Assembly (NCBI RefSeq): GCF_009689585.1
Contig: NZ_AP018694.1
Location: 2,123,001-2,187,000, forward strand
Origin: Aquipluma nitroreducens
GTDB taxonomy: Bacteria > Bacteroidota > Bacteroidia > Bacteroidales > Prolixibacteraceae
Reading direction: 5' to 3'
DNA: 64,000 nt
The notes beneath the pieces are model-generated. The model had not been told where the DNA came from. It ran no database searches and was given only the letters and a program-made list of their open reading frames with translations. Shown here one piece after another: positions 1-64,000 of the stretch. Within the stretch, counting starts at the first letter, position 1, and each line of letters starts with the position of its first letter. The position numbers and the translations under genes are program-made.

Positions 1-3000
1 GTATTTCTTCCATCAGCTCTATCCGATTCACTTTAAATTCAAGTTGCTCGCCGCCAAACCGGTTCTGAACCGAGCCCCTAACCATCAGAAAAAGGCCGGG
101 CTTACAGTATTTGCCGAACTCGACGTAATCTTTCGCAAAAAAGAACATCTTGTACGAATCGGTATAGTCGGTCAAAACCATGTAACAGAATGGCTTCCCA
201 TTTTTACTAAACGACTCTCGGGCTTCGGTCACCATTCCGGCAAAAGTCATCTCGCGCCCTTTCAGCGGCTCAATGTTGTTGTTCAGGTCTTTAAACGAAA
301 CATCTTTAGTAACCAGGGTTTTAATTTCGATTTTGTACTTATCCAGAGGGTGCGAAGTCAGGTAAACGCCCACCAAGCTTCGCTCTTTTTCGAGCAATAC
401 CAAATCAGCCCATTCAGGAACTATTGCCGGTTCAGGCTTCTGGACCGACTGATTCGACATGATTTCTCCGAAAAGCGAAAGGGTTGCATTATTGCTTTCG
501 TATTGCATCTTACTTCCGTAGCGAGTCAACTTTTCAATGAAAGACTGGTCATTCTCGTCAGGCGCAAAATATTGACTGCGGGTGTGCATTTTAAACGAGT
601 CGAATGCCCCGGCCATAGCCAACGCTTCCAGGTTTTTCTTGTTTACCGACTGTAGATTTACCCGTTCAACAAAATCGTAAATATCTTTGAATTCGCCACC
701 TTTCCGTGCTTTGATGATATCCTGAACGGCTCCCTCGCCTACTCCCTTTATTGCGGCCATCCCAAACCTTACATTACCGGCTTTGTTTACTGTGAATTTG
801 GCATAACTTTCGCTCACATCTGGTCCGAGCACATTCATATTCATGCGCTTGCACTCTTCCATCAGCTTCGTAATTTCAGTAATGTTGCTGAGGTTTCGGC
901 TCATGTTGGCAGCCATAAATTCAGCTGGATAGTGTGCTTTTAAATAGCCGGTTTGGTAAGCAACGGCAGCATAACAAACCGAGTGCGATTTATTGAATGC
1001 ATAACTGGCAAATGCTTCCCAGTCTTTCCAGATTTTATCGATCAGTTTGCCCGGATCTTTACCTCCTTCGGTGCAGCCTTCAATAAACTTTGGGTTATTC
1101 ATACAGCCGTCGTGAAACTTTACTTTCAGTTTATCCATCATGGCTATCAGCTTTTTACCCATCGCTTTACGCAACGAATCGGAGTCTCCACGGGTAAAAC
1201 CTGCCAAAGCCCTTGACTGGAGCATTACCTGTTCCTGATACACCGTAATTCCGTAGGTATCATTCAGGTAGGGTTCCATCAGGGGTGAATCGTATTCAAT
1301 TTTCTCCTGACCATGTTTCCGCTTGATAAACGAAGGAATATACTCCATTGGTCCCGGGCGATATAGTGCATTCATGGCAACCAGATCTTCGAAACGACTG
1401 GGTTTCAGGTTACGGAGGTGTTTCTTCATTCCAGGCGACTCAAACTGGAAGATGCCTGTAGTGTCACCGTTACTGAAAAGCTCTAAAGTGAGCGGATCGT
1501 TCTCCGGGAGATGATCCATATCGATTGTTATTCCTCGCGAAAGCTTAATATTTTCAATGGTTTCCTTGATGATGGATAGGGTCTTCAGTCCCAGAAAGTC
1601 CATCTTCAAAAGGCCGATGTCTTCTACAAAATGCCCGTCATACTGGGTTGTCAGGAGAAAATCGTCGTCCTTGGTAGGCATAACCGGAATATGGTCGGTC
1701 AACGGGTCGCGGCTAATCAGGATCCCGCAGGCATGAATCCCGGTCTGACGAACCGAACCTTCAAGCGTCTGCGCAAACTTCAGGGTTGTACGAATCAATT
1801 CGTTTGGGGAATTCAGTTCCTGTTTCAACTCCGGACTATCCTTAAAAGCGATGTTGAAGTTCATCTTCGGAGCATCCGGAACCAGTTTTGTTAAACGATC
1901 GGCCTCCTGAAGTGGTAATTTCAACACCCGTGCCACGTCTTTGATCGCCGATTTAGTGGCCATTGTTCCGAAAGTACAGATGTGCGCAACTTTGTCGGCA
2001 CCGTATTTATTGGTTACATAGTCAAGAACTTTTTGGCGCCCGTCATCATCAAAGTCGATATCCACGTCGGGCATTGATATACGGTCGGGATTCAGGAATC
2101 GTTCGAACAGCAAATCGTACTTCATGGGATCAATGTTGGTAATCCCAACGCAGTACGAAACCACCGATCCGGCAGCAGAACCACGGCCTGGGCCTACCAA
2201 AACGCCCAATCGGCGAGCCTCATTGATGAAATCCTGAACGATAAGGAAGTACCCGGGAAAACCCATGGTTTTAATGGTGTTCAACTCAAACGAAATACGT
2301 TCATCTACCTCGTCACTAAAAGGTTCTCCATAACGGGGTTTGGCTCCTTCCCAAGCCAGATGCGAGAGATAGTCAGATTCAAATTTTACACGAAGCACTT
2401 TATCGTATCCGCCCAACCGATCGAATGCATCTTTCCCAAATTCTTCAAGCAATTTGGCTTCGGGAAACCTGCTTCGGTAATCCTCTTCTTTCCCAAATTC
2501 TTCAGGAATAGGAAAAACCGGCATGATAGGAGCAGAATTCAGGTTGTAGGCCTCAATTTTATCGTTGATTTCCTGCGTGTTGACCAAAGCTTCCGGTACG
2601 TCGGCAAACAAAGCATTCATTTCGGCAGTGGTCTTAAACCATTCCTGCTTGGTATAGCGCATCCGTGTTGGGTCATCCAAATCTTTGCCGGTATTGAGGC
2701 AGATGAGCAAATCATGGGCATCGGCATCTTCCTGATTGATGAAATGGCTATCGTTGGTACAGATTACCTTCACCTCGTGCTTTTTGGCCAGTTCAAGAAT
2801 TTTGGCATTCACCAGCACCTGATTTTCGTAAACATTCTGTCTCATTTCGGGCAGTTCGGAAGGATGGCGCTGCAATTCGAGGTAGAAATCCTCTCCAAAA
2901 ATAGATTTGAACCATTGAATCGTATCTTCAGCCTCCTTCATATTTCCGGCCATGATGTGCTGTGGAACTTCACCTCCCAGACAAGCCGACGATACGATCA

Positions 3001-3397
3001 GACCTTCATGGTGAAGTTCCAGCAATTCCTTGTCGATACGCGGTTTGTAGTAAAATCCTTCGGTATAAGCAGCAGAAACCAACTTGAGCAGGTTACGGTA
3101 ACCCACCAGATTTTTGGCAAGCAAAATAAGGTGATATCCTGAACGGTCGACCTTCGCATCTTTTTTGTTATGCCGCGATTGTTCGGCCACATAAGTTTCG
3201 CAGCCGATAATGGGCTTGATGCCTTCTTTTTTGCACACATCGTAAAACTCTTTGGAGCCAAACATGTTGCCATGATCAGTCAGCGCAAGGGCAGTCATAC
3301 CGTCGCTTTTGGCTTTGGCAATTAGCCCGCGAACACTGGCTGCACCATCCAGAATGGAATATTGTGAGTGAACATGTAAATGTGTAAAAGGAATCAT
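1..3397 (-). CDS. dnaE: DNA polymerase III subunit alpha (3' end beyond window)
   Basis: Catalytic subunit of the replicative DNA polymerase. The minus-strand frame starts at the ATG at 3397 and stays open for 1132 codons to the window edge, so only the C-terminal end is missing. Visible parts: an N-terminal PHP domain opening with HLHVHSQYSILDG, the C-family polymerase core with the catalytic acidic motif PDVDIDFDDDGRQ (about residue 440), the palm/finger motif GPGRGSAAGSVVSYC, a helix-hairpin-helix (GVGEGAVQDIIKARKG) and the start of an OB fold near the edge. Family members in Bacteroidota run to roughly 1200-1270 residues. The gene is monocistronic as far as can be seen, with a -7 promoter element 16 bases upstream of the start. 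The identification is secure. Confidence 0.97.
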   Translation of the reverse strand, partial: MIPFTHLHVHSQYSILDGAASVRGLIAKAKSDGMTALALTDHGNMFGSKEFYDVCKKEGIKPIIGCETYVAEQSRHNKKDAKVDRSGYHLILLAKNLVGYRNLLKLVSAAYTEGFYYKPRIDKELLELHHEGLIVSSACLGGEVPQHIMAGNMKEAEDTIQWFKSIFGEDFYLELQRHPSELPEMRQNVYENQVLVNAKILELAKKHEVKVICTNDSHFINQEDADAHDLLICLNTGKDLDDPTRMRYTKQEWFKTTAEMNALFADVPEALVNTQEINDKIEAYNLNSAPIMPVFPIPEEFGKEEDYRSRFPEAKLLEEFGKDAFDRLGGYDKVLRVKFESDYLSHLAWEGAKPRYGEPFSDEVDERISFELNTIKTMGFPGYFLIVQDFINEARRLGVLVGPGRGSAAGSVVSYCVGITNIDPMKYDLLFERFLNPDRISMPDVDIDFDDDGRQKVLDYVTNKYGADKVAHICTFGTMATKSAIKDVARVLKLPLQEADRLTKLVPDAPKMNFNIAFKDSPELKQELNSPNELIRTTLKFAQTLEGSVRQTGIHACGILISRDPLTDHIPVMPTKDDDFLLTTQYDGHFVEDIGLLKMDFLGLKTLSIIKETIENIKLSRGITIDMDHLPENDPLTLELFSNGDTTGIFQFESPGMKKHLRNLKPSRFEDLVAMNALYRPGPMEYIPSFIKRKHGQEKIEYDSPLMEPYLNDTYGITVYQEQVMLQSRALAGFTRGDSDSLRKAMGKKLIAMMDKLKVKFHDGCMNNPKFIEGCTEGGKDPGKLIDKIWKDWEAFASYAFNKSHSVCYAAVAYQTGYLKAHYPAEFMAANMSRNLSNITEITKLMEECKRMNMNVLGPDVSESYAKFTVNKAGNVRFGMAAIKGVGEGAVQDIIKARKGGEFKDIYDFVERVNLQSVNKKNLEALAMAGAFDSFKMHTRSQYFAPDENDQSFIEKLTRYGSKMQYESNNATLSLFGEIMSNQSVQKPEPAIVPEWADLVLLEKERSLVGVYLTSHPLDKYKIEIKTLVTKDVSFKDLNNNIEPLKGREMTFAGMVTEARESFSKNGKPFCYMVLTDYTDSYKMFFFAKDYVEFGKYCKPGLFLMVRGSVQNRFGGEQLEFKVNRIELMEEI

Positions 3398-3412
3398 ACC
3401 AGCAAGTTAAAT

Positions 3413-3420
3413 CAAAAGTA
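3413..3420 (-). promoter_or_regulatory. Bacteroidota -7 promoter element for dnaE
   Basis: On the minus strand this reads TACTTTTG, a full match to the Bacteroidota -7 consensus TAnnTTTG. It lies 15 nt upstream of the dnaE ATG. There is no clear -33 TTTG, only TTTC-type sequence at about the right distance. Confidence 0.45.
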
Positions 3421-3793
3421 AACTATTCCTGAAACTGAAATTTCAGAAAAGTAAAGTTACCAATTTCACCTCCCGAAAGAAGGATTGTTGATAAATTGTG
3501 GGAAAGTAGGTTGTCAAGTTGATGTCAACTATTCTGAAGCGCAGAATAGGCAACTACTAAATTTATCTTTTTGACCAACCCTAAAACCGTATTAATGTCA
3601 GTTAGTTTCGACAACAAATAAAGACCCATCAAGAAGCAACAAACTGAATAGCAAAAAAGGGCGAATTCTCAATTAATTATTTTATCATAATTAGCTGAAT
3701 ATTAACATTATTGAGTTAATAAAAAAACAAAGAAAAAAAAACTAACCGATCTTTAATATTAAAATAATTCGTTTATTTACGTTAGAAAAAATA
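3421..3793. other. Divergent intergenic stretch, AT-rich, one hairpin
   Basis: About 370 bases without a credible gene, between dnaE and the small Cys-rich gene. It is strongly AT-rich from 3660 onward. The one structure seen is a perfect 8-bp hairpin, CTATTCTG (3529-3536) / CAGAATAG (3542-3549), with a 5-nt loop and no T-tract. A weak -7-like TATTTACG lies near 3774-3781 for the rightward gene. Confidence 0.4.
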
Positions 3794-3802
3794 TTGACGG
3801 AG

Positions 3803-4150
3803 ATGAGCGATAAGTTTGAAATGGTTAGATGTATGCGTGAGGGAAGGTATTGTCAGGAGCACCGCTCGGCAATAAACAAAGGTTTCAACGAATCTGATAG
3901 TTTTCTGCTGAACAAGGAGTACTCGATGTCTATTTTAACTTTAAAAGAAGCCTACTACAAAACCACTGAATTGCAGGAAACCTCATGTGCTCAATGTGCT
4001 GAACTCTTTAGGTGTACGATCACCAGATCATTAGAATCTATCTACAACGATTTACGCAGAATGACTGAAGGTTTTTTTGGGACAAAACGATACCAATCTA
4101 GTTACGAACTGGTTTGCAGCGTTTTAGCAGAAATAAAAAAAGAAAATTAA
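3803..4150 (+). CDS. Small cysteine-containing hypothetical protein
   Basis: A 115-residue soluble protein I do not recognise. An upstream TTG at 3794 would add three residues, but the ATG at 3803 has GGAG immediately before it and is preferred. Visible are RCMREGRYCQEH near the N-terminus and a CAQC...C group (SCAQCAELFRC) near the middle, so a metal or thiol function is possible but unproven. The C-terminal half is charged and predicted helical. It has no signal peptide or membrane segment. It stands alone between dnaE (divergent) and maeB (convergent). Confidence 0.6.
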   Translation: MSDKFEMVRCMREGRYCQEHRSAINKGFNESDSFLLNKEYSMSILTLKEAYYKTTELQETSCAQCAELFRCTITRSLESIYNDLRRMTEGFFGTKRYQSSYELVCSVLAEIKKEN

Positions 4151-4276
4151 TCAGGACTCCTCCTCCAAGTCGTGGAGAATCAGGCTACACTTCAGTTTTT
4201 TACTTTAGCTTTTAATAGTGTCTCTTTGCGTTTTGCCTCCTCAATTTTAGAAATTCAATAAACGTTGTCGATTCTA

Positions 4277-6547
4277 TCATTGGGCATCTACTACAGCAAT
4301 GGTTATCATGTTAACGATTTCTCGTACCGAACATTCGGTCGGCACCACATGTATCGGTTTTTTCATGCCCATCAGAATTGGGCCGATGGCTTCCGCCCCA
4401 CCAATTTCCTGTATCAGTTTATAAGCGATATTGCCTGAGGTCAGATTTGGAAAAATGATTGTATTCACATCCCGGTTTTCCAGGCTGGTAAATGGAAATT
4501 TTTGACTTCGCAGCTCTTTATTGAGTGCAAAATTCATCTGAACTTCGCCGTCTACAATTAGTTCAGGATGATTCTTGTGAAGATAATCAATCGTTTGCCT
4601 TACCCTATCCAAGGCTTTGGTATGTTCCGACGATTTAACCGAACCAAAGTTTGAGTAGGATACCATCGCGATAATAGGTTCAATATTGAACTTCCGGACT
4701 TCATCAGCAGTCAACAAGGTTGTTTCAACAAGCGTTTGAACATCGGGGTCAAGGTTAACAGAGGTATCGGCAAAGAAAAGTGGCCCTTTCTTTGTCATCA
4801 CGATATACATACTGGAAATATGGTTCAGGTTTGGCTTTGGCCCGATTAATCTCAAGGCTGGGCCCATTACATCACCATAATGGCTTGTAACCCCCGAAAT
4901 CATGGCATCGGCCATTCCAGTATCGACCATCATAATACCAAAATAATTGCGATTGAACGTTAATTCATTCGCTTCTTCAAGGGTAATTCCTTTACGTTGA
5001 CGTTTCTGCCAGATTAAACCAGCAAAGGAATTCCTGGTTCCATCGCTTTCTTTCGCATGTGGATCGATAATTGAAATGTCATTTAAATCGAACTGATTTT
5101 GGGAGATCAGTTGTTTGATTTCTTCCACATTCCCCAACAATACCGGGACGGCAATGCCATCGTGCTGTACTTCGTTGGCAGCCCGGAGAACCTTCAGGTT
5201 ATTCCCCTCGGCAAATACTATTTTCTTCGGATTTTGTTTGGCCCTGACGACAAGACCATGCAACAACTGGTTATCTAAGCCCATTCGTTGACTCAGTTCA
5301 AGTTTATACTGATCCCAGTCTTCGATTGGCTTGCGTGCCACTCCGCTGTCCATCGCTGCCTGGGCAACTGCAGGAGCAACAGTATAAATAAGTCTCGGAT
5401 CGAGCGGCTTTGGGATAATATATTCCCGGCCAAAGATCAGGTTCGTCGCATTGTACGCTTTGCTTACACTTTCAGGAACTGCTTCTTTGGCGAGCCGGGC
5501 GAGGGCATAAACAGCGGCCAGTTTCATTTCTTCATTGATACAGGTTGCCCGGACATCAAGCGCTCCCCTAAATATATAAGGAAACCCAAGCACATTGTTT
5601 ACCTGATTCGGAAAATCGGAACGCCCGGTTGCCATAATCAAATCAGTACGCACCGACATGGCTTCGTCATAAGGTATTTCAGGATCAGGGTTGGCCATGG
5701 CAAAAATGACCGGGTTTTTGGCCATCGACTTCACCATTTCTTTCGAAACTAAGTTAGCTTGCGATAAACCCAGGAATATATCGGATTCAGCTATTGCTTC
5801 CGCAAGGGTTCGAACATTCCTATGGGTAACAAATGAAGCTTTATATTTATTCAAATCATTTCGGTCAGCCCGTATTGCCCCTTTCGAATCGAGCATAATC
5901 ATGTTTTCTTTCTTTGCGCCAAGCGAAATGATTAAATTAGCACATGCAATAGCGGCCGCTCCGGCTCCGCTAATTACAATTTTGGCTTCGTCAAGCTTCT
6001 TTCCCGATAATTCAAGCGCATTGATTATTCCTGCGGAACAAATAATAGCAGTTCCATGCTGATCGTCGTGCATCAGCGGAATCTGGACTTCACGTTTGAG
6101 CCTTTCTTCCACTTCAAAGCACTCAGGAGCTTTAAAATCTTCCAGATTAATTCCGCCAAAAGTGACAGCGATATTTTTTACTGTTTCGACAATTGCATCC
6201 ACATTCTTGTTGTCAATTTCAATGTCGAAAACATCAATGTCGGCAAATATTTTAAACAGGAAGCCTTTGCCCTCCATGACCGGTTTGCCTGCACCAGCGC
6301 CTATATCGCCCAATCCGAGCACAGCTGTTCCATTCGAAATAACAGCAACCAAGTTTCCTTTTGAAGTGTATTTGTAGATATCATCAAAATTCTTTTCTAT
6401 TTCCAGACAAGGATGTGCCACTCCGGGAGAATAGGCCAATGAAAGATCTCGTTGGGTACTGTGCGGCTTGGTAGTTGCCACTTCGAGTTTTCCGGGACGT
6501 CCTTCAGCATGATACCTCAGAGCGTCTTCTTTGGTGATTTTTGCCAT
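4277..6547 (-). CDS. maeB: NADP-dependent malic enzyme with phosphotransacetylase-like C-terminus
   Basis: Oxidatively decarboxylates malate to pyruvate with NAD(P)+, linking the TCA cycle to gluconeogenesis and NADPH supply in the cytoplasm. The 756 residues have the MaeB arrangement. The malic enzyme N-terminal domain carries YSPGVAHPC and [15 protein letters not shown], then comes [15 protein letters not shown] and an NAD-binding Rossmann segment ([13 protein letters not shown], about residue 195). The C-terminal phosphotransacetylase-like domain starts around residue 430 ([20 protein letters not shown]). In this class the second domain is regulatory (acetyl-CoA sensing) rather than catalytic. 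The length matches the family (about 750-770). No operon partner: the next gene upstream is separated by a hairpin at 6669-6697. Confidence 0.95.
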
Positions 6548-6668
6548 AACACTAAATTTTTGAAGTTCAATCCACTATTTAGGCCAGACGTAAAATGTAT
6601 ATTAAATATAAGAAGAAATTCTCTGATTATATTATAATGTGGTGCGTAATTTAAAGCAATGAAGATTT

Positions 6669-6697
6669 GCGATTCAGACCTTTTAGATCTGAATCGC
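6669..6697 (-). terminator. Hairpin after the flavin oxidoreductase gene
   Basis: GCGATTCAGA (6669-6678) pairs perfectly with TCTGAATCGC (6688-6697) across a 9-nt spacer. It begins 25 nt past the stop of the leftward oxidoreductase gene and separates it from maeB. There is no strong T-tract, so a factor-independent terminator is likely but not certain. Confidence 0.5.
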
Positions 6698-6721
6698 TGA
6701 TAAATGTATTATCTCAAGAAA

Positions 6722-7789
6722 TTACAATTTAGCCCTTTGATATTGCAACGGCCATGCTATGTCGTCTTCTAAAAGCCGCGCGCCGCGCAAAGCAAAATAT
6801 GGATCCCGAAGAGATGCCCTGGCGATTAAGATAAGGTCTGTCTGCCCATTAGCTAAAATCTCTTCGGCCTGATGCGCATCAGTTATCATTCCTACTGCAC
6901 CGGTTAAGATGCCTGCTTCTTTTTTTATCCGATCAGCAAAAGCCACCTGATAACCCGGACCAACTGGGATTTTTGCATGAGGTACCATTCCTCCCGACGA
7001 GCAGTCAATCAGATCAACGCCTTGTTCTTTTAAAATCTTTGAAAGTTTTACCGCCTCATCCACATTCCAACCTCCTTCAGCCCAATCAGTAGCCGATATC
7101 CGTACAAACAACGGAAGGTTTTGAGGCCACACTGTTTGTACTTCTTTCACAATTTCCAGCAAAAGTCGTATCCTGTTTTCGAAACTACCGCCGTAATTAT
7201 CCGATCGATGGTTACTTAAGGGTGAGAGGAACTGATGAATCAAATAACCATGAGCCGCATGAATTTCAATCAGCTTATAACCCGATTGATGAGCCTTTTG
7301 GGCAGCAGCTTTAAAATCAGCTATTACCTTCATGATTCCATTCGCATCCAACTCTTGTGGCGCATTATCTTCCGGATTAAAAGCAATTCCGGATGAGGAA
7401 AACGTAGTCCAGCCGCCTTCATCTTCTTTAAGCTGTTTTCCTCCTTCCGAAGGTATGGCACAACTTGCTTTTCGCCCGGCATGTGCCAATTGAATGCCCG
7501 CTACTGCACCTTGTTTGTGAATAAATGCGGTTATGCTTTGCAACTTCTCAATATGCTCGTCGTTGTACAACCCCAGATCGGCAGGCGTAATGCGACCCTC
7601 AGGTGAAACTGCTGTGGCTTCCTGAATAATTAATGCAGCGCCACCAACGGCCCGACTGCCATAATGTACCAAATGCCAATCATTTGCAAATCCATCCATC
7701 GCTGAGTACTGGCACATGGGCGAAATCACAATCCGGTTTTTAAGCGTGATGTCTTTTATTGTAAGCGGAGATAAGAGTTTTGACTTCAT
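6722..7789 (-). CDS. NADH:flavin oxidoreductase, old yellow enzyme family (YqjM/NamA-like)
   Basis: FMN-dependent ene-reductase that reduces activated C=C bonds with NAD(P)H; the physiological substrate is unknown. The 355 residues fold as a single TIM barrel. The YqjM subclass marks are present: the SPMCQYSA segment with its Cys near residue 25, QLAHAGRKAS, HAAHGYLIHQFLSP with the substrate-binding histidines (about residue 175), NHRSDNYGGSFENR, and the phosphate-binding end DLILIARASLRDP. The start is an ATG at 7789. It lies 64 bases downstream of a LacI-type regulator gene in the same orientation, which may be co-transcribed or control it; this is inference from position only. Confidence 0.9.
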   Translation of the reverse strand: MKSKLLSPLTIKDITLKNRIVISPMCQYSAMDGFANDWHLVHYGSRAVGGAALIIQEATAVSPEGRITPADLGLYNDEHIEKLQSITAFIHKQGAVAGIQLAHAGRKASCAIPSEGGKQLKEDEGGWTTFSSSGIAFNPEDNAPQELDANGIMKVIADFKAAAQKAHQSGYKLIEIHAAHGYLIHQFLSPLSNHRSDNYGGSFENRIRLLLEIVKEVQTVWPQNLPLFVRISATDWAEGGWNVDEAVKLSKILKEQGVDLIDCSSGGMVPHAKIPVGPGYQVAFADRIKKEAGILTGAVGMITDAHQAEEILANGQTDLILIARASLRDPYFALRGARLLEDDIAWPLQYQRAKL

Positions 7790-7853
7790 TGAAGTTCTTG
7801 TTTAAGATGAATACTTTTCATGCTGAAATAACAAATGCCCTCAACCAGAAGTT

Positions 7854-8873
7854 CTATTTCACCGACGATTTCCGAATTACCAACTTTGTATTCAGAATAA
7901 CTTGGGTGGCTTTTGCCTCCGGATTTTCAACGCAACGGAAGAACAATCGGGCGGCTTCCTGTCCGATCTCAAAAGTCGGGTGTGTAATTGATGTTAATGC
8001 AGGATCGACTACGGTTGAATGGAATTCGTCGGTAAAACCAACCAAGGCCACATCTTCCGGAATTCGGAATCCTTGTCGCTTGATTTCTTTCATGGCTGCA
8101 AAAGCCACTGTATCGTTTATTCCGAAAATAGCATCGGGGCGTTCGGGTAGGTTCAACAGCTGAGCCGTTGCTTTAATCGCATCTTTCGAACTTAAATTGC
8201 ATTTTACCAGTAATTCAGGGTGAAATCCAAGTCCACAACTCTTTAATCCTGAAATATATCCCTGTGTTCGCTCCTGAGAAATATTCAAATGGTCTGGACC
8301 GGCAATGTAGGCAATCCGCCGGAACCCATTTTTGTAAAAGTGCTTCGTAATTTTTTGTGCTGCATCAACATTATCAACCACCACCGATGGCACTTCGCCG
8401 GTTCGGCACACCCTATCGAAAAACACCAATGGAATATTGTTATTGATCAGGCGGTCGAAATGCTCGTAGTTTTTTGTTTCCTGACTCAGGCAAACAATCA
8501 ATCCTTCAACACGGGTTTTCATCAGGTTTTCAACGGCCTTGATTTCCTTTTGTAGGGTTTCGTTCGACGAAGCAATCAGTATGTAATAGCCTTTTTGTTC
8601 AGCAATATCTTCAATTCCGGAAATAATCGATGAATAGAAATGGGTTACCAAATCAGGAACGATGACACCAATCATGCGGGTAGCCTGTTTAAGCAAGCCC
8701 ATCGCTAGTGGATTAGGCGTATAATTCAGCTCTGCTGCCAGTTTCTGAACTTTCCGGGTCACTTCAGGCGAAATGTCGGGATGATTATTCAGCGCCCTTG
8801 AAACCGTTGAAATAGAAACTCCGATTTCGCGTGCAATATCTTTTAAAGAAACGTGACTTTTACCTCTTTGCAT
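7854..8873 (-). CDS. LacI-family transcriptional regulator
   Basis: 339-residue repressor-type regulator. The N-terminal HTH covers about residues 5-55 (VSLKDIAREIGVSISTVSRA, hinge helix NPLAMGLLK). The periplasmic-binding-protein-like sensor domain (about 60-335) starts with MIGVIVPDLVTHFYSSI and has the typical AIFGINDTVAFAAM segment. The ligand is probably a sugar or sugar phosphate but cannot be read from sequence. It is divergent from the GDP-sugar gene set, and a tandem palindromic operator lies in the shared intergenic region at 9020-9045. Its own -7 element is at 8902-8909. Confidence 0.93.
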   Translation of the reverse strand: MQRGKSHVSLKDIAREIGVSISTVSRALNNHPDISPEVTRKVQKLAAELNYTPNPLAMGLLKQATRMIGVIVPDLVTHFYSSIISGIEDIAEQKGYYILIASSNETLQKEIKAVENLMKTRVEGLIVCLSQETKNYEHFDRLINNNIPLVFFDRVCRTGEVPSVVVDNVDAAQKITKHFYKNGFRRIAYIAGPDHLNISQERTQGYISGLKSCGLGFHPELLVKCNLSSKDAIKATAQLLNLPERPDAIFGINDTVAFAAMKEIKRQGFRIPEDVALVGFTDEFHSTVVDPALTSITHPTFEIGQEAARLFFRCVENPEAKATQVILNTKLVIRKSSVK

Positions 8874-8901
8874 GATCGATAAAAAAAGCTATTCTCAATT
8901 A

Positions 8902-8909
8902 CAAAGCTA
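8902..8909 (-). promoter_or_regulatory. -7 promoter element for the LacI-type regulator gene
   Basis: The minus strand reads TAGCTTTG, a full TAnnTTTG match, 28 nt upstream of the regulator ATG. No clear -33 element was found. Confidence 0.45.
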
Positions 8910-9019
8910 GCAGAATATTCAGAAATTTAGTCGTCAGTGATCTGCGCAGTTGCCAAAATCAAGCCATCTGAAAAACGGTCTTTCAACCGTAAGAAATGTT
9001 CCTCAGCATATTTTCTAAA

Positions 9020-9045
9020 TGCAAACCTTTGCGCAAACCTTTGCA
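9020..9045. promoter_or_regulatory. Tandem LacI-type operator
   Basis: Two abutting copies of GCAAACCTTTGC (9021-9032 and 9033-9044) flanked by T and A. The whole 26-bp block is its own reverse complement except at the two central CC pairs, and the junction makes a perfect TTTGCGCAAA palindrome with a central CG step, as in many LacI-family operators. It sits between the LacI-type gene and the divergent epimerase gene, so it could control either. Confidence 0.6.
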
Positions 9046-9146
9046 TTGTTTTATTGAATTTAACTGTGTTGAGCGGTTCCTTTTTATACCGATATTTGCA
9101 TTGGATAATTCAAATCTAAATCCATTATTCATTAAATTACAACACG

Positions 9147-9178
9147 TTGACAAAGGTTAATCGCCCAACCTAAATTTT
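9147..9178 (+). promoter_or_regulatory. Possible promoter of the GDP-sugar genes
   Basis: TTG at 9147-9149, a 21-nt spacer and TAAATTTT at 9171-9178 (one mismatch to TAnnTTTG), 25 nt before the epimerase ATG. Spacing fits the -33/-7 pattern. The rest of the 330-base gap 8874-9203 holds the operator and an imperfect small hairpin (ACGGT/ACCGT, 8975-8990), with no gene. Confidence 0.35.
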
Positions 9179-9203
9179 TTATTTAACATTTAAATCATAG
9201 AAA

Positions 9204-10184
9204 ATGAAAAGAATTGTAGTAGCCGGAGCCGGTGGTTTTATCGGTGGTCACCTGACCAGGAAGTTAAAAGATATGGGAAATGATGTTCGTGCGGTTGATA
9301 AAAAACCAATGAACCAATGGTATCAGGTTCACACAGATGTAGACAACCTTGTACTTGATTTGAACAGCAAAGAAAATTGCTATACTGCATTAAACGGATA
9401 TAACGAAGTATTCAACCTGGCTGCCGACATGGGCGGAATGGGTTTCATCGAAACACACAAAGCTGAATGTATGTTGAGTGTTTTAATCAATACTCACCTG
9501 TTGATGGCCGCTAAAGATTTAGGCATCGACCGTTTCTTCTATGCTTCATCTGCTTGTGTTTATAATGGCGACAAACAACAGGAAACTGACAATCCGGGGT
9601 TGAAAGAATCTGATGCTTACCCAGCTCAGTCGGAAGACGGATACGGATGGGAAAAACTGTTCTCAGAACGCATGTGCCGTCATTTCCGCGAAGATTACGG
9701 AGTGAATACCCGTGTAGCCCGTTTCCACAACGTTTACGGACCTCACGGAACCTGGGCTGGTGGCCGCGAAAAAGCGCCTGCAGCCATGTGCCGCAAAGTA
9801 TTGGAAGCCGAATTGTACGGAAAAGATGAAATCAACATTTGGGGCGACGGCGAACAAACCCGTAGTTTCATGTACATCACCGATTGTGTTGAAGGTATCA
9901 TCAAAATCATGTACAGCGACATTATTGAACCAATGAACCTGGGAAGCAGCGAAATGGTTTCAATCAACGAATTGGTTGACATCGTTGAAAAAATCGGAAA
10001 CATTAAACTGAAAAGGACTTACGATCTGGATGCCCCTAAAGGTGTTCGTGGCCGTAACAGCGATAATACCATGATTCTTGATCTTTTGAAATGGGAACCA
10101 ACTTTACCTCTTGCAAAAGGGATGAAAGAAACTTACGACTGGATTAAAGAACAGATGATCAGCGGAAACAACAAACATAATTAA
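9204..10184 (+). CDS. GDP-mannose 3,5-epimerase-like SDR protein
   Basis: 326-residue extended short-chain dehydrogenase. The NAD-binding motif is GAGGFIGG near the N-terminus. NLAADMGGMGFIE, SSACVYN and the catalytic YGWEKLFSE (Y...K) follow the GDP-mannose 3',5'-epimerase pattern, as does FHNVYGPHGTWAGGREK further on. This enzyme class converts GDP-D-mannose to GDP-L-galactose (and gulose). The next two genes encode a sugar nucleotidyltransferase/kinase-like protein and a GDP-mannose-forming enzyme, so the set probably supplies an unusual GDP-sugar for cell-surface glycans. Subfamily assignment is by motif similarity; another GDP-hexose epimerase is possible. Confidence 0.82.
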   Translation: MKRIVVAGAGGFIGGHLTRKLKDMGNDVRAVDKKPMNQWYQVHTDVDNLVLDLNSKENCYTALNGYNEVFNLAADMGGMGFIETHKAECMLSVLINTHLLMAAKDLGIDRFFYASSACVYNGDKQQETDNPGLKESDAYPAQSEDGYGWEKLFSERMCRHFREDYGVNTRVARFHNVYGPHGTWAGGREKAPAAMCRKVLEAELYGKDEINIWGDGEQTRSFMYITDCVEGIIKIMYSDIIEPMNLGSSEMVSINELVDIVEKIGNIKLKRTYDLDAPKGVRGRNSDNTMILDLLKWEPTLPLAKGMKETYDWIKEQMISGNNKHN

Positions 10185-10187
10185 GCA

Positions 10188-10224
10188 AATATTGGCTATT
10201 CGCTCTGAGTGGATAGCCAATATT
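10188..10224 (+). terminator. Hairpin after the epimerase gene
   Basis: AATATTGGCTAT (10188-10199) pairs perfectly with ATAGCCAATATT (10213-10224), a 12-bp stem starting 3 nt after the epimerase stop. No T-tract follows (GTCTTG), so it may be a partial terminator or an mRNA-stabilising end inside the gene set. Confidence 0.5.
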
Positions 10225-10330
10225 GTCTTGACCAGGCTTGCAACAGTTTTTCAATTTTTCGATCCTTTTTATTGGTTTTCAGGAGAATTGAAAAGCTGTT
10301 TGTTCTGGAAATAAAATAACAAAATAACTT

Positions 10331-11467
10331 ATGAGCGATAAAAAAGTATTGGTCAGTGGCTGTTACGATCTGCTGCATGCCGGACACGTTGCCTTTTTTA
10401 AAACGGCATCGCAATACGGTAAACTTTATGTCAGTGTTGGCCAAGACGAAAACTTATTCAGGTTGAAAGGTAAAAAGCCTTATTTTTCGCAGGAAGAGCG
10501 GGTTTACATGGTTGGTGCAGTAAAATATGTAACCGAAGCATTTGTTTCAACAGGAATGGGAATGCTCGATTTTGAGGAAGACATGAAACGCCTGAAACCT
10601 GACCTGTTTATTGTGAATACTGACGGCTTTACCGAAGGAAAAGCACGGATATGCAAGGAGAATAATGTTGAATTAGTTGTTTTGGAGCGTATTCCTGAAG
10701 AAGGATTGCCTGCACGTTCAAGTTCAAGTTCTAAAAAAGAGCTTCAATTTCCTTACCGAGTTTGTCTTGCCGGAGGTTGGATGGATCAACCTTGGGTTTC
10801 CAAAGTTCATCCCGGTTCGGTAGTTGTTGCCCAAATCTGGCCAACCATCGAGTTCAACGATCGCTCCGGAATGGCCACCAGCTCACGTAAAATTGCCCAT
10901 GAAATTTGGGGCGGGAAAATTCCTGAAGGTGATCAGGTCCGCAATGCCCAACTTCTGTTTGGAGCCGAAAATCCTCCCGGGAGCCAATACATTTCAGGAT
11001 CGCAAGATCAACTGGGCATTTTGGTTCCGGGAATCAGCCGGCTTGATTATGATGGCGAATACTGGCCTGCGAACATTGAAAACACCTTCGACAAAGAAAC
11101 CTGCGAATGGCTATCGAATGTTTTGCATTTAATTCCGATGTCTCCCCGTCCAAACGGATACGATCCGTTGGTCGATCAAAACCTGAAACCCGAATATGTG
11201 AAAGAATTGGGCGATGCCGGCCTGAAATGTTACGAGGCTATTCTCTCAAAAAATGTTAACTTGCTTGGCGAATCGATGACCGAGACTTTTTATGCCTGGA
11301 AGAAAATACTTCCGAATACAGTTCCCGAATGGGTTCTGGACGAAATGGAAAGCAAATACATCGGTAAATATCCGGGTGCAATAACTTCAGGTTGTGGTGG
11401 CGGATATGCCGTTGTTGCTTCGGAAGAAGCCATCGAAGGCGCATTAAAAATTAAAGTTCGTTTTTAA
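10331..11467 (+). CDS. Nucleotidyltransferase / GHMP-kinase-like fusion protein
   Basis: 378 residues in two parts. Residues 1-130 are an RfaE/TagD-type nucleotidyltransferase domain: the GCYDLLHAGH motif with HxGH, then GQDENLFRLKGKKPYFS and QEERVYMV. Residues 140-378 resemble GHMP sugar kinases of the HddA/FKP type: a motif-1-like YRVCLAGGWMDQPW, a motif-2 candidate SGMATSSRKIA, and a Gly-rich motif-3 candidate TSGCGGGYAVVA. Motif 2 departs from the usual GLGSSA, so kinase activity is uncertain. In the gene order it sits between a GDP-mannose epimerase-like and a GDP-mannose pyrophosphorylase gene, suggesting salvage or activation of a hexose. Exact substrate unknown. Confidence 0.7.
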   Translation: MSDKKVLVSGCYDLLHAGHVAFFKTASQYGKLYVSVGQDENLFRLKGKKPYFSQEERVYMVGAVKYVTEAFVSTGMGMLDFEEDMKRLKPDLFIVNTDGFTEGKARICKENNVELVVLERIPEEGLPARSSSSSKKELQFPYRVCLAGGWMDQPWVSKVHPGSVVVAQIWPTIEFNDRSGMATSSRKIAHEIWGGKIPEGDQVRNAQLLFGAENPPGSQYISGSQDQLGILVPGISRLDYDGEYWPANIENTFDKETCEWLSNVLHLIPMSPRPNGYDPLVDQNLKPEYVKELGDAGLKCYEAILSKNVNLLGESMTETFYAWKKILPNTVPEWVLDEMESKYIGKYPGAITSGCGGGYAVVASEEAIEGALKIKVRF

Positions 11468-11485
11468 AGAAGTTTGGAGTGAACT

Positions 11486-11575
11486 AAAGTGTCTAGAATG
11501 CCTAAAGTTAAATGAAAAGCAGTATCCCTGTTTTTTATTCCAGGCACTCCGAACTCCAGACACTTTAGGCACTTT
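11486..11575. repeat. Intergenic palindromic repeat, copy 1
   Basis: About 90 bases made of AGTGTCT/AGTGCCT modules in an inverted layout: AGTGTCTAGAAT (11488-11499), TGCCTAAAGTT (11499-11509), TCCAGGCACTC (about 11539-11549) and CACTTTAGGCACTT (from 11561). The same four modules recur in the same order at 53814-53882. It fills the gap between two rightward genes. Confidence 0.65.
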
Positions 11576-11608
11576 TATTTACTTTGCCACTTTTTAAAAC
11601 TATACGTT

Positions 11609-12691
11609 ATGAGCAACAAACATTGCCTGATTATGGCCGGTGGATCTGGAACCCGTTTTTGGCCAAGAAGCCGCAAGGCAAATCCCAAACAATTTCTGAC
11701 GATCTTCGGAAACGAGTCGCTGATTCAGGCGACCATCAGCCGTTTTGCCAATTTCATTCCTGATGAAAGTATATACGTCGTTTCAAACAAAGGGCAAAAA
11801 GAGATTCTGGAACAACAAACTTCGAGGCTTCCAAAAGAAAATCTGATTTACGAACCGGTTGGTAAAAATACGCTTCCGGCAATCGGATTGGCAGCGTTGT
11901 TTATTGCCAAAAACGATCCTGACGGAATCATGATTGTTTCGCCAGCCGACCACCTGACACAAAACGATCAGCTTTTTCAGGAAACCATTGAATCGGCAGC
12001 AAAAATAGCCGAAGAAAAAAATGGGATCGTGACCATCGGAATTACCCCGAACGCACCTGCAACAGGCTATGGTTACATCGAAATTGGCAATGAAATCAAA
12101 ATTGGCCAGACCATCAAATCGTTTGCAGTCAATCGTTTCGTGGAAAAGCCAAATCTGGCAACTGCTCAGTCTTATGTCGACTCCGGAAAATTCTTCTGGA
12201 ATGCCGGAATTTTTGTGTTCAAAGTTTCTGTTTTTCTGGAAGCCGTTCAGAAATACGCTCCAAATCTGTATGCCGACCTACAAAAAATCGCGGAAACCAT
12301 CGGGACAGCAAATTACGGGCAGGTCCTTGACAAAATTTATAATCAAGTCGATTCCATTTCGATTGACTACGGCATCATGGAAAAAGCAGATAACGTTTTC
12401 CTGGTGCAGGGCGATTTTGTTTGGAACGATCTGGGGAGCTGGGAAGAAGTTTACAAATACGATCCGCAGAAAGACGAAAATCAGAATGCACACGTTGGCG
12501 AGGTCATTTTTCAGGATACCAAAAATTCATACGTGTATGCTCCGGGCAGTTTAGTCGCTGTTGTCGGGATGGACGATGTGATTGTGGTGAAGGACGGCGA
12601 TACCATTTTGGTTTGCAAACGAGATCAGGCCGAAGAAATCAAAGGCGTCGTCGGAGAAATCACGAAACGAAAACTGGATCAGTACTTGTAA
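11609..12691 (+). CDS. manC: Mannose-1-phosphate guanylyltransferase
   Basis: Makes GDP-mannose from mannose-1-phosphate and GTP, the precursor for the epimerase at 9204. The 360 residues form the single-domain class: the pyrophosphorylase signature MAGGSGTRFWPRSRKANPKQ at the N-terminus, SPADHL (about residue 113) with the metal-binding Asp, FVEKPNLATA and FFWNAGIFVFK. It ends without the C-terminal isomerase domain of the bifunctional ManC/ManA type. It has no promoter of its own that I can see and is probably transcribed with the two genes upstream, although the repeat at 11486-11575 lies in between. Confidence 0.92.
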   Translation: MSNKHCLIMAGGSGTRFWPRSRKANPKQFLTIFGNESLIQATISRFANFIPDESIYVVSNKGQKEILEQQTSRLPKENLIYEPVGKNTLPAIGLAALFIAKNDPDGIMIVSPADHLTQNDQLFQETIESAAKIAEEKNGIVTIGITPNAPATGYGYIEIGNEIKIGQTIKSFAVNRFVEKPNLATAQSYVDSGKFFWNAGIFVFKVSVFLEAVQKYAPNLYADLQKIAETIGTANYGQVLDKIYNQVDSISIDYGIMEKADNVFLVQGDFVWNDLGSWEEVYKYDPQKDENQNAHVGEVIFQDTKNSYVYAPGSLVAVVGMDDVIVVKDGDTILVCKRDQAEEIKGVVGEITKRKLDQYL

Positions 12692-12832
12692 ATAGCTCGT
12701 TTTACTGTATCTGTTGAAATAAAATTAACATACATTCTCTTTATCGATATCGACTCTTCTTTTCAGGGGAGTTTAGTGATGCCTTTTATTAAACCTAAGT
12801 TAAAAATTGAATTGAAATCCAACTCTAAAACT

Positions 12833-14371
12833 ATGAAAACTAACGTATTCAAAAAAATCAGGCTAACAAGTTTGCTTTTTATTGTACTCGGAATATCAGT
12901 TTCAGCACAACCGAAAAAAGCGCTTCCAACCAAGTTTACAACTACCGATGAATCGTTCAAAGAGTATCAATATCCCGAATGGTTTCGCGATGCCAAATTT
13001 GGAATCTGGGCACATTGGGGACCACAGGCAGTTCCACGCCAGGGAGACTGGTATGCCCGGAACATGTATTTTCAATCAGGAAATCCTTGGGAAACAAGAT
13101 ATTACGATTATCATGTAAAAACCTACGGACACCCATCGAAATTCGGTTACAAAGACATTATCCCGCTTTGGAAAGCCGAACGCTGGGATCCTGAAAAACT
13201 GATGGCTTTGTATAAAAAAGTAGGCGCCAAATATTTTGTCAGTATGGGAACCCACCACGACAATTTCTTCCTGTGGAACTCGAAACTTCATAAATGGAAC
13301 TCTGTGAATATGGGACCTAAGAAAGATGTGGTTGGCCTGTGGCAAAAAGCTGCCAAAAAAGAAGGTTTGCGCTTTGGTGTTTCTGAACATCTGGGCGCCA
13401 GTTACACTTGGTTTCAGGCAGCCCGTGGTGCTGACAAAACCGGTCCGATGGCCGGTGTGCCTTACGATGGGAACGACGAACAATATGCCGATTTATACCA
13501 CAAAAAGACTGCCCCGGACGATAAAGACTGGCTAACAAAAGATCCTGAAAACCAGAAAGACTGGTTGGCCAAAATCACCGAACTGATTGACATGTACCAT
13601 CCTGATTTGCTTTATTCGGACAGCGAATTGCCTTTTGGCGAAGTTGGACGAACCATGCTAGCGCATTACTACAATCAGGATATGGCCCAAAACGGGGGAA
13701 AATTGAATGCGGTTTACACAGCAAAATTACGCGCATCGGAAGGCCGTTGGGTTCAGGATGTTGAGCGCGGGGCGCTGGATTCAATCAGCCCTTACCCGTG
13801 GCAAACCGACACCTCTATTGGCGACTGGTATTACCGTACTGGACAGAAATACATGACCGGAACGGAAGTCATCCAGATGTTGGTTGATATTGTCAGCAAA
13901 AATGGCAATCTGCTCCTCAACGTAGTTCAAACTCCTGAAGGAGACCTTGAACCCGACGTAATGAATATCCTCAACGAAATTGCCCAATGGACACCTGTAA
14001 ACGGTGAAGCTATTTATGGAACCCGTCCATGGAAGATTTATGGAGAAGGCCCGTCAACCTCAAAAAATCAGGAGAAAGGAACATTTGGAGGAGTGAAAGA
14101 TGTGCGCCCATACGATTCGAACGACATTCGTTTCACAACTAAAGGAGAAACACTTTACGCTTTCTGCATGAGCAAGCCATCGGGCGACATTAAAATTACT
14201 TCGCTTGGGAAAAATTCAAAAGTGAATGGCAAAGCTGTAGCTTCGGTCAAAATATTGGGTAGCAACGAAAAACTAAACTGGAAACAGGAAGGTGATGCGT
14301 TAGTCATTAATAAGCCAGCCCAATTACCCGAATGGCAGGTTGCAACGCTTAAGATTGAGTTTAAGAAATAA
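12833..14371 (+). CDS. Alpha-L-fucosidase, glycoside hydrolase family 29
   Basis: Secreted or periplasmic exo-fucosidase of 512 residues. The ATG at 12833 gives a clear signal peptide (lysine-rich start, TSLLFIVLGISVSAQ); an upstream in-frame start at 12776 would bury it. GH29 marks: DAKFGIWAHWGPQAVPRQGD, KYFVSMGTHHDNFFLWNS, RFGVSEH, and HPDLLYSDSELPFG with the nucleophile Asp. The fold is a barrel followed by a C-terminal beta domain (from about residue 400). It lies 141 bases after manC in the same direction, so the region couples GDP-sugar synthesis with a fucosidase; a shared role is not shown. Confidence 0.93.
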   Translation: MKTNVFKKIRLTSLLFIVLGISVSAQPKKALPTKFTTTDESFKEYQYPEWFRDAKFGIWAHWGPQAVPRQGDWYARNMYFQSGNPWETRYYDYHVKTYGHPSKFGYKDIIPLWKAERWDPEKLMALYKKVGAKYFVSMGTHHDNFFLWNSKLHKWNSVNMGPKKDVVGLWQKAAKKEGLRFGVSEHLGASYTWFQAARGADKTGPMAGVPYDGNDEQYADLYHKKTAPDDKDWLTKDPENQKDWLAKITELIDMYHPDLLYSDSELPFGEVGRTMLAHYYNQDMAQNGGKLNAVYTAKLRASEGRWVQDVERGALDSISPYPWQTDTSIGDWYYRTGQKYMTGTEVIQMLVDIVSKNGNLLLNVVQTPEGDLEPDVMNILNEIAQWTPVNGEAIYGTRPWKIYGEGPSTSKNQEKGTFGGVKDVRPYDSNDIRFTTKGETLYAFCMSKPSGDIKITSLGKNSKVNGKAVASVKILGSNEKLNWKQEGDALVINKPAQLPEWQVATLKIEFKK

Positions 14372-14391
14372 GACAAAATGCTCTTAAAACG

Positions 14392-14424
14392 ACTCAGCGG
14401 GTGACTTGAAGTCACCCGCTGAGT
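14392..14424. terminator. Perfect palindromic bidirectional terminator
   Basis: A 33-nt palindrome: 16-bp arms (ACTCAGCGGGTGACTT, 14392-14407) around a single G, between two convergent genes. TTTG follows on one strand and GTTTT on the other. The core CGGGTGACTT/AGTCACCCG recurs in the terminator at 63721-63741. Confidence 0.8.
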
Positions 14425-14451
14425 TTGCTTTACGGCTGTTATTTGTTCTTC

Positions 14452-16482
14452 TTATTTGCTAAATTTCGCTACGCCAATCATTTGCTTTCCTGAAATCATT
14501 CGGCACAAATAAGTTCCTTTACGAAGCGAATTCACATTCAGGCTAATTTGCTGTCCAGATTCAACGCCCGACAAATTATGCACTAATACCACTCTTCCTG
14601 AAATATCGCAAATTTCGATCTGCAATTCTTTCAAACTGCTTCCTGAATATTGAATATTCAGTACGTCAGTCACCGGATTTGGGAAAAGTTTAGTCGAGGC
14701 AATAACCTGATCAGTAGTCAGATAAGTAGCAAGCGACCTCAGCGAAATATTCTCGGTATAAACCACATTTCCTGAAGCATCTTTCAGTATCAGGTTAGTT
14801 TGGCTGGTTCCGCAGTTGATTGAATTCAATGGAATACTGTCGCTTCTGACAAGGGTTCCATCGCAAAGCCGCCATTCAACCGTGTAATTCTTATCGATCA
14901 GGTCGTACTGAACCTGCCAGTTGTCGCGGGCACCAGTAATGTACCAGTTAATCGGTACTTCGGTAACCGTTCCATCCGAGTTAAAAATAAATGTTCCTGA
15001 AACGATGGTTCCATCCGGAGTTAAGGCTTTTACAGAATAGCTTTGAGTTGGGCAAAGTCCTTTTACTTCCTGACCTTCGATGCCGTTTGACCAAACGTAA
15101 TGGCTGGCATTGATGACAGAATCTTTCAGGTAAACCTGGGCCATGGCATACCCGGCACACGACGACATTTGTGGCGGAAAACTCGATTTATAGCGCATGG
15201 CGTACACATTAACATCAGGTCTTTCTGAATAAACAGTGTCAACTTTTGGTTCAGTCACATAAATTACTTCGCACCAGGTACTGGAGCAACTATCGGCAGT
15301 ATAAATGGTCAGACAAACTTTTTGGGTAGGTTTCTGAAAATTGAAACTGACTAAAGGCTCGGCTTCGGTACTGGTCGTGCCATCTTCGAATTGCCAGATA
15401 CGGCTTACCACTTTGCCTTCCGAGGCATCGACCAATTTATATGGAATGACTTCAGGAATGCTAATTACGTCAGTTGGCCGGTAGTATTTAAACCATGCAT
15501 GACAGTTGGCCGACGGTTCAACCGGAGGAGTGGTATTCATGTAAATATTGATGGTTTCGCAATAGGAAGCGATGCAACCTGAAGAAGTCTTTACCGTGAG
15601 GCAAACTTTCCGGAACGGATTTGGATCGGCAAGCGGATCGATGTTAAGCGGAAAGTTAAAGATATGCGTTGGATTAGCTTCACTGCTCGTTTCTCCATCG
15701 CCAAAATCCCATTTCCATTCAGTAGCTTCCGGAGTCGCTTTCGAATAGAAATCTAATACCAAGGCTGGAACCAGGGTTTTAATGTCGTAATTTGCCGTAT
15801 AACCAAACCCAGTATAACATTTGGCTGGTTCAACAATTGGGATATTTGGATCAACAATAGATACTGCATCACAGAATGTATCCATGCATTTATTCTTTCC
15901 TGAAACAGTTAAGCAAACTTTTCGCTCTTTTTGCTGGAGATCGAAAGTCACAGTTGGCTCTCTTTCTGTGCTCGTCTTTCCATTGTCGAACTGCCAGGAG
16001 TATGTCAGGGAATCACCTTCAGAAAGGTTTGTCAACTGAAAAGAAGCAGTTCCACCCTCTGCATCATAAGCCGTTTGATAATACTTAAATCTGGCTTGAC
16101 AAGCTGGAGCTTCGTAAATAGTTCCATCCATAATGTTAATCGTTTCGGAATAGAAGCTTTTACATTCATCCGAAGTCAAAACTGTCAGGCTCACAGTACG
16201 GTATGGACTCATTTTTACGATTGTGCCACCTTGCGGATGGTTAAAAATAAACATCGGGTTTTGTTCACGACTGGTATTTCCATCGCCAAAATCCCAATAC
16301 CATTCTTTAACTAACCCTTCAGACCTATCGTAAAAATTAATAGCTGTTGCTGGCAAAAGCGTCATGATCTGGGTATTCACTGCATATTTAAATTGTGCCT
16401 TGCAATTGCCATTGGTGATGCTGGTTTGTGCGCTTGTCATCAAGCCAAATAGCATCAATGTAAAAAGTAAAAGTTTTCTCAT
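14452..16482 (-). CDS. Secreted multi-PKD-domain protein with type IX sorting signal
   Basis: 676 residues from the ATG at 16482, which starts a clean signal peptide (MRKLLLFTLMLFGLMTSAQ); an upstream extension to 16623 would hide it. Four PKD-type repeats are visible, each with a core like WDFGDGNTSREQNP, WQFDNGKTSTEREP, WKWDFGDGETSSEANP or WQFEDGTTSTEAEP, spaced about 100 residues. Each is preceded by a Cys-containing C.A.FKY-like stretch and followed by KVCLTV. The last 75 residues form a type A T9SS sorting domain (KLFPNPVTDVLNIQYSGSS... to the end). Expected location: cell surface or secreted. No catalytic domain seen; an adhesin or glycan-binding role is a guess. Confidence 0.85.
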   Translation of the reverse strand: MRKLLLFTLMLFGLMTSAQTSITNGNCKAQFKYAVNTQIMTLLPATAINFYDRSEGLVKEWYWDFGDGNTSREQNPMFIFNHPQGGTIVKMSPYRTVSLTVLTSDECKSFYSETINIMDGTIYEAPACQARFKYYQTAYDAEGGTASFQLTNLSEGDSLTYSWQFDNGKTSTEREPTVTFDLQQKERKVCLTVSGKNKCMDTFCDAVSIVDPNIPIVEPAKCYTGFGYTANYDIKTLVPALVLDFYSKATPEATEWKWDFGDGETSSEANPTHIFNFPLNIDPLADPNPFRKVCLTVKTSSGCIASYCETINIYMNTTPPVEPSANCHAWFKYYRPTDVISIPEVIPYKLVDASEGKVVSRIWQFEDGTTSTEAEPLVSFNFQKPTQKVCLTIYTADSCSSTWCEVIYVTEPKVDTVYSERPDVNVYAMRYKSSFPPQMSSCAGYAMAQVYLKDSVINASHYVWSNGIEGQEVKGLCPTQSYSVKALTPDGTIVSGTFIFNSDGTVTEVPINWYITGARDNWQVQYDLIDKNYTVEWRLCDGTLVRSDSIPLNSINCGTSQTNLILKDASGNVVYTENISLRSLATYLTTDQVIASTKLFPNPVTDVLNIQYSGSSLKELQIEICDISGRVVLVHNLSGVESGQQISLNVNSLRKGTYLCRMISGKQMIGVAKFSK

Positions 16483-16658
16483 AGGTGCGGTTTTTGAACA
16501 ATGGTAATGACTAGACGGGACATTCTCGTAAAAGGTTGCGTAATAATGGGAAAGAGCAAAGGGCATAGAACAAAGATTTGGAAACGCGAAGAACGGGAAA
16601 GATTTGGGATGCAGAATTTTCAACTACTTTTACTGACTCTCATCAAACTCATTCAGAA

Positions 16659-17054
16659 ATGAAACAGTATATCGCACAGATTGCTTTGGTGGTGGCTGAC
16701 TATGATGAAGCCATTGAATTTTACATCCAAAAATTGCATTTCAGACTAATTGAAGACACGGTTATGAGCGAAACCAAACGTTGGGTAAGGATTGCACCTC
16801 CCAGCTCGTCAGAATGTAGTCTTTTACTCGCGAAAGCTGTCACCGACGAACAAACAATCCGAGTGGGGAACCAAACAGGAGGAAGGGTTTTCCTATTTCT
16901 GAATACCGAAAATTTCAAGCGTGATTATCAAAATTTACTGGATCAGAATGTCCAAATTGTACGCAAACCTTTGGTAGAACCTTATGGTACAGTAGCCGTT
17001 TTTGCCGACCTGTATGGAAATCTCTGGGATTTGATAGAACCATCCTGTAAATGA
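16659..17054 (+). CDS. VOC (glyoxalase/bleomycin-resistance) superfamily protein
   Basis: 131 residues from the ATG at 16659 (MKQYIAQIALVVADYDEAI). A longer frame from 16578 overlaps the divergent gene's upstream sequence and is not preferred. It shows the paired beta-alpha-beta-beta-beta layout: ALVVADYDEAIEFYIQKLHF, then GGRVFLFLNTENFKRDY and PYGTVAVFADLYGNLWDLIEP, the last resembling the metal-ligand strand. The substrate is unknown. It is divergent from the PKD protein, with no obvious operon. Confidence 0.85.
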   Translation: MKQYIAQIALVVADYDEAIEFYIQKLHFRLIEDTVMSETKRWVRIAPPSSSECSLLLAKAVTDEQTIRVGNQTGGRVFLFLNTENFKRDYQNLLDQNVQIVRKPLVEPYGTVAVFADLYGNLWDLIEPSCK

Positions 17055-17235
17055 ACACTTTCCGGAATCTCAGTTTCGGATAATAAAACAGGAAGTCAGG
17101 GAATGACCAGATTCAATGGTTTTTTTGACACTCCTATTTTACGAAATATTAGCTAAAGCCGTGATTAAATGAGCATTTCGAATGATCAATACATGGTTAA
17201 AACCAGAAATATTTCAAAACACTAAATTAAAAGTG

Positions 17236-17305
17236 TACATTTGGGAAAAATACTGACTTGGGAATTAATGCAATTATTTGCATTTTTATACGGAAATTAC
17301 ATTTG
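17236..17305 (+). promoter_or_regulatory. Two -7 elements upstream of the cold-shock gene
   Basis: TACATTTG occurs twice, at 17236-17243 and 17298-17305, both full TAnnTTTG matches. The nearer one has TTTG at 17277-17280 (17-nt gap) and lies 21 nt before the ATG, so it is the likelier start signal. Confidence 0.55.
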
Positions 17306-17326
17306 TACATAAAATTAAATTGAAAC

Positions 17327-17833
17327 ATGAGTAGATCACAAGAATCGTTCAACAAAAAAGAAGTAAGAAATAAGAAAGAGAAAAAGAGAAAAGAAAAAGA
17401 AATGAAAAAGCAGACCCGGAAAGATAGCGATAAGGGTAGCTTTGACGATATGATAGCCTATGTTGACGAAAATGGGATGATCACTTCAACTCCTCCGGAT
17501 CCTTCCCTAAAAAAAGTAATTAATCTCGAAGATATTGAAATCAGCATTCCAAAGAGCGATCCAAATCAAATAATCGATCCGATCAGGAAAGGTTCTGTGA
17601 CTTTCTTCAACACTTCAAAAGGGTTCGGATTCATCCGCGATTTAGAAACTCAGGAAAGCGTTTTTGTGCACGTAAATAATCTTCTCGAAGACATTAAAGA
17701 AGGAAACCTTGTGAATTACGAAGTAGAAATGGGACAAAAAGGGCCAACTGCAGTTCAGGTAAAACTTTTTAAAGAACCAAAACCAGTTGCAGTTCCAACA
17801 GTAGTTCCGCCAACACAAAACTTACCAGAATAA
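17327..17833 (+). CDS. Cold-shock domain protein with basic N-terminal extension
   Basis: 168 residues. Residues 1-40 are extremely rich in lysine, arginine and glutamate (low complexity). The cold-shock OB fold lies at about residues 85-148: RKGSVTFFNTSKGFGFIRD with the RNP1 motif KGFGFI, and SVFVHVNNL with RNP2 (VFVH). A proline-rich tail follows (VAVPTVVPPTQNLPE). Probably an RNA chaperone; this extended form is usual in Bacteroidota. Monocistronic, with two candidate promoters just upstream. Confidence 0.92.
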   Translation: MSRSQESFNKKEVRNKKEKKRKEKEMKKQTRKDSDKGSFDDMIAYVDENGMITSTPPDPSLKKVINLEDIEISIPKSDPNQIIDPIRKGSVTFFNTSKGFGFIRDLETQESVFVHVNNLLEDIKEGNLVNYEVEMGQKGPTAVQVKLFKEPKPVAVPTVVPPTQNLPE

Positions 17834-17857
17834 TTTAACTTATTGCCGGAAGCAAAG

Positions 17858-19798
17858 CTATTCAGCCTGACGTGGGCTGAGTAGAACCTTTTCGGTTTTC
17901 CCTAATTTGCCGGATTTCACTTCAACCAAATAAAATCCACTTCGCAAATCGCTCGTTGCTATTTTGGTATCGGTTCCGAATAATTCGCAGTTTTTCACAA
18001 TCCGGCCACTCAAATCCACAATTCGGATTTTTCCTTTTCCTGAATTTTCAGGTAGTAATATCCTGATACTTTTTGATTCATTTTCAGGAATTATCTGAAT
18101 GTCTGCGATTTCAGAAACATGCAGAACTGCATCGACTAGATCTGACTTGGCAATTAACCATTTGTCGGGATCGAACTCTATCCGATCAACTTTGGTATCT
18201 GAAATTACAAATTCCTGATTTTGGCTCGTGTTGTATAAACGCAAATCGGAATATGTTCCGTCTTTCCAAATCCGGACCGGAATGTGCATCTCGAAAAACC
18301 CCACCGACGAATTCGAAGAAGACTGGCTGATCCGTAGCTTTTGCTTCCCGGAATCGCCATAATCAGTGTAATAAGTGAGCCGGTAAATTGGATATCCTTC
18401 GCCGTAGTACCAGTCTTTAAAAAATTCGGTGAAAGAAGTATCTGCAACAGCTTCCATATGCGCTACAAATTTTTCCTGACTAGCAAATCCATTGGCAATT
18501 TCAGGATCTTTCAGATAATTTTTCAGCCCTTTGAAAAACAATGAATCGCCAATTTCCCAACGAAGCATATGCAGCAAATAAGCTCCTTTTGAATACGATA
18601 ATCGGCCATTGAAAATCCGGTTGACATCAGTGGTATCGGCCACATACACCGAACCATCCGGCGAAGAAGTAATCCTACTGACTTGAATATTCTTCCAATT
18701 CTGCCAATATTGGCCATTCAGCAGATTTTCGTATGTCAATCCGGTTAGGTATGTTGCAAAACCTTCGTTTAGCCAGATGTCGTACCAGCTAGCTAATGTA
18801 ATGTAATCGCCAAACCATTGATGGGCCATTTCGTGAGCCACCAGTTCAAAATCCAGGTTAGTCATGAAACTCATGGTCTGATGTTCCATTCCTCCGCCCC
18901 ATCCAAATTGCGCATGTCCGTATTTTTCGCTGGCAAATGGGTAGGTCATAAACTTCCTATTGTAAAATGACAGAATATTAAGAATGTCAGCCGATTTGCT
19001 TTTTGCAGTGGTCAGGTATTCCGGATAAACGTAATTGAGAACTTCAATTTTTTCCCCATTCGCCAAATCGAGGAAGTCAGAATAAGTTTCGTAATTCGTA
19101 ACCGCAATTCCAACCAAATAAGTCGCTATTGGGTACCGGTGCGACCAATGAGCCGTGCGATTTTGTCCTGATACTTTATCTTCAACCAATTTTCCGTTGC
19201 TGGCTGCCTTATATTGCTGTGGACAAGTGATGTAAACATCTACCGAATCAATTTTATCACTCAAACTCTCCTTGCAAGGCCACCAATCCTTTGCGCCATA
19301 AGGTTCTGATAATGTCCAGATAATTGGGTTATTATTGTGCGTTGAAGATACAAAAGAACCCATTCCATTCTGACGAGGCGCTCCGTGATAAAAAATCCCA
19401 ACCGAACCAATCGAGTTTTTAACAGCCAACGAAAGCAAAACAACACTCACTTTATTTGCTGAATGCTCAAAAACAATCTTCTTCTGGTTGTACTGAACCG
19501 AGTCAACAATCATCACATCATTCAAATCAAACAAAACCTGTGCGACATCGTCCTTCAGAAATTTTACAGAAGAAAAAACCGAACCCGAAATGTAATTTAC
19601 CGCCGGATCGACCGTAAAATTCAGTCGCTGATAAATCACATCAGTAGATGAATAATCAGCTGATTCGGCATAACCGGCCGACTTCTGATAAACCAGCCTG
19701 TCGTTGAATGCTGCTTTATCATTGAAGTTTGGATCGGGAGCCTGCGCACGACCAAAATGGAATGCTAAAATCAAAAACAGGAAGATTAATTTCTTCAT
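17858..19798 (-). CDS. M1-family zinc aminopeptidase with type IX sorting signal
   Basis: 646 residues. Signal peptide MKKLIFLFLILAFHFGRAQA. The N-terminal beta domain is followed by the catalytic domain: GGGMEHQTMSF takes the place of the GAMEN exopeptidase motif, and the zinc motif is HEMAHQWFGD followed by NEGFATY (HExxH-x18-E type). The C-terminal 75 residues form a T9SS type A sorting domain (IRILLPENSGKGKIRIVDLSGR...). Predicted to release N-terminal residues from peptides at the cell surface. It lacks the large C-terminal helical domain of ERAP-type enzymes, like other short bacterial M1 members. Monocistronic. Confidence 0.92.
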   Translation of the reverse strand: MKKLIFLFLILAFHFGRAQAPDPNFNDKAAFNDRLVYQKSAGYAESADYSSTDVIYQRLNFTVDPAVNYISGSVFSSVKFLKDDVAQVLFDLNDVMIVDSVQYNQKKIVFEHSANKVSVVLLSLAVKNSIGSVGIFYHGAPRQNGMGSFVSSTHNNNPIIWTLSEPYGAKDWWPCKESLSDKIDSVDVYITCPQQYKAASNGKLVEDKVSGQNRTAHWSHRYPIATYLVGIAVTNYETYSDFLDLANGEKIEVLNYVYPEYLTTAKSKSADILNILSFYNRKFMTYPFASEKYGHAQFGWGGGMEHQTMSFMTNLDFELVAHEMAHQWFGDYITLASWYDIWLNEGFATYLTGLTYENLLNGQYWQNWKNIQVSRITSSPDGSVYVADTTDVNRIFNGRLSYSKGAYLLHMLRWEIGDSLFFKGLKNYLKDPEIANGFASQEKFVAHMEAVADTSFTEFFKDWYYGEGYPIYRLTYYTDYGDSGKQKLRISQSSSNSSVGFFEMHIPVRIWKDGTYSDLRLYNTSQNQEFVISDTKVDRIEFDPDKWLIAKSDLVDAVLHVSEIADIQIIPENESKSIRILLPENSGKGKIRIVDLSGRIVKNCELFGTDTKIATSDLRSGFYLVEVKSGKLGKTEKVLLSPRQAE

Positions 19799-19870
19799 TG
19801 TTCAAAAATCATTACCAATCAACGAATGTACAAAATTAACCTTCAGGCATTAATCACTTCAAAAATAAAA

Positions 19871-19901
19871 GCCGGACAAACTGAAATTCAGTCTGTCCGG
19901 C
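19871..19901 (-). terminator. Orphan minus-strand terminator-like hairpin
   Basis: GCCGGACA (19871-19878) pairs with TGTCCGGC (19894-19901), enclosing ACTGAA/TTCAGT, with one internal mismatch. On the minus strand it is followed by TTTTATTTTT, the look of an intrinsic terminator. No annotated leftward gene ends here: the flanking genes diverge. Confidence 0.5.
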
Positions 19902-20123
19902 CAATGTTCTGTTTTCTGTACCTATTTCTATTCTGCTTTTATCTCTGGCGAAAATACATCACGATTATGTGAAACGATGTCAAAAAGAAATAACAAACCA
20001 AAAAGAATCTGAATTTTTGTTAATCAGGTTAAATCTAGCTTCATCTTGGGAAATAGATGCCTATCTAAATCCATGTTTCGAAAAATGTTTGCTACCTTAC
20101 ATGTGAATTTTAATACCCCCAAA

Positions 20124-22334
20124 ATGGCAAAGAATAAAAAACATAAAATAGAAAAACTGGTTGAAACATTTAACAAGCCAAAACTTAAAAATGCTATCCT
20201 TACTTTATTTCTGGATAACCCCGAACGGACCTATAACTACAAACAAATAGCTGAACTTCTTAAAATTAAAGATCAGGAAATTACCAAACTGGTTTTCGTG
20301 GTGTTGGAAGAATTGACTGAAACCAAGAACCTTTATAGCGTTCAGCGTGGGAAATACAAACTGCAATCGCGTAGTGGAGCTGTTTTGGGAAAAGTTGAGA
20401 TACAACCTCAAGGCTATGCCTATATTGTCTCGGAAGAGTTTGATAAGCCAATTTTGGTATCGAACCGAAACCTGAACCATGCCATGGAAGGCGACAAAGT
20501 TAAGGTTCAGTTATTCGCTATCCGCAAAAAACAACAGGTTGAAGGCGAAGTCGTTGAAATTGTTGAGCGTGCCAAATCAACTTTTGTCGGAACCATTTCC
20601 AAATCGAACAATTATGCCTTTTTCATCCCTTCAGGAAAAACCGGGTTCGATTTATTTATCCCGAACGAAAAGCTGAATGGCGCCAAAGACGGACAAAAGG
20701 CCATTGCCAAAATCACCGAATGGCCAGCCCGAGCCAAAAATCCGTTTGGCGAAATTATTGAGGTACTGGGGAATGTTGGCGACAACAATACCGAAATGCA
20801 TGCTATTCTGGCTGAATACGACTTGCCTTTGCGGTTTCCTGATAATGTGCTGAAAGCAGCAGAAAAGATACCCGATGAAATTCCGGAAGAAGAAATCCGC
20901 CGCCGCCGCGACATGCGCGGTGTAACAACATTTACAATCGACCCGAAAGATGCCAAGGATTTTGACGATGCATTATCAATCCAAAAACTCGAAAATGGCT
21001 TCTGGGAAATTGGTGTTCATATTGCCGACGTTTCGTATTATGTAACTCCCGGCACAATCCTCGATGAAGAAGCCTACTCACGCGCCACATCGGTTTATTT
21101 GGTCGATCGGGTTGTACCTATGCTTCCCGAAAAATTATCGAACGGTGTTTGTTCCCTTCGCCCGAATGAAGATAAACTTTGCTTTTCGGCTATTTTCCAA
21201 CTGAACGATGATTCAGAAATTCAGCATCAATGGTTTGGCCGTACGGTGATTCATTCCGACAAACGATTTGCCTACGAAGATGCACAGGCCATTATCGAAA
21301 GCGGCGAGGGCGAACTCAAAGACGAAGTGCTTACAATGAACCGGCTGGCAATTAAGCTTCGCGAAGCCCGTTTCAAGCACGGATCGATAGCCTTTGAACG
21401 GGTCGAAGTCAAATTCGAAATTGACGAAAATGGCAAACCTCTTTCGGTGTATTTCAAAGAAGCAAAAGAAAGTAACCAGTTGGTCGAAGAATTTATGCTC
21501 CTGGCCAACAAAAGGGTCGCCGAATTCATTGGCAAAACTGACGACAAAAGAGCAGCAAAAACATTTGTTTACCGTATTCACGACAAACCGGATCCGGAAA
21601 AACTGATGAATTTCAATCATTTCATCCATAAATTTGGGTACATATTGCAGTTGGGTACTCCAGGGCAAATTTCAAAATCGATGAACCTGCTGATGACCAA
21701 TGTGAAAGGGAAAAATGAGCAAAACGTAATTGAAACGCTGGCGATCCGCACCATGGCCAAAGCCGTATATTCAACCCGAAACATTGGGCACTACGGACTT
21801 TCTTTCGAGTATTACACCCATTTCACTTCTCCCATCCGGCGCTATCCCGATGTGATGGTACATCGCCTGCTCGAACGTTATCTCGCAGGTGGAAAAACAG
21901 CCAATTCACAGAAATACGAAGACATGTGCAAGCACTCGTCTGACATGGAGAACAAAGCTGCGAATGCCGAACGTTCGTCGATCAAGTACAAGCAAGTTGA
22001 ATTTATGCAGGATAAAATCGGGCAGGAATTTTCAGGAGTCATTTCAGGAGTTACCGATTGGGGAATTTATGTTGAACTCGAAAATAAGTGCGAAGGAATG
22101 GTTTCGGTAAGCACGCTCGACGACGATTTCTATATTTTCGACGAAAAGAACTATTGCCTGATCGGGCGCCATGCTCACCGTAAATTCCAGTTGGGCGATG
22201 TGGTCCAGGTTGAAATTGCCAGGGCAAATCTGGAGAAGAAACAGCTCGATTTCAGATTAGCCAAAGAAAAAAACAGTGAAGGAACGAAACAGTTTTTTCA
22301 TCCTGAAAATAAAAAAAAGGGACGAAGATTATAA
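20124..22334 (+). CDS. rnr: Ribonuclease R
   Basis: 3'-to-5' exoribonuclease of the RNB family, 736 residues from the ATG at 20124 (MAKNKKHKIEK); a longer frame from 20046 has no support. In order: an N-terminal winged-helix segment (about 10-70), two cold-shock/OB domains (GKVEIQPQGYAYIVSE; GTISKSNNYAFFIPSG), the RNB core with the catalytic Asp cluster TIDPKDAKDFDDALS (about residue 275) and HYTHFTSPIRRYPD-like YYTHFTSPIRRYPDVMVHRL, and a C-terminal S1 domain (FSGVISGVTDWGIYVELENK) with a basic tail. It degrades structured RNA in the cytoplasm. The sole gene in its unit. Confidence 0.96.
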   Translation: MAKNKKHKIEKLVETFNKPKLKNAILTLFLDNPERTYNYKQIAELLKIKDQEITKLVFVVLEELTETKNLYSVQRGKYKLQSRSGAVLGKVEIQPQGYAYIVSEEFDKPILVSNRNLNHAMEGDKVKVQLFAIRKKQQVEGEVVEIVERAKSTFVGTISKSNNYAFFIPSGKTGFDLFIPNEKLNGAKDGQKAIAKITEWPARAKNPFGEIIEVLGNVGDNNTEMHAILAEYDLPLRFPDNVLKAAEKIPDEIPEEEIRRRRDMRGVTTFTIDPKDAKDFDDALSIQKLENGFWEIGVHIADVSYYVTPGTILDEEAYSRATSVYLVDRVVPMLPEKLSNGVCSLRPNEDKLCFSAIFQLNDDSEIQHQWFGRTVIHSDKRFAYEDAQAIIESGEGELKDEVLTMNRLAIKLREARFKHGSIAFERVEVKFEIDENGKPLSVYFKEAKESNQLVEEFMLLANKRVAEFIGKTDDKRAAKTFVYRIHDKPDPEKLMNFNHFIHKFGYILQLGTPGQISKSMNLLMTNVKGKNEQNVIETLAIRTMAKAVYSTRNIGHYGLSFEYYTHFTSPIRRYPDVMVHRLLERYLAGGKTANSQKYEDMCKHSSDMENKAANAERSSIKYKQVEFMQDKIGQEFSGVISGVTDWGIYVELENKCEGMVSVSTLDDDFYIFDEKNYCLIGRHAHRKFQLGDVVQVEIARANLEKKQLDFRLAKEKNSEGTKQFFHPENKKKGRRL

Positions 22335-22398
22335 AAATTAGAAAATGTAGCCTTTCTTTGTGATAATTTGAGTCATTTTTCTGGCTTGAAATAAAACT

Positions 22399-22406
22399 TA
22401 TATTTG
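22399..22406 (+). promoter_or_regulatory. -7 promoter element for the TetR-type gene
   Basis: TATATTTG, a full TAnnTTTG match, 27 nt upstream of the ATG. The -33 region is only T-rich. Confidence 0.45.
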
Positions 22407-22433
22407 TTTACTGATTGAATTAATCCTTTAGTT

Positions 22434-23039
22434 ATGGCGATGAACCTTGAAAGTGGGACAAACAAAAAAGATGCAAACCGCGAAAGCATCCTGAAAATTG
22501 CCCAGGAAATATTCAGCAAATACGGATACAAAAAAACAACACTCGACGATATCGCTAATGCTGTACGTAAAGGGAAAAGCTCGCTTTACTATTATTTTAC
22601 CAGTAAAGAAGATCTTTTTCAGGAAGTAATTCAGAAGGAAGTTGATATTTTGCGTAAGGAACTCGAAATCGTTGTCAACCGCAATACCGACCCGGTTGAT
22701 AAACTGAGAGATTATATTCTTACCAAGTTAACCACATTCCGCGGAATGGCCAATTTCTACAACGCACTAGAAAACGATGTAACTGCCATTGAGTTTATCG
22801 AAAACATTAAACATCGCCACCAGCAGGAAGAAATCAGGATGATTAAAAGAATCCTCATCGAAGGTGTTCGCAAAAACATTTTTGAAGTTTACGATCTGAC
22901 ACTTGCCGCTATCGGTATTACTACGGCGATCAAAGGGCTGGAAATGCCCCTGGCTGCCGGCGATTACAGCAAAGTAAACCTCGAACAAAGTGTTGACAAC
23001 ATCGTGAAGATACTCTGTTATGGTGTAATGAAACGGTAA
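22434..23039 (+). CDS. TetR/AcrR-family transcriptional regulator
   Basis: 201 residues. N-terminal HTH at about residues 17-62: ILKIAQEIFSKYGYKKTT, LDDIANAVRKGKSSLYYYF, TSKEDLFQEV. The C-terminal ligand-binding helices (about 70-200) give no hint of ligand. It has its own promoter and stands between rnr and the OmpA-type lipoprotein gene, both in the same direction but separated by sizeable gaps. Target genes cannot be inferred. Confidence 0.92.
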   Translation: MAMNLESGTNKKDANRESILKIAQEIFSKYGYKKTTLDDIANAVRKGKSSLYYYFTSKEDLFQEVIQKEVDILRKELEIVVNRNTDPVDKLRDYILTKLTTFRGMANFYNALENDVTAIEFIENIKHRHQQEEIRMIKRILIEGVRKNIFEVYDLTLAAIGITTAIKGLEMPLAAGDYSKVNLEQSVDNIVKILCYGVMKR

Positions 23040-23153
23040 GCTTCACGAATTCGCCTCTTTTCTTAACTTGTATTTCCAAAATTTACCGGATTATATTTTT
23101 GGTAAATTGAGTTAACAAATCAAGATAATTTCGTTTTTTACATAAAAACTCCT

Positions 23154-23161
23154 TATTTTTG
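23154..23161 (+). promoter_or_regulatory. -7 promoter element with long leader before the OmpA-type gene
   Basis: TATTTTTG, a full TAnnTTTG match with T-rich sequence at about -33. It implies a roughly 215-nt 5' leader to the start at 23386. The leader holds a small hairpin GAAGGA/TCCTTC (23201-23216) followed by a short T-run, which could be the end of the TetR transcript or an attenuator. Otherwise the gap 23040-23385 shows no gene. Confidence 0.5.
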
Positions 23162-23385
23162 CAAGTCAAATTTAACCTGACTTCTCTTTTCGACAAAACA
23201 GAAGGAATCTTCCTTCATTTTTGTGACCTAAACTTAATTTATTAAAAACCAACTTTCACATTAGTTGTTCTAGTTAGTAGAATTGACGGTGAACGGTTAA
23301 ACCCGTATTTCTGGAACAATCTGGGTTCAAATTAAGATTACAGAATTCATCAAATAACAAAAACAATTAATTCAAATTACAGAAA

Positions 23386-24078
23386 ATGAAAAGTTTTAAA
23401 GTATTAACAGCATTGGTTTTATGTAGTACAATTCTTTTAAGCAGCTGCTCAACCACCAAAAATTCGACCAAAGGAGGTGTAATTGGTGGAGCTGGCGGAG
23501 CCCTTTTAGGTGCTGGAATTGGTGCATTAGTGGGTCATGGGAAAGGTGCTGCTATTGGTGCTGCCGTTGGTGGTGCCGTTGGTGCTGGCACAGGTGTATT
23601 GATCGGTAAAAAAATGGATAAACAGAAAGCTGAACTTGAGAAAATTGAAGGCGCAAAAGTTGAAACAGTTACTGACGTAAATAACTTACAGGCTATCAAA
23701 GTTACTTTCGACAGCGGTATTTTATTCACCACCGGGAAAAGTGATTTAAATGCTTCGTCAAAAGCAGCGCTTTTAAAATTTGCTGCCTCGTTAAAAGAAA
23801 CTCCCGAAACGGATATAACGATTTATGGGCATACTGATAATAAAGGTTCACGCGATCTGAATCTTAAATTATCGAATGATCGGGCTGCTTCAGTTTCAAG
23901 TTTTCTGAATACCAATGGAATTCTGAAAGAACGCATGACAACCGAAGGAAAAGCCTTTGACGAACCTGTTGCCGATAACGCTACCGAAGCCGGAAGAGCT
24001 CAAAACCGTCGCGTTGAAATTTACATTACAGCCAACAAGCAAATGATTGATCAGGCACAGCAAGGAACACTGAAATAA
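23386..24078 (+). CDS. OmpA-family outer-membrane lipoprotein with glycine zipper
   Basis: 230 residues. Lipoprotein signal with lipobox LLSSC (Cys at about 21). A glycine-zipper stretch of GAxxGA repeats (about residues 30-75) would insert in or span a membrane. The OmpA C-terminal peptidoglycan-binding domain (about 100-220) has YGHTDNKGSRDLNLKLS, NDRAAS and AGRAQNRRVEIYI. The layout is that of YiaD-type proteins that tether the outer membrane to peptidoglycan. Strong terminator right after the gene. Confidence 0.93.
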   Translation: MKSFKVLTALVLCSTILLSSCSTTKNSTKGGVIGGAGGALLGAGIGALVGHGKGAAIGAAVGGAVGAGTGVLIGKKMDKQKAELEKIEGAKVETVTDVNNLQAIKVTFDSGILFTTGKSDLNASSKAALLKFAASLKETPETDITIYGHTDNKGSRDLNLKLSNDRAASVSSFLNTNGILKERMTTEGKAFDEPVADNATEAGRAQNRRVEIYITANKQMIDQAQQGTLK

Positions 24079-24104
24079 AAAATTTCCATTCGCAATGAAT
24101 ATTG

Positions 24105-24138
24105 AGGAGAGTCAACCGATTGACTCTCCTTTGTTTTT
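24105..24138 (+). terminator. Intrinsic terminator after the OmpA-type gene
   Basis: AGGAGAGTCA (24105-24114) pairs with TGACTCTCCT (24121-24130), 6-nt loop, then TTGTTTTTTT. A textbook factor-independent terminator. Confidence 0.93.
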
Positions 24139-24335
24139 TTGATAAATTATCTTTCGGATCGAAATCCTTTTCATTTGAATAAAACTTCGCTCCTTGAAGC
24201 TCAAACATAAATTAACAGTGTATGTTACCCAATATTTTCAGGAATTTGTAAGTTTGTACGGAATATACAACTATGAAGCAAACTGGTTTTGACACAAACG
24301 AAAATCTGCGACAGATTTCATCCTATCCAACTCGA

Positions 24336-26231
24336 ATGAGCTATTTCAAACTGAAAAGCATTGTACCTCTTTTATTTGGCGTCTCCCTTTTTTACCTGAT
24401 ATTTTATACGTCGTGTGCTAACATTGGAAGTCCATCGGGTGGCCCAAAAGACAGCATCCCACCGGTTGTTGTGAAAACAATTCCGGGATTACGTGGAACA
24501 AACTTTAAAGGCTCTGATGTTCGCTTAACGTTCGACGAATACATCAATTCTGACGAGATTTCGGAGAAGCTTGTTATTTCGCCACCCATGAAAAAGAAAC
24601 CGTTAATCAAGATGAAAGGGAAAACCCTTATCGTTGAATTTACGGAACCATTGAAAAAAGAATCGACCTATTCTCTCGATTTTAAAGATGCAGTGGCTGA
24701 TAACAATGAGAAAAACCCAATCAAGGATTTTCGCTTTTCGTTCGCCACGGGGCAACGATATGACAGTTTAAAAGTTGCCGGTTATGTAAAAAATGCCTTC
24801 ACTCAGGAACCGGTTGAGAAAGCATTGGTTCTACTTCATCGACAAAAAGAATATACCGCATTTATCGATAGCATACCCGATTACATTGGAACAACCGATA
24901 AAAATGGATTATTCATGATTGATAATTTAGCTTCTGGTAGTTATCGGCTTTACGCACTTACCGATGCCGACAACAGCAGGACTTATAATTCACATGCCGA
25001 ATTAATCGCATTTGCCGATTCGCTTATTGTTCCATCGGCCAAATATGTTGCCCGAACCGACACGGTTATACAAGGGACTGATACTCTTCTGGTCACCGGG
25101 CATGTTGATTATCTGCCCACTCCACAGTACCTGATGATGTTCGAAGAAGTAAAATTTGATCAGTACCTCGACTCGTATAAGCGGAACCAGGGGAACAAAT
25201 GTGATTTCTATTTTTCTGAGTCACTGAGTGATTCATTCAAAATTAATTTATTAAAACCTACTCCCACCAAAGACTGGTCGTACATCGAATCGAATCTGAA
25301 ACGTGACTCAATCACCGTCTGGTTAACTGACACGGTTTTCAGCAAAAATGATTCGCTTAAATTTGAATTAAAATACCAGGTTTTAGATTCGTTGAACCAA
25401 CTTGTAATCAAACACGACACCGTTGAACTGATTTATGCCGCTCCGAAAACGCCGAAGGTCAAACGAAAAAAGAATGAGGGTCCTACGATACCTACAATCA
25501 ATTTAGGAAACAATATCAACACCTCAGCTCACGACATTTACAGACCAATAAGAATTGAAGCACCCGAGCCACTAAGTTCTTTTGACACAACAAAAGTCAG
25601 ACTTTACTCGTTTGAAGATACAGTAAGGACACAGATTCCGATTGTAGTTAGAAAGGACACCAACTCAGTCCGGAAATTCTACATCGAACATCATTGGGAT
25701 CCAAATACCAGCTATCTTTTTCAGGTCGATTCGGCTGCAGCATACAACATTTATGGCTACCCGAGTAACAAAATCAACCAGAAATTCAAGACACAAAAAG
25801 AAGACTATTACGGAAAGATTATCCTGACTATCTCTGGACTTTCGACCCCGGCAATCGTTCAGCTTTTAGGAAATGACAAGGATGAAAAAATCCTTCAAAA
25901 AATTCAGATACTTGAAGATGGAAAAATTGAATTCCCGTATCTGAAACCGGAAAAGTATAAGATAAAGATCATCCTGGATTCGAATAAAAATGGCAAATGG
26001 GATACCGGTTATCTGGCAGATGGGATTCAACCCGAAGAGGTTGTTTACTATCCAAAAATCATCAAAGTCCGTTCAAATTTTGAATACAAGGAAACCTGGG
26101 ATATTAAATACAAACCCGATTATAAAAAAGAACTGATTGACGAAGAACTTGAAAAAGAAAAAGCCCGAAAAAAAGAGCAGGAAAAAAAGAACGGGAAAAA
26201 AACCGAATCAGAAGAGAATCCTAACCGGTAG
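24336..26231 (+). CDS. Ig-like-domain lipoprotein (Bacteroidota conserved)
   Basis: 631 residues from the ATG at 24336; the first 20 residues hold a hydrophobic segment ending in FYTSCANIGSPSGGPKDSIPP, with Cys as lipidation site. Next comes an SbsA-type Ig-like domain (about 40-135: VVVKTIPGLRGTNFKGSDVR, TFDEYINSDE, FSFATGQ), then beta-rich repeats including a carboxypeptidase-regulatory-like segment (AGYVKNAFTQEPVEKALV-like). The C-terminus is a Lys/Glu-rich tail with poly-A codon runs. This protein is common in the phylum and predicted to be cell-envelope; its function is unknown. The next gene's frame starts inside its 3' end. Confidence 0.8.
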   Translation: MSYFKLKSIVPLLFGVSLFYLIFYTSCANIGSPSGGPKDSIPPVVVKTIPGLRGTNFKGSDVRLTFDEYINSDEISEKLVISPPMKKKPLIKMKGKTLIVEFTEPLKKESTYSLDFKDAVADNNEKNPIKDFRFSFATGQRYDSLKVAGYVKNAFTQEPVEKALVLLHRQKEYTAFIDSIPDYIGTTDKNGLFMIDNLASGSYRLYALTDADNSRTYNSHAELIAFADSLIVPSAKYVARTDTVIQGTDTLLVTGHVDYLPTPQYLMMFEEVKFDQYLDSYKRNQGNKCDFYFSESLSDSFKINLLKPTPTKDWSYIESNLKRDSITVWLTDTVFSKNDSLKFELKYQVLDSLNQLVIKHDTVELIYAAPKTPKVKRKKNEGPTIPTINLGNNINTSAHDIYRPIRIEAPEPLSSFDTTKVRLYSFEDTVRTQIPIVVRKDTNSVRKFYIEHHWDPNTSYLFQVDSAAAYNIYGYPSNKINQKFKTQKEDYYGKIILTISGLSTPAIVQLLGNDKDEKILQKIQILEDGKIEFPYLKPEKYKIKIILDSNKNGKWDTGYLADGIQPEEVVYYPKIIKVRSNFEYKETWDIKYKPDYKKELIDEELEKEKARKKEQEKKNGKKTESEENPNR

Positions 26232-27033
26232 ATTTGGGTTCTTCCTTGGCTTATTCTTCGTACTCATTTCTAGTCTTCCAGTTTCAGGGCAGAGCATAGA
26301 ATACCCGTTCAAAAGTGGTGAATATGCCCGCTACGGAGCATACTACAACTGGCAATTCATCTGGGTTCAGAGTGGCGAAGTTGAATTTAGAGCCGACACC
26401 TTGAAATACAAACAACAGGAAGCCTGGCACTTGAAGGCCGTTGGAAAATCGTTAAAAGCTTACGATTTGCTCTTCTGTGTGAGGGATACATTCGAAACAT
26501 ACAGTAACTACACCACCTTCAGACCAATCTATTCGAGCCGGATAATGAACCATGCAAAAGAAAGTTCAGTCCATCGGTATTGGTTCGATTCTGCTTCAAA
26601 TAAGATTGAAACGGAAATTAAGCAGGATAAAAAGCCTGTTTACCGTGCCAGTTTAACTGCTCCCGACAATACGTATGATTTGCTTGCAACCGCTTACAGC
26701 TTCAGAAAATTTGATTTTAACAAACTATTTGTTGGCCAGAAAGTTCCATACCGAATGTTAATCGACAGGCAGGCAGCCGATTTGTTTTTCAGGTATCTTG
26801 GCAAAGAGAATGTAAAAACCCGGAACGGGAAAGAGTATCGTTGTCACAAAGTTTCAGTATATTTACTGCAAGGCGATTTTTTTCGTGAAGGTGAATACAT
26901 GAAAATTTGGTTTACCGATGACAAAAACCACCTTCCGGTACAGGTTGAAACCGAAATTTTAGTGGGTTCGGTTAGAGCACTTTTACTTGAACCCAAATCA
27001 ATGAAATATCCACTTACGTCACAAATAAAATAA
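26149..27033 (+). CDS. DUF3108-type secreted protein, unusual start
   Basis: The conserved part runs from a hydrophobic signal-like segment (FGFFLGLFFVLISSLPVSGQ) through YPFKSGEYARYGAYYNWQFI to the end, with the beta-rich DUF3108 features SGEVEFRADTLKY and MKIWFTDDKNHLPVQVE. No ATG precedes the signal segment in frame. The nearest usable starts are TTG codons at 26149 or 26137, inside the upstream gene, giving an odd lysine-rich leader of about 25 residues before the signal segment. Either the start is non-canonical or the protein is made by frameshifting at the A-runs of the upstream gene. It probably shares the transcript with its neighbours (3 bases to the next gene). Confidence 0.72.
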   Translation: MKKKKPEKKSRKKRTGKKPNQKRILTGRFGFFLGLFFVLISSLPVSGQSIEYPFKSGEYARYGAYYNWQFIWVQSGEVEFRADTLKYKQQEAWHLKAVGKSLKAYDLLFCVRDTFETYSNYTTFRPIYSSRIMNHAKESSVHRYWFDSASNKIETEIKQDKKPVYRASLTAPDNTYDLLATAYSFRKFDFNKLFVGQKVPYRMLIDRQAADLFFRYLGKENVKTRNGKEYRCHKVSVYLLQGDFFREGEYMKIWFTDDKNHLPVQVETEILVGSVRALLLEPKSMKYPLTSQIK

Positions 27034-27036
27034 ACT

Positions 27037-27330
27037 ATGGCAAGCAGACAACGATTAAAAAAAGAAATTGATTATGTAGTATCAGACCTGATACTCGATT
27101 GTTTTACTTTTAACAACCTACAGCAAAAACCCGATGATGAAGCTGTTCTTCAGATTGTTCAGGAAACACTGACTCTAAGAAATTCGCTTCGCTATCAAGT
27201 TAATCATCCTGAAAGCAAGGATGTTAAGCAATCGGTAAAAAGCTATTTCGACAACATCGCAAAAGTGTTGATTGATACCGTTGAGGAAAGCTATGTAAAA
27301 TTAGGCAAGCTAATCAACCCGGATGCTTAA
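27037..27330 (+). CDS. Conserved small hypothetical protein
   Basis: 97 residues, starting 3 bases after the preceding stop, so very likely in the same operon. No signal peptide or membrane segment. It is predicted all-helical, with patterns such as DYVVSDLILDCFTF and FDNIAKVLIDTVEESYVKLGKL. I recognise it only as the type of small protein common in Bacteroidota; no function can be named. It is followed closely by a terminator hairpin. Confidence 0.8.
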   Translation: MASRQRLKKEIDYVVSDLILDCFTFNNLQQKPDDEAVLQIVQETLTLRNSLRYQVNHPESKDVKQSVKSYFDNIAKVLIDTVEESYVKLGKLINPDA

Positions 27331-27354
27331 CTTTTGATGTCGAAATTTAAATCC

Positions 27355-27395
27355 AAATTCCCTGAGATATCTTATTCCGATGTTTCAGGGAATTT
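27355..27395 (+). terminator. Hairpin terminator after the small hypothetical gene
   Basis: AAATTCCCTGA (27355-27365) pairs perfectly with TCAGGGAATTT (27385-27395), an 11-bp stem with a 19-nt loop, 25 nt past the stop. Confidence 0.7.
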
Positions 27396-27481
27396 CATTT
27401 AAATGCAACTCAAAGAATTGATTAGAAATTGAAACATCGAACCTTTTGATCAAATACCTTCAGGATTGGCCTTAAATTTGT

Positions 27482-27489
27482 TACTTTTG
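27482..27489 (+). promoter_or_regulatory. -7 promoter element for the coiled-coil membrane protein gene
   Basis: TACTTTTG, a full TAnnTTTG match, 34 nt before the ATG at 27524. No good -33 partner. Confidence 0.5.
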
Positions 27490-27523
27490 CCTTCCTTAAA
27501 AACAACACCAAAACTCAATCAGG

Positions 27524-28441
27524 ATGGATGAATTTGGCATAAAAAAGAGAAAATTTTCGTTAGGCGAAACCGACAAAGAAAGAAGAAACAATCTGATCAT
27601 TATTATATTATCAGTTTTGCTGATTGTCGTAATTTCGGTTTTCGTTTCTCAGCATAACGAAAATAAAAAGATTCTGGCAGCATTAAATATGGAAAAAGCC
27701 TCGATTCAAAGCGAATTGAGTACCATGATGGTGAACTACGATTCGATTCATACCAACAATGAAAGTCTTCAAACTGAATTGTCAGGCGCTCAAACCAAAG
27801 TGAAGGATTTACTTCAGGAAGTTGAGCAAATTAAAAAGGTAAGCTACGGGCAAATCGAGCAATATCGTCTGCAAGTTACCACCATGCGGAACATCATGAA
27901 GAACTACATCATTCAGGTTGATTCGCTGAACCGGAGGAATGAAATGCTGATGGCAGAAAATGCCCAGGTAAAAGAAAATTATGCCCAGTCTGAAACCAAA
28001 AATCAACAGCTCGAAAAAGAAAAACAACACCTTCAGGAAAAAGTAAAAGAAGCCCAATTGCTGGAAGCCACCGAATTGACAGCCGTTGGAATTAATTCGC
28101 GCGGTAAAGACGCCGAGAGTGCCCGCCGTGCCGAACAGATTAAAGTAAGCTTTGTATTGAGCAAAAACGTAACCGCTCCCCGCGGAAACAAAATGATATA
28201 CGTTCGGATACAAAAACCTAATCAGGTATTGTTTCAGGAATCGGCCAACGATTTGTTTCAGTTTGAAGACCTGAAAATTCCGTATTCGGCTAAACGTGAA
28301 GTTACCTACGAAGGAAACGCGCTTCCTGTCAACATTTTCTGGGACAACAAAGGTCAGGAATTTTTACCGGGCGAATATACTGTAGATGTGTTTGCCGATG
28401 GGAACAACATTGGAACCGCCAAGTTTCTGATGAAACGGTAG
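27524..28441 (+). CDS. Single-pass coiled-coil membrane protein
   Basis: 305 residues. A short basic cytoplasmic start, one membrane helix at about residues 24-42 (LIIIILSVLLIVVISVFV), a long coiled coil (about 45-185, heptad-rich with many Glu/Gln/Lys), and a C-terminal beta-rich domain (about 190-305: RAEQIKVSFVLSKNVTAP, PGEYTVDVFADGNNIG). The layout suggests an anchored periplasmic spacer or sensor. Similar proteins are widespread hypotheticals in Bacteroidota. Stands alone between two terminators. Confidence 0.82.
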   Translation: MDEFGIKKRKFSLGETDKERRNNLIIIILSVLLIVVISVFVSQHNENKKILAALNMEKASIQSELSTMMVNYDSIHTNNESLQTELSGAQTKVKDLLQEVEQIKKVSYGQIEQYRLQVTTMRNIMKNYIIQVDSLNRRNEMLMAENAQVKENYAQSETKNQQLEKEKQHLQEKVKEAQLLEATELTAVGINSRGKDAESARRAEQIKVSFVLSKNVTAPRGNKMIYVRIQKPNQVLFQESANDLFQFEDLKIPYSAKREVTYEGNALPVNIFWDNKGQEFLPGEYTVDVFADGNNIGTAKFLMKR

Positions 28442-28480
28442 CAGTTTGCAGTCACAGTATTTAGTTCCCAGATAAAAGAA

Positions 28481-28519
28481 ACGGACTCTTTTCTATGTGA
28501 AAGAGTCCGTTTTTTTTTT
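28481..28519. terminator. Bidirectional intrinsic terminator
   Basis: ACGGACTCTTT (28481-28491) pairs perfectly with AAAGAGTCCGT (28500-28510), 8-nt loop, followed by nine T. It separates the coiled-coil protein gene from the convergent ribE. Confidence 0.93.
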
Positions 28520-28552
28520 GTGTGTCTGTCAACTGCGACTGATCACTGATCA

Positions 28553-29161
28553 CTATTTGTAGGTCATCAGTTTGCTCAAATATTTGCCAATAATATCGAA
28601 TTCGAGATTTACAGCAGTTCCAACTTCGAACGTGTGAAAATTAGTTTCGTTGTAGGTGTAAGGAATAATAGCTACCTGAAATGAATTGTCTTTTGAGTTC
28701 ACCACGGTTAAACTTACGCCGTTCACTGTAACCGAACCTTTTTCAACAGTCATATAACCTTTTTGCGCCATTTCCTTGTCGAACGGATATTCGAAAGTGA
28801 AATACCAGCTTCCGTCAGCTTCTTCAACCTTGGTACAAGTGGCAGTCTGATCAACATGTCCCTGAACAATGTGCCCGTCCAAACGGCCATTCATCATCAT
28901 GCTCCGCTCCAGGTTTACCTTGCTTCCTGGAACTAGTTTTCCCAGATTGGTCTTCAGCAGAGTTTCTTTAATTGCAGTAACCGTATAGGTTTTAGCATCA
29001 CGATCGATTTTAACAACTGTTAAACAAACACCGTTATGAGACAAACTCTGGTCGATTTTCAGCTCATCAACAAAAGAGCAGGTGAGTGTAAAATGATAAT
29101 TTTCCTGATCTTTCTGAATGGTAATTACTTTGCCGGCTTTTTCTACTATTCCTGAAAACAT
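28553..29161 (-). CDS. ribE: Riboflavin synthase, alpha subunit
   Basis: Dismutates two 6,7-dimethyl-8-ribityllumazine into riboflavin plus a pyrimidinedione. The 202 residues hold two similar barrels: MFSGIVEKAGKVITI at the N-terminus, the second repeat beginning with DGHIVQGHVDQT (about residue 95), and the paired NGVCLTVV / NGVSLTVVNS motifs. Length is normal for the family. It has its own well-formed promoter (29187-29217), and no FMN riboswitch is evident in the 160-base leader region. Confidence 0.95.
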   Translation of the reverse strand: MFSGIVEKAGKVITIQKDQENYHFTLTCSFVDELKIDQSLSHNGVCLTVVKIDRDAKTYTVTAIKETLLKTNLGKLVPGSKVNLERSMMMNGRLDGHIVQGHVDQTATCTKVEEADGSWYFTFEYPFDKEMAQKGYMTVEKGSVTVNGVSLTVVNSKDNSFQVAIIPYTYNETNFHTFEVGTAVNLEFDIIGKYLSKLMTYK

Positions 29162-29186
29162 GGTCGCTTAATTTAAAATTTCGTTG

Positions 29187-29217
29187 CGAAGTTACAAGTT
29201 TCGGATGGAGTTGCAAA
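29187..29217 (-). promoter_or_regulatory. Promoter of ribE
   Basis: On the minus strand TTTG (29214-29217), a 19-nt spacer, then TAACTTCG (29187-29194), one mismatch to TAnnTTTG. The spacing is ideal for the Bacteroidota -33/-7 pattern. Confidence 0.6.
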
Positions 29218-29325
29218 TTGATTTGGTGGAGTGATGCTGAATTTCACAAATATGAATTTGGAAAAGAAATTTTGACTTATTTTTCATAAACTTATCAGAA
29301 TATTCAAGAACAATATCTGAACAAA

Positions 29326-29505
29326 ATGAATGATACGAGAATTGATCAAATAATCAATATTCTTTATGCTGCTACAGCAATTTCTGTTTTGCCAGGCGCT
29401 TTTTTCAGGCTTCAGCATTACCCATATGGAAATTATTTACTTTTGGGTGGATTTATTCTGGGAACGATTTTAGGCATTTCAAAATTGATAATCACTAAAA
29501 GCTAA
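29326..29505 (+). CDS. Small two-helix membrane protein (59 aa)
   Basis: ATG at 29326, stop TAA at 29503. Two hydrophobic segments: NILYAATAISVLPGAFF (about residues 11-27) and YLLLGGFILGTILGISKLII (about 38-57), joined by a short loop with RLQHYPYGN. The pattern of a membrane helix, then GxxFRLQHYP, then a second helix resembles the N-terminal part of GldL-type and related small Bacteroidota membrane proteins; that is a resemblance only. It lies between ribE (divergent) and the OsmC-like gene. Coding is supported by composition and by the clean two-helix design. Confidence 0.6.
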   Translation: MNDTRIDQIINILYAATAISVLPGAFFRLQHYPYGNYLLLGGFILGTILGISKLIITKS

Positions 29506-29572
29506 TTCATAAACTTCTGCTGCCAACAGTTGTTAAAATACAAACATTTTACCTTAGCCAAAATTTGAAACG

Positions 29573-29977
29573 ATGACAACAGTAAAAACAACTTATTTAG
29601 GCGATTTACGCACCGAAAACATTCATTTGCAATCGGTTAGCAAAATAATCACTGATGCTCCAACCGACAATCGGGGCAAAGGCGAGGCTTTCTCTCCTAC
29701 TGATTTGCTGGCAACAGCTTTGGGCAATTGCATCATGACTATCATGGGCATCAAAGCAATGGACAATGGAATTGACCTTAAAGGAACCGAAATCGAAATT
29801 ACAAAAATTATGGCCGATGCACCCCGTCGGGTGTCTGAAGTCATTCTGGAATTCAACTTTCCGAAGAAAGGATACACTGACAATGAAAAACACCTGATTG
29901 AAAGTGTTGCTGGTATCAGTCCAGTTCCTTTGAGTGTTCATCAAACCTTAAAACAGACTATCAAATTCAATTGGTAA
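29573..29977 (+). CDS. OsmC/Ohr-family protein
   Basis: 134 residues with the OsmC fold: GEAFSPTDLLATALGNCIM carries the peroxidatic-type Cys (about residue 57), then EIEITKIMADAPRRVSEVI and the C-terminal VAGISPVPLSVHQTLK. In classical OsmC/Ohr a second Cys sits in the motif corresponding to ISPVP (normally CPV); here it is Ser. If the alignment holds, this is a single-Cys member, unlikely to act as a standard two-Cys peroxidase. A weak promoter-like TTG...TACCTTAG lies at 29530-29557. Confidence 0.88.
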   Translation: MTTVKTTYLGDLRTENIHLQSVSKIITDAPTDNRGKGEAFSPTDLLATALGNCIMTIMGIKAMDNGIDLKGTEIEITKIMADAPRRVSEVILEFNFPKKGYTDNEKHLIESVAGISPVPLSVHQTLKQTIKFNW

Positions 29978-30056
29978 ATAGTCTCCTTTCAACGAAACGC
30001 CAAACCCCGATTTGCGGGTATTTTGCAGTTACCGGCAATGTTTTGTGTATGTCCAA

Positions 30057-30446
30057 TTAGATTTTTTTCTGGATTTGCCAATAGTGTCCAAAAGGGTCTT
30101 TGAACATTCCCTGACGGTAACCATAATCGTGGTCAGTTGCAGGATTAATTTCAGTTGCACCTGCCCGAATCGCTTTATGCATTAAGTCGTCCACATCAGG
30201 AACAAACAAACCTATAACTGAAGTCACTCCTTTGGCGCTTATTGGTTCAAGAGCGTCACGCATGGTTTCGTGCACATGAAAAATTGCACCGTTGATTTCT
30301 AATTCAGCAACATGAATGCTCCCGTCATCGTTCCTAAGACAAAAATGTTCTGTTGCACCGAATTTAGTGTAAAAATCAATGTTAAATGTCTCGTTAGGAA
30401 TATGCAATTCAGGAGCAAAATGTGTTGCGTCGTCTTTAGTATTCAT
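30057..30446 (-). CDS. VOC/PhnB-like protein
   Basis: 129 residues of the VOC superfamily, PhnB type: ETFNIDFYTKFGATEHF, SIHVAELEINGAIFHVHE, and the closing PFGHYWQIQKKI with the conserved DPFGHxW ending. Substrate unknown. First of a leftward run of small stand-alone enzymes (30057-36096). It overlaps none of its neighbours; the start is an ATG at 30446. Confidence 0.87.
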   Translation of the reverse strand: MNTKDDATHFAPELHIPNETFNIDFYTKFGATEHFCLRNDDGSIHVAELEINGAIFHVHETMRDALEPISAKGVTSVIGLFVPDVDDLMHKAIRAGATEINPATDHDYGYRQGMFKDPFGHYWQIQKKI

Positions 30447-30498
30447 ATTGCTTTGATGAACTAATACATTACATTTTTGTCTGTCCGTAATAATTTTT

Positions 30499-30960
30499 TC
30501 AATGAGTCTTATCCGGAGTCAAAACTCTGGTGGAATAATTGATCATCCACTTGATGCCAAACTGGTCGGTAAACGATCCATAATAATCGCCCCAGAACAT
30601 ATCGGCCATTGGCATTTCTACCACACCTCCTTCGGCGAGTTTGGCAAACAAATCATCGGCCTGAGAACGCGAATCAGTATGAATGGAAATGTAAACATTA
30701 TTCCCTTTATTCACCGTAAATCCCATTGATTCCGGAGCATCCGACCCCATCAATAAATGATCTCCGAGAATGGGAAGCGCCACATGCATAACCAGATTTT
30801 TGTCTTCTTCCGGAAGTGGAGGCATGCCTTCCATGGGAGGTACTTCTCCAAACCGGTTGATTTTTCCATCAATAAAGTCGCCACCGAAAACCGATTTATA
30901 GAAGTTGAAAACTTCCTCGGTGTTTCGGGAAAAATTCAGGTATGTGCTAATCTTTGCCAT
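30499..30960 (-). CDS. VOC/PhnB-like protein
   Basis: 153 residues: FSRNTEEVFNFYKSVFGGDF, MHVALPILGDHLLMGSDAPES and WGDYYGSFTDQFGIKWMINY are typical of the PhnB/3-demethylubiquinone methyltransferase-like VOC group. It is clearly paralogous to the gene at 31953-32375, sharing the NFYKSVFGG start, the LMGsDaPESMG middle and the WG.Y.G.F.D.FGI.WM ending. Function unknown. Confidence 0.88.
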   Translation of the reverse strand: MAKISTYLNFSRNTEEVFNFYKSVFGGDFIDGKINRFGEVPPMEGMPPLPEEDKNLVMHVALPILGDHLLMGSDAPESMGFTVNKGNNVYISIHTDSRSQADDLFAKLAEGGVVEMPMADMFWGDYYGSFTDQFGIKWMINYSTRVLTPDKTH

Positions 30961-31023
30961 TGTTTTAATTTTTAATGGGTTAATAATTCATTGCTATAAT
31001 CATTTTGCGTTTCGTTGTCTTTA

Positions 31024-31908
31024 TCATTCCTTTTTGTCAAGAAAACTTTCAATCATTGGAATAGCAATGAAGTCGATTTCTTGATAATTGGGTTTTAGAG
31101 TAGTGACCTCTCCAATATATTCGCCGTGCCCGCCGGGGATTATTGCCAATTCTGAGTTGGCAATCAGGCGATGCATTTCAATAGCATGTTCCGGAGTAAT
31201 CACATCTTTATCGCCAATGATAATTAGTGTCGAGGCTTTAATTGATTTTATCTTTTCATCCGGAATATCTTTAAAATCAACCATTCTTTTTGCATCCTTG
31301 TCGTGCATAACCTGCAGCCCATTGGTATCCAATGCAACTTTTTTGTACCCTTCTTTTAACTGCTCCGGCATATTTTCAAGCCGCGCCTGTTTCATAAAAT
31401 CCCAAAATTGAGAAGGAACTCCATTCCGTTTACAGAGCGCGGAAGCTGCAACTAGTTTATCAACCAATTCCGGATGGCGAATGGCGATTTGCAAAGCCGT
31501 AGTGCCGCCATTGCTAAAACCAAAAATATCAGCTTTGAGAATGTTGAGATTTCTTAAAAGTGCTGCAACATCATCGGCATCCTGCTCAAATGAAACTTCG
31601 CCAACTCTATCACTTGTCCGACCGTGGGCTTGCAATTCAACTGCAATAAGTTGTCTATGTTTTGCAAGCATCGGGATTACCCTTCCAAATGTTGTCTGAA
31701 TAGTAGAACCGCCACCATGAATTAACACAAGAGGTTTTCCTTCTCCGTATAACTCGTAGTACATTTTCAGTCCATTCACTTCAGAATAACCACTTTTGAA
31801 AGCCACGCCGTCGACTCTGGTATCCACAGTATCTTTAGTTTTCCCGCTCTCTTTACAAGAGGCAAGAATCAAAATTATTAAAGCAAATAATGTTAATATC
31901 CGTTTCAT
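31024..31908 (-). CDS. Alpha/beta-hydrolase lipoprotein
   Basis: 294 residues. Lipoprotein signal MKRILTLFALIILILASCKE (Cys at 18). Alpha/beta-hydrolase fold: oxyanion region VLIHGGGSTIQTT, nucleophile elbow GFSNGG (Ser about residue 133), acid in IIGDKDVITPEH, and His in PGGHGEYIG. It is probably an esterase-type enzyme anchored in the envelope; substrate unknown. It sits between two VOC genes and is probably on the same leftward transcript. Confidence 0.88.
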   Translation of the reverse strand: MKRILTLFALIILILASCKESGKTKDTVDTRVDGVAFKSGYSEVNGLKMYYELYGEGKPLVLIHGGGSTIQTTFGRVIPMLAKHRQLIAVELQAHGRTSDRVGEVSFEQDADDVAALLRNLNILKADIFGFSNGGTTALQIAIRHPELVDKLVAASALCKRNGVPSQFWDFMKQARLENMPEQLKEGYKKVALDTNGLQVMHDKDAKRMVDFKDIPDEKIKSIKASTLIIIGDKDVITPEHAIEMHRLIANSELAIIPGGHGEYIGEVTTLKPNYQEIDFIAIPMIESFLDKKE

Positions 31909-31952
31909 TTTTGTCGAAGATGTCAGGCATTCGTTGTTTTCGTCAGTTACTT

Positions 31953-32375
31953 TTATCCGTTAGAAAAATCGACCATCCATTCGATACCGAATTTGTCTCT
32001 AAACATCCCAAAATATGACCCCCAGGGACTATCGCCAATAGGTACTTCAATACTTCCTCCAGCTGAAAGTCCGCGAAATAACTTGTCGGCTTCTTCACGA
32101 CTTTCAGCACTAATAACTATTTTAGATCTGTTTTCATTTTCATTTACACGGCCCATACTTTCCGGAACATCATTTCCCATTAAACTGTTTTTGCCAATAG
32201 GCAACGCAATGTGCATTATCTTATTTGCATCGTTTTCTGCTACCGGAAATTCAGGACTGGACAAGTCTTTTAAACGAACAATCGTTGCGATCTCTCCGCC
32301 AAATACTGATTTGTAAAAATTGAATGCTTCCTCGGCATTTCCGTTGAAGTTAATGTGTGGATTAATTGTTGCCAT
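31953..32375 (-). CDS. VOC/PhnB-like protein
   Basis: 140 residues, close paralogue of the product of 30499-30960: NGNAEEAFNFYKSVFGGEIA, MHIALPIGKNSLMGNDVPES and PWGSYFGMFRDKFGIEWMVD. Substrate unknown. It follows a DHFR-like gene in the same direction with 74 bases between them. Confidence 0.88.
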   Translation of the reverse strand: MATINPHINFNGNAEEAFNFYKSVFGGEIATIVRLKDLSSPEFPVAENDANKIMHIALPIGKNSLMGNDVPESMGRVNENENRSKIVISAESREEADKLFRGLSAGGSIEVPIGDSPWGSYFGMFRDKFGIEWMVDFSNG

Positions 32376-32449
32376 AATTGTAATCTTTTAAAGTTATTTT
32401 TCTTATTCCAAATGCCTGGGCGCAGGGTGCAATACAATGAAACACAATG

Positions 32450-33016
32450 TTAGCGATCCGTTGTTTTTTCGTTTGTCGGTTCATAGAAAAGCGTTACTGC
32501 GCCACCACTAAAGGTTTTAGTCTTTAAGAGTTTAAGAATAGTCCTGTCGTTTATATTTTCAAATAAGGACAAACCGCTTCCTGCAACTACAGGATGAACA
32601 CAAAGTTGGTATTCATCGATCAAATTAAGTTTCATTAGTTGTATAATTAAACTCCGACTGCCAACTAAGATATCACCGCCTGGTTGCCGCTTAAGCTCTA
32701 AAACCTTTTCTTCAAGAGATTTATTTGACAATTTAGCGCTGTTCCATTCTATATCTTTCAGCGTGTGCGAGAAGACAATTTTTGGAATTTTGTCTATTGC
32801 AACAGCAAAGTCATTCATTGATTTTTCTTCTGAAGGATTTTCTAGCAGGGTTCGCCAAAATTCCATGAGTTGATACGTTGTCCTGCCGTATAGGATCAAG
32901 TCTGCCTGACGCAGTAGTTCCGTATAATGTTGATGTATTTCTTCATCGGGCAGACCTGCCGTATGATCGCAAAACCCATCAAGTGTCATATTGATTGCTG
33001 CAATTAGCTTTCTCAT
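32450..33016 (-). CDS. Dihydrofolate reductase-fold protein (RibD C-terminal type)
   Basis: 188 residues: MRKLIAAINMTLDGFCDH, then LILYGRTTYQLMEFW, KIPKIVFSHTL, GGDILVGSRSLIIQLMKLNL and EYQLCVHPVVAGSGLSLFE. This is the NADPH-binding RibD-C/DHFR-like fold common in stand-alone bacterial proteins; a real folate or riboflavin role is unlikely. A paralogue lies at 34337-34912. Confidence 0.88.
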   Translation of the reverse strand: MRKLIAAINMTLDGFCDHTAGLPDEEIHQHYTELLRQADLILYGRTTYQLMEFWRTLLENPSEEKSMNDFAVAIDKIPKIVFSHTLKDIEWNSAKLSNKSLEEKVLELKRQPGGDILVGSRSLIIQLMKLNLIDEYQLCVHPVVAGSGLSLFENINDRTILKLLKTKTFSGGAVTLFYEPTNEKTTDR

Positions 33017-33046
33017 AAATTGTCAAAGTTTAACTTTCGGAGGACT

Positions 33047-33505
33047 TTACTTTTCACATATTTCTTTCAACTTATCGAGTGCTTTTGGGTAGGTCTGGTT
33101 CATATAAGCTAAAAAATCTTCAGTGATGTCTAAGTCAACGGTAACGGTTGCAGTCCCATTGTTTTCTTCGAAGGTATAGTTTTCAAATCCGTTTGCCCAT
33201 TTTTCCACTTCTGGTCCTTCTGTAATTTCCTTGTCAGCGTTTAAAAGGCCATAATGTTGAATCGAAACAAATCGGTTGGGAATGTTTTCAGCTATCCTGG
33301 AAACCATACCTCCCCTTTCTCCATTCTCATCAACTCCAATAAACAGAATTTTGCTTCCCTTGTCCCAACTTCCTTCATAGCTCGATGTCGGGTTAAACAA
33401 AGAAGTCCATTGCTCATAAGTTGATTTACTGTTGATGCCAAGCATAAAATCATATATTTTGGGCACAGGTGCATTGATGCTTACTTTGAATTGTAACTTT
33501 TTCAT
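33047..33505 (-). CDS. SRPBCC-domain protein (AHSA1-like)
   Basis: 152 residues of the START/Bet v1-like fold: KVSINAPVPKIYDFMLGINS at the N-terminus, a beta-sheet core (GSKILFIGVDENGERGGMVS, FVSIQHYGLL) and a long C-terminal helix (DFLAYMNQTYPKALDKLKEI). A hydrophobic cavity-forming protein of unknown ligand. The neighbours are DHFR-like and DUF4287 genes in the same leftward run. Confidence 0.85.
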   Translation of the reverse strand: MKKLQFKVSINAPVPKIYDFMLGINSKSTYEQWTSLFNPTSSYEGSWDKGSKILFIGVDENGERGGMVSRIAENIPNRFVSIQHYGLLNADKEITEGPEVEKWANGFENYTFEENNGTATVTVDLDITEDFLAYMNQTYPKALDKLKEICEK

Positions 33506-33599
33506 CTGTGAATAATTTCAATATTTGTTTACTTTACTCTTTCGGGTTGCTGTTTCCAGTCACTTTTGGCAGTGGTTTAACGTAGACTATAACAGCCTG

Positions 33600-33842
33600 T
33601 TATACACTGTCTTCGTTTTTCATACCTTTCAAAAGTGCATAAATCGCCATAGCGTGGCCATGCCCCAAACCAAACTCATTCTTTAGCCAATCAACAATTT
33701 CACCAGCTTTTATTCCGGGGTTCAATTGTCCGTTTTCACTAAACCCTTTCTCTTCTGCCATTTTCCTGAAATCTTCAGGGTCCTTGCCCGTCTTCGATTT
33801 GATTGTATTTAAATAAGCCTGAAATGACATAGTTTTTCCCAT
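33600..33842 (-). CDS. DUF4287-domain protein
   Basis: 80 residues from the ATG at 33842, which overlaps the stop of the upstream VOC gene by one base (TAATG), so translation is probably coupled. The sequence FQAYLNTIKSKTGKDPEDFR, then GEIVDWLKNEFGLGHGHAMA, is the short DUF4287 form. Function unknown. A longer frame to 33923 only reads through the neighbour's coding sequence. Confidence 0.87.
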   Translation of the reverse strand: MGKTMSFQAYLNTIKSKTGKDPEDFRKMAEEKGFSENGQLNPGIKAGEIVDWLKNEFGLGHGHAMAIYALLKGMKNEDSV

Positions 33843-34318
33843 TAATTGGTTTGAAACATTGCATTCATGCGCTTTTGCATTTCCTCGAAAGAAACATCCT
33901 CGATGTGTGTCATAATTGACCACTTATGACCAAACGGATCGGTAATACCGCCTGTTCGGTCTCCATAAAATTGGTCTTTCACCACCATTTCACCGGTAAC
34001 TGTTGCTCCGGCCTCAAGCGCTTTGGCAAATACGGCATCAACGTCTTCCACATAGATGCAAAGGCTTACCGGAGATCCACCGATTGTTTGCGGACTTAAG
34101 TTTCCCCACTGTTCATTTTCTTCGGCAAGCATGATTTTTGAGTCGCCTATTTCCAGTTCCGCATGTCCAATGCTTCCATCCGGCATGGTGAGCAGCCCTG
34201 TTTCTTTAGCGCCAAAGGCACTTTTGTAAAATTCGATGGCATCAGATGCTCCCTTTACTGAAATATAGGCAGTTATTGAGTTCCATCCTTCCGGAATTGC
34301 TTTAACTTTTGTTTTCAT
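33842..34318 (-). CDS. VOC/PhnB-like protein
   Basis: 158 residues: TAYISVKGASDAIEFYKSAF, MPDGSIGHAELEIGDSKIML and ITDPFGHKWSIMTHIEDV. This is the PhnB subgroup in which the closing TDPFGHxW strand supplies a metal-type Glu/His position; enzymatic substrate unknown. The stop codon overlaps the DUF4287 start, and the DHFR-like gene lies 18 bases upstream. Confidence 0.9.
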   Translation of the reverse strand: MKTKVKAIPEGWNSITAYISVKGASDAIEFYKSAFGAKETGLLTMPDGSIGHAELEIGDSKIMLAEENEQWGNLSPQTIGGSPVSLCIYVEDVDAVFAKALEAGATVTGEMVVKDQFYGDRTGGITDPFGHKWSIMTHIEDVSFEEMQKRMNAMFQTN

Positions 34319-34336
34319 GATTGAATTGTTTTGAAG

Positions 34337-34912
34337 TTATAAGTTAGTTTTTGTCTCATAATGCAGGCAAACTACTCCTGAAAGGAATGTCCGACTCGAA
34401 ATGAGTTTTAAGTATATGCTCTGGTTAAATGGTTTGAAAAGGGAATTTCCTCCTCCTAGCAGTATCGGATTTACAAACAGCCAATAGTCATCAATGAGGT
34501 TTTCAGCCGTCAATTCATGAACAATTGAAGGACTGCCAAACATGATGATTTCTTTTCCATCCTCCTTCTTCAGTTTCCTGATTTCATCAGTCAGATTTTC
34601 GCTAATAATCCTGGTGTTTTTTGGAGCAGGGCCTTTCACTGTTCTTGATGGAACAATTTTTGAAACACTATTGTACCACGCAGAATGTTCGATGTCGTGC
34701 TTTGTTGCATTGGGTTGATCGGCTGCTGTCGGCCAGTAGTCTTCCATCAATTCGTATGTAACCCGCCCATAAAGTGCAATGTCGGCAGCCAATGTTCTTT
34801 CTTTTGCTAAGTCAAACATTTCCTGATCAATGTTTATCCAACTCATCTCTCCCTTAGCATTAGTTACAAAGCCATCGAGCGAAATGTGCATAAATGAAAC
34901 TACTTTTCTCAT
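34337..34912 (-). CDS. Dihydrofolate reductase-fold protein (RibD C-terminal type)
   Basis: 191 residues, paralogue of 32450-33016: MRKVVSFMHISLDGFVTNAK, IALYGRVTYELMEDYWPTA, KEIIMFGSPSIVHELTAENL and YWLFVNPILLGGGNSLF. Substrate unknown. Part of the leftward run. Confidence 0.9.
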   Translation of the reverse strand: MRKVVSFMHISLDGFVTNAKGEMSWINIDQEMFDLAKERTLAADIALYGRVTYELMEDYWPTAADQPNATKHDIEHSAWYNSVSKIVPSRTVKGPAPKNTRIISENLTDEIRKLKKEDGKEIIMFGSPSIVHELTAENLIDDYWLFVNPILLGGGNSLFKPFNQSIYLKLISSRTFLSGVVCLHYETKTNL

Positions 34913-34931
34913 TTCCTTATTTTTAACTGGT

Positions 34932-35141
34932 TTAAATCAGAACTTCGGCATGATAACCATTTTGATAGAGTATTTCAATAATTATATGGTTCGAAACACT
35001 TTCAGCTTCAATCCTCAAAATTTTATCGCAGTCTTCCAAATCAAAATTGATCTGACTATTTGGAATCTGATTCATAATTTGATCAATAAGCATTTCTGAA
35101 TGCTCTGGCTGTTCAACATTTGTTTTAAATACCTCGACCAT
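34932..35141 (-). CDS. Small conserved hypothetical protein (69 aa)
   Basis: 69 residues. EVFKTNVEQPEHSEMLIDQI followed by NSQINFDLEDCDKILRIEAE and IIIEILYQNGYHAEVLI gives a beta-alpha-beta-beta-alpha-beta layout like small ferredoxin-like/HMA-type domains, but without a CxxC metal motif. I recognise this as a recurring small Bacteroidota hypothetical. It sits between the DHFR-like gene and the double-VOC gene. Confidence 0.75.
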   Translation of the reverse strand: MVEVFKTNVEQPEHSEMLIDQIMNQIPNSQINFDLEDCDKILRIEAESVSNHIIIEILYQNGYHAEVLI

Positions 35142-35166
35142 TTCTGATTCTTTTAAGTTGTATTTA

Positions 35167-36096
35167 CTATTGATTCACAGCATCCTGTAACATTTTAATG
35201 TCAAGTTTTTTCATTTGAAGCATGGTCTGCATCACATTGCCACCTTTGCTCAGTAACTCACCCAGAACATTCGGTACAATTTGCCAGGAGACTCCAAATT
35301 TATCCTGAAGCCAGCCACATTGCTGTGCACCTTCGAAACCTCCTTCGGATAGTTTTTCCCAGTAATAATCAATTTCTTCCTGAGTTTCACAATTCACCAC
35401 CATCGAGATGGCTGGATTAAAATTCATGCCCATATTTTCGTGGCTGTCCATGGCAATGAATTCCTGTCCGTTGAGGGTGAATTTGCAGTGAACGACAGCG
35501 CCTTCAGGACCTACTTCCTTTCCGTATCGCTCCAATTGGATAATTTCGGAATCCTTGAAAATGGAGGTGTAGAAATGGATTGCTTCTTCTGCTTTTTTGT
35601 GCTGATCGCCCGTAAACATAAAACAGGGAATAATTTTTTGTTCGCGTTCAGGTAAAATTAATTGCCACGAAACACCAAATTTATCCTGAATCCAACCGTA
35701 TTTTTCGGCAAACGGATAGTTGTCAAGTTCCATCATTACCATTCCGTCCACCGATAATTTTTTCCACAGTCGGTCTATCTCCAGAACGCTTTCGCAATTC
35801 ACAAAAAAGGAAATGGTTGGATTGATTTGAAAGACGGGACCTCCGTTTATAGCAACAAAATCCTTCCCTTCAATCTGGAAAGCCATGGTCATAACCGAAT
35901 TTTCAGGCATCCCTGAAGCTCTGGCGCCATCACTACTATATCGAGTGGTTGTTTTTATTTCAGAATTTCTGAAAGCAGTGATGTAAAAATTAACAGCTTC
36001 TTCGGCCTGTCTGTCGAACCATAAAAAAGGAGTGATCTTTTGAATTTTCATTCCCTTTTTCATTCTATCTGATTCAGTTTTAGTTTGTGTTTCCAT
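35167..36096 (-). CDS. Tandem double VOC/PhnB-like protein
   Basis: 309 residues with two PhnB-type domains. First (about 18-150): ITPFLWFDRQAEEAVNFYIT to GWIQDKFGVSWQLILPE. Second (about 155-285): PCFMFTGDQHKKAEEAIHFY to GWLQDKFGVSWQIVPNVLGE. A helical tail follows (MQTMLQMKKLDIKMLQDAV). The start could be 36096 or internal ATGs at 36063 or 36051; the first conserved residues begin at about 18. It is the first gene of the leftward run and diverges from the GlxA/AraC-type regulator. Confidence 0.9.
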   Translation of the reverse strand: METQTKTESDRMKKGMKIQKITPFLWFDRQAEEAVNFYITAFRNSEIKTTTRYSSDGARASGMPENSVMTMAFQIEGKDFVAINGGPVFQINPTISFFVNCESVLEIDRLWKKLSVDGMVMMELDNYPFAEKYGWIQDKFGVSWQLILPEREQKIIPCFMFTGDQHKKAEEAIHFYTSIFKDSEIIQLERYGKEVGPEGAVVHCKFTLNGQEFIAMDSHENMGMNFNPAISMVVNCETQEEIDYYWEKLSEGGFEGAQQCGWLQDKFGVSWQIVPNVLGELLSKGGNVMQTMLQMKKLDIKMLQDAVNQ

Positions 36097-36194
36097 GATT
36101 GCAATTGTTTATTTGATTAGAACATTATCTACATCCACAAAGTTCGAACATTGTGGTTATAAGATCAGTAACAAAAAAGTCAAATTTCGGGGTA

Positions 36195-36220
36195 TTTAAG
36201 ACAAAATTGTCTTAAATTTG
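36195..36220 (+). promoter_or_regulatory. Perfect palindrome overlapping a -7 promoter element
   Basis: TTTAAGACAA (36195-36204), AA, TTGTCTTAAA (36207-36216): a perfect 10+10 inverted repeat. Its right arm overlaps TAAATTTG (36213-36220), a full TAnnTTTG -7 element, 16 nt before the regulator ATG. This has the look of a repressor operator, possibly autoregulatory, and it lies between divergent units. Confidence 0.65.
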
Positions 36221-36236
36221 TAAAAAGAACAAAACA

Positions 36237-37208
36237 ATGACAAACTTAGGATTGGTATTACCTTATGATTATAAGCTATTAAGCATAGCTGCAATACTCG
36301 ATGTTTTTGAAACTGTTAACCGAATTTACACTGAGGGGAATCAGGAAAAACCATTCGTGATAAATATTCTTCGTACGCCTGACCAAATTGAAAAAGAGGG
36401 TTCAATGGTATACGGTTATCCGGTATCCTCCACACAATCAGATCTGATTGCTGATATAGTTTTGATTCCCTCGTTTACATCAAATAACTTAACCGAAACG
36501 CTATCGAAGAATCAAATGTATATTCCCTGGTTGCAAAGTCAATATCAAAAAGGCGCAATAATTGCCAGTTTCTGCACCGGAACGTTTTTGTTTGGCGCTT
36601 CAGGTTTGCTCAACGGAAAGTTAGCAACCACTCACGTTGATGCCTGTTCCCGATTTTCAGCTGCTTTTCCTTCCGTAATTTTAAAACCCGACCAGGTAGT
36701 TACAGTTGATGGTCGTTTTTATACCAGTGGCGGATCAACGTCAACCTTTCACCTTTTGCTGAGGTTGGTTCAAAAATACTGCGGAAATGAAATGGTAATC
36801 CGCATAGCCAAAATTTTTGCCATTGATTTGGATCGGTATAGCCAGAGCTATTTTGGAACTTTTGTGCCCAGCCGAAATCACAAAGACGAACTGGTGAAAA
36901 AAGTTCAGGAGAATTTGGAAACCCGGTTTCATGAGATTGGATCGCTGGAGGATATTATGAAAGACATTCCTTCGAGCAGAAGAAATTTTGCCCGCAGATT
37001 TAAGCTGGCAACCGGAATTCCTCCTATTGAATATTTGCAAAATGTGCGCATCGAGTCGGCCAAGAAACAATTGGAACAAACCAATCAGAACATCAACGAA
37101 ATTATTGACCGGACTGGTTATTCCGACCCAAAATCGTTCCGGAAGGTTTTTAATAAGCTGGTTGGCATGAGTCCGATGGAATACCGGGAAAAATTCAATG
37201 TTCGATAG
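36237..37208 (+). CDS. GlxA-type transcriptional regulator (DJ-1/PfpI + AraC HTH)
   Basis: 323 residues. N-terminal amidotransferase-like DJ-1/PfpI sensor domain (about 1-185) with the elbow GAIIASFCTGTFLFGASGLL, including a Cys, and LATTHVDACSRF. C-terminal AraC double HTH (about 215-320): SRRNFARRFKLATGIPPIEY and GYSDPKSFRKVFNKLVGMSP. A likely activator or repressor of the divergent small-enzyme run; ligand unknown. Confidence 0.93.
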   Translation: MTNLGLVLPYDYKLLSIAAILDVFETVNRIYTEGNQEKPFVINILRTPDQIEKEGSMVYGYPVSSTQSDLIADIVLIPSFTSNNLTETLSKNQMYIPWLQSQYQKGAIIASFCTGTFLFGASGLLNGKLATTHVDACSRFSAAFPSVILKPDQVVTVDGRFYTSGGSTSTFHLLLRLVQKYCGNEMVIRIAKIFAIDLDRYSQSYFGTFVPSRNHKDELVKKVQENLETRFHEIGSLEDIMKDIPSSRRNFARRFKLATGIPPIEYLQNVRIESAKKQLEQTNQNINEIIDRTGYSDPKSFRKVFNKLVGMSPMEYREKFNVR

Positions 37209-37296
37209 AAGAACAAAGCAAATTTGTGTTGAAGAATTCCGTGAAATCATTTTTCCCTTTGTATTATTCATTCATTCCCTTATCTTCGATTCAAAA

Positions 37297-37322
37297 TAAC
37301 ACGAATCAGTAAAAAAGTAACA
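37297..37322 (+). promoter_or_regulatory. Candidate regulator-binding element upstream of the NikR-like gene
   Basis: About 26 bp from TAACACGAAT to AAAAGTAACA, ending 1 nt before the NikR-like ATG. A near-identical copy (23 of 26 positions) occurs at 37743-37768 upstream of larE. Within the element (A/G)TAACA is repeated 21 bp apart, two helical turns. A ribbon-helix-helix operator is plausible. Confidence 0.5.
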
Positions 37323-37323
37323 C

Positions 37324-37725
37324 ATGACTGTTTCTCGCTTTGGCGTTTCGTTGGAAGAAGAGCTGCTTACCGCATTAGACCAGTATGTAACCGAAAATAA
37401 TTTTTCGAACCGATCGCAGGCAATACGCTACCTGATTGAAAAAAACATGGTAGAGCAAAAATGGAAATGCGACAATTTGGTTGCAGGTGCAGTGGTGATG
37501 GTTTACGGCAGCCTGAAGCCTGAAATCCGCACCCGATCAGCAGAACTTCAGTTACAGTATCGCGATGTAGTAATTGGTGTTCAGCAATTTAATCTGAGCG
37601 AACAAAATTGCATGGAAATTATTGCAGTGAAAGGCGCCTCTCGCCGACTAACTGAACTTTCTGACAAGCTTATCGGGATTAAAGGCATTCAGCATGGTAA
37701 ACTAATCATGAGTAAAACCGAATAA
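37324..37725 (+). CDS. NikR-like ribbon-helix-helix regulator with altered metal site
   Basis: 133 residues: N-terminal RHH (SRFGVSLEEELLTALDQYVT, NRSQAIRYLI) and a C-terminal ACT-like domain (DVVIGVQQFNLSEQNCMEII, GASRRLTELSDKLIGIKGIQ). In E. coli NikR, Ni is held by His76, His87, His89 and Cys95. Counting back from the conserved Cys here, the positions are Leu, Gln, Asn and Cys. The canonical Ni site is therefore absent, and the protein may sense something else. It heads the lar operon, 53 bases before larE. Confidence 0.85.
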   Translation: MTVSRFGVSLEEELLTALDQYVTENNFSNRSQAIRYLIEKNMVEQKWKCDNLVAGAVVMVYGSLKPEIRTRSAELQLQYRDVVIGVQQFNLSEQNCMEIIAVKGASRRLTELSDKLIGIKGIQHGKLIMSKTE

Positions 37726-37742
37726 TTTTTTTACCTGAACAG

Positions 37743-37768
37743 TAACACGAATTAGAATAAAAGTAACA
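37743..37768 (+). promoter_or_regulatory. Second copy of the candidate element, upstream of larE
   Basis: AGTAACACGAATTAG followed by AATAAAAGTAACA matches the element before the NikR-like gene at 23 of 26 core positions. It lies in the 53-base gap between the regulator and larE, 10 nt before the larE ATG. Confidence 0.5.
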
Positions 37769-37778
37769 AGTAAATAAT

Positions 37779-38624
37779 ATGAACGAACTAAATCCAGCGC
37801 TAAACGAAAAACTCCAGTTGCTTGAAAACTGGTTCCGACAGCGAAAAGGCTCCATTGTTGCTTTTTCTGGTGGAATCGATTCTACTTTAGTCCTTTATCT
37901 GGCCCGGAAATTTCAGGGCCCAGAAAATGCGATTGGCGTAATTTCCAATTCAGAAAGCCTGAAGATTAAAGATTTCAACCTGGCCCAATCGTTTTGCAAA
38001 GAATTTGACATTCAGCTTCGTGTGATTAAAACCGATGAACTGAGCGACTCGAACTACAACGAAAACCCAATCAACCGCTGTTTTTTTTGCAAAGATCACT
38101 TGTTTCACGACCTTCAGAAAATAGAAAAAGAATATCCGGGATTTGAGGTTTTAAGCGGCACCAATTACGACGATTTGGGCGACTACCGGCCAGGAATTGA
38201 TGCTGCAAAAAAAAATCTGGTAACTTCTCCACTTGTCGATTGCAAAGTTTCCAAAGAAGAAATTCGCGAAATCGCACGCCATTTCAATTTACCCAATTGG
38301 AACAAGCCTGCCAGCCCCTGCCTGAGTTCGCGCATTCCGTATAATCAGGCTGTAACGCTCGAAAAACTCAGACAAATTGAAGCTGCTGAAGATGTTTTGA
38401 ATAGCTATGGTTTTGAAGATGTCCGGGTTCGTCACTTTGGAACCTTTGGCCGAATTGAAGTTCAGCAAGAAGATCTGGAAAAACTTCTGGCAATCAAGGA
38501 CCAAGTATACAATGACATCAAAAAACTTGGATTTGCCCGAGTTGAAATTGATGAAGAAGGTTTGGTTTCAGGAAAAATGAACAGGGTATTAAACAAATCA
38601 GAATCGAAAAATAACAAGATATGA
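37779..38624 (+). CDS. larE: ATP-dependent sacrificial sulfur transferase LarE
   Basis: 281 residues. PP-loop ATPase motif AFSGGIDSTLVLYLA (about 28-42), INRCFFCKDHLFH with CxxC (about 100), and KPASPCLSSRIPY with Cys181 at the position of the sulfur-donating Cys176 of Lactobacillus plantarum LarE. It adds sulfur to pyridinium bis-carboxylate mononucleotide during synthesis of the nickel-pincer nucleotide (NPN). It overlaps larC by 4 bases (ATGA), so translation is coupled. Confidence 0.93.
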   Translation: MNELNPALNEKLQLLENWFRQRKGSIVAFSGGIDSTLVLYLARKFQGPENAIGVISNSESLKIKDFNLAQSFCKEFDIQLRVIKTDELSDSNYNENPINRCFFCKDHLFHDLQKIEKEYPGFEVLSGTNYDDLGDYRPGIDAAKKNLVTSPLVDCKVSKEEIREIARHFNLPNWNKPASPCLSSRIPYNQAVTLEKLRQIEAAEDVLNSYGFEDVRVRHFGTFGRIEVQQEDLEKLLAIKDQVYNDIKKLGFARVEIDEEGLVSGKMNRVLNKSESKNNKI

Positions 38625-39793
38625 AGATATTGTATTACGATTGTTTTGCCGGGATTAGCGGAGACATGAATCTTGGCGCTATGATTGATTTAGGAGTTGA
38701 TCCGGACTTTTTGATTGCCGAACTTCAGAAATTAAATATTGAAGGTTTTCACCTCGAAATTCAAAAAGACATCCGTCGGGGGATTTCAGGAACAAAAGCA
38801 ACTGTGGTTGTAGAAAATCCGGAAAATGAAAAACACCGCCATTTGAGGCATGTGGAAGAACTGATTAATCAAAGTAGCCTTTCGCCGGAAGTCAAAATTC
38901 TATCGTTAAAAATCTTCGATCTCATTGCCGTTGCCGAGGGGAAAGTTCACAACATCGATAAGCAGCGGGTTCATTTTCATGAAGTAGGGGCTTTGGATTC
39001 CATTGCCGACATTGTTGGCGCTGCCATTTGTCTCGATTACCTGAAAGTGGATAAAGTGATGTCGGCTCCCATTCAGTTGGGTGGTGGAATGGTGAAATGT
39101 GCGCATGGTATTATGCCAGTTCCTGCTCCGGCTACTGCGCTGATTGTTCAGAATGTGCCCGTTAAAACCGGTTTGGTTCAACATGAAGCGACTACGCCAA
39201 CAGGTGCAGCTATTCTGGTTTCTATTGTTGATGAATTCACCGGCCAGATCAATTTCCCAATACAAAAAACGGCTTATGGGATTGGGCAACGCGACGTTTC
39301 GGAAGTTCCCAATGTGCTGCGGGTTTACCTTTCGGAAACCAGCGACAATGCGGATAATACAAGTCAGAAAGAAGCTTGTATGCTCGAATGTAACATTGAC
39401 GATATGAATCCGGAATGGTACGATCATCTTTTCGGGAAACTCTTTGAAGCCGGTGCCAGCGATGTATTTTTAACACCGATTATCATGAAAAAATCGCGAC
39501 CGGCAAACATGCTTTCAGTTTTATGCAGCAAAAATATTGCTCCTGAAATGAAAGCTATCATCTTCAACAACAGCACCACTATTGGGCTCAGGGAATATCA
39601 GGTTACCAAAACGGTTCTTGAACGTCAGGAAAAAGAAATTGAAACAGAGTTGGGAAAAGTACGGGTAAAATGCAGCTATTTTCAGGGAAAAGAAATTCGG
39701 TTCAAACCTGAATTTGAGGATCTGAAGAAACTGGCAACTGAGCATGGCCTCAGCCTGAATGAGGTGGAGATAATCATTTCGAAAAGCCGATAA
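38621..39793 (+). CDS. larC: Nickel-insertion protein LarC (NPN cofactor)
   Basis: 390 residues as a single uninterrupted frame, unlike the frameshifted larC1/larC2 of some Lactobacillus. Signature start ILYYDCFAGISGDMNLGAMI, then FHEVGALDSIADIVGAA, ATPTGAAILVSIV and LECNIDDMNPEWYDHLFGKL. It inserts Ni into the thiolated pincer nucleotide using CTP. Overlapped by larE at its start and followed by larB after 1 base. Confidence 0.95.
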   Translation: MKILYYDCFAGISGDMNLGAMIDLGVDPDFLIAELQKLNIEGFHLEIQKDIRRGISGTKATVVVENPENEKHRHLRHVEELINQSSLSPEVKILSLKIFDLIAVAEGKVHNIDKQRVHFHEVGALDSIADIVGAAICLDYLKVDKVMSAPIQLGGGMVKCAHGIMPVPAPATALIVQNVPVKTGLVQHEATTPTGAAILVSIVDEFTGQINFPIQKTAYGIGQRDVSEVPNVLRVYLSETSDNADNTSQKEACMLECNIDDMNPEWYDHLFGKLFEAGASDVFLTPIIMKKSRPANMLSVLCSKNIAPEMKAIIFNNSTTIGLREYQVTKTVLERQEKEIETELGKVRVKCSYFQGKEIRFKPEFEDLKKLATEHGLSLNEVEIIISKSR

Positions 39794-39794
39794 T

Positions 39795-40532
39795 ATGAAT
39801 ATTCAGGACATCCTCGAAAAATACAAGGACGGCGAAATGGATTTGGTTGAAGCGCTATCGCATTTCACCAAACAGGGTATTGAGGAAATGGGTTTTGCGA
39901 CCATTGATACCGACCGCAAGCATCGTACCGGATTGCCTGAAGTGATTTATGCGTCAGGAAAAACTACCGAACAAGTCCGGTTAATCGCCGAACGTATGTT
40001 CAACAAAGGTATTGATATACTGGCAACCCGCGCCACTCCGGAGATTTACGAGGCGGTCAAAATGGTTGTGCCTGATGCAGTTTATAATCAGTTGGCAAGA
40101 ACGATTGTTTACAAACATAAAGAAGAAATTTCAGGGAAAGGATATATCGCGGTTGTTTCTGCCGGAACCTCCGACCTTCCGGTTGCCGAGGAGGCGGTTG
40201 AAACAGCCCGTTTCCTGAATAATGAAGTGGTTACAGTCTACGATGTTGGAGTTGCAGGAATTCACCGGCTTTTCAACAAACTTGACTTGATCAGGAATGC
40301 ACGTGTTATTATTGTTGTTGCCGGTATGGAAGGCGCTTTGGCCAGTGTGGTTGGTGGTTTGGTTGATAAACCGGTTATTGGTGTACCAACAAGCATTGGA
40401 TACGGCGCAAACTTCCAAGGATTATCGGCGCTGCTATCGATGCTGAACAGTTGTGCCAGCGGCGTTTCAGTTGTTAATATCGACAATGGTTTCGGTGCCG
40501 CCTGTCAGGCCTCCCTAATCAACAAATTATAG
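39795..40532 (+). CDS. larB: NaAD carboxylase/hydrolase LarB
   Basis: 245 residues; the C-terminal part is PurE-like: VVSAGTSDLPVAEEAVETA, VYDVGVAGIHRLF and VVAGMEGALASVVGGL followed by PVIGVPTSIGYG. It carboxylates nicotinic acid adenine dinucleotide, the first step of NPN synthesis. Complete length for the family. Together with larE and larC it makes the full cofactor pathway; the lactate-racemase-type enzyme (LarA) that uses it is not in this window. Confidence 0.95.
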   Translation: MNIQDILEKYKDGEMDLVEALSHFTKQGIEEMGFATIDTDRKHRTGLPEVIYASGKTTEQVRLIAERMFNKGIDILATRATPEIYEAVKMVVPDAVYNQLARTIVYKHKEEISGKGYIAVVSAGTSDLPVAEEAVETARFLNNEVVTVYDVGVAGIHRLFNKLDLIRNARVIIVVAGMEGALASVVGGLVDKPVIGVPTSIGYGANFQGLSALLSMLNSCASGVSVVNIDNGFGAACQASLINKL

Positions 40533-40541
40533 ATTTCAAAA

Positions 40542-41246
40542 ATGAACGAACTGATCTTACTTTCCCTTACCGCTGCTTCACTTGGATTTATCCACACAGC
40601 TTTGGGTCCCGATCATTATTTGCCTTTTATTGTGTTGAGCAAAGCCAGAAATTGGAGCGTACCCAAAACCATGTGGATCACTTTTATTTCAGGAGTTGGG
40701 CACGTGGGCGGTTCTGTAGTAATCGGACTTGTGGGAATTGCATTAGGAATCAGTTTAAATAAACTAACTTTTGTAGAGGAATTCAGAGGTGACATTGTTG
40801 CATTACTTCTGATTGCCTTTGGCCTGGGCTATTCGATTTATGGCTTTTATAAGTTTCTGAAAAATGGAGGCCATCATCATCTGCCAAATTTTTTGATCCC
40901 CAAAAATCTTCGTGAAATTAAGCATCAGGTTAGCCACGGATTGGAAGAAAAAGTTGATGAAACCAAATTGACTCCCTGGGTTTTGTTTATCATTTTTGTT
41001 TTTGGCCCCTGCGAAGTTTTAATCCCGATGTTATTCATTCCGGCAGTACAAAGCAGCTCTACCGGAATTGCTTCAGTTGCCCTTTTCTTCGGAATTACCA
41101 CAATAGCCACCATGATGTTCATTGTTTATCTCGGACATCTTGGTTCATCCTTCCTGAAATTTAAATCCAAAGAAAAATACATGCACCTGATTGCGGGCCT
41201 TGTTATTTTGATTGCTGGCTTAGGTATGCATTTCTTTGGTTGGTAA
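40542..41246 (+). CDS. NiCoT/UreH-like metal transporter
   Basis: 234-residue polytopic membrane protein with about six helices. Helix 1 carries SLGFIHTALGPDHYLPFIVL: the HxxxGxDH arrangement is like the Hx4DH signature of nickel/cobalt transporters, and the His-rich loop GGHHHLPNFL is typical of Ni/Co handling. HoxN/UreH/RcnA-type families and TauE/SafE-like exporters share this fold, so direction of transport is not certain. It is the last gene of the lar operon (9 bases after larB), which favours Ni supply for the cofactor. Confidence 0.78.
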   Translation: MNELILLSLTAASLGFIHTALGPDHYLPFIVLSKARNWSVPKTMWITFISGVGHVGGSVVIGLVGIALGISLNKLTFVEEFRGDIVALLLIAFGLGYSIYGFYKFLKNGGHHHLPNFLIPKNLREIKHQVSHGLEEKVDETKLTPWVLFIIFVFGPCEVLIPMLFIPAVQSSSTGIASVALFFGITTIATMMFIVYLGHLGSSFLKFKSKEKYMHLIAGLVILIAGLGMHFFGW

Positions 41247-41280
41247 ATAACACAATTAACTATCACTTATTTAAACACTT

Positions 41281-41328
41281 AAATCCGTTCATCATTACCA
41301 GAGGATCACGATGGGACGGATTTTTTTT
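41281..41328 (+). terminator. Terminator of the lar operon
   Basis: AAATCCGT (41281-41288) pairs with ACGGATTT (41316-41323) across a long loop and runs straight into a T-tract to 41328, 34 bases after the transporter stop. Confidence 0.75.
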
Positions 41329-41352
41329 ATCAAAAAATGATAGTTCTTGTAA

Positions 41353-41538
41353 CGAATCGCCTGGCTAGCCGTCTTATTACATTGTAAACAAAGAACAGAA
41401 ACAGAATGCCGATTGGCAAATCATGCCATTACCAATGCATTGAAAAGCCATATTAAATGGAATAAAACTGATGATTTAATCGATTTACAGGAAAAAATCG
41501 GCCATTCATCGAAAAAAGTAGCACAAAGCCAACAGTAA
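41353..41538 (+). pseudogene. Start-less open frame, possible gene remnant
   Basis: A 61-codon open frame between stops, ending at TAA 41536-41538. The last 45 residues look protein-like (ECRLANHAITNALKSHIKWN, then DDLIDLQEKIGHSSKKVAQ). No ATG is present; only a TTG near 41414. It may be the 3' end of a decayed gene or chance. It fills most of the 333-base gap 41247-41579 together with the terminator. Confidence 0.25.
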
Positions 41539-41579
41539 TTCTGAATTTTGACATTAGAAAACTAACAGAAAACAAAGCC

Positions 41580-42323
41580 ATGATTAGATTAAACAACATT
41601 AACAAATCCTATGTAATGGGAAGCAACAGTCTTCATGTTCTGAAAGGCATAGACCTTCAAATCGAACAGGGTGACTTTGTTTCCATCATGGGTTCATCCG
41701 GTTCCGGAAAATCAACTCTTCTGAACATTTTAGGTATGCTTGATAATTACGACAGCGGAACTTATCATTTATCGGGCAACCTGATCCAAAACATGAGTGA
41801 AAAAAAAGCGGCTCAATACCGAAACGACCTTGTCGGTTTTATATTCCAGTCGTTTAACCTCATTTCGTTTAAAAACGCCATGGAAAATGTGGCCCTGCCC
41901 CTTTACTACAAAGGTGTACCGCGTAAAAAACGCAACCAGATTGCGCTCGAATACCTCGAAAAACTGGGATTGAAAGATTGGGCAACCCACATGCCAAACG
42001 AAATGTCAGGAGGTCAGAAACAACGCGTGGCCATTGCCCGGGCACTCATTTCTCAACCCAAGATTATTTTGGCCGACGAACCAACCGGAGCATTGGATTC
42101 AGCAACTTCATACGAAGTGATGGATATCCTGAAAAAAGTAAACGACGACGGCATCACCGTAATCATTGTTACGCATGAACACGACATTGCCGCAATGACC
42201 AACCAGATTATCCGGCTTAAGGATGGGTTGATTCACGAAATCATCCGTAATGGCGAGCTGAAACAGTTCAAGAAAGAATATACACATGGGCTAGAAGCCG
42301 CTCAAATCCCAAGCTATGTTTGA
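41580..42323 (+). CDS. ABC transporter ATP-binding protein (MacB/LolD type)
   Basis: 247 residues. Walker A GSSGSGKST (about 40-48), Q-loop FIFQSFNL, signature MSGGQKQRVAIARAL, Walker B IILADEPTGALDSAT and the switch His in VIIVTHEHD. It pairs with two following FtsX-type permeases; the frame overlaps the first permease gene by 8 bases. First gene of a five-gene MacA-MacB-TolC-like efflux operon that runs to 47506. Confidence 0.95.
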   Translation: MIRLNNINKSYVMGSNSLHVLKGIDLQIEQGDFVSIMGSSGSGKSTLLNILGMLDNYDSGTYHLSGNLIQNMSEKKAAQYRNDLVGFIFQSFNLISFKNAMENVALPLYYKGVPRKKRNQIALEYLEKLGLKDWATHMPNEMSGGQKQRVAIARALISQPKIILADEPTGALDSATSYEVMDILKKVNDDGITVIIVTHEHDIAAMTNQIIRLKDGLIHEIIRNGELKQFKKEYTHGLEAAQIPSYV

Positions 42324-43566
42324 TATCGACAAATGGCAGGAAATTTTTGCCACCATCAAAAAAAATAAGATGCGGACTTTCCTCACCGGCTTTTCAGTAG
42401 CCTGGGGAATTTTCATGCTGATGATTTTGCTGGGCTCCGGAAACGGTTTAAGCAACGGGGTTGCCAACAATTTCATGAACGATGCAGTAAATGCCATGTG
42501 GATCTGGCGTGGCGAAACCACTATACCTTATGAAGGAATGAAAAGTGGACGTTCCATCCAGTTTCATAACGATGATCAGGAAATTGTGCAAAAAGTTCCC
42601 GGAGTTGGAGTATCATCAGGTCGCTATTTTATGGGAAATACCCGCTATTCATATTTAAAGGAATCGGGCGAATATACCACCATTACCTGCCAACCAGCAT
42701 TAAAGGACGTTGAAAACCTTATTCTGAATGAAGGGCGGTTCATAAATGACCTTGACATTATCCAAAAAAGAAAAGTTGTTGTCATAGGAGCAGACATTAA
42801 GACAGCTCTTTTTAAGGATTCGGTTGCGTTAGGTGAGTATGTGAATGTAAATATGGTGCCTTTTAAGGTAGTCGGCATTTGCTCGGAACCCGGATCGACC
42901 CAGAACCGCAATGCTTACATGCCACTTTCCACTGCTCAAATGATTTTTAGCGGATCAAATAAGCTTCACAACCTGGCACTTACAATAAACGCTACTACTC
43001 TTGAAGAAAGCCAGGCCATCGAAGAGCAAATCCGGAATGCATTGGGCAAGCAACATAAATTTGATCCAAAAGATGAAGGTGCAATAGGCCTATACAATAA
43101 GTTGGAAAACTATATCCAGACCATGAAAATATTCCAGGCCATTAAAATCTTTATCTGGATAATTGGTATCGGAACTTTAATTGCCGGAATCGTCGGTGTT
43201 AGCAACATCATGCTTATCGTGGTAAAAGAACGTACCAAAGAAATTGGAATCCGAAAAGCAATTGGGGCAAGTCCGTCATCAGTAATTGGTCTGATTTTGC
43301 TTGAATCAATCATGATAACTACCATAGCCGGTTATATTGGTTTGGTATTGGGAACGGGACTCATGGAGATGATCAACTATTTCATGATGCAATCCGCCGG
43401 ACCAGCAACTGAACAAAGCGAAACCATATTCATGAATCCAACGGTTGACATTAACATCGCAATTTATTCGACTTTGCTTCTGATTGTTGCCGGTGCAATC
43501 GCCGGATATATTCCAGCTAAAAGAGCTGCCAGTATTAAACCGATTGTTGCCTTGCGCGACGAATAA
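42316..43566 (+). CDS. ABC transporter permease, MacB/FtsX type (first)
   Basis: 416 residues. N-terminal membrane helix (FLTGFSVAWGIFMLMILLGS), a large periplasmic MacB-PCD domain (about 45-270), and three C-terminal helices, with TKEIGIRKAIGASPSSVIGL between them as in FtsX proteins. It is a tandem paralogue of the next gene: the two share an almost identical plan (MFDxDxW start, GIFML, PYEGxxxGR, KEIGIxxAIGAxP). Together they probably form a heterodimeric mechanotransmission transporter. Confidence 0.93.
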   Translation: MFDIDKWQEIFATIKKNKMRTFLTGFSVAWGIFMLMILLGSGNGLSNGVANNFMNDAVNAMWIWRGETTIPYEGMKSGRSIQFHNDDQEIVQKVPGVGVSSGRYFMGNTRYSYLKESGEYTTITCQPALKDVENLILNEGRFINDLDIIQKRKVVVIGADIKTALFKDSVALGEYVNVNMVPFKVVGICSEPGSTQNRNAYMPLSTAQMIFSGSNKLHNLALTINATTLEESQAIEEQIRNALGKQHKFDPKDEGAIGLYNKLENYIQTMKIFQAIKIFIWIIGIGTLIAGIVGVSNIMLIVVKERTKEIGIRKAIGASPSSVIGLILLESIMITTIAGYIGLVLGTGLMEMINYFMMQSAGPATEQSETIFMNPTVDINIAIYSTLLLIVAGAIAGYIPAKRAASIKPIVALRDE

Positions 43567-43583
43567 TAAGAGGAGGCAATATC

Positions 43584-44843
43584 ATGTTTGATTTAGATTT
43601 ATGGAGTGAGATAATTAGCGCTCTGAAGAAAAACCGGATGCGAAGCTTTATGACTGCCTTTGGTGTTTTCTGGGGAATTTTCATGCTGATTGTAATGTCG
43701 GGCGCAGGAAAAGCTTTGGAAAACGGCGTACTGGATGGAGTCAGGGCCTTTGCAACCAATTCGGCATTCTTCTGGACCGAACGAACCAGTGTCCCTTACG
43801 AAGGATTTCAACGCGGACGCCGCTGGAACTACGAAACAAGCGACATTGATTACATCCGCGACAACGTTAAAGAGGTAGAATACTTATCACCACGTTTGTT
43901 TGGAAATCAGCAAGCTGGCAACAATACCATTCGTGGTGAACGGGCCGGGGCATTTAACGTATATGGCGATTATCCCGACTATTTTAAAATCGACCGCTGG
44001 ACTCCTGCCAAGGGACGTTTAATTAACGATATAGATATGCTTCAGGAACGAAAAGTTTGCAACATTGGTGAACGGGTTGTTGAAGTGATGTTTGGGAAAG
44101 ATGAAAATCCGATAGGACAATACCTGAAAATTAGCGGAGTCTACTTTCAGGTTGTAGGAGTCATTCATGCTGAAACACGTATCAATATTGGAGGAGGCAA
44201 GAAAGAAGAAACCATAATTATTCCGTTCTCAACCATGCGGAAGGCCTATAATTATGGCAACAGGGTATATTTCTTCTCGGTAACTTCAAAACCAGGAACA
44301 AAAGTTAGTGATCTGGAAGAAAAATTAAAAACCTTACTCAAAGATCGACACAAAATTGCACCTGATGATCAACAGGCCATCGGATCGTTCAACATCGAGA
44401 AAGAATTCGTCAAGTTTAATGCGCTGTTTCTTGGTATTCAGGGTCTGACCTGGATTGTTGGAATCGGAACCCTTCTGGCCGGAGTTATCGGAGTTAGCAA
44501 CATCATGTTGGTTATCATTAAAGAACGGACACAGGAAATCGGTATTCAACGAGCCATAGGGGCAACGCCTGCAACCGTTATCAAACACATCGTTGCCGAA
44601 AGCGTGTTCCTTACAGTAATGGCCGGATATATCGGACTATCGCTCGGGGTTGGAGTACTCGAAATTTTGAATCAGATATTACTGAGAGGTGGTGATAAAT
44701 TGTTCTTCCGCAATCCGGAAATCAACCTCACCATGGCGCTATCGGCACTGGCGGTACTTGTCGTAGCCGGAATTATTGCAGGCCTCATCCCGGCCAAAAG
44801 AGCGGTCAGTATCAAACCAATCGATGCAATCAGAGACGAATAA
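43584..44843 (+). CDS. ABC transporter permease, MacB/FtsX type (second)
   Basis: 419 residues, same plan as the preceding permease: TAFGVFWGIFMLIVMSGAGK, a periplasmic domain, then GVIGVSNIMLVIIKERTQEI, GIQRAIGATPATVIKHIVAE and LIPAKRAVSIKPIDAIRDE. It is preceded by AGGAGG 9 bases before the ATG, a strong ribosome binding site unusual in this phylum. Confidence 0.93.
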   Translation: MFDLDLWSEIISALKKNRMRSFMTAFGVFWGIFMLIVMSGAGKALENGVLDGVRAFATNSAFFWTERTSVPYEGFQRGRRWNYETSDIDYIRDNVKEVEYLSPRLFGNQQAGNNTIRGERAGAFNVYGDYPDYFKIDRWTPAKGRLINDIDMLQERKVCNIGERVVEVMFGKDENPIGQYLKISGVYFQVVGVIHAETRINIGGGKKEETIIIPFSTMRKAYNYGNRVYFFSVTSKPGTKVSDLEEKLKTLLKDRHKIAPDDQQAIGSFNIEKEFVKFNALFLGIQGLTWIVGIGTLLAGVIGVSNIMLVIIKERTQEIGIQRAIGATPATVIKHIVAESVFLTVMAGYIGLSLGVGVLEILNQILLRGGDKLFFRNPEINLTMALSALAVLVVAGIIAGLIPAKRAVSIKPIDAIRDE

Positions 44844-44944
44844 AAAAGTCATTTGTCAATAAAAAATGGAAATGACCTTTCCCCGATGACTAATGACGCT
44901 AATAAATAATAATCAGAAACAGAAACATATAAAAAAACTAAATC

Positions 44945-46069
44945 ATGAGAAAAATTTTTAAAATCCTGGGAATTGTAATCCTGGTCGGAATTTTTGGAGG
45001 TACCATTTACTTCCTTTATACCAAATCGAAAAAAGTGCCTGATGTATACGAAACAAAAAATCCATTCGTATCCAACGTAATTCGGAAAACAGTTGCTACC
45101 GGATCAGTCGTTCCACGTAAAGAAATCGAAATTGTACCGCAGGTTTCAGGAATTATTGATGAATTGTACGTTGTTGCCGGCGACTTTGTAAAAAAAGATC
45201 AGGTGATAGCTAAAATCAAGATTATTCCCGACATGGTAAACCTGAACAATGCGGAGAACCGCTTAAACCGGGCAAAACTAAGCGCCGATGATGCTAAAGT
45301 TGATTTCGACCGCCAGCAAAAATTGTACGATCAGAAAGTAATTTCATTCGAAGAATACAAAAAAGCTAAGGTAACTTATGATTCATCCAAAGAAGAATTA
45401 TCCGCAGCAGAAAATAATCTGGATTTAATTAAAAACGGTGTAACAAAAAAGGCATCAACAGCTACTAATACACTTGTTCGTTCAACTGTAAACGGAATGG
45501 TGCTTGATGTACCAATTAAAGAAGGAAACTCGGTTATTCAATCGAACACGTTTAATAACGGAACAGCCATTTGTACGGTTGCCGACATGCAGGACATGAT
45601 TTTTAAAGGCAAGGTAGACGAAACCGAAGTTGGTAAAATCAAAGAAGGAATGAACATTGAACTTGAAATTGGCGCCATCGAAAAAGATAAATTTGGAGCA
45701 ATCCTGGAATATATTGCACCGAAAGGAAAAGAAGAAAATGGAGCCATTCAGTTCGAGATCAAAGCTAATGTGGTACTGAAAGAAAATCAGTTTATCCGTG
45801 CAGGTTACAGTGCAAATGCCAATATTGTTTTGGAGAAAAAAGACAGCGTACTGGTTATTCCTGAAGGATTATTGAAATTCGAAAAAGATTCATCGTTTGT
45901 TGAAGTTGAAACAGCCATTCCACAGACCTTTGAAAAACGGATGGTTAAAACCGGCATTTCTGATGGCATCAACATCGAAATTACAGAAGGGCTGACCAAA
46001 GCAGATAAGGTAAAAGGCGAAAAAGTTGATCCGAAGAAGGTGAAAGAAGAAGAAAAGAAAAAAGCATAA
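44945..46069 (+). CDS. Efflux periplasmic adaptor (MacA/HlyD family)
   Basis: 374 residues. N-terminal anchor helix (ILGIVILVGIFGGTIYFLYT), lipoyl-like halves (IVPQVSGIIDELYVVAGDFV and TVNGMVLDVPIKEGNSV), a coiled-coil hairpin (about 95-165: NNAENRLNRAKLSADDAKVD), a beta-barrel domain (about 210-300) and a lysine-rich tail. It bridges the inner-membrane ABC part to the outer-membrane TolC partner encoded next. Confidence 0.93.
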   Translation: MRKIFKILGIVILVGIFGGTIYFLYTKSKKVPDVYETKNPFVSNVIRKTVATGSVVPRKEIEIVPQVSGIIDELYVVAGDFVKKDQVIAKIKIIPDMVNLNNAENRLNRAKLSADDAKVDFDRQQKLYDQKVISFEEYKKAKVTYDSSKEELSAAENNLDLIKNGVTKKASTATNTLVRSTVNGMVLDVPIKEGNSVIQSNTFNNGTAICTVADMQDMIFKGKVDETEVGKIKEGMNIELEIGAIEKDKFGAILEYIAPKGKEENGAIQFEIKANVVLKENQFIRAGYSANANIVLEKKDSVLVIPEGLLKFEKDSSFVEVETAIPQTFEKRMVKTGISDGINIEITEGLTKADKVKGEKVDPKKVKEEEKKKA

Positions 46070-46168
46070 ACAGTTATGAGTTATAAGCTATAAGTTATCT
46101 TTGATCCTGATACTTGCAGCTAAATACTTTCAGCTATTTTCAGTAAAATAAATTTTAAAAATATACGA

Positions 46169-47506
46169 ATGAAACGAATATACAGCCTTATTGCCGCCGC
46201 TATTCTGCTGGTTGTAACAACAAGCGCACAGGCACAGGAATCGTGGTCGTTACAGAAATGTATTGATTATGCCCTCAAAAACAACATTCAGATCAAACAA
46301 CAGGTACTGAATTCAGAATATTACACGAATCAGCTTGGACAGGCAAAGAATAACCGTTTGCCAAACCTGAATGCCAACTTCCAAAATAATACAAACTTTG
46401 GACGAACAGTCGGCGCCGATAATACCTATCTGGACATCAATTCGAACTCTACTTCTGGTAGCTTAAGTTCAAACATTACGCTTTGGAGCGGGTTTACACT
46501 GAAAAACTCGGTTAAAATGGCCGACATGGATTTACGCTCCACACTTGAAGATCTGCAAAAAGCCAAAGACGATATGATGCTGAATATTGCAGCTTCGTAC
46601 CTCGAAATACTTTTTGCCGATGAACTGGTGACTGTTGCTGAAGATTTGCAAAAAATAACACAGCTACAGATCGATCGCACCGGGAAACTGGTTGAAGCCG
46701 GTAGTTTGGCGAAGGGAAGTTTACTCGAAATTGAAGCTCAATTTGCCCGCGAAGAATTAAACGTTGTAAATGCCCAAAACCGTTTGCAACTTGCCTATCT
46801 GGCATTGTATCAGTTGTTGGAACTGCCTTCGACAGAAAGCTTTAAAGTTGAAAAACCTGTGCTACCCGAGATTGGTGCAAATATGAGTTTAATGAATACC
46901 ATGGATGTCTTCAAAAATGCCGTACAAATCAGGCCAGCAGTAAAAGGAGCCGAATTTAAATTGGAGAGCGCCCGTGCACAACTGCTGGTTGCAAAAGGTA
47001 ATATGATGCCTTCGCTATCGTTTGGTGGAAACTACTACAATTTTTACAACAACAAATACACCGATTATTCGGGAAACAAAATTGCATTTAGCGACCAGAT
47101 TAAAAGCAATGAGCGATATGGTTTTGGATTTACACTGAGTGTCCCAATTTTCAATCGTTATCAGGCAAAAACAGGGGTGAGCAATTCGCAAATACAGGTT
47201 GAAAACACCGAGTTGCAATTACAGAGCACTAAAAATTTACTCCGGAAAGATATTGAACAAGCTTATACCAATGCGATAGCAGCTTTTAAAAGATATGTAG
47301 CCAATCAAAAAACTGTGATTTCCTCCAAGGAAGCTTTCCGCTATACCGAGGAAAAATTTAACGTTGGAATGATTAATTCGGTTGAATACAATCAGAGCAA
47401 GAATAACTTATCTGCAGCTCAAAGTGATTTGCTTCAGGCCAAATACGAATACATTTTCAGAACTAAGATTCTGGATTTCTACAATGGCAAAACCATTGAA
47501 TTGTAA
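46169..47506 (+). CDS. TolC-family outer-membrane efflux protein
   Basis: 445 residues. Signal peptide ending at AQAQ, then WSLQKCIDYALKNNIQIKQQ, the two repeated helical-barrel halves (ANHxRLPxL-type QAKNNRLPNLNANF; SARAQLLVAKGNMMPSLSFG) and the C-terminal FNVGMINSVEYNQSKNNLSA motif. It supplies the outer-membrane duct. Last gene of the efflux operon; terminator follows at 47554. Confidence 0.94.
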   Translation: MKRIYSLIAAAILLVVTTSAQAQESWSLQKCIDYALKNNIQIKQQVLNSEYYTNQLGQAKNNRLPNLNANFQNNTNFGRTVGADNTYLDINSNSTSGSLSSNITLWSGFTLKNSVKMADMDLRSTLEDLQKAKDDMMLNIAASYLEILFADELVTVAEDLQKITQLQIDRTGKLVEAGSLAKGSLLEIEAQFAREELNVVNAQNRLQLAYLALYQLLELPSTESFKVEKPVLPEIGANMSLMNTMDVFKNAVQIRPAVKGAEFKLESARAQLLVAKGNMMPSLSFGGNYYNFYNNKYTDYSGNKIAFSDQIKSNERYGFGFTLSVPIFNRYQAKTGVSNSQIQVENTELQLQSTKNLLRKDIEQAYTNAIAAFKRYVANQKTVISSKEAFRYTEEKFNVGMINSVEYNQSKNNLSAAQSDLLQAKYEYIFRTKILDFYNGKTIEL

Positions 47507-47553
47507 TGTATTAATGACTGCTTTCTACTCAGAGCAGAATACCTAATAGTTTT

Positions 47554-47583
47554 ACCCGTCTGTACCCTCAGGCGGGTTTTTTT
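47554..47583 (+). terminator. Terminator of the efflux operon
   Basis: ACCCGTCTG (47554-47562) pairs with CAGGCGGGT (47569-47577), including one G-U, 6-nt loop, running into seven T. Confidence 0.88.
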
Positions 47584-47711
47584 ATGCGAATTTTTCAACC
47601 CATTAAGCAAATTCAAAAGCATTCAAGACTCCTATTTTTTAGCGTTTCTCCCGAATGTAATTTATGCCTCAATAATAAACTGATAACCGCCTATCAAGAG
47701 AGATTTTTTTT

Positions 47712-47719
47712 TACTTTTG
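47712..47719 (+). promoter_or_regulatory. -7 promoter element of the MgtE-like/Nramp unit
   Basis: TACTTTTG, a full TAnnTTTG match, 26 nt before the leader ORF at 47746. The same placement is seen before corA (50433). Between the preceding terminator and here (47584-47711) nothing else is seen. Confidence 0.65.
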
Positions 47720-47745
47720 CCGCGCAAACCAATATCAATTTTAAA

Positions 47746-47790
47746 ATGGACGAAGGGCCTGCGAGTATATTATTTATAAACCTGATATAG
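47746..47790 (+). CDS. 14-codon leader peptide of the MgtE-like/Nramp unit
   Basis: ATG at 47746, stop TAG at 47788. The peptide is MDEGPASILFINLI. The start and context AAAATGGACGA are identical to those of the leader ORF upstream of corA, and the length is the same. The acidic and proline residues at positions 2-5 resemble leader peptides that destabilise the ribosome at low Mg2+ (the enterobacterial mgtL principle); that role here is inference. Too short to prove by sequence alone. Confidence 0.55.
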   Translation: MDEGPASILFINLI

Positions 47791-47849
47791 CAGGAAAGCC
47801 AATCGTTTGTTTGAGCTCCTCCTGTTGTGTTACAAAAAAGGAGGTGCAT
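47791..47849 (+). promoter_or_regulatory. Two mutually exclusive leader hairpins controlling the ribosome binding site
   Basis: Hairpin A: GCTCCTCCT (47815-47823) pairs with AGGAGGTGC (47839-47847), 8 pairs and one T-T mismatch, hiding GGAGG at 47840-47844, which sits 5 nt before the ATG. Hairpin B: CAGGA (47791-47795) pairs with TCCTG (47820-47824), extended by AGC/GCT. B uses bases of A, so only one can form. The 5' arm of B begins right after the leader stop codon, where a terminating ribosome would cover it. Pairings were found by eye. Confidence 0.55.
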
Positions 47850-49118
47850 ATGACTACTATCACCACGTTTTATTTAAGCCGGATTGTCGGGATAAAAGCA
47901 TACGATTCCAATGGTAAATACATTGGAATTGTAAAGGATTTGTTGGTTGAATCCGATTCAGCAACCTTTTCGACACGACATCCTTCTGTTACCGGCATCA
48001 AGATAAAAAGGAATAATAAACTGTTTTTCTTTTCCTTTCAGCAATTCCAGGTTGAAAAACTTAATGGCGATATTAAAGTTATTGCCTCTCAGCCAACAGA
48101 GCTATCTGAAGATAGAATTTCAAATGACTTATCGCTGGTTGAATCAGTTCTTGACAAACAGATTGTTGATTTAAACGGGCGTAAACTGGTACGCGTAAAT
48201 GATGTACGGTTAGTTTCACTTGTTAACGGAACTTTCGCGGTGGCAGTGGATATCGGTACTGAAGGGTTGTTAAGAAGGATTGGAATTGCAAAACCGTTGA
48301 AGGCCGGTCTATCATTGGTTGGGTCGAGTATTCCAGGTAAGTTCATCAACTGGGAGGATTTTGAGGCGATTGACTTCTCCAATTCGAACATTAAACTTTC
48401 AAAGACATATAAAAAACTACAGACACTGCATCCGTCAGATTTAGCCGACATTATTGAAGAATTAGGCAAAAAGGCAAGTGCTGAAGTCTTTTCCTCGCTC
48501 AATGATGAGCAGGCCGCCGATGTAATGGAAGAACTTGAGCCTGAAACCCAGGTTCATATTATCGAAAGCCTTTCCATCGAAAAAGCGGCTGACGTACTGG
48601 ATAAAATGCCTGCCGACGAGGTTGCAGATATCTTTGATAGTCTGGAAGACGAAAAAATCGAGCTTTTGTTGAACGAGATGGAGAAAGAAACTTCCCAGGA
48701 GGTTCGGGAATTGCTTGTGTACCCCGATCATACAGTTGGAAGTATCATGTCGTATGAATTCATGTCATTCAACCCGAATATGACCATTGAGGAAGTTTTG
48801 GAAGAACTCCGTAGAACGAGACCCGAATCTGAAACTTTATATAACCTCTTTGTTACCGATGAAAATGAAATTCTGCTTGCAACATTCTCCATCCGCGATG
48901 TTGTAATCTCAGCTCCTGACACCAGAATAAGTGAAATTATGCGACCGTCACCCGTCCATCTGGTTGACTATCAAAAGATCAATGAAGTTGCTGAAATTGT
49001 TTCAAAATATAACCTTCTGGCCATTCCGGTAGTTGACGACCAAAACGTTTTAAAAGGAATGGTTGTTATCGATGATATTATCGAAGACTTAATCCGCAAA
49101 CGTCGAACAAACAGATAA
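47850..49118 (+). CDS. MgtE N-domain/CBS protein without transport domain
   Basis: 422 residues from the ATG at 47850 (GGAGG 5 nt upstream); a TTG extension to 47811 is unlikely. PRC-barrel-like N-terminal part (about 5-75: SRIVGIKAYDSNGKYIGIVK), then an MgtE N-domain of superhelical repeats (LHPSDLADIIEELGKKASAE, NDEQAADVMEELEPETQ, EKAADVLDKMPADEVADIFD), then a CBS pair (about 295-415: VGSIMSYEFMSFNPNMTIEE; ISEIMRPSPVHLVDYQ). This is the cytosolic Mg2+-sensing half of MgtE without the membrane half. It lies 12 bases before the Nramp-type gene, suggesting it gates that transporter. Confidence 0.9.
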   Translation: MTTITTFYLSRIVGIKAYDSNGKYIGIVKDLLVESDSATFSTRHPSVTGIKIKRNNKLFFFSFQQFQVEKLNGDIKVIASQPTELSEDRISNDLSLVESVLDKQIVDLNGRKLVRVNDVRLVSLVNGTFAVAVDIGTEGLLRRIGIAKPLKAGLSLVGSSIPGKFINWEDFEAIDFSNSNIKLSKTYKKLQTLHPSDLADIIEELGKKASAEVFSSLNDEQAADVMEELEPETQVHIIESLSIEKAADVLDKMPADEVADIFDSLEDEKIELLLNEMEKETSQEVRELLVYPDHTVGSIMSYEFMSFNPNMTIEEVLEELRRTRPESETLYNLFVTDENEILLATFSIRDVVISAPDTRISEIMRPSPVHLVDYQKINEVAEIVSKYNLLAIPVVDDQNVLKGMVVIDDIIEDLIRKRRTNR

Positions 49119-49130
49119 GTATAATCGGTC

Positions 49131-50372
49131 ATGTTCAAAAATAGAAAATCACTTTTCAAAAAGATAGCTATTTTCCTGGCTATTCTTGGTCCGGGCATTA
49201 TTACCGGAAGCGTTGATAATGATGCGGGTGGAATTACAACATACTCCGTTGCAGGCGCAGTTTACGGCTATAACCTGATCTGGACACTCATCCCTTCGTT
49301 CATCGTTCTGGTTGTTATTCAGGAAATGAATGCCCGAATGGGTATTGTTACCGGTAAAGGACTTGCCGACCTGATACGTGAAAATGCCGGGGTGAAAATT
49401 ACATTTTTCATCTTTATCGGATTACTTGTTGCCGATATTGGAAATACGACCACCGAATTTGCCGGGGTTGCCGGAAGTATGGAGGTGTTTGGTGTGAGTA
49501 AATACATATCTGTGCCCATAATCGGTGCATTGATCTGGCTCCTGGTAGTAAAGGGAACATATAAAATTGCCGAACGAATATTCCTGCTTTTCAGTGTTTC
49601 ATTGCTAATGTATGTAGTTTCGGCGCTGATGGGCAAACCGCATTGGGGCGAAATAGGCCATTCGATCATTCATCCACAATTGCCGATAAACGCAAGTAGT
49701 ATTGCAATGATTATCGGAATTATAGGAACCACCATTGCGCCATGGATGCAATTCTACATGCAATCTTCAGTAATAGAAAAAGGGTTGGACATGAAGCAAT
49801 ATAAATATTCGCTGATCGACATTGTCGTTGGCTGTGTTGCTACAGTAGCAGTAGCTTTTTTCATCATGGTTGCCTGTGCCTCCACATTGCATGTTAACGG
49901 CATTCAGATTAACGAAGCTAAAGATGCTGCCTTAGCGTTAGGACCATTAGCCGGAGAATTGGCATCACAAGTATTTGCTTTCGGACTATTTATTGCATCC
50001 ATATTTTCAGCAACCATTTTACCATTAGCAACTGCATTCTATGTATGCGAAGCTTTCGGATTCGAGGCTGGAATTGATAAAAAATGGGATGATGCCAGAG
50101 AGTTTTACATTCTTTATACCGGGATTCTGATTCTTTCGGCCGCAATCATTTTATTGCCTAATGCCCCCTTAATCCTGATTTCTCTATGGACACAGGTAAT
50201 TAACGGAATGCTTTTACCGGTTGTACTGGTGTGTATGATCTTGCTTGTTAACAACAAAAAAATAATGGGACAGTATGTAAATAAGCCCATCAACAACATC
50301 ATTGGCTGGGGAGCTGTTATTATTCTTATTGGACTTTCAGTGACACTTCTTTTAATGCCGCTATTTTCGTAG
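49131..50372 (+). CDS. Nramp-family transporter, probable Mg2+ type (NRMT-like)
   Basis: 413 residues with about 11 membrane helices of the SLC11 fold. In Mn/Fe Nramps helix 1 has DPGN and helix 6 has MPH. Here helix 1 reads SVDNDAGGITTYS and helix 6 reads TIAPWMQFYMQ, so the metal-selecting Met is Ala and the His is Trp. These changes fit the Nramp-related Mg2+ transporter branch as I recall it. The partner gene carries MgtE sensor domains and the next unit is corA, which supports Mg2+ uptake. Confidence 0.85.
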   Translation: MFKNRKSLFKKIAIFLAILGPGIITGSVDNDAGGITTYSVAGAVYGYNLIWTLIPSFIVLVVIQEMNARMGIVTGKGLADLIRENAGVKITFFIFIGLLVADIGNTTTEFAGVAGSMEVFGVSKYISVPIIGALIWLLVVKGTYKIAERIFLLFSVSLLMYVVSALMGKPHWGEIGHSIIHPQLPINASSIAMIIGIIGTTIAPWMQFYMQSSVIEKGLDMKQYKYSLIDIVVGCVATVAVAFFIMVACASTLHVNGIQINEAKDAALALGPLAGELASQVFAFGLFIASIFSATILPLATAFYVCEAFGFEAGIDKKWDDAREFYILYTGILILSAAIILLPNAPLILISLWTQVINGMLLPVVLVCMILLVNNKKIMGQYVNKPINNIIGWGAVIILIGLSVTLLLMPLFS

Positions 50373-50432
50373 CTCTTAAATTGAAGAATTAATTTTAGTT
50401 TTTAATTCATCCGCGAATTCCAGTCAAATAGT

Positions 50433-50440
50433 TACCTTTG
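50433..50440 (+). promoter_or_regulatory. -7 promoter element of corA
   Basis: TACCTTTG, a full TAnnTTTG match, 24 nt before the leader ORF at 50465. The following bases resemble those downstream of the promoter at 47712. Confidence 0.65.
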
Positions 50441-50464
50441 CACCGAAATCATTATAAATCCAAA

Positions 50465-50509
50465 ATGGACGATTATCATTCGACACAGTTAAAGTTATTA
50501 ATCCGGTAG
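50465..50509 (+). CDS. 14-codon leader peptide of corA
   Basis: ATG at 50465, stop TAG at 50507. The peptide is MDDYHSTQLKLLIR, the same length as the leader before the MgtE-like gene, sharing the start AAAATGGACGA. It begins with two acidic residues. See the paired leader at 47746. Confidence 0.55.
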   Translation: MDDYHSTQLKLLIR

Positions 50510-50510
50510 T

Positions 50511-50557
50511 CAGAGCCCGTCATAGTCTCTGGTTGTCGACAAAACGGAGAAACTATG
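50511..50557 (+). promoter_or_regulatory. Two mutually exclusive leader hairpins controlling the corA start
   Basis: Hairpin A: CATAGTCTCTG (50521-50531) pairs with CGGAG (50545-50549) and ACTATG (50552-50557) around a 2-nt bulge, covering both the GGAG ribosome binding site and the corA ATG at 50555. Hairpin B: CAGAG (50511-50515) pairs with CTCTG (50527-50531), using bases of A. The 5' arm of B starts one base after the leader stop. Same logic as at 47791-47849. An outer TCGACA/TGTCGA pairing (50480-50485, 50534-50539) is also possible. Confidence 0.55.
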
Positions 50558-51484
50558 ATTACTTATTGGGAAACCGGTACTTCCTTTACACGTTTGAACA
50601 CATTTCAGCCAAACTGCTGGATCAACTCACAGGAACTTACCAACGAAGAAGTAGAAGAATTAATCAACACGTACGATGTACCCCGTGATTTTATCATGGA
50701 CGTTTTAGATATCGATGAGCGTTCGCGTATTGAGGTTGATGAAGATAAAGTATTGATCATTCTGCGCGTACCGCTTAACAATCAAAACAATGGTATTCCT
50801 TTCATTACGGTTCCACTTGGAATTATTGTCTCAGGTAATCAGGTCATTACCATTTGCTCACGACGAACCGAAATAATTCCGTCTTTAATCAAGCAAGTCA
50901 ACGAAAACAAAATAACGATCACAAATCAGTTCGATTATGTACTTCGCATATTCCTGATTTCAGCGGTTTGGTTTCTTCAGTTCCTGAAAGAAATAAACGT
51001 GCAAACAGCACTGATTGAAAAGGATCTGGAGAATGCAACCAAGAATAAGGAATTGCATCGACTGCTTCACATGGAAAAGTGTCTTGTGTTCTTCATTACA
51101 TCGCTGAAAACAAATGAAATGGTTCTTGCGAAAATGCGTAATGGCCGCAATATGCAGGGCATCGAACACGATGAAGACCTGATGGAAGATGTAATTATTG
51201 AAACAAAACAGGCTCTTGAAATGGCCAATGTTTACAGCGATATTCAGAGTGGAATGATGGATGCCTTTGCTTCAATCATCTCGAATAATTTGAATGTCAT
51301 CATGAAGCAACTTACTTCGGTAACCATTATCCTGATGATACCTACTTTAGTCGCCAGTTTATATGGAATGAATGTACCCAACAACTTTGAGAATTCTCAT
51401 TACGCGTTTATTTTTGTAATTGCCATTTCAATTACCTTATCACTGTTTGGGGTGCTCCTCTTTAAGTGGAAAAACTGGTTCTGA
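50555..51484 (+). CDS. corA: CorA-family magnesium/cobalt transporter
   Basis: 309 residues. A large cytosolic N-terminal domain (about 1-245), then two C-terminal membrane helices with the YGMN signature between them (TLVASLYGMNVPNNFE) that forms the pore mouth; the last helix is FIFVIAISITLSLFGVLLF. A channel for Mg2+ (also Co2+) influx. Its own leader peptide and promoter precede it. The stop abuts that of the convergent DUF6427 gene with no gap. Confidence 0.94.
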   Translation: MITYWETGTSFTRLNTFQPNCWINSQELTNEEVEELINTYDVPRDFIMDVLDIDERSRIEVDEDKVLIILRVPLNNQNNGIPFITVPLGIIVSGNQVITICSRRTEIIPSLIKQVNENKITITNQFDYVLRIFLISAVWFLQFLKEINVQTALIEKDLENATKNKELHRLLHMEKCLVFFITSLKTNEMVLAKMRNGRNMQGIEHDEDLMEDVIIETKQALEMANVYSDIQSGMMDAFASIISNNLNVIMKQLTSVTIILMIPTLVASLYGMNVPNNFENSHYAFIFVIAISITLSLFGVLLFKWKNWF

Positions 51485-52468
51485 TCAGATAAACTGCAAA
51501 TAAATAACTCCGCCAATCAGAATAGTGAGGTATATTTCGCCCCAGATTGGCCGCTTCATGTAGATTAAATAGTTCGAAATAAGGTAAGTCAGTGGGATTG
51601 CCAATAGAACAATAATATCTTGAGATACAGCAGGATTGGCAACTATCAATATACACGACATCAGGAAAATCCAGAAAAAAGCTTTGAAGTATTTTCGTGA
51701 ACTAATCTTTTTACCATCGTACTGCGACAGAATAAGAAAACTGGCAAGAAGTGTCAGAAAACCGAGAAAACCCAAATAAATTTGAATTGGAAGATTCGCA
51801 ACCAGAAAAGACTGATGTGATGAAATATTTTCTTTAAGCACACCTATCAAGTCTTCCGATTGTCCGGTTCCAGCATAATAGGCTAAGGCTGCCAGCCATG
51901 GTAAAATAAATCCAAGCGTACTTAAAATATATTCGCGCCAATTGACTTTCGGTTTTATAATTAAAAATCCTATCCAGAGAAAAGGAAAGAAGAAAACAAG
52001 ATTTAGGTAAAATAGTGAACCAATGGCTAAAAATATTCCGGCTTCGAAGGCATTGGAATGAATAACCTCTTTGTCGTACGCGTTAAAAATTCGGTCAACA
52101 GTAAGTATTAAGAAAAGCGCCGCAGGATAAATTGGATGCATGGCATGAAGTTCATGCAAACCACTCGTAATCAATACAAATAGAATGGAAGGAAGTACTG
52201 TCCTGACACGAATAAAGGTGTACTGAACATTTAGCTTTAAGATCAGAAAAGCCAGCAGGATAATAAACACCAAAGCAAAAACATTGCTGGCAACCGTACT
52301 TTTACCAATCAGGGCATTTATGGGCTGATAAAGTAGCATCGAGTCCTCGCCAGGATAAAATGGGAACGGCATTGGGTTCATAAACGACTTGATCCACAAA
52401 GCTCCGGCAATGAGCGGTATCAATAAGAAATGAAAAGTCTGATTTGATTTTAACGTTTTAAGTAACAT
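51485..52468 (-). CDS. DUF6427-type polytopic membrane protein
   Basis: 327 residues with about nine membrane helices; MLLKTLKSNQTFHFLLIPLI at the start and ELHAMHPIYPAALFLILTVD in the middle match the Bacteroidota DUF6427 family as I know it. No catalytic motif is recognisable. Its stop is immediately next to the corA stop (TGATCA shared between them). It lies just downstream of purD in the same direction. Confidence 0.8.
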   Translation of the reverse strand: MLLKTLKSNQTFHFLLIPLIAGALWIKSFMNPMPFPFYPGEDSMLLYQPINALIGKSTVASNVFALVFIILLAFLILKLNVQYTFIRVRTVLPSILFVLITSGLHELHAMHPIYPAALFLILTVDRIFNAYDKEVIHSNAFEAGIFLAIGSLFYLNLVFFFPFLWIGFLIIKPKVNWREYILSTLGFILPWLAALAYYAGTGQSEDLIGVLKENISSHQSFLVANLPIQIYLGFLGFLTLLASFLILSQYDGKKISSRKYFKAFFWIFLMSCILIVANPAVSQDIIVLLAIPLTYLISNYLIYMKRPIWGEIYLTILIGGVIYLQFI

Positions 52469-52508
52469 GCTTTATTTATGGCGTTTATGCCCTTATTTTT
52501 ATTCAATT

Positions 52509-53777
52509 CTATAAATCGAAACCTAAATCTTTTCGGTAATATAAACCTTCGAATCCAATCAATTGTGCATTTTTATACGAACAGGCCAAAGCTTCGCTCA
52601 TCGTTTTTCCATACGAACTGATCGCCAAAACACGACCTCCATCAGTACAAACATTTCCATTTTTAAAGCTGGTTCCGGCATGAAAAGCAAAGCTGGTTTC
52701 TACTTTTTCCAATCCACTTATTACTTTCCCTTTTTCGTAAGGACCGGGATAACCTCCAGAAACAAGCATTACTGCTGCCGCTGTTCTTGGATCAATCTCG
52801 ATGCTCTTTTTGCCAAGAGTTCCCTCAGCAGCACCAATCAACAAATCGACAAAGTCAGACTTTATCCGCAGCATGACAGCTTCAGTTTCCGGATCGCCCA
52901 TTCTCACATTGTATTCAATTACCATCGGTTCGCCCTTGCAACTAATCAAACCAAAAAAGATAAAACCATTGTATGGAATCTGATCTTGAATCAAACCCTG
53001 AACCGTTGGACGGATAATTCGGTCTTCAACTTTTTTCATGAAGAGTTCATCGGCAAACGAAACCGGAGAAATTGAACCCATACCTCCTGTATTCAGGCCT
53101 GTATCGCCTTCGCCAATGCGTTTATAGTCTTTTGCTACCGGAAGTATCCGGTAGTCTTTCCCGTCAGTAATGGCAAAAACCGAACATTCAATTCCACTCA
53201 GGAATTCCTCGATCACCACTTTACTGCTTGCAGCGCCGAACTGTCCTCCAAGCATTTCTTTCAACGAATCTTCAGCCTCCTGAAGGTCGTTCAGAATCAG
53301 AACGCCTTTCCCGGCAGCCAATCCATCGGCTTTTAAAACATAGGGTGAATCCAAGGTTTTCAGGAACGAAAGTCCTTCATTCAGGTTTTCAGCAGTAATC
53401 GCTAAATATTTTGCTGTTGGAATATTGTGACGCACCATGAATTCCTTGGCAAAATCTTTACTTCCCTCTAGCTGAGCGCCCAATTGATACGGTCCAACAA
53501 AAAGTACATCTTTTAATTTGCTGTCAGTACTAAAAAAATCATGCAATCCTTCACAAAGTGGAACTTCAGGTCCAACCAAAACCAAGTCGATCTGATTGTC
53601 AAGAACAGCTTTTTTCAAGCCTTCAAAATCAGAAACTCCAACCGGGATGTTTGTTCCTAACAGTGATGTGCCGGCATTTCCAGGAGCAATAAACAATTGC
53701 CTGAGCTTCGGCGATTGCTTGATTTTCCATGCCATTGCATGTTCTCTTCCTCCTGAACCAACTATTAAGATATTCAT
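52509..53777 (-). CDS. purD: Phosphoribosylamine-glycine ligase
   Basis: Second step of purine synthesis: ATP-dependent joining of glycine to phosphoribosylamine. 422 residues from the ATG at 53777 (a TTG three codons upstream is not preferred). GARS N-domain [22 protein letters not shown]-grasp core with [46 protein letters not shown] and [16 protein letters not shown]. No other purine genes are next to it. Confidence 0.96.
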
Positions 53778-53813
53778 TGTTGTCAATTCTATGTAATTAT
53801 TAAATTAGTTCGG

Positions 53814-53882
53814 AGTGTCTAGAATTCCGAGTGCCTAAAGTTGAATAAAACTCCAGGCACTCTAGCACACTTTAGACACTTC
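53814..53882. repeat. Intergenic palindromic repeat, copy 2
   Basis: The same modules as at 11486-11575 in the same order: AGTGTCTAGAAT (53814-53825), TGCCTAAAGTT (53832-53842), TCCAGGCACTC (53852-53862) and CACTTTAGACACTT (from 53868). The right end overlaps the last codons of the deacetylase gene and supplies its stop codon (53872-53874). Confidence 0.65.
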
Positions 53883-54516
53883 GAACTTTTTCATATGGAA
53901 TAGCTTCAAAACGGTAACCCTGCTCTTTCATCCAGCGAATTGCCCGTGGCAATACTTTTGTCATGTTGTGCTTTGCCTTTATTGAATCGTGAAACGTTAT
54001 GATTGATCCCGGCCGAACAAATTCGGTAACATTCCTGAATACTTTGTCCGGATTCAGGCGGTTATCGTAATCACATGTAATTAAATCCCACATAATTATC
54101 CTGAACTTCTTTTTCAGAACACGGTATTGCGATGCTTTTAACCATCCGTGTGGTGGCCTGAAAAGATTTGAAACAATGTATTTTTCGGCCTTTTCAATGT
54201 TTCTGAAATAATCCTTGTCAAAGTGTTTCTGCCCTTGCCAATGGTTGAATGTGTGATTTCCCACTGAATGTCCATCGTCAAGAATCTGTCGGTATATTTC
54301 AGGATATTTCATCACATTTTCGCCCACACAAAAGAACGTCGCGCGGATATTTTCCTTCCGAAGAAGATCAAGTACCCAAGGCGTTACTTCCGGAATTGGC
54401 CCATCGTCAAATGTCAGGTAAACAACCTGCTCGGTTTCAGGAAACCTCCAGACAGCACTTGTGTACAGAGAGGTTATAAAACCGGGCAAACGAACCCGAG
54501 GGGCAAAACGCTTCAT
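53872..54516 (-). CDS. Polysaccharide deacetylase (NodB, CE4)
   Basis: 214 residues. NodB motifs: YLTFDDGPIPEVTPW with the catalytic Asp-Asp, GHSVGNHTFNHW with the zinc His pair, FRPPHGW, and SIITFHDSIKAKHNM with the final His. It removes acetyl groups from a glycan, perhaps peptidoglycan. No signal peptide is evident (starts MKRFAPRVRLPGFITSLYTS). The start overlaps the stop of the DUF2723 gene by one base (TAATG), so the two are translationally coupled. The last three or so codons lie in the intergenic repeat. Confidence 0.92.
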   Translation of the reverse strand: MKRFAPRVRLPGFITSLYTSAVWRFPETEQVVYLTFDDGPIPEVTPWVLDLLRKENIRATFFCVGENVMKYPEIYRQILDDGHSVGNHTFNHWQGQKHFDKDYFRNIEKAEKYIVSNLFRPPHGWLKASQYRVLKKKFRIIMWDLITCDYDNRLNPDKVFRNVTEFVRPGSIITFHDSIKAKHNMTKVLPRAIRWMKEQGYRFEAIPYEKVRSV

Positions 54517-57500
54517 TATTTCAACGAACTATATCTGTCGAGATAGCTGGTAAACGAACTAGCCACTTCCTTCCCAAGTTCAGGCTGATCGCCTCTGTTG
54601 CAAACATTTCCCATTTCCCTCATGAAATACAGAATCCGCTGAATTTCTTCATCAACCGAAGCTCTCATAGGTTTGCTCATTTTAAAGAAATAGTCAAGCT
54701 GTTCTTTATAATCAGTCATGATTGTGTTGATGATTTCCTTTCCCTTTTCAGGCTTTCCGGCCTTGAAATAAGTTTCGGCCATCATCATGGAGAAATAATT
54801 ATACGGTACGATTTTATGCGGGATCAGTTCAATACCGCGATCGAGAACCTGAGCAGCTTTTTCATTCTGTCCATCTGCAACAAGCGTTTCGGCCAATCGG
54901 TTAAACGTATTCCGGATATTCATCATCATCCTAGCGTTATTCTCGTCGATGTAAACTTTCGGATCGTTCATGTTTCCCCATTTGAATTTATCCATCACAT
55001 TGGCGTACATCAGTCTCTCATTCACTTTGCCTACGTTAATACCACCTTCCGTTTCAGTTGTTTTAATTGGCACCAATCGATATGCAAGTCCTTCGAGCTG
55101 GAAATAATCCTGAAGATTCATGTATTTATCGCGACCAACTGTAATTGCAAAATAGATCGGACGCTCCCAATTGTTATTGGCAATCATATCAAGAACCATC
55201 AGTTCGTCTTTGGTAATGTAATGTTTGCTACTGAGGTCAATCTTTAGCGTGTCCACGATTTTGTCGTAATCTTCAGGCTCAACTACTTTATTCCGTATTA
55301 CAGCAGCTTTATCAACCACCATGAATAACTTTTTAGACGGAATGTAAGCAGCATTGTCTGCTTGTTCAAGTTTAGTTCGTGGATTTTCGTCTTTCACAAA
55401 ATCAAGCGCCTGTTTCAATTCAACCGAACCTTTCAAACGTGGATCTTCCATCAGGTAAACCACGTCGCGTTTGCCTTGCACATACTGATCGTGATTAAAC
55501 GAGATAGGCAGTGGAGCAGATTCGTAAGCTTTACTTTTCATCTGATCGACATACCAGTCGGTCTGGAAATAGCTCAAGTTACAAACCCTGACATCTTTAC
55601 GCACGCCTTCCACTTCCTGATTGTACCACAGAGGGAAAGTATCGTTATCGCCATTGGTGAAAATCACCGCATTTGGCGCGCAAGTATTCAGATAATTAGC
55701 TCCGAAATCGCGACAGGTATAGCGGTTCGACCGGTCGTGGTCGTCCCAGTTTTGAGCGCCCATAATTACCGGCACCAACAGAAGTGACAATCCACCGGCA
55801 ACGCCAGCGCTGGTTGTATCCGGAAGATATTTTTTAAGCGCTTCATAAAGTCCCAAAACGCCAATTCCAATCCAAATGGCGAACGCATAGAACGATCCGG
55901 CGTAAGCATAGTCGCGTTCACGTGGTTGTAAAGGCGACTGGTTCAGATAAACAACAATTGCTAATCCGGTCATTAAGAACAGAAGAAAAACTGTCCATAA
56001 ATCTTTTTTTCCTTCAATGCCACGGTTATACATGAAAACAATACCTATAATTCCAAGAATGAAAGGCAACATGTAATATTTATTCCGCGCTTTATTATTC
56101 TTAAACTCCTGTGGAAGTGTGCTTTGATCCCCTAAACGTATCGAATCGAGGAAATTAATCCCAGTAATCCAGTTTCCGTTGGTAATTTCGCCATTACTCT
56201 GAATGTCGCTCTGCCGTCCTGAAAAGTTCCACATGAAATATCGGAAATACATGTGGGCAATCTGGTACCTGAAGAAGAACGTAAGGTTTTCGCCAAAAGT
56301 TGGCAGCTCAATGGTCTTAGCCTGACCATCTTCGTCGGTAATCGAAACCCGGCGTCCTTTTATGTTAGCCCATTGCTTATATGCCTCAATATGCTCGCTT
56401 TCGCGACTGTACATGCGAGGAAAGATGGTACATAAATTCGAATCAAAAACTGGTTTCTGGCGCATATCTGCAACTACATACTTCCCGTTTTTCTGAATAT
56501 AGTAAGGTTTGTCGTCGACATATTTATCCAAAGGTGTATTGTAGTACTGACCGTACACCAACGGGCGGTCGCCATATTGTTCGCGATTCAGGTAACCCAG
56601 TAAGGCAAATACATTGTCCGGACTGTTTTGATCCATCGGAGGATTTGCCGCCGAACGAATGACGATCATAGCAAATGAAGAATAGCCAATCAGAATTACT
56701 ACAACACTGATCAAAACTGTATTCCAGAGAATTAATTTCTTACGAATGGTATAGATTATTCCAAATACAAGTGCCCCAATAAGCGCTAAGGCATAAATAA
56801 TTACACCGGTATTAAATGGAAGTCCAATGCCATTTACAAATAGCAATTCGAACCAGGTAGCAATCGTAATAACTCCCGGAATAATACCATACATCACAAC
56901 ACCCAAAATCAATAAAGAAACGGCTAAACTGATCAGAATTCCGTTGCGGGTAACTTTATATTTCCTGAAATAATAAACAAAAACAATAGCTGGAATTGCC
57001 AAAAGGTTCAAAAGGTGAACACCAATCGAAAGTCCCATCAGGTAAGCAATCAAGATGATCCACCGGTTAGCGCGAGGCTCATCGGCCTCATTTTCCCATT
57101 TCAGGATAGCCCAAAATACGAGAGCTGTAAACAGCGACGACGATGCGTAAACTTCGCCTTCAACCGCCGAAAACCAGAATGTATCGGAAAAAGTATAAGC
57201 TAATGCTCCAACAACTCCAGCACCAAGAATAGCAACGGTTTGACCTAATGTATATTCACCATCAGCTTTTATTAATTTTTTAGCCAGATGCGTAATTGTC
57301 CAGAAAAGAAAAAGAATAGTGAAAGCGCTGGCCAGTGCCGACATCGCATTTACCATGATTGCAACGTGCGAAGGGTTACTTGCAAAAAGGTTGAAAAATC
57401 GTCCCATGATCATAAAGAACGGCGCGCCCGGTGGGTGACCAACTTCTAATTTATACGAAGTGGTTATAAACTCACCGCAATCCCAAAAGCTGGCGGTTGG

Positions 57501-57584
57501 TTCAATAGTCAGCAAATAGGTTACTGCAGCCACCAGGAAAGTGAGCCAGCCAACGATAATATTCAGTTGCTTAAAGTTTTTCAT
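54516..57584 (-). CDS. DUF2723 multi-pass membrane protein (GT117-type)
   Basis: 1022 residues from the ATG at 57584; a GTG at 57602 would add six. The N-terminal half has about 12 membrane helices and the marker TIEPTASFWDCGEFITTSYK followed by LEVGHPPGAPFF, as in the DUF2723/GT117 protein O-glycosyltransferase-like family. A soluble domain follows (VIFTNGDNDTFPLWYNQEVE), and the C-terminus is TPR-like (GQNEKAAQVLDRGIELIPHK). It probably transfers lipid-linked sugars to envelope proteins in the periplasm. Coupled to the deacetylase gene. Confidence 0.92.
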   Translation of the reverse strand: MKNFKQLNIIVGWLTFLVAAVTYLLTIEPTASFWDCGEFITTSYKLEVGHPPGAPFFMIMGRFFNLFASNPSHVAIMVNAMSALASAFTILFLFWTITHLAKKLIKADGEYTLGQTVAILGAGVVGALAYTFSDTFWFSAVEGEVYASSSLFTALVFWAILKWENEADEPRANRWIILIAYLMGLSIGVHLLNLLAIPAIVFVYYFRKYKVTRNGILISLAVSLLILGVVMYGIIPGVITIATWFELLFVNGIGLPFNTGVIIYALALIGALVFGIIYTIRKKLILWNTVLISVVVILIGYSSFAMIVIRSAANPPMDQNSPDNVFALLGYLNREQYGDRPLVYGQYYNTPLDKYVDDKPYYIQKNGKYVVADMRQKPVFDSNLCTIFPRMYSRESEHIEAYKQWANIKGRRVSITDEDGQAKTIELPTFGENLTFFFRYQIAHMYFRYFMWNFSGRQSDIQSNGEITNGNWITGINFLDSIRLGDQSTLPQEFKNNKARNKYYMLPFILGIIGIVFMYNRGIEGKKDLWTVFLLFLMTGLAIVVYLNQSPLQPRERDYAYAGSFYAFAIWIGIGVLGLYEALKKYLPDTTSAGVAGGLSLLLVPVIMGAQNWDDHDRSNRYTCRDFGANYLNTCAPNAVIFTNGDNDTFPLWYNQEVEGVRKDVRVCNLSYFQTDWYVDQMKSKAYESAPLPISFNHDQYVQGKRDVVYLMEDPRLKGSVELKQALDFVKDENPRTKLEQADNAAYIPSKKLFMVVDKAAVIRNKVVEPEDYDKIVDTLKIDLSSKHYITKDELMVLDMIANNNWERPIYFAITVGRDKYMNLQDYFQLEGLAYRLVPIKTTETEGGINVGKVNERLMYANVMDKFKWGNMNDPKVYIDENNARMMMNIRNTFNRLAETLVADGQNEKAAQVLDRGIELIPHKIVPYNYFSMMMAETYFKAGKPEKGKEIINTIMTDYKEQLDYFFKMSKPMRASVDEEIQRILYFMREMGNVCNRGDQPELGKEVASSFTSYLDRYSSLK

Positions 57585-57806
57585 CTGCTTATTTTTTACC
57601 ACATTGGCACTAAGAACTCATCGTTTTTTTGTTATTAATTCCTTTTTCAATGCGTTCTATGTGCCAAGGTAGTTTTCATTTACGTTTTGAGCATATTTTA
57701 ACGGCTGCGAAGTTAGCACATTCTTTCAAAATCAGGATAAAAGGAATTTGAATTTCTGAACATTGAGAAGTGCTATTAGCATAAATTAACAGTAAAACGC
57801 ACATTA

Positions 57807-57870
57807 CTCCCTTCGATACGCTTCGCTACTCAGGGAGCGGCTCTTTTAACTTCTGTCTCCGGACTCCGGT
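57807..57870 (-). terminator. Hairpins downstream of metF
   Basis: CTCCCT (57807-57812) pairs with AGGGAG (57832-57837), and a second small palindrome CCGGACTCCGG lies at 57860-57870, just past the metF stop. They separate metF from the DUF2723 gene. The gap 57585-57875 shows no other feature. Confidence 0.5.
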
Positions 57871-57875
57871 CTTTT

Positions 57876-58829
57876 TTAAAACACTGACTCAACAATCTTG
57901 CGGGTATTATCCGAAACCCCGTAGGTATAAATGTGTAAGCTTGGCGCCTGATGGGCTACCAAATCCTTCGACTGCAAAATAGCCCATTCGGTACCAACAA
58001 CTTTGGCATCGTCATCGGTTTTGCATTTACCTAATTCAACAGCCAAATCCTGGGGAATATCGATACTGAAAAGTTTTGGCAAAACAGTCAATTGGTTTTT
58101 CAGATTGATCGGTTTGATTCCAGGAATAATCGGAACCGTAATTCCAATGGCTCTGCATTTATCTACAAAATCGTAATATTTCTGGTTGTCGAAAAACATC
58201 TGTGTCACAATGTAATCAGCTCCTGCATCTACTTTTTGTTTCAGGTATTGAAGATCGGTTTCAGCATTTGGAGCCTCAAAGTGTTTCTCCGGATAACCAG
58301 CCACCCCGATGCAGAAATCCATGGGAGCTGTATTTTTAAGATCCGCTTCCAAATACTTGCCGCTACGTAAATTCACGATCTGTTCAACCAACTGGTTGGC
58401 ATTCGAATGTCCGTTCGGATCGGGCCTGAAAACATGTTCGCCTTTATTACCGTCACCGCGCAATGCAAGCACGTTCTTGATACCCATAAAATTCAGGTCA
58501 ATCAGAACATGTTCAGTTTCGCTTTTCGAAAAACCGCCACACAAAATATGTGGAATCACCGGAATTCCATATTTATATTGAATGCTGGCGGCAATAGCCA
58601 CAGTTCCAGGACGTTTGCGAACTGTTCGTTTTTCAATGCGGCCATCGGGCATCTCGATGTACATCATTTCATCGCGGTGCGTGGTAATGTTGATGTACTT
58701 CGGGTCGAAATCGACCAGTGTTTCTACTGTTTTGTATATTTTACTGGCATCGTTTCCCTTGAGCGGGGGTAGAAGTTCAAACGAAAAAACAGTTTTATCG
58801 CTTTGATTAATAATGTCAATAACTTTCAT
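57876..58829 (-). CDS. metF: Methylenetetrahydrofolate reductase
   Basis: Reduces 5,10-methylene-THF to 5-methyl-THF with NADH and FAD, supplying methyl groups for methionine. 317 residues, TIM barrel: FSFELLPPLKG (active-site Glu), NITTHRDE, NVLALRGDGNKGEHVF (FAD-binding Asp), ADYIVTQMFFDNQKYYDFVD and VPIIPGIKPI. Length is normal. A small membrane-protein gene lies 58 bases upstream in the same direction and may share the transcript. No SAM riboswitch is evident. Confidence 0.95.
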   Translation of the reverse strand: MKVIDIINQSDKTVFSFELLPPLKGNDASKIYKTVETLVDFDPKYINITTHRDEMMYIEMPDGRIEKRTVRKRPGTVAIAASIQYKYGIPVIPHILCGGFSKSETEHVLIDLNFMGIKNVLALRGDGNKGEHVFRPDPNGHSNANQLVEQIVNLRSGKYLEADLKNTAPMDFCIGVAGYPEKHFEAPNAETDLQYLKQKVDAGADYIVTQMFFDNQKYYDFVDKCRAIGITVPIIPGIKPINLKNQLTVLPKLFSIDIPQDLAVELGKCKTDDDAKVVGTEWAILQSKDLVAHQAPSLHIYTYGVSDNTRKIVESVF

Positions 58830-58887
58830 CTCTGGGTTATTTTAACGGTTCAAAAGATTAGCTGACAACCAATCCTTCAACGAAATA

Positions 58888-59046
58888 TCATTTAAAAATG
58901 TTCTCAATTTCCTTTTGAGTCTTATTCATTTCTCGCTTCAGTTGAGTTTCAACCGAATTGTTGAAATGAAAAATCATATCGGCTACAAACATAACAACCA
59001 AACCCAAAACGAACGAAACCAAAGCTGTTTTTGTTGAATTTTTCAT
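58888..59046 (-). CDS. Small single-helix membrane protein (52 aa)
   Basis: ATG at 59046, stop TGA at 58888-58890. One membrane helix (TALVSFVLGLVVMFVADMIF, about residues 7-26) followed by a charged amphipathic tail (ETQLKREMNKTQKEIENIFK). Below the usual ORF cut-off but with a clean start, helix and tail. Upstream of metF in the same direction. Function unknown. Confidence 0.6.
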   Translation of the reverse strand: MKNSTKTALVSFVLGLVVMFVADMIFHFNNSVETQLKREMNKTQKEIENIFK

Positions 59047-59386
59047 GGATATTAATTTTTAGATCACATAGTTTGCGAAGTTGCGGTATTTATCGGTCTT
59101 CAAAATTTACATCTCGAACCATAAGTTTTGGAAAAACTGCGATCAAATCAAGCTATTAATATCTGTTGGGTGCATTTTATTGCCATGCAAGAACTGTGTT
59201 TAATACCTATATTTACTTCGTTATTACTTCCAAATCCCAATAAAAAAAATGATTTTTGCTTTTTTACTTATCAAAATTCCCCATTTGAATATTGAATAAG
59301 CAAAGGAGAGGTCAAAAAGCCAATAGTTAATGAGTATTTAAGGGCACTTTGGTGTATTAACGCATAAATCAGTACATCGTTCGCGT
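59047..59386. other. Intergenic stretch before the GH43 operon
   Basis: 340 AT-rich bases between the small membrane-protein gene (leftward) and the GH43 operon (rightward). It must hold both promoters, but I find no full TAnnTTTG on either strand; TACTTCG-like sequence near 59213 is the closest. No ORF or strong hairpin seen. Confidence 0.4.
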
Positions 59387-60355
59387 ATGAAATACTTATT
59401 TGTTACATCCATATGGCTCCTTTTGTCATGTATAAGCCTTCACTCAATTCGTGCCAATGAACCAGAGTCAAAACCAATCGTTTCGAAAGTACCGTTTGGC
59501 GATCCGTTCATCATGCTCTGGCAGGGAAAATATTATGCCTACGGAACACTTTCTCCCGATGGGATTGCCGTATATGTTTCCGATGATTTGACCACATGGA
59601 CTGCTCCTGAAGGCATTTCAAAAGGCTTGGCACTGAACAAATCTGACGTTTGGGCCGATCGCTGGTTTTGGGCTCCCGAAGTGTATGCTGTAAACGGAAA
59701 GTTTTACATGTACTATTCGGCTGACGAGCACATTTGCGTTGCTACCAGCGATTCGCCGCTGGGTCCTTTCCGTCAGGAAATTAAAAAGCCAATGCTTGAA
59801 ACCGAAAAATCAATCGACAATTCACTTTTCATCGATGACGACGGAACGCCTTATCTCTTTTTCGTTCGGTTTAACGATGGCAATAATGTTTGGATGGTTC
59901 AACTCGAAAAAAATCTGATTGACCTGAAGCCGGAAACCCTTCGTCATTGCATCCATGTTTCCCAACCCTGGGAGGAAATATGGCCGCGTGTAAATGAAGG
60001 TCCGTTTGTCATTAAACAAAACGGCGTTTACTTCATGACTTATTCGGCCAACAGTTACGAAAGCCCTTTCTATGGAATTGGGGTCGCAACTGCCACCAAC
60101 ATCCACGGCCCATGGATTAAATCTGAAACTAACCCGGCGCTTCAGAAACCGGGCGATCTGGTAGGTATTGGACACAACGCATTATTTACCGGTAAAGACG
60201 GAAAGCTGCGAATCGTATTTCATGCCCACAACAGTACCACCAAAATTCATCCTCGAAACATGTATATTAGCACCGTAAGATTCGAAACTAAAGACGGAAA
60301 AGAAAAAATGGTAATCGATAAAAACTACCTGACCCCAACCTTGAAAAAACAATGA
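59387..60355 (+). CDS. Glycoside hydrolase family 43 protein (first)
   Basis: 322 residues. N-terminal export signal (IWLLLSCISLHSIRANEP; LLSC could be a lipobox, or cleavage follows IRA). Five-bladed propeller motifs: VPFGDPFIMLWQGKYYAYGT with the general-base Asp, WFWAPEVYAVNGKFYMYYSA and the catalytic-type Glu in PRVNEGPFVIKQNGVYFMTY. Probably an exo-arabinofuranosidase or xylosidase. The stop overlaps the next start by 4 bases. Confidence 0.9.
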   Translation: MKYLFVTSIWLLLSCISLHSIRANEPESKPIVSKVPFGDPFIMLWQGKYYAYGTLSPDGIAVYVSDDLTTWTAPEGISKGLALNKSDVWADRWFWAPEVYAVNGKFYMYYSADEHICVATSDSPLGPFRQEIKKPMLETEKSIDNSLFIDDDGTPYLFFVRFNDGNNVWMVQLEKNLIDLKPETLRHCIHVSQPWEEIWPRVNEGPFVIKQNGVYFMTYSANSYESPFYGIGVATATNIHGPWIKSETNPALQKPGDLVGIGHNALFTGKDGKLRIVFHAHNSTTKIHPRNMYISTVRFETKDGKEKMVIDKNYLTPTLKKQ

Positions 60356-61410
60356 AAAAACTAAAAACTCTGATCTTTGCAATGCTGGCATTCGTTTCAT
60401 TCGGAAGATGCAGCGCAAAAGAACCCGTGCAGGATATTAAAACAAAAAGAACCTTTACCAATCCGGTGTGGGATGGCGCCGATCCCTGGATGGTTAAACA
60501 AGGAGAAGATTACATTTATTGTTGGTCTTCCAACAATTCGATTAACGTTTCACGTTCGGCAAAAATGACCAAACGCGGCGAAGTGAAAAAAGTCTGGCAA
60601 GCACCTTCTACCGGCTGGAACCGCGCTTGTGTTTGGGCTCCTGAAATTCATTTCATACAAGGGCGCTGGTATGTGTATTATGCTGCCGGGGAATCGGGGC
60701 CACCATTTATTCACCAGCGAACTGGAGTGCTGCGCTCGGCCACCGACGATGTGTTCAGCGATTACGAAGACATGGGCGTTTTATACACCGGCGACAATCC
60801 GGCTGACCCAACTTCGAATGTGTGGGCGATTGATATGACCACGCTCGAACACAAAGGCAAACTTTACGCCATCTGGTCAGGATGGATCAAACAGGAAACC
60901 ACCGATGCCACCCAGCAACACCTGTACATTTGCGAAATGGAAAATCCGTGGACGATGAAAGGTAAACGCGTCAAGCTTTCGTCGCCAGTTGAAAGTTGGG
61001 AAACCGGTGGTCCATTGAATCTGAATGAAGGACCGGAAATTCTGAAAAATGGAGACAAAGTTTTTGTGATCTATTCGTGCCGCGAATCGTGGTTAGTTGA
61101 ATACCGCCAGGGAATGCTACAACTGATTAACCCGGATGGAAACCTGCTCGATCCGGCGAACTGGAAGAAATCAGGGCCGGTATTTCAGGGAAATTCGCAA
61201 GTCTATGGAGTGGGGCACTGCTCATTCGTGAAATCGCCCAACGATACCGAAAACTGGATCATTTACCACTCGAAAAAGAGCACCACTCCCGGATGGGAAC
61301 GTGATGTGCGCATCCAGCCTTTCACATGGAATGCCGACGGAACACCCAACTTTGGCGAGGCAATTCCTGCCGGAAAATCCATCAATCTGCCTTCAGGAGA
61401 AGTTGAATAA
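60352..61410 (+). CDS. Glycoside hydrolase family 43 protein (second)
   Basis: 352 residues. Export signal with a possible weak lipobox (FGRC). GH43 propeller: NPVWDGADPWMVKQGEDYIY (Asp base), WAPEIHFIQGRWYVYYAAGE and GPLNLNEGPEILKNGDKVFV (Glu acid), then WLVEYRQGMLQL. It differs from its neighbour enough to suggest a different linkage specificity. Translationally coupled to it. Confidence 0.9.
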   Translation: MKKLKTLIFAMLAFVSFGRCSAKEPVQDIKTKRTFTNPVWDGADPWMVKQGEDYIYCWSSNNSINVSRSAKMTKRGEVKKVWQAPSTGWNRACVWAPEIHFIQGRWYVYYAAGESGPPFIHQRTGVLRSATDDVFSDYEDMGVLYTGDNPADPTSNVWAIDMTTLEHKGKLYAIWSGWIKQETTDATQQHLYICEMENPWTMKGKRVKLSSPVESWETGGPLNLNEGPEILKNGDKVFVIYSCRESWLVEYRQGMLQLINPDGNLLDPANWKKSGPVFQGNSQVYGVGHCSFVKSPNDTENWIIYHSKKSTTPGWERDVRIQPFTWNADGTPNFGEAIPAGKSINLPSGEVE

Positions 61411-61449
61411 CAATCGAATACTCTAATTTGAACAAATAAAATTAAACCA

Positions 61450-62538
61450 ATGAAAAAACACCTATTTATCCTTGCCATGGCAAGTACACTACTTTTTGCG
61501 GCTTGCCAAAATGCGCCTAAAAAGGCTGAAAAAACCGAACCTGTTTCGACCCGTTGGAACGAAACACAGGCACAACAATGGAGCGCTGAAAACGGCTGGC
61601 TGCGTGGTAGTAATTTCAACCCAAGTACGGCCATTAACCAGCTGGAAACCTGGCAGGCCGAATCGTTCGACACCACAACCATCAACCGTGAACTCGGCTG
61701 GGCACAAGGCATTGGCATGAACGTGATGCGCGTTTACCTGCACCATGTGGCGTGGGAAGTCGACAAAGAAGGCTTCAAAAATCGCATGGGCACTTACCTG
61801 ACCATAGCTTCAAAACATGGCATCAAAACGGTCTTCTGTATTTTCGACGACTGCTGGAATCCAACGTATAAAGCTGGGAAACAACCTGAACCCAAAATCG
61901 GCGTTCACAATTCAGGTTGGGTGCGCGATCCGGGCGATTTGCTTTATACCGACACCACACTCATCAAAACACTTGAGGCATACGTGAAAGATATTTTGAC
62001 CACTTTCAAAGACGACAAACGTATTGCCATCTGGGATTTGTACAACGAACCCGGAAACTCTGGCTATGGCAACAAATCCCTTCCATTGCTGAAGAAAGTG
62101 TTTGAATGGGGTTGGGAAGTTCGTCCGTCGCAACCTTTATCTTCCGGAGTCTGGAGTTTAGCATTATCCGATCTGAACAAATTTCAGGTTGAAAATTCGG
62201 ACATCATCACATATCACAATTACGAAAGTCCTGAAAAACACCAGGCTGCCATTGATACCCTAAAAAAATACAACCGTCCGCTGGTTTGTACCGAATACAT
62301 GGCTCGTCGCAACAACAGTCTGTTCACCAACATTATGCCCATGCTGAAAGCCCAAAACATTGGTGCCATCAACTGGGGACTGGTTGCCGGAAAATCGAAT
62401 ACCAAATATGCCTGGGACGAACCCATTGCTGACGGATCGGAACCTAAACTTTGGTTCCACGAAATTTTTCATCCTGACGGAACTCCTTACAAACAAGAAG
62501 AAGTAGATTTGATCAAGAGTTTAACCCTGACAAAATAA
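61450..62538 (+). CDS. Clan GH-A glycosidase lipoprotein (GH5-like)
   Basis: 362 residues. Lipoprotein signal with LFAAC (Cys 19). TIM-barrel glycosidase: WLRGSNFNPSTAINQLETWQ, GIGMNVMRVYLHHVAWEVDK, acid/base Glu in IWDLYNEPGNSG, and the nucleophile Glu in RPLVCTEYMARRN. Such proteins are often annotated 1,4-beta-xylanase or cellulase-family; the real substrate is not clear. It lies in an operon with two GH43 enzymes and an aldose epimerase. Confidence 0.85.
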   Translation: MKKHLFILAMASTLLFAACQNAPKKAEKTEPVSTRWNETQAQQWSAENGWLRGSNFNPSTAINQLETWQAESFDTTTINRELGWAQGIGMNVMRVYLHHVAWEVDKEGFKNRMGTYLTIASKHGIKTVFCIFDDCWNPTYKAGKQPEPKIGVHNSGWVRDPGDLLYTDTTLIKTLEAYVKDILTTFKDDKRIAIWDLYNEPGNSGYGNKSLPLLKKVFEWGWEVRPSQPLSSGVWSLALSDLNKFQVENSDIITYHNYESPEKHQAAIDTLKKYNRPLVCTEYMARRNNSLFTNIMPMLKAQNIGAINWGLVAGKSNTKYAWDEPIADGSEPKLWFHEIFHPDGTPYKQEEVDLIKSLTLTK

Positions 62539-63695
62539 TGATGAATAGAATTACTCTATTTTCGATGGTCTTAGGTGCTGCAATTGCGTTTAGCAGTTGC
62601 TCGCCGAAGCCACAATCCAAAACCGAAAATTGCTTTACGCTAAAAGCTGAAGATTTTCAGAAAACCATTGATGGTAAAACCACCAATTTATACTTCCTGA
62701 AAAACGGAAATATTCAGGCGGCCATTACCAATTACGGAGGTCGCATTGTTGGCCTTTGTACTCCGGATAAGAACGGTAAAATGGGCGATGTTGTACTTGG
62801 ATTCAGTAGCATTGATGGATACCTGAAAGCCAAGGAAGTGTTTTATGGAGCTTTGATTGGCCGCGTTGGAAACCGCATTGCCAAAGGGAAGTTCACCCTC
62901 GACGGACAGGAATATACTTTGCCATGCAACAACGGTGTAAACCATTTGCACGGTGGTCTGGGCGGATTTCACAACGTAATCTGGGACGTAAAAGCAGCAA
63001 CAGATTCATCAATTGTTTTGACCTATTTATCGAAAGATGGCGAAATGGGTTATCCCGGGAATCTGAACGTGGAAGTTCAGTATTTGCTCGATTCGAAAAA
63101 TGAAATTGTAATGAGCTACAAAGCCACTACCGACAAAAGCACTCCGGTCAACCTCACCAACCACGCATTCTGGAATTTGGCTGGCGAAGGAAGCGGAACC
63201 ACCAACGACCAAATTCTGACCATTAATGCGGATGCCTATACGCCTGTTGATTCAACCCTGATTCCATTGGCCGGAAACGAACCTGTTGAAGGAACTCCTT
63301 TCGATTTCAGAGTAGGTAAAGCCATTGGCACCGATCTTGGACAAGTTGAAACCAATATTCAGTTGAAACATGGCCCGGGATACGACCACAATTTCGCACT
63401 AAATAAAACTGTTGCCGGAGAAATGTCGTTCGCAGCAACTGTTGTTGAACCGGTTAGCGGACGCAAAATGGAAATTTTCACCCTGGAACCAGCCTTGCAA
63501 TTTTATGGCGGAAACTTTATGGATGGGAGCGATACCGGAAAAAGTGGAAAAGCTTTTAAATACCGCGAAGCATTTGCTTTGGAGACACAGCATTTCCCTG
63601 ATTCTCCAAACAATACAAACTTTCCGTCCATTATCCTGAAACCGGGCGAAACATACCAAACACAAAGCATTTACCGCTTTAGCGTGGTGAAATAG
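62538..63695 (+). CDS. galM: Aldose 1-epimerase lipoprotein
   Basis: 385 residues, lipoprotein signal (IAFSSC). Mutarotase motifs: NYGGRIVGLCTPDKNGKMGD, GRVGNRIAKGKF, NNGVNHLHGGLGGFHN with catalytic-site His, VNLTNHAFWNLAGE, and EIFTLEPALQFYGGNFMDG with the catalytic Glu. It interconverts anomers of the sugars released by the upstream hydrolases, here on the envelope side. The start overlaps the preceding stop (TAATG). Confidence 0.94.
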   Translation: MMNRITLFSMVLGAAIAFSSCSPKPQSKTENCFTLKAEDFQKTIDGKTTNLYFLKNGNIQAAITNYGGRIVGLCTPDKNGKMGDVVLGFSSIDGYLKAKEVFYGALIGRVGNRIAKGKFTLDGQEYTLPCNNGVNHLHGGLGGFHNVIWDVKAATDSSIVLTYLSKDGEMGYPGNLNVEVQYLLDSKNEIVMSYKATTDKSTPVNLTNHAFWNLAGEGSGTTNDQILTINADAYTPVDSTLIPLAGNEPVEGTPFDFRVGKAIGTDLGQVETNIQLKHGPGYDHNFALNKTVAGEMSFAATVVEPVSGRKMEIFTLEPALQFYGGNFMDGSDTGKSGKAFKYREAFALETQHFPDSPNNTNFPSIILKPGETYQTQSIYRFSVVK

Positions 63696-63720
63696 TCTTA
63701 ATAAATGGAAATTTAGAGAG

Positions 63721-63752
63721 CGGGTGACTTTGAGTCACCCGATCACTCTTTT
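63721..63752 (+). terminator. Terminator of the GH43 operon
   Basis: CGGGTGACT (63721-63729) pairs with AGTCACCCG (63733-63741), and a run of five T starts at 63748. The core is nearly identical to the terminator at 14392-14424. Confidence 0.8.
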
Positions 63753-63804
63753 TAAAAGGTCAGCATGTGTTATTCGCGTGCTGACTTTTTCGTTTAAAAA
63801 GTTC

Positions 63805-63812
63805 TAAATTTG
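63805..63812 (+). promoter_or_regulatory. -7 promoter element for the DUF1905 gene
   Basis: TAAATTTG, a full TAnnTTTG match, 24 nt before the ATG at 63837. Confidence 0.5.
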
Positions 63813-63836
63813 GATACGTTTCTTAATTAATTGTCA

Positions 63837-64000
63837 ATGACAACACCATCTTCAAAAATCAGTTTTACGGCTCCAATTATCCAGCACGAGGGAATGAACG
63901 CCGGATATGTTGAATTTCCGTTCAGCGTGGAAGACATATTTGGAACACGTGGAATGGTGAAAGTAAAGGCACTGTTCGATGGAAAAGCTGAATACCGCGG
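63837..64000 (+). CDS. DUF1905-domain protein (5' part)
   Basis: ATG at 63837; 54 codons are visible before the window ends. FTAPIIQHEGMNAGYVEFPF and SVEDIFGTRGMVKVKALFDG match the DUF1905 beta-barrel domain, often followed by a YdeI/OmpD-associated C-terminal part that would lie outside the window. Function unknown. Confidence 0.85.
   Translation, partial: MTTPSSKISFTAPIIQHEGMNAGYVEFPFSVEDIFGTRGMVKVKALFDGKAEYR

Follow-up and report, generated by a model that had tools for sequence, protein, structure and literature searches.

The window (the whole 64,000-nucleotide stretch of Aquipluma nitroreducens DNA that was analysed) contains two units for putative Mg2+ transporters, MgtE_N/CBS-nrmT and corA, and the question they raise is whether the short open reading frame (ORF) at the head of each is part of a switch and, if so, to what the switch would respond. 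The sequence-only reading held that both units begin with the same module, and sequence and folding confirm this: each carries a TAnnTTTG element, which we take to be a Bacteroidota-type -7 promoter element, a leader ORF with an acidic start, and two competing hairpins, A and B (Table 1). The two units also have AAAATGGACGA in common, as read directly. Hairpin A hides the main start signals of both genes, again as proposed from the sequence; the proposal that hairpin B begins 0-1 base after the leader stop does not hold as a rule, and the 5′ arm of B often includes the stop codon.

Table 1 Features of the two units, in window coordinates
Feature	Position	Strand	Details
TAnnTTTG element of the MgtE_N/CBS-nrmT unit, TACTTTTG	47712..47719	+	read directly
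Leader ORF 1, MDEGPASILFINLI	47746..47790	+	14 codons; ATG 47746, stop TAG 47788-47790
Hairpin B, unit 1	47782-47805 with 47809-47833	+	leader stop codon inside 5′ arm; duplex -21.4 kcal/mol
Hairpin A, unit 1	47804-47824 with 47838-47858	+	covers GGAGG 47840-47844 and start codon; duplex -15.3 kcal/mol
MgtE_N + CBS (+ PRC-barrel) protein	47850..49118	+	main ATG 47850, read directly; Pfam MgtE_N E 7.5e-26, CBS 4.2e-16, PRC 3.2e-5
nrmT, Nramp-related magnesium transporter	49131..50372	+	Pfam Nramp E 4e-96
TAnnTTTG element of corA, TACCTTTG	50433..50440	+	read directly
Leader ORF 2, MDDYHSTQLKLLIR	50465..50509	+	14 codons; ATG 50465, stop TAG 50507-50509
Hairpin B, corA	50503-50517 with 50524-50539	+	leader stop codon inside 5′ arm; duplex -11.1 kcal/mol
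Hairpin A, corA	50512-50532 with 50544-50565	+	covers GGAG 50546-50549 and ATG; duplex -15.6 kcal/mol
corA, Mg2+ transporter, 309 aa	50555..51484	+	ATG 50555; Pfam CorA E 9.3e-49

Sequence comparisons identify the genes downstream of both leaders as Mg2+ genes. The MgtE membrane domain is absent among the Pfam matches of the first protein of unit 1, whose best solved match is the MgtE structure 2yvx (residues 46-275, E 4.5e-35). Among solved chains the nrmT product is nearer to NRMT (7qia, E 3.7e-109) than to MntH (best E 1.2e-25), and 7QIA is EleNRMT, a Mg2+ transporter (PMC8806188). The gene also adjoins that for the MgtE_N/CBS protein, and both traits place it among the NrmT magnesium transporters, whose pairing with a stand-alone protein of the MgtE N-domain is described in PMC4072509.

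The leaders recur at Mg2+ genes of many relatives. Successive sets (114 distinct leaders, sequence-identical rows being counted once, a set of 57 from the order, and a further 5 and 1) gave 177 leaders in total, with 147 upstream of corA, 29 upstream of MgtE_N/CBS-nrmT, and 1 upstream of a full-length mgtE. In protein-anchored counts, for which the transporter protein was located and the DNA upstream then inspected for a leader, one was present at 68 of 71 examinable corA loci of the family Prolixibacteraceae (66 of 69 plus L071 and L141), the leaderless loci being G013/L015, G077/L195, and G118/L200, and at 61 of 82 corA genes elsewhere in the order (57 + 1 + 3), with 21 leaderless; these counts omit G014, G117, and G123 (family) and G776, G777, and G849 (order), where the start or upstream DNA is missing. 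A leader was likewise found at 15/15 corA genes of a Flavobacterium-like genus and at all 18 MgtE_N/CBS units of the family sample that have upstream DNA, and in the same genus 8/8 such units have one that starts MDE, MDD, or MEE. In the phylum sample there were no leaders among the corA genes examined (13 in family f35, 7 in f21, 5 in f24, plus G166, G288, and G516).

The rule used to recognise leaders fires on 57 of 79 real upstream regions and on 1.1% of shuffled ones (88/7900). From the 117-row leader table L108, L109, and one of the L100 rows, the second, were rejected; L162 and L163 were rejected separately. Within the order set, confidence is lowest for L339, L353, and L356, which lie 92-96 nt from the main start. 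Taken alone the leader pattern is unspecific, its phylum-wide matches (53 rows with the MDDY pattern and 26 with the MDEGP pattern) falling mostly away from Mg2+ genes. Among 64 loci drawn from the phylum scans, a looser scan of the genome itself, and two further places, 10 were at corA and one (L248) had, in another part of the locus, a distant match to MgtE; the remaining 53 had no CorA, MgtE, or NrmT relative, though many open a short MDDY or MDEGP frame, and we take them to be chance or coding matches. The looser scan of the genome itself found 8 places (4 in the control), with a Mg2+ gene at leader 1 only. A riboswitch of a known family was rejected, with no Rfam family matching the leaders: there was no gathering match in the window, M-box included, E-value searches of both leaders returned only mir-515, far under its cut-off, and 20 further loci gave only tRNAs and, downstream of corA, one Flavo-1 RNA.

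What is conserved in the leader is its beginning. Position 2 is D in 110 and E in 4 of the 114 distinct leaders, position 3 is D or E in 111, and position 5 is P in 75, counts that are biased because an acidic start was partly used to recognise leaders. Mean entropy over codons 2-6 is 0.64 and 0.75 bits at the first and second bases and 1.19 at the third, and over codons 7-11 it is 1.58, 1.49, and 1.57 bits. After position 3 the residues vary (GP, DP, YH, YY, SNPR, GSS), and proline is lacking near the start of most YH/YY leaders and of the five MEEGSS leaders. Locus L160 carries an MDEGP leader. The C-terminus and length are variable: the leaders have 8-24 codons among the 114, and those of the order set reach 30, so that the "exactly 14 codons" of the sequence-only reading is a coincidence, and at L070 the leader stop is lost and a 24-codon frame runs into hairpin A. 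TTTG is present no more than 60 nt upstream of 109 of these 114, at a median distance of 26 nt from the leader ATG, and all 17 corA leaders of the same-genus type in this set have TTTG upstream; the median distance from leader stop to main start is 51 nt.

The pairing is explained by three arms, a decoy, an anti-RBS arm, and the RBS. In 112 of 113 native leaders (L070, which has no room for B, was omitted from energy tests) both hairpins reach -10 kcal/mol or lower and their arms overlap by 5 nt or more, as against 12.4% of shuffles; the competition between hairpins first noticed at the two units extends to nearly every relative. At L037 the minimum-energy A and B arms share 11 paired bases. 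The 3′ arm of A covers the start region in 113/113 leaders, the search having confined it to that region. The anticipated conservation was also found, with compensatory changes in B in 4/4 alignments; A has double-sided changes in 2/4. In the unit 1-type alignments (24 sequences for B), 89.2% of cells are paired in B, with 3/9 pairs changed on both sides, and 91.7% in A, with 1/8. In same-genus corA the values are 96.9% with 2/8 pairs double-changed for B (12 distinct sequences) and 99.3% for A, in which there were no double-sided changes in this or the Flavobacterium-like alignment. Unit 1 hairpin B folds stably in isolation (47781-47830, -17.7, z -4.5); that of the window corA is weak alone (z -0.4), its backing being comparative, and without the upstream arm the corA hairpin A has z -2.7. 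Opening the RBS costs 6.8 kcal/mol in 57 loci with a leader and 3.3 in 20 without, a comparison that ignores phylogeny; the leaderless control omits L298, which bears a leader but lies outside the 57-leader set, and L363, which was counted as leaderless despite an uncertain start. Energy losses on swapping arms were given no weight, since they are biased by the choice of arms by native energy.

With a ribosome modelled at the leader stop, the main start is predicted to cost more to open, 10.4 instead of 5.9 kcal/mol, with a positive change in 109/113 leaders (shuffles, -0.3), and 10.8 instead of 6.4 kcal/mol in an independent set, with a positive change in 48/57 (shuffles, -0.2). These values are for a 9-nt footprint, at which 4/113 and 9/57 leaders are not positive; with 12 nt, positive leaders drop to 91/113. 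The switch predicted for the window corA is small (+1.2 kcal/mol at 9 nt, reversing to -4.2 at 12 nt) and opening the start in free RNA still costs 9 kcal/mol. The 5′ arm of B overlaps the footprint of the stop ribosome in 170/170 leaders, by at least half of the arm in 161/170, and when the P site of the ribosome holds codon 4, the midpoint of that arm lies beyond the ribosome in 170/170 and the start of the arm in 157/170. We note that the free RNA of the window corA has A rather than B as its minimum-energy fold, as does unit 1 when the fold begins after the leader stop, and thus the ON state would need an order of folding, B first, rather than equilibrium.

We consider it probable that both units carry a translational Mg2+ switch read by the ribosome, and since the same arrangement is found at Mg2+ genes of many relatives, the cell probably gauges Mg2+ by completion of the leader. 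A ribosome would initiate the leader at its A-rich start, which has no Shine-Dalgarno (SD) sequence, and make a nascent chain with an acidic and often proline-bearing beginning, M-[DE]-[DE] followed by GP, DP, YH, YY, or similar. Intrinsic destabilisation of the ribosome by such chains is known from E. coli. At low cytosolic Mg2+ the acidic chain would destabilise the 70S ribosome, which would drop off within the first few codons and leave the region of the stop codon bare; the anti-RBS arm could then pair with the decoy arm as hairpin B, making the main SD sequence and start codon accessible and turning the transporter on. At high Mg2+ the ribosome would reach the leader stop and mask the decoy, and the anti-RBS arm would pair with the main start region as hairpin A, turning it off. 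If the leader were not translated, the predicted default is on, and transporter protein levels would depend on Mg2+. The switch first put forward from the sequence is partly supported: the leader N-terminus is conserved, the hairpins compete, and a stop ribosome is predicted to favour A, but the 14-codon length is not conserved. The genome encodes bL31, which does not discriminate.

The same RNA switch might instead answer to another signal (tRNA, EF-P or EttA activity, or ribosome supply), with the Mg2+ genes controlled indirectly. Sequence reveals anatomy, not the signal, and ribosome pausing can also be caused by Pro, Gly, and acidic codons. A paper on pausing and EttA (ABC-F) often mentions mgtL and acidic residues (PMC11282234). 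We nevertheless consider this unlikely: the leader is common to three classes of Mg2+ gene, yet its residues beyond position 3 differ, so that neither one amino acid nor one codon would account for it. An arrest peptide acting at the stop codon was rejected on account of the variable leader C-terminus.

Improbable, too, is the opposite polarity, with a finished leader turning the main ORF on by re-initiation or by melting A. The short distance from stop to start and the L070 leader that enters hairpin A would suit it; against it, the stop ribosome is predicted to close the main start in the 109/113 and 48/57 leaders given above, it is the decoy arm and not the 3′ arm of A that lies under this ribosome, and Mg2+ import would rise at high Mg2+. 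That A and B co-form as an H-type pseudoknot, an off state opened by the stop ribosome, is suggested by the position of the A 5′ arm, partly inside the loop of B, and by L148, L342, and L353, in which the hairpins have just 0-2 paired bases in common; at least 3 bases are paired in both hairpins in 112/113 leaders and in 55/57 of the independent set, however, which excludes full co-formation in most, and the sign of the Mg2+ response would be wrong, so that we regard the pseudoknot as very improbable. We think equally little of transcription attenuation, in which A would be, or compete with, a terminator: seven U follow the A hairpin in L020 (the same locus as L073), but no other of the 114 + 57 leaders has a run of at least 5 T before the main start, and elsewhere A pairs with the SD or ATG and extends into coding sequence.

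A Mg2+ switch read by ribosomes on the leader has precedents, the closest being mgtQ of Salmonella, followed by mgtL/corL; the sequence-only reading had named mgtL as the nearest. For mgtQ, PMC8092293 describes an 8-codon ORF in the mgtCBRU operon whose Asp2 and Glu5 destabilise ribosomes, with alternative hairpins that mask or expose the RBS of a gene for a Mg2+ transporter, the effect being on translation. Both systems would have in common an acidic ORF and a translational output through alternative hairpins, as well as abortive translation, which we infer for our leaders. As there described, mgtQ lies inside an enterobacterial operon, has four arms, and controls mgtB, whereas our leaders have three arms, head their units, and precede corA or MgtE_N/CBS-nrmT. 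Mutation of the mgtQ start codon lowers the transporter, as the ORF must be entered to break stem 1:2 (PMC8092293), whereas loss of leader initiation is here predicted to raise expression. Poor elongation of acidic/proline uORFs is reported to turn on Mg2+ transporters for both mgtL and mgtQ (PMC11552253, PMC8092293); for the mgtL/corL uORFs, efficient translation represses the transporter and inefficient elongation at low Mg2+ induces it (PMC11552253). In that account corL, like leader 2, precedes corA, but the output is Rho-dependent transcription termination, with the uORF in a three-way RNA junction, whereas hairpin A is predicted to hide the RBS directly.

M-box operons, placed mostly in Clostridia and Deltaproteobacteria in PMC4072509, combine the same kinds of gene, one for NrmT and one for a stand-alone MgtE N-domain protein, and likewise respond to Mg2+; M-box RNA binds Mg2+ and mostly controls a terminator, in contrast to our leaders, which carry no Rfam family. 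Leader-peptide attenuators of Flavobacterium psychrophilum, described in PMC9723704 at amino-acid biosynthesis operons, where they act on transcription elongation, share the leader-peptide principle and the phylum with our leaders; the words magnesium and corA are absent from the main text of that paper. No description of such a Mg2+ leader switch in Bacteroidota was found in the open-access PMC literature, consistent with the novelty claimed from the sequence.

On balance we lean slightly towards the broader view that Mg2+ uptake in a large part of the Bacteroidota is controlled mainly by a three-arm translational switch that is ON by default. Its single anti-RBS arm would be contested by the real RBS and by a decoy of the RBS at the leader stop, and destabilisation of the ribosome by acidic nascent chains would drive it. 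The switch would have been built independently of enterobacterial mgtL/mgtQ and joined to three or more classes of transporter, and no other natural sensor based on nascent-chain destabilisation of the ribosome would be as widespread. If this is true, Mg2+ sensing through ribosome stability would not be peculiar to enterobacteria and would have arisen anew, through a differently wired RNA, in a phylum that is common in gut, soil, and water. The leaders offer a ready prediction of Mg2+ control for corA and nrmT in many genomes, and about 170 natural variants from which to learn which N-termini destabilise ribosomes. Bacteroidota mRNAs rarely rely on SD sequences, and the leader switch bears on how translation starts are regulated in this phylum.

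Both units of the window open with TAnnTTTG, a spacer of 26 or 24 nt and ATG GAC GA, so that the shared start module claimed in the sequence-only reading can be read at each. The Nramp protein of the first unit is far nearer to EleNRMT (7qia, E 3.7e-109) than to the best MntH (E 1.2e-25); 7QIA is described, in the text available, as an uncoupled Mg2+ transporter (PMC8806188), and in other phyla NrmT genes are reported, again in the part of the source available, to be controlled by an M-box and to stand beside a separate homologue of the MgtE N-terminal domain (PMC4072509). Because the window Nramp protein is nearest EleNRMT and the pairing of nrmT with an MgtE N-terminal domain is known elsewhere, both window units are Mg2+ units. 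The window comes from a Prolixibacteraceae genome; the nearest named relative of its CorA, from a Prolixibacteraceae MAG, is 99% identical.

Leader ORFs and genes of the two Mg2+ units of the window
Feature	Unit	Positions	Sequence
Leader ORF	unit 1	47746-47790	MDEGPASILFINLI
MgtE_N/CBS protein gene	unit 1	47850-49118	
Nramp protein (nrmT) gene	unit 1	49131-50372	
Leader ORF	corA	50465-50509	MDDYHSTQLKLLIR
corA	corA	50555-51484	

A single middle arm lies 3′ of each window leader and has two alternative partners: the sequence around the leader stop codon (B), or the main gene's Shine-Dalgarno (SD) sequence and start codon (A). At unit 1 the A duplex comes to -15.3 kcal/mol, and the B hairpin, folded alone, to -17.7 kcal/mol (z -4.5); at the window corA the values are -15.6 kcal/mol for A and -11.1 kcal/mol for B, which on its own is unremarkable (z -0.4). 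The decoy arm of B can be read directly in some relatives: in a Flavobacterium-like locus (L096) the stop is followed by GCAG and then CTTTTGAAATTTCAAAATGCTGC, the main start being ATTTTGAAATG, and ahead of a full-length mgtE (L161) CTGTAAGG stands 5 nt 3′ of the stop, with CCTTACAG as the middle arm and TGTAAGGAGG as the real SD. Hairpins A and B both reaching -10 kcal/mol, with arms overlapping by at least 5 nt, were found in 112/113 leaders versus 12.4% of shuffles, and in 52/57 leaders of an independent order set versus 13.5%. At least three bases are paired in both A and B in 112/113 and 55/57 leaders, which bears out the claim of two mutually exclusive hairpins. The signal is weaker in a single-helix shuffle test, where A falls within the best 5% in 85 of the 113 leaders and B in 87.

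Covariation was counted in four groups on MAFFT alignments built without structure. For B, both-sided changes occur in 8/8 pairs in Prolixibacteraceae corA (38 cells; shuffles, 14.0), 3/9 in MgtE_N/CBS, 3/11 in the Flavobacterium-like group and 2/8 in same-genus corA; for A, which is constrained by the SD and coding sequence, they occur in 5/10 pairs in Prolixibacteraceae corA and 1/8 in MgtE_N/CBS, and in none of the 10 pairs of the Flavobacterium-like group or the 12 of same-genus corA. Covarying hairpins in related genomes are thus seen for B in all four groups, and for A in two of the four.

The effect of a leader ribosome was modelled as the energy cost of opening the main start region in two states, early loss (up to the first 28 nt of the leader covered) and finishing (the leader's final 18 nt and 9 nt past the stop covered). 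Opening would cost 5.9 kcal/mol after early loss versus 10.4 kcal/mol under a finishing ribosome (113 leaders; shuffles, -0.3), the latter closing the main start in 109/113; the independent set gave 6.4 versus 10.8 kcal/mol, with closure in 48/57 (shuffles, -0.2). With a 12-nt footprint, closure is predicted in 91/113 and 49/57 leaders. The change is +5.0 kcal/mol at window unit 1 and only +1.2 kcal/mol at the window corA, where it becomes -4.2 kcal/mol with the 12-nt footprint. Start regions are hidden by 6.8 kcal/mol where a leader is present (n = 57) versus 3.3 kcal/mol where it is absent (n = 20; p 3.5e-6, not adjusted for relatedness). In 170/170 leaders the decoy arm would lie beneath a ribosome halted on the stop codon, and a ribosome with codon 4 in its P site would leave the midpoint of the arm beyond it in 170/170 and the start of the arm in 157.

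Presence of the leader was counted from transporter proteins rather than from the leader pattern. CorA of this type occurs in 74/140 genomes of the family, and an acidic leader precedes 68 of the 71 corA with readable upstream DNA (66/69, plus L071 for genome G007 and L141 for G067). Such a CorA is found in 87/393 genomes of the order, with the leader at 61/82 examinable corA outside the family (58/79 and 3/3), under a recognition rule that falsely matched 88/7900 shuffled sequences made from the upstream DNA of the order set. MgtE_N/CBS-nrmT units carry it at 8/8 in the same genus and at 18/18 with upstream DNA in the family (19 matching genomes in an 86-genome sample), five of the 18 leaders being MEEGSS; together these counts uphold the expected conservation of the leader in related genomes. 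Within a phylum sample of 395 genomes, 65 have this CorA: the leader is present at 15/15 corA of genus g48 (MDDYY, MDDYD or MDDSQ), here termed Flavobacterium-like since the same leader type occurs in two named Flavobacterium MAGs, and at both corA copies of genome G540, and is absent from the examined corA of families f35 (13), f21 (7) and f24 (5) and from three others. The leaders total 177 (114 distinct, 57 of the order set, one and five).

As judged from sequence, conservation of the peptide is confined to its first residues. Of 114 leaders, 110 have D and 4 have E at residue 2, 111 have D or E at residue 3 and 75 have P at residue 5, counts that are inflated because the acidic start was partly used to recognise leaders; a fairer gauge is given by the fractions counted from transporter proteins. 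Codons 2-6 vary less at bases 1 and 2 (0.64 and 0.75 bits) than at base 3 (1.19 bits), and codons 7-11 vary equally at all three. The leader pattern by itself is unspecific. TTTG with an MDDY or MDEGP start was scanned for in 390 genomes across the phylum; of 64 loci examined from these scans and the own-genome scan, 10 are at corA, and the others lack a CorA, MgtE or NrmT relative, except L248, which has a distant MgtE match elsewhere in the locus. In the window's genome the strict patterns match the two known leaders only, and the 455 nt upstream of the first in-frame ATG of a second, longer CorA paralogue contain no ATGGANGA. Four Flavobacterium-like loci (L230, L232, L235 and L240) have in common, after TTTG, a short MDDYY-V/F-L..R.GI frame that does not adjoin a Mg2+ transporter and probably comes from reading the gene of a conserved protein out of frame.

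Several loci depart from the usual arrangement. The leader stop is lost in L070, its frame running into hairpin A, and the leader of L153 is extended to 18 codons. In a 2.2 Mb genome (L195, G077:C75) the corA leader has lost its acidic start and hairpin-like sequence around the SD is seemingly kept; this may be a decaying switch. In genome G013, corA directly follows nrmT with no leader ORF (L015, about 1425-1500) and the MgtE_N/CBS gene retains its leader (L050), so that a merger of the two units under one leader is possible. The two units are divergent neighbours in L144 (G094:C92, 1700-3600), with distinct leaders MDDHPAEIKNLN and MDDGPASTLIINLI. The A hairpin of the corA leader in genome G023 (L020/L073), GCCTCC/GGAGGC, is followed by seven T and then ATG, and because of the T run it could also serve to terminate transcription. 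Directly 5′ of the corA leader MDDSNPRTCSSIHTSLGSK of L350 are two tRNA genes (12-85 and 108-181) with the same Rfam score, and a Flavo-1 RNA (Rfam RF01705; 4939-5083 of L069, minus strand) lies just 3′ of a Flavobacterium corA. The full-length mgtE of L161 (G133), a single case, has the acidic leader MDEDPCYSQLKY and a decoy/anti-SD/SD trio, which suggests a transfer of the switch to another, third class of transporter. In L160 (G127:C67) a MDEGPCHRNKLILNHH leader with decoy GGAGGC and SD precedes a gene without a recognised match, perhaps a defective transporter gene or one of another type.

The claim that no such switch had been described in Bacteroidota agrees with the open-access PMC literature that links leader peptides of Bacteroidota to magnesium, corA or ribosome profiling, where we found no description, and the available text of one flavobacterial and one Bacteroides transcriptome paper gives no account of one. 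Operons with nrmT are known to be controlled by the M-box, from which this arrangement differs in kind. In enterobacteria, mgtL and mgtQ are reported, in the parts of the sources available, to show Mg2+-dependent early abort on an acidic N-terminus (PMC11552253, PMC8092293). Like the switch proposed here, mgtQ is an aborting acidic ORF that acts on translation; however, its start-codon mutation is reported in the available text to lower mgtB (PMC8092293), the opposite of the default ON state predicted here if the leader is not translated. The switch resembles corL in sign and target gene, and likewise in its predicted default. Its decoy design with three arms and its phylum set it apart from both mgtQ and corL.

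The simplest account is that ribosomes abort early, in a Mg2+-dependent manner, at the acidic start of the leader; of this we infer the abort, its dependence on Mg2+ and the output. At low Mg2+ the ribosome would drop off the leader, B would form and the transporter would be ON; at high Mg2+ the leader would be completed, A would form and the transporter would be OFF. Without the stop region the predicted free fold favours A in both window leaders, and at the window corA it does so even with that region; the ON state must then depend on B forming ahead of A as the leader is transcribed.
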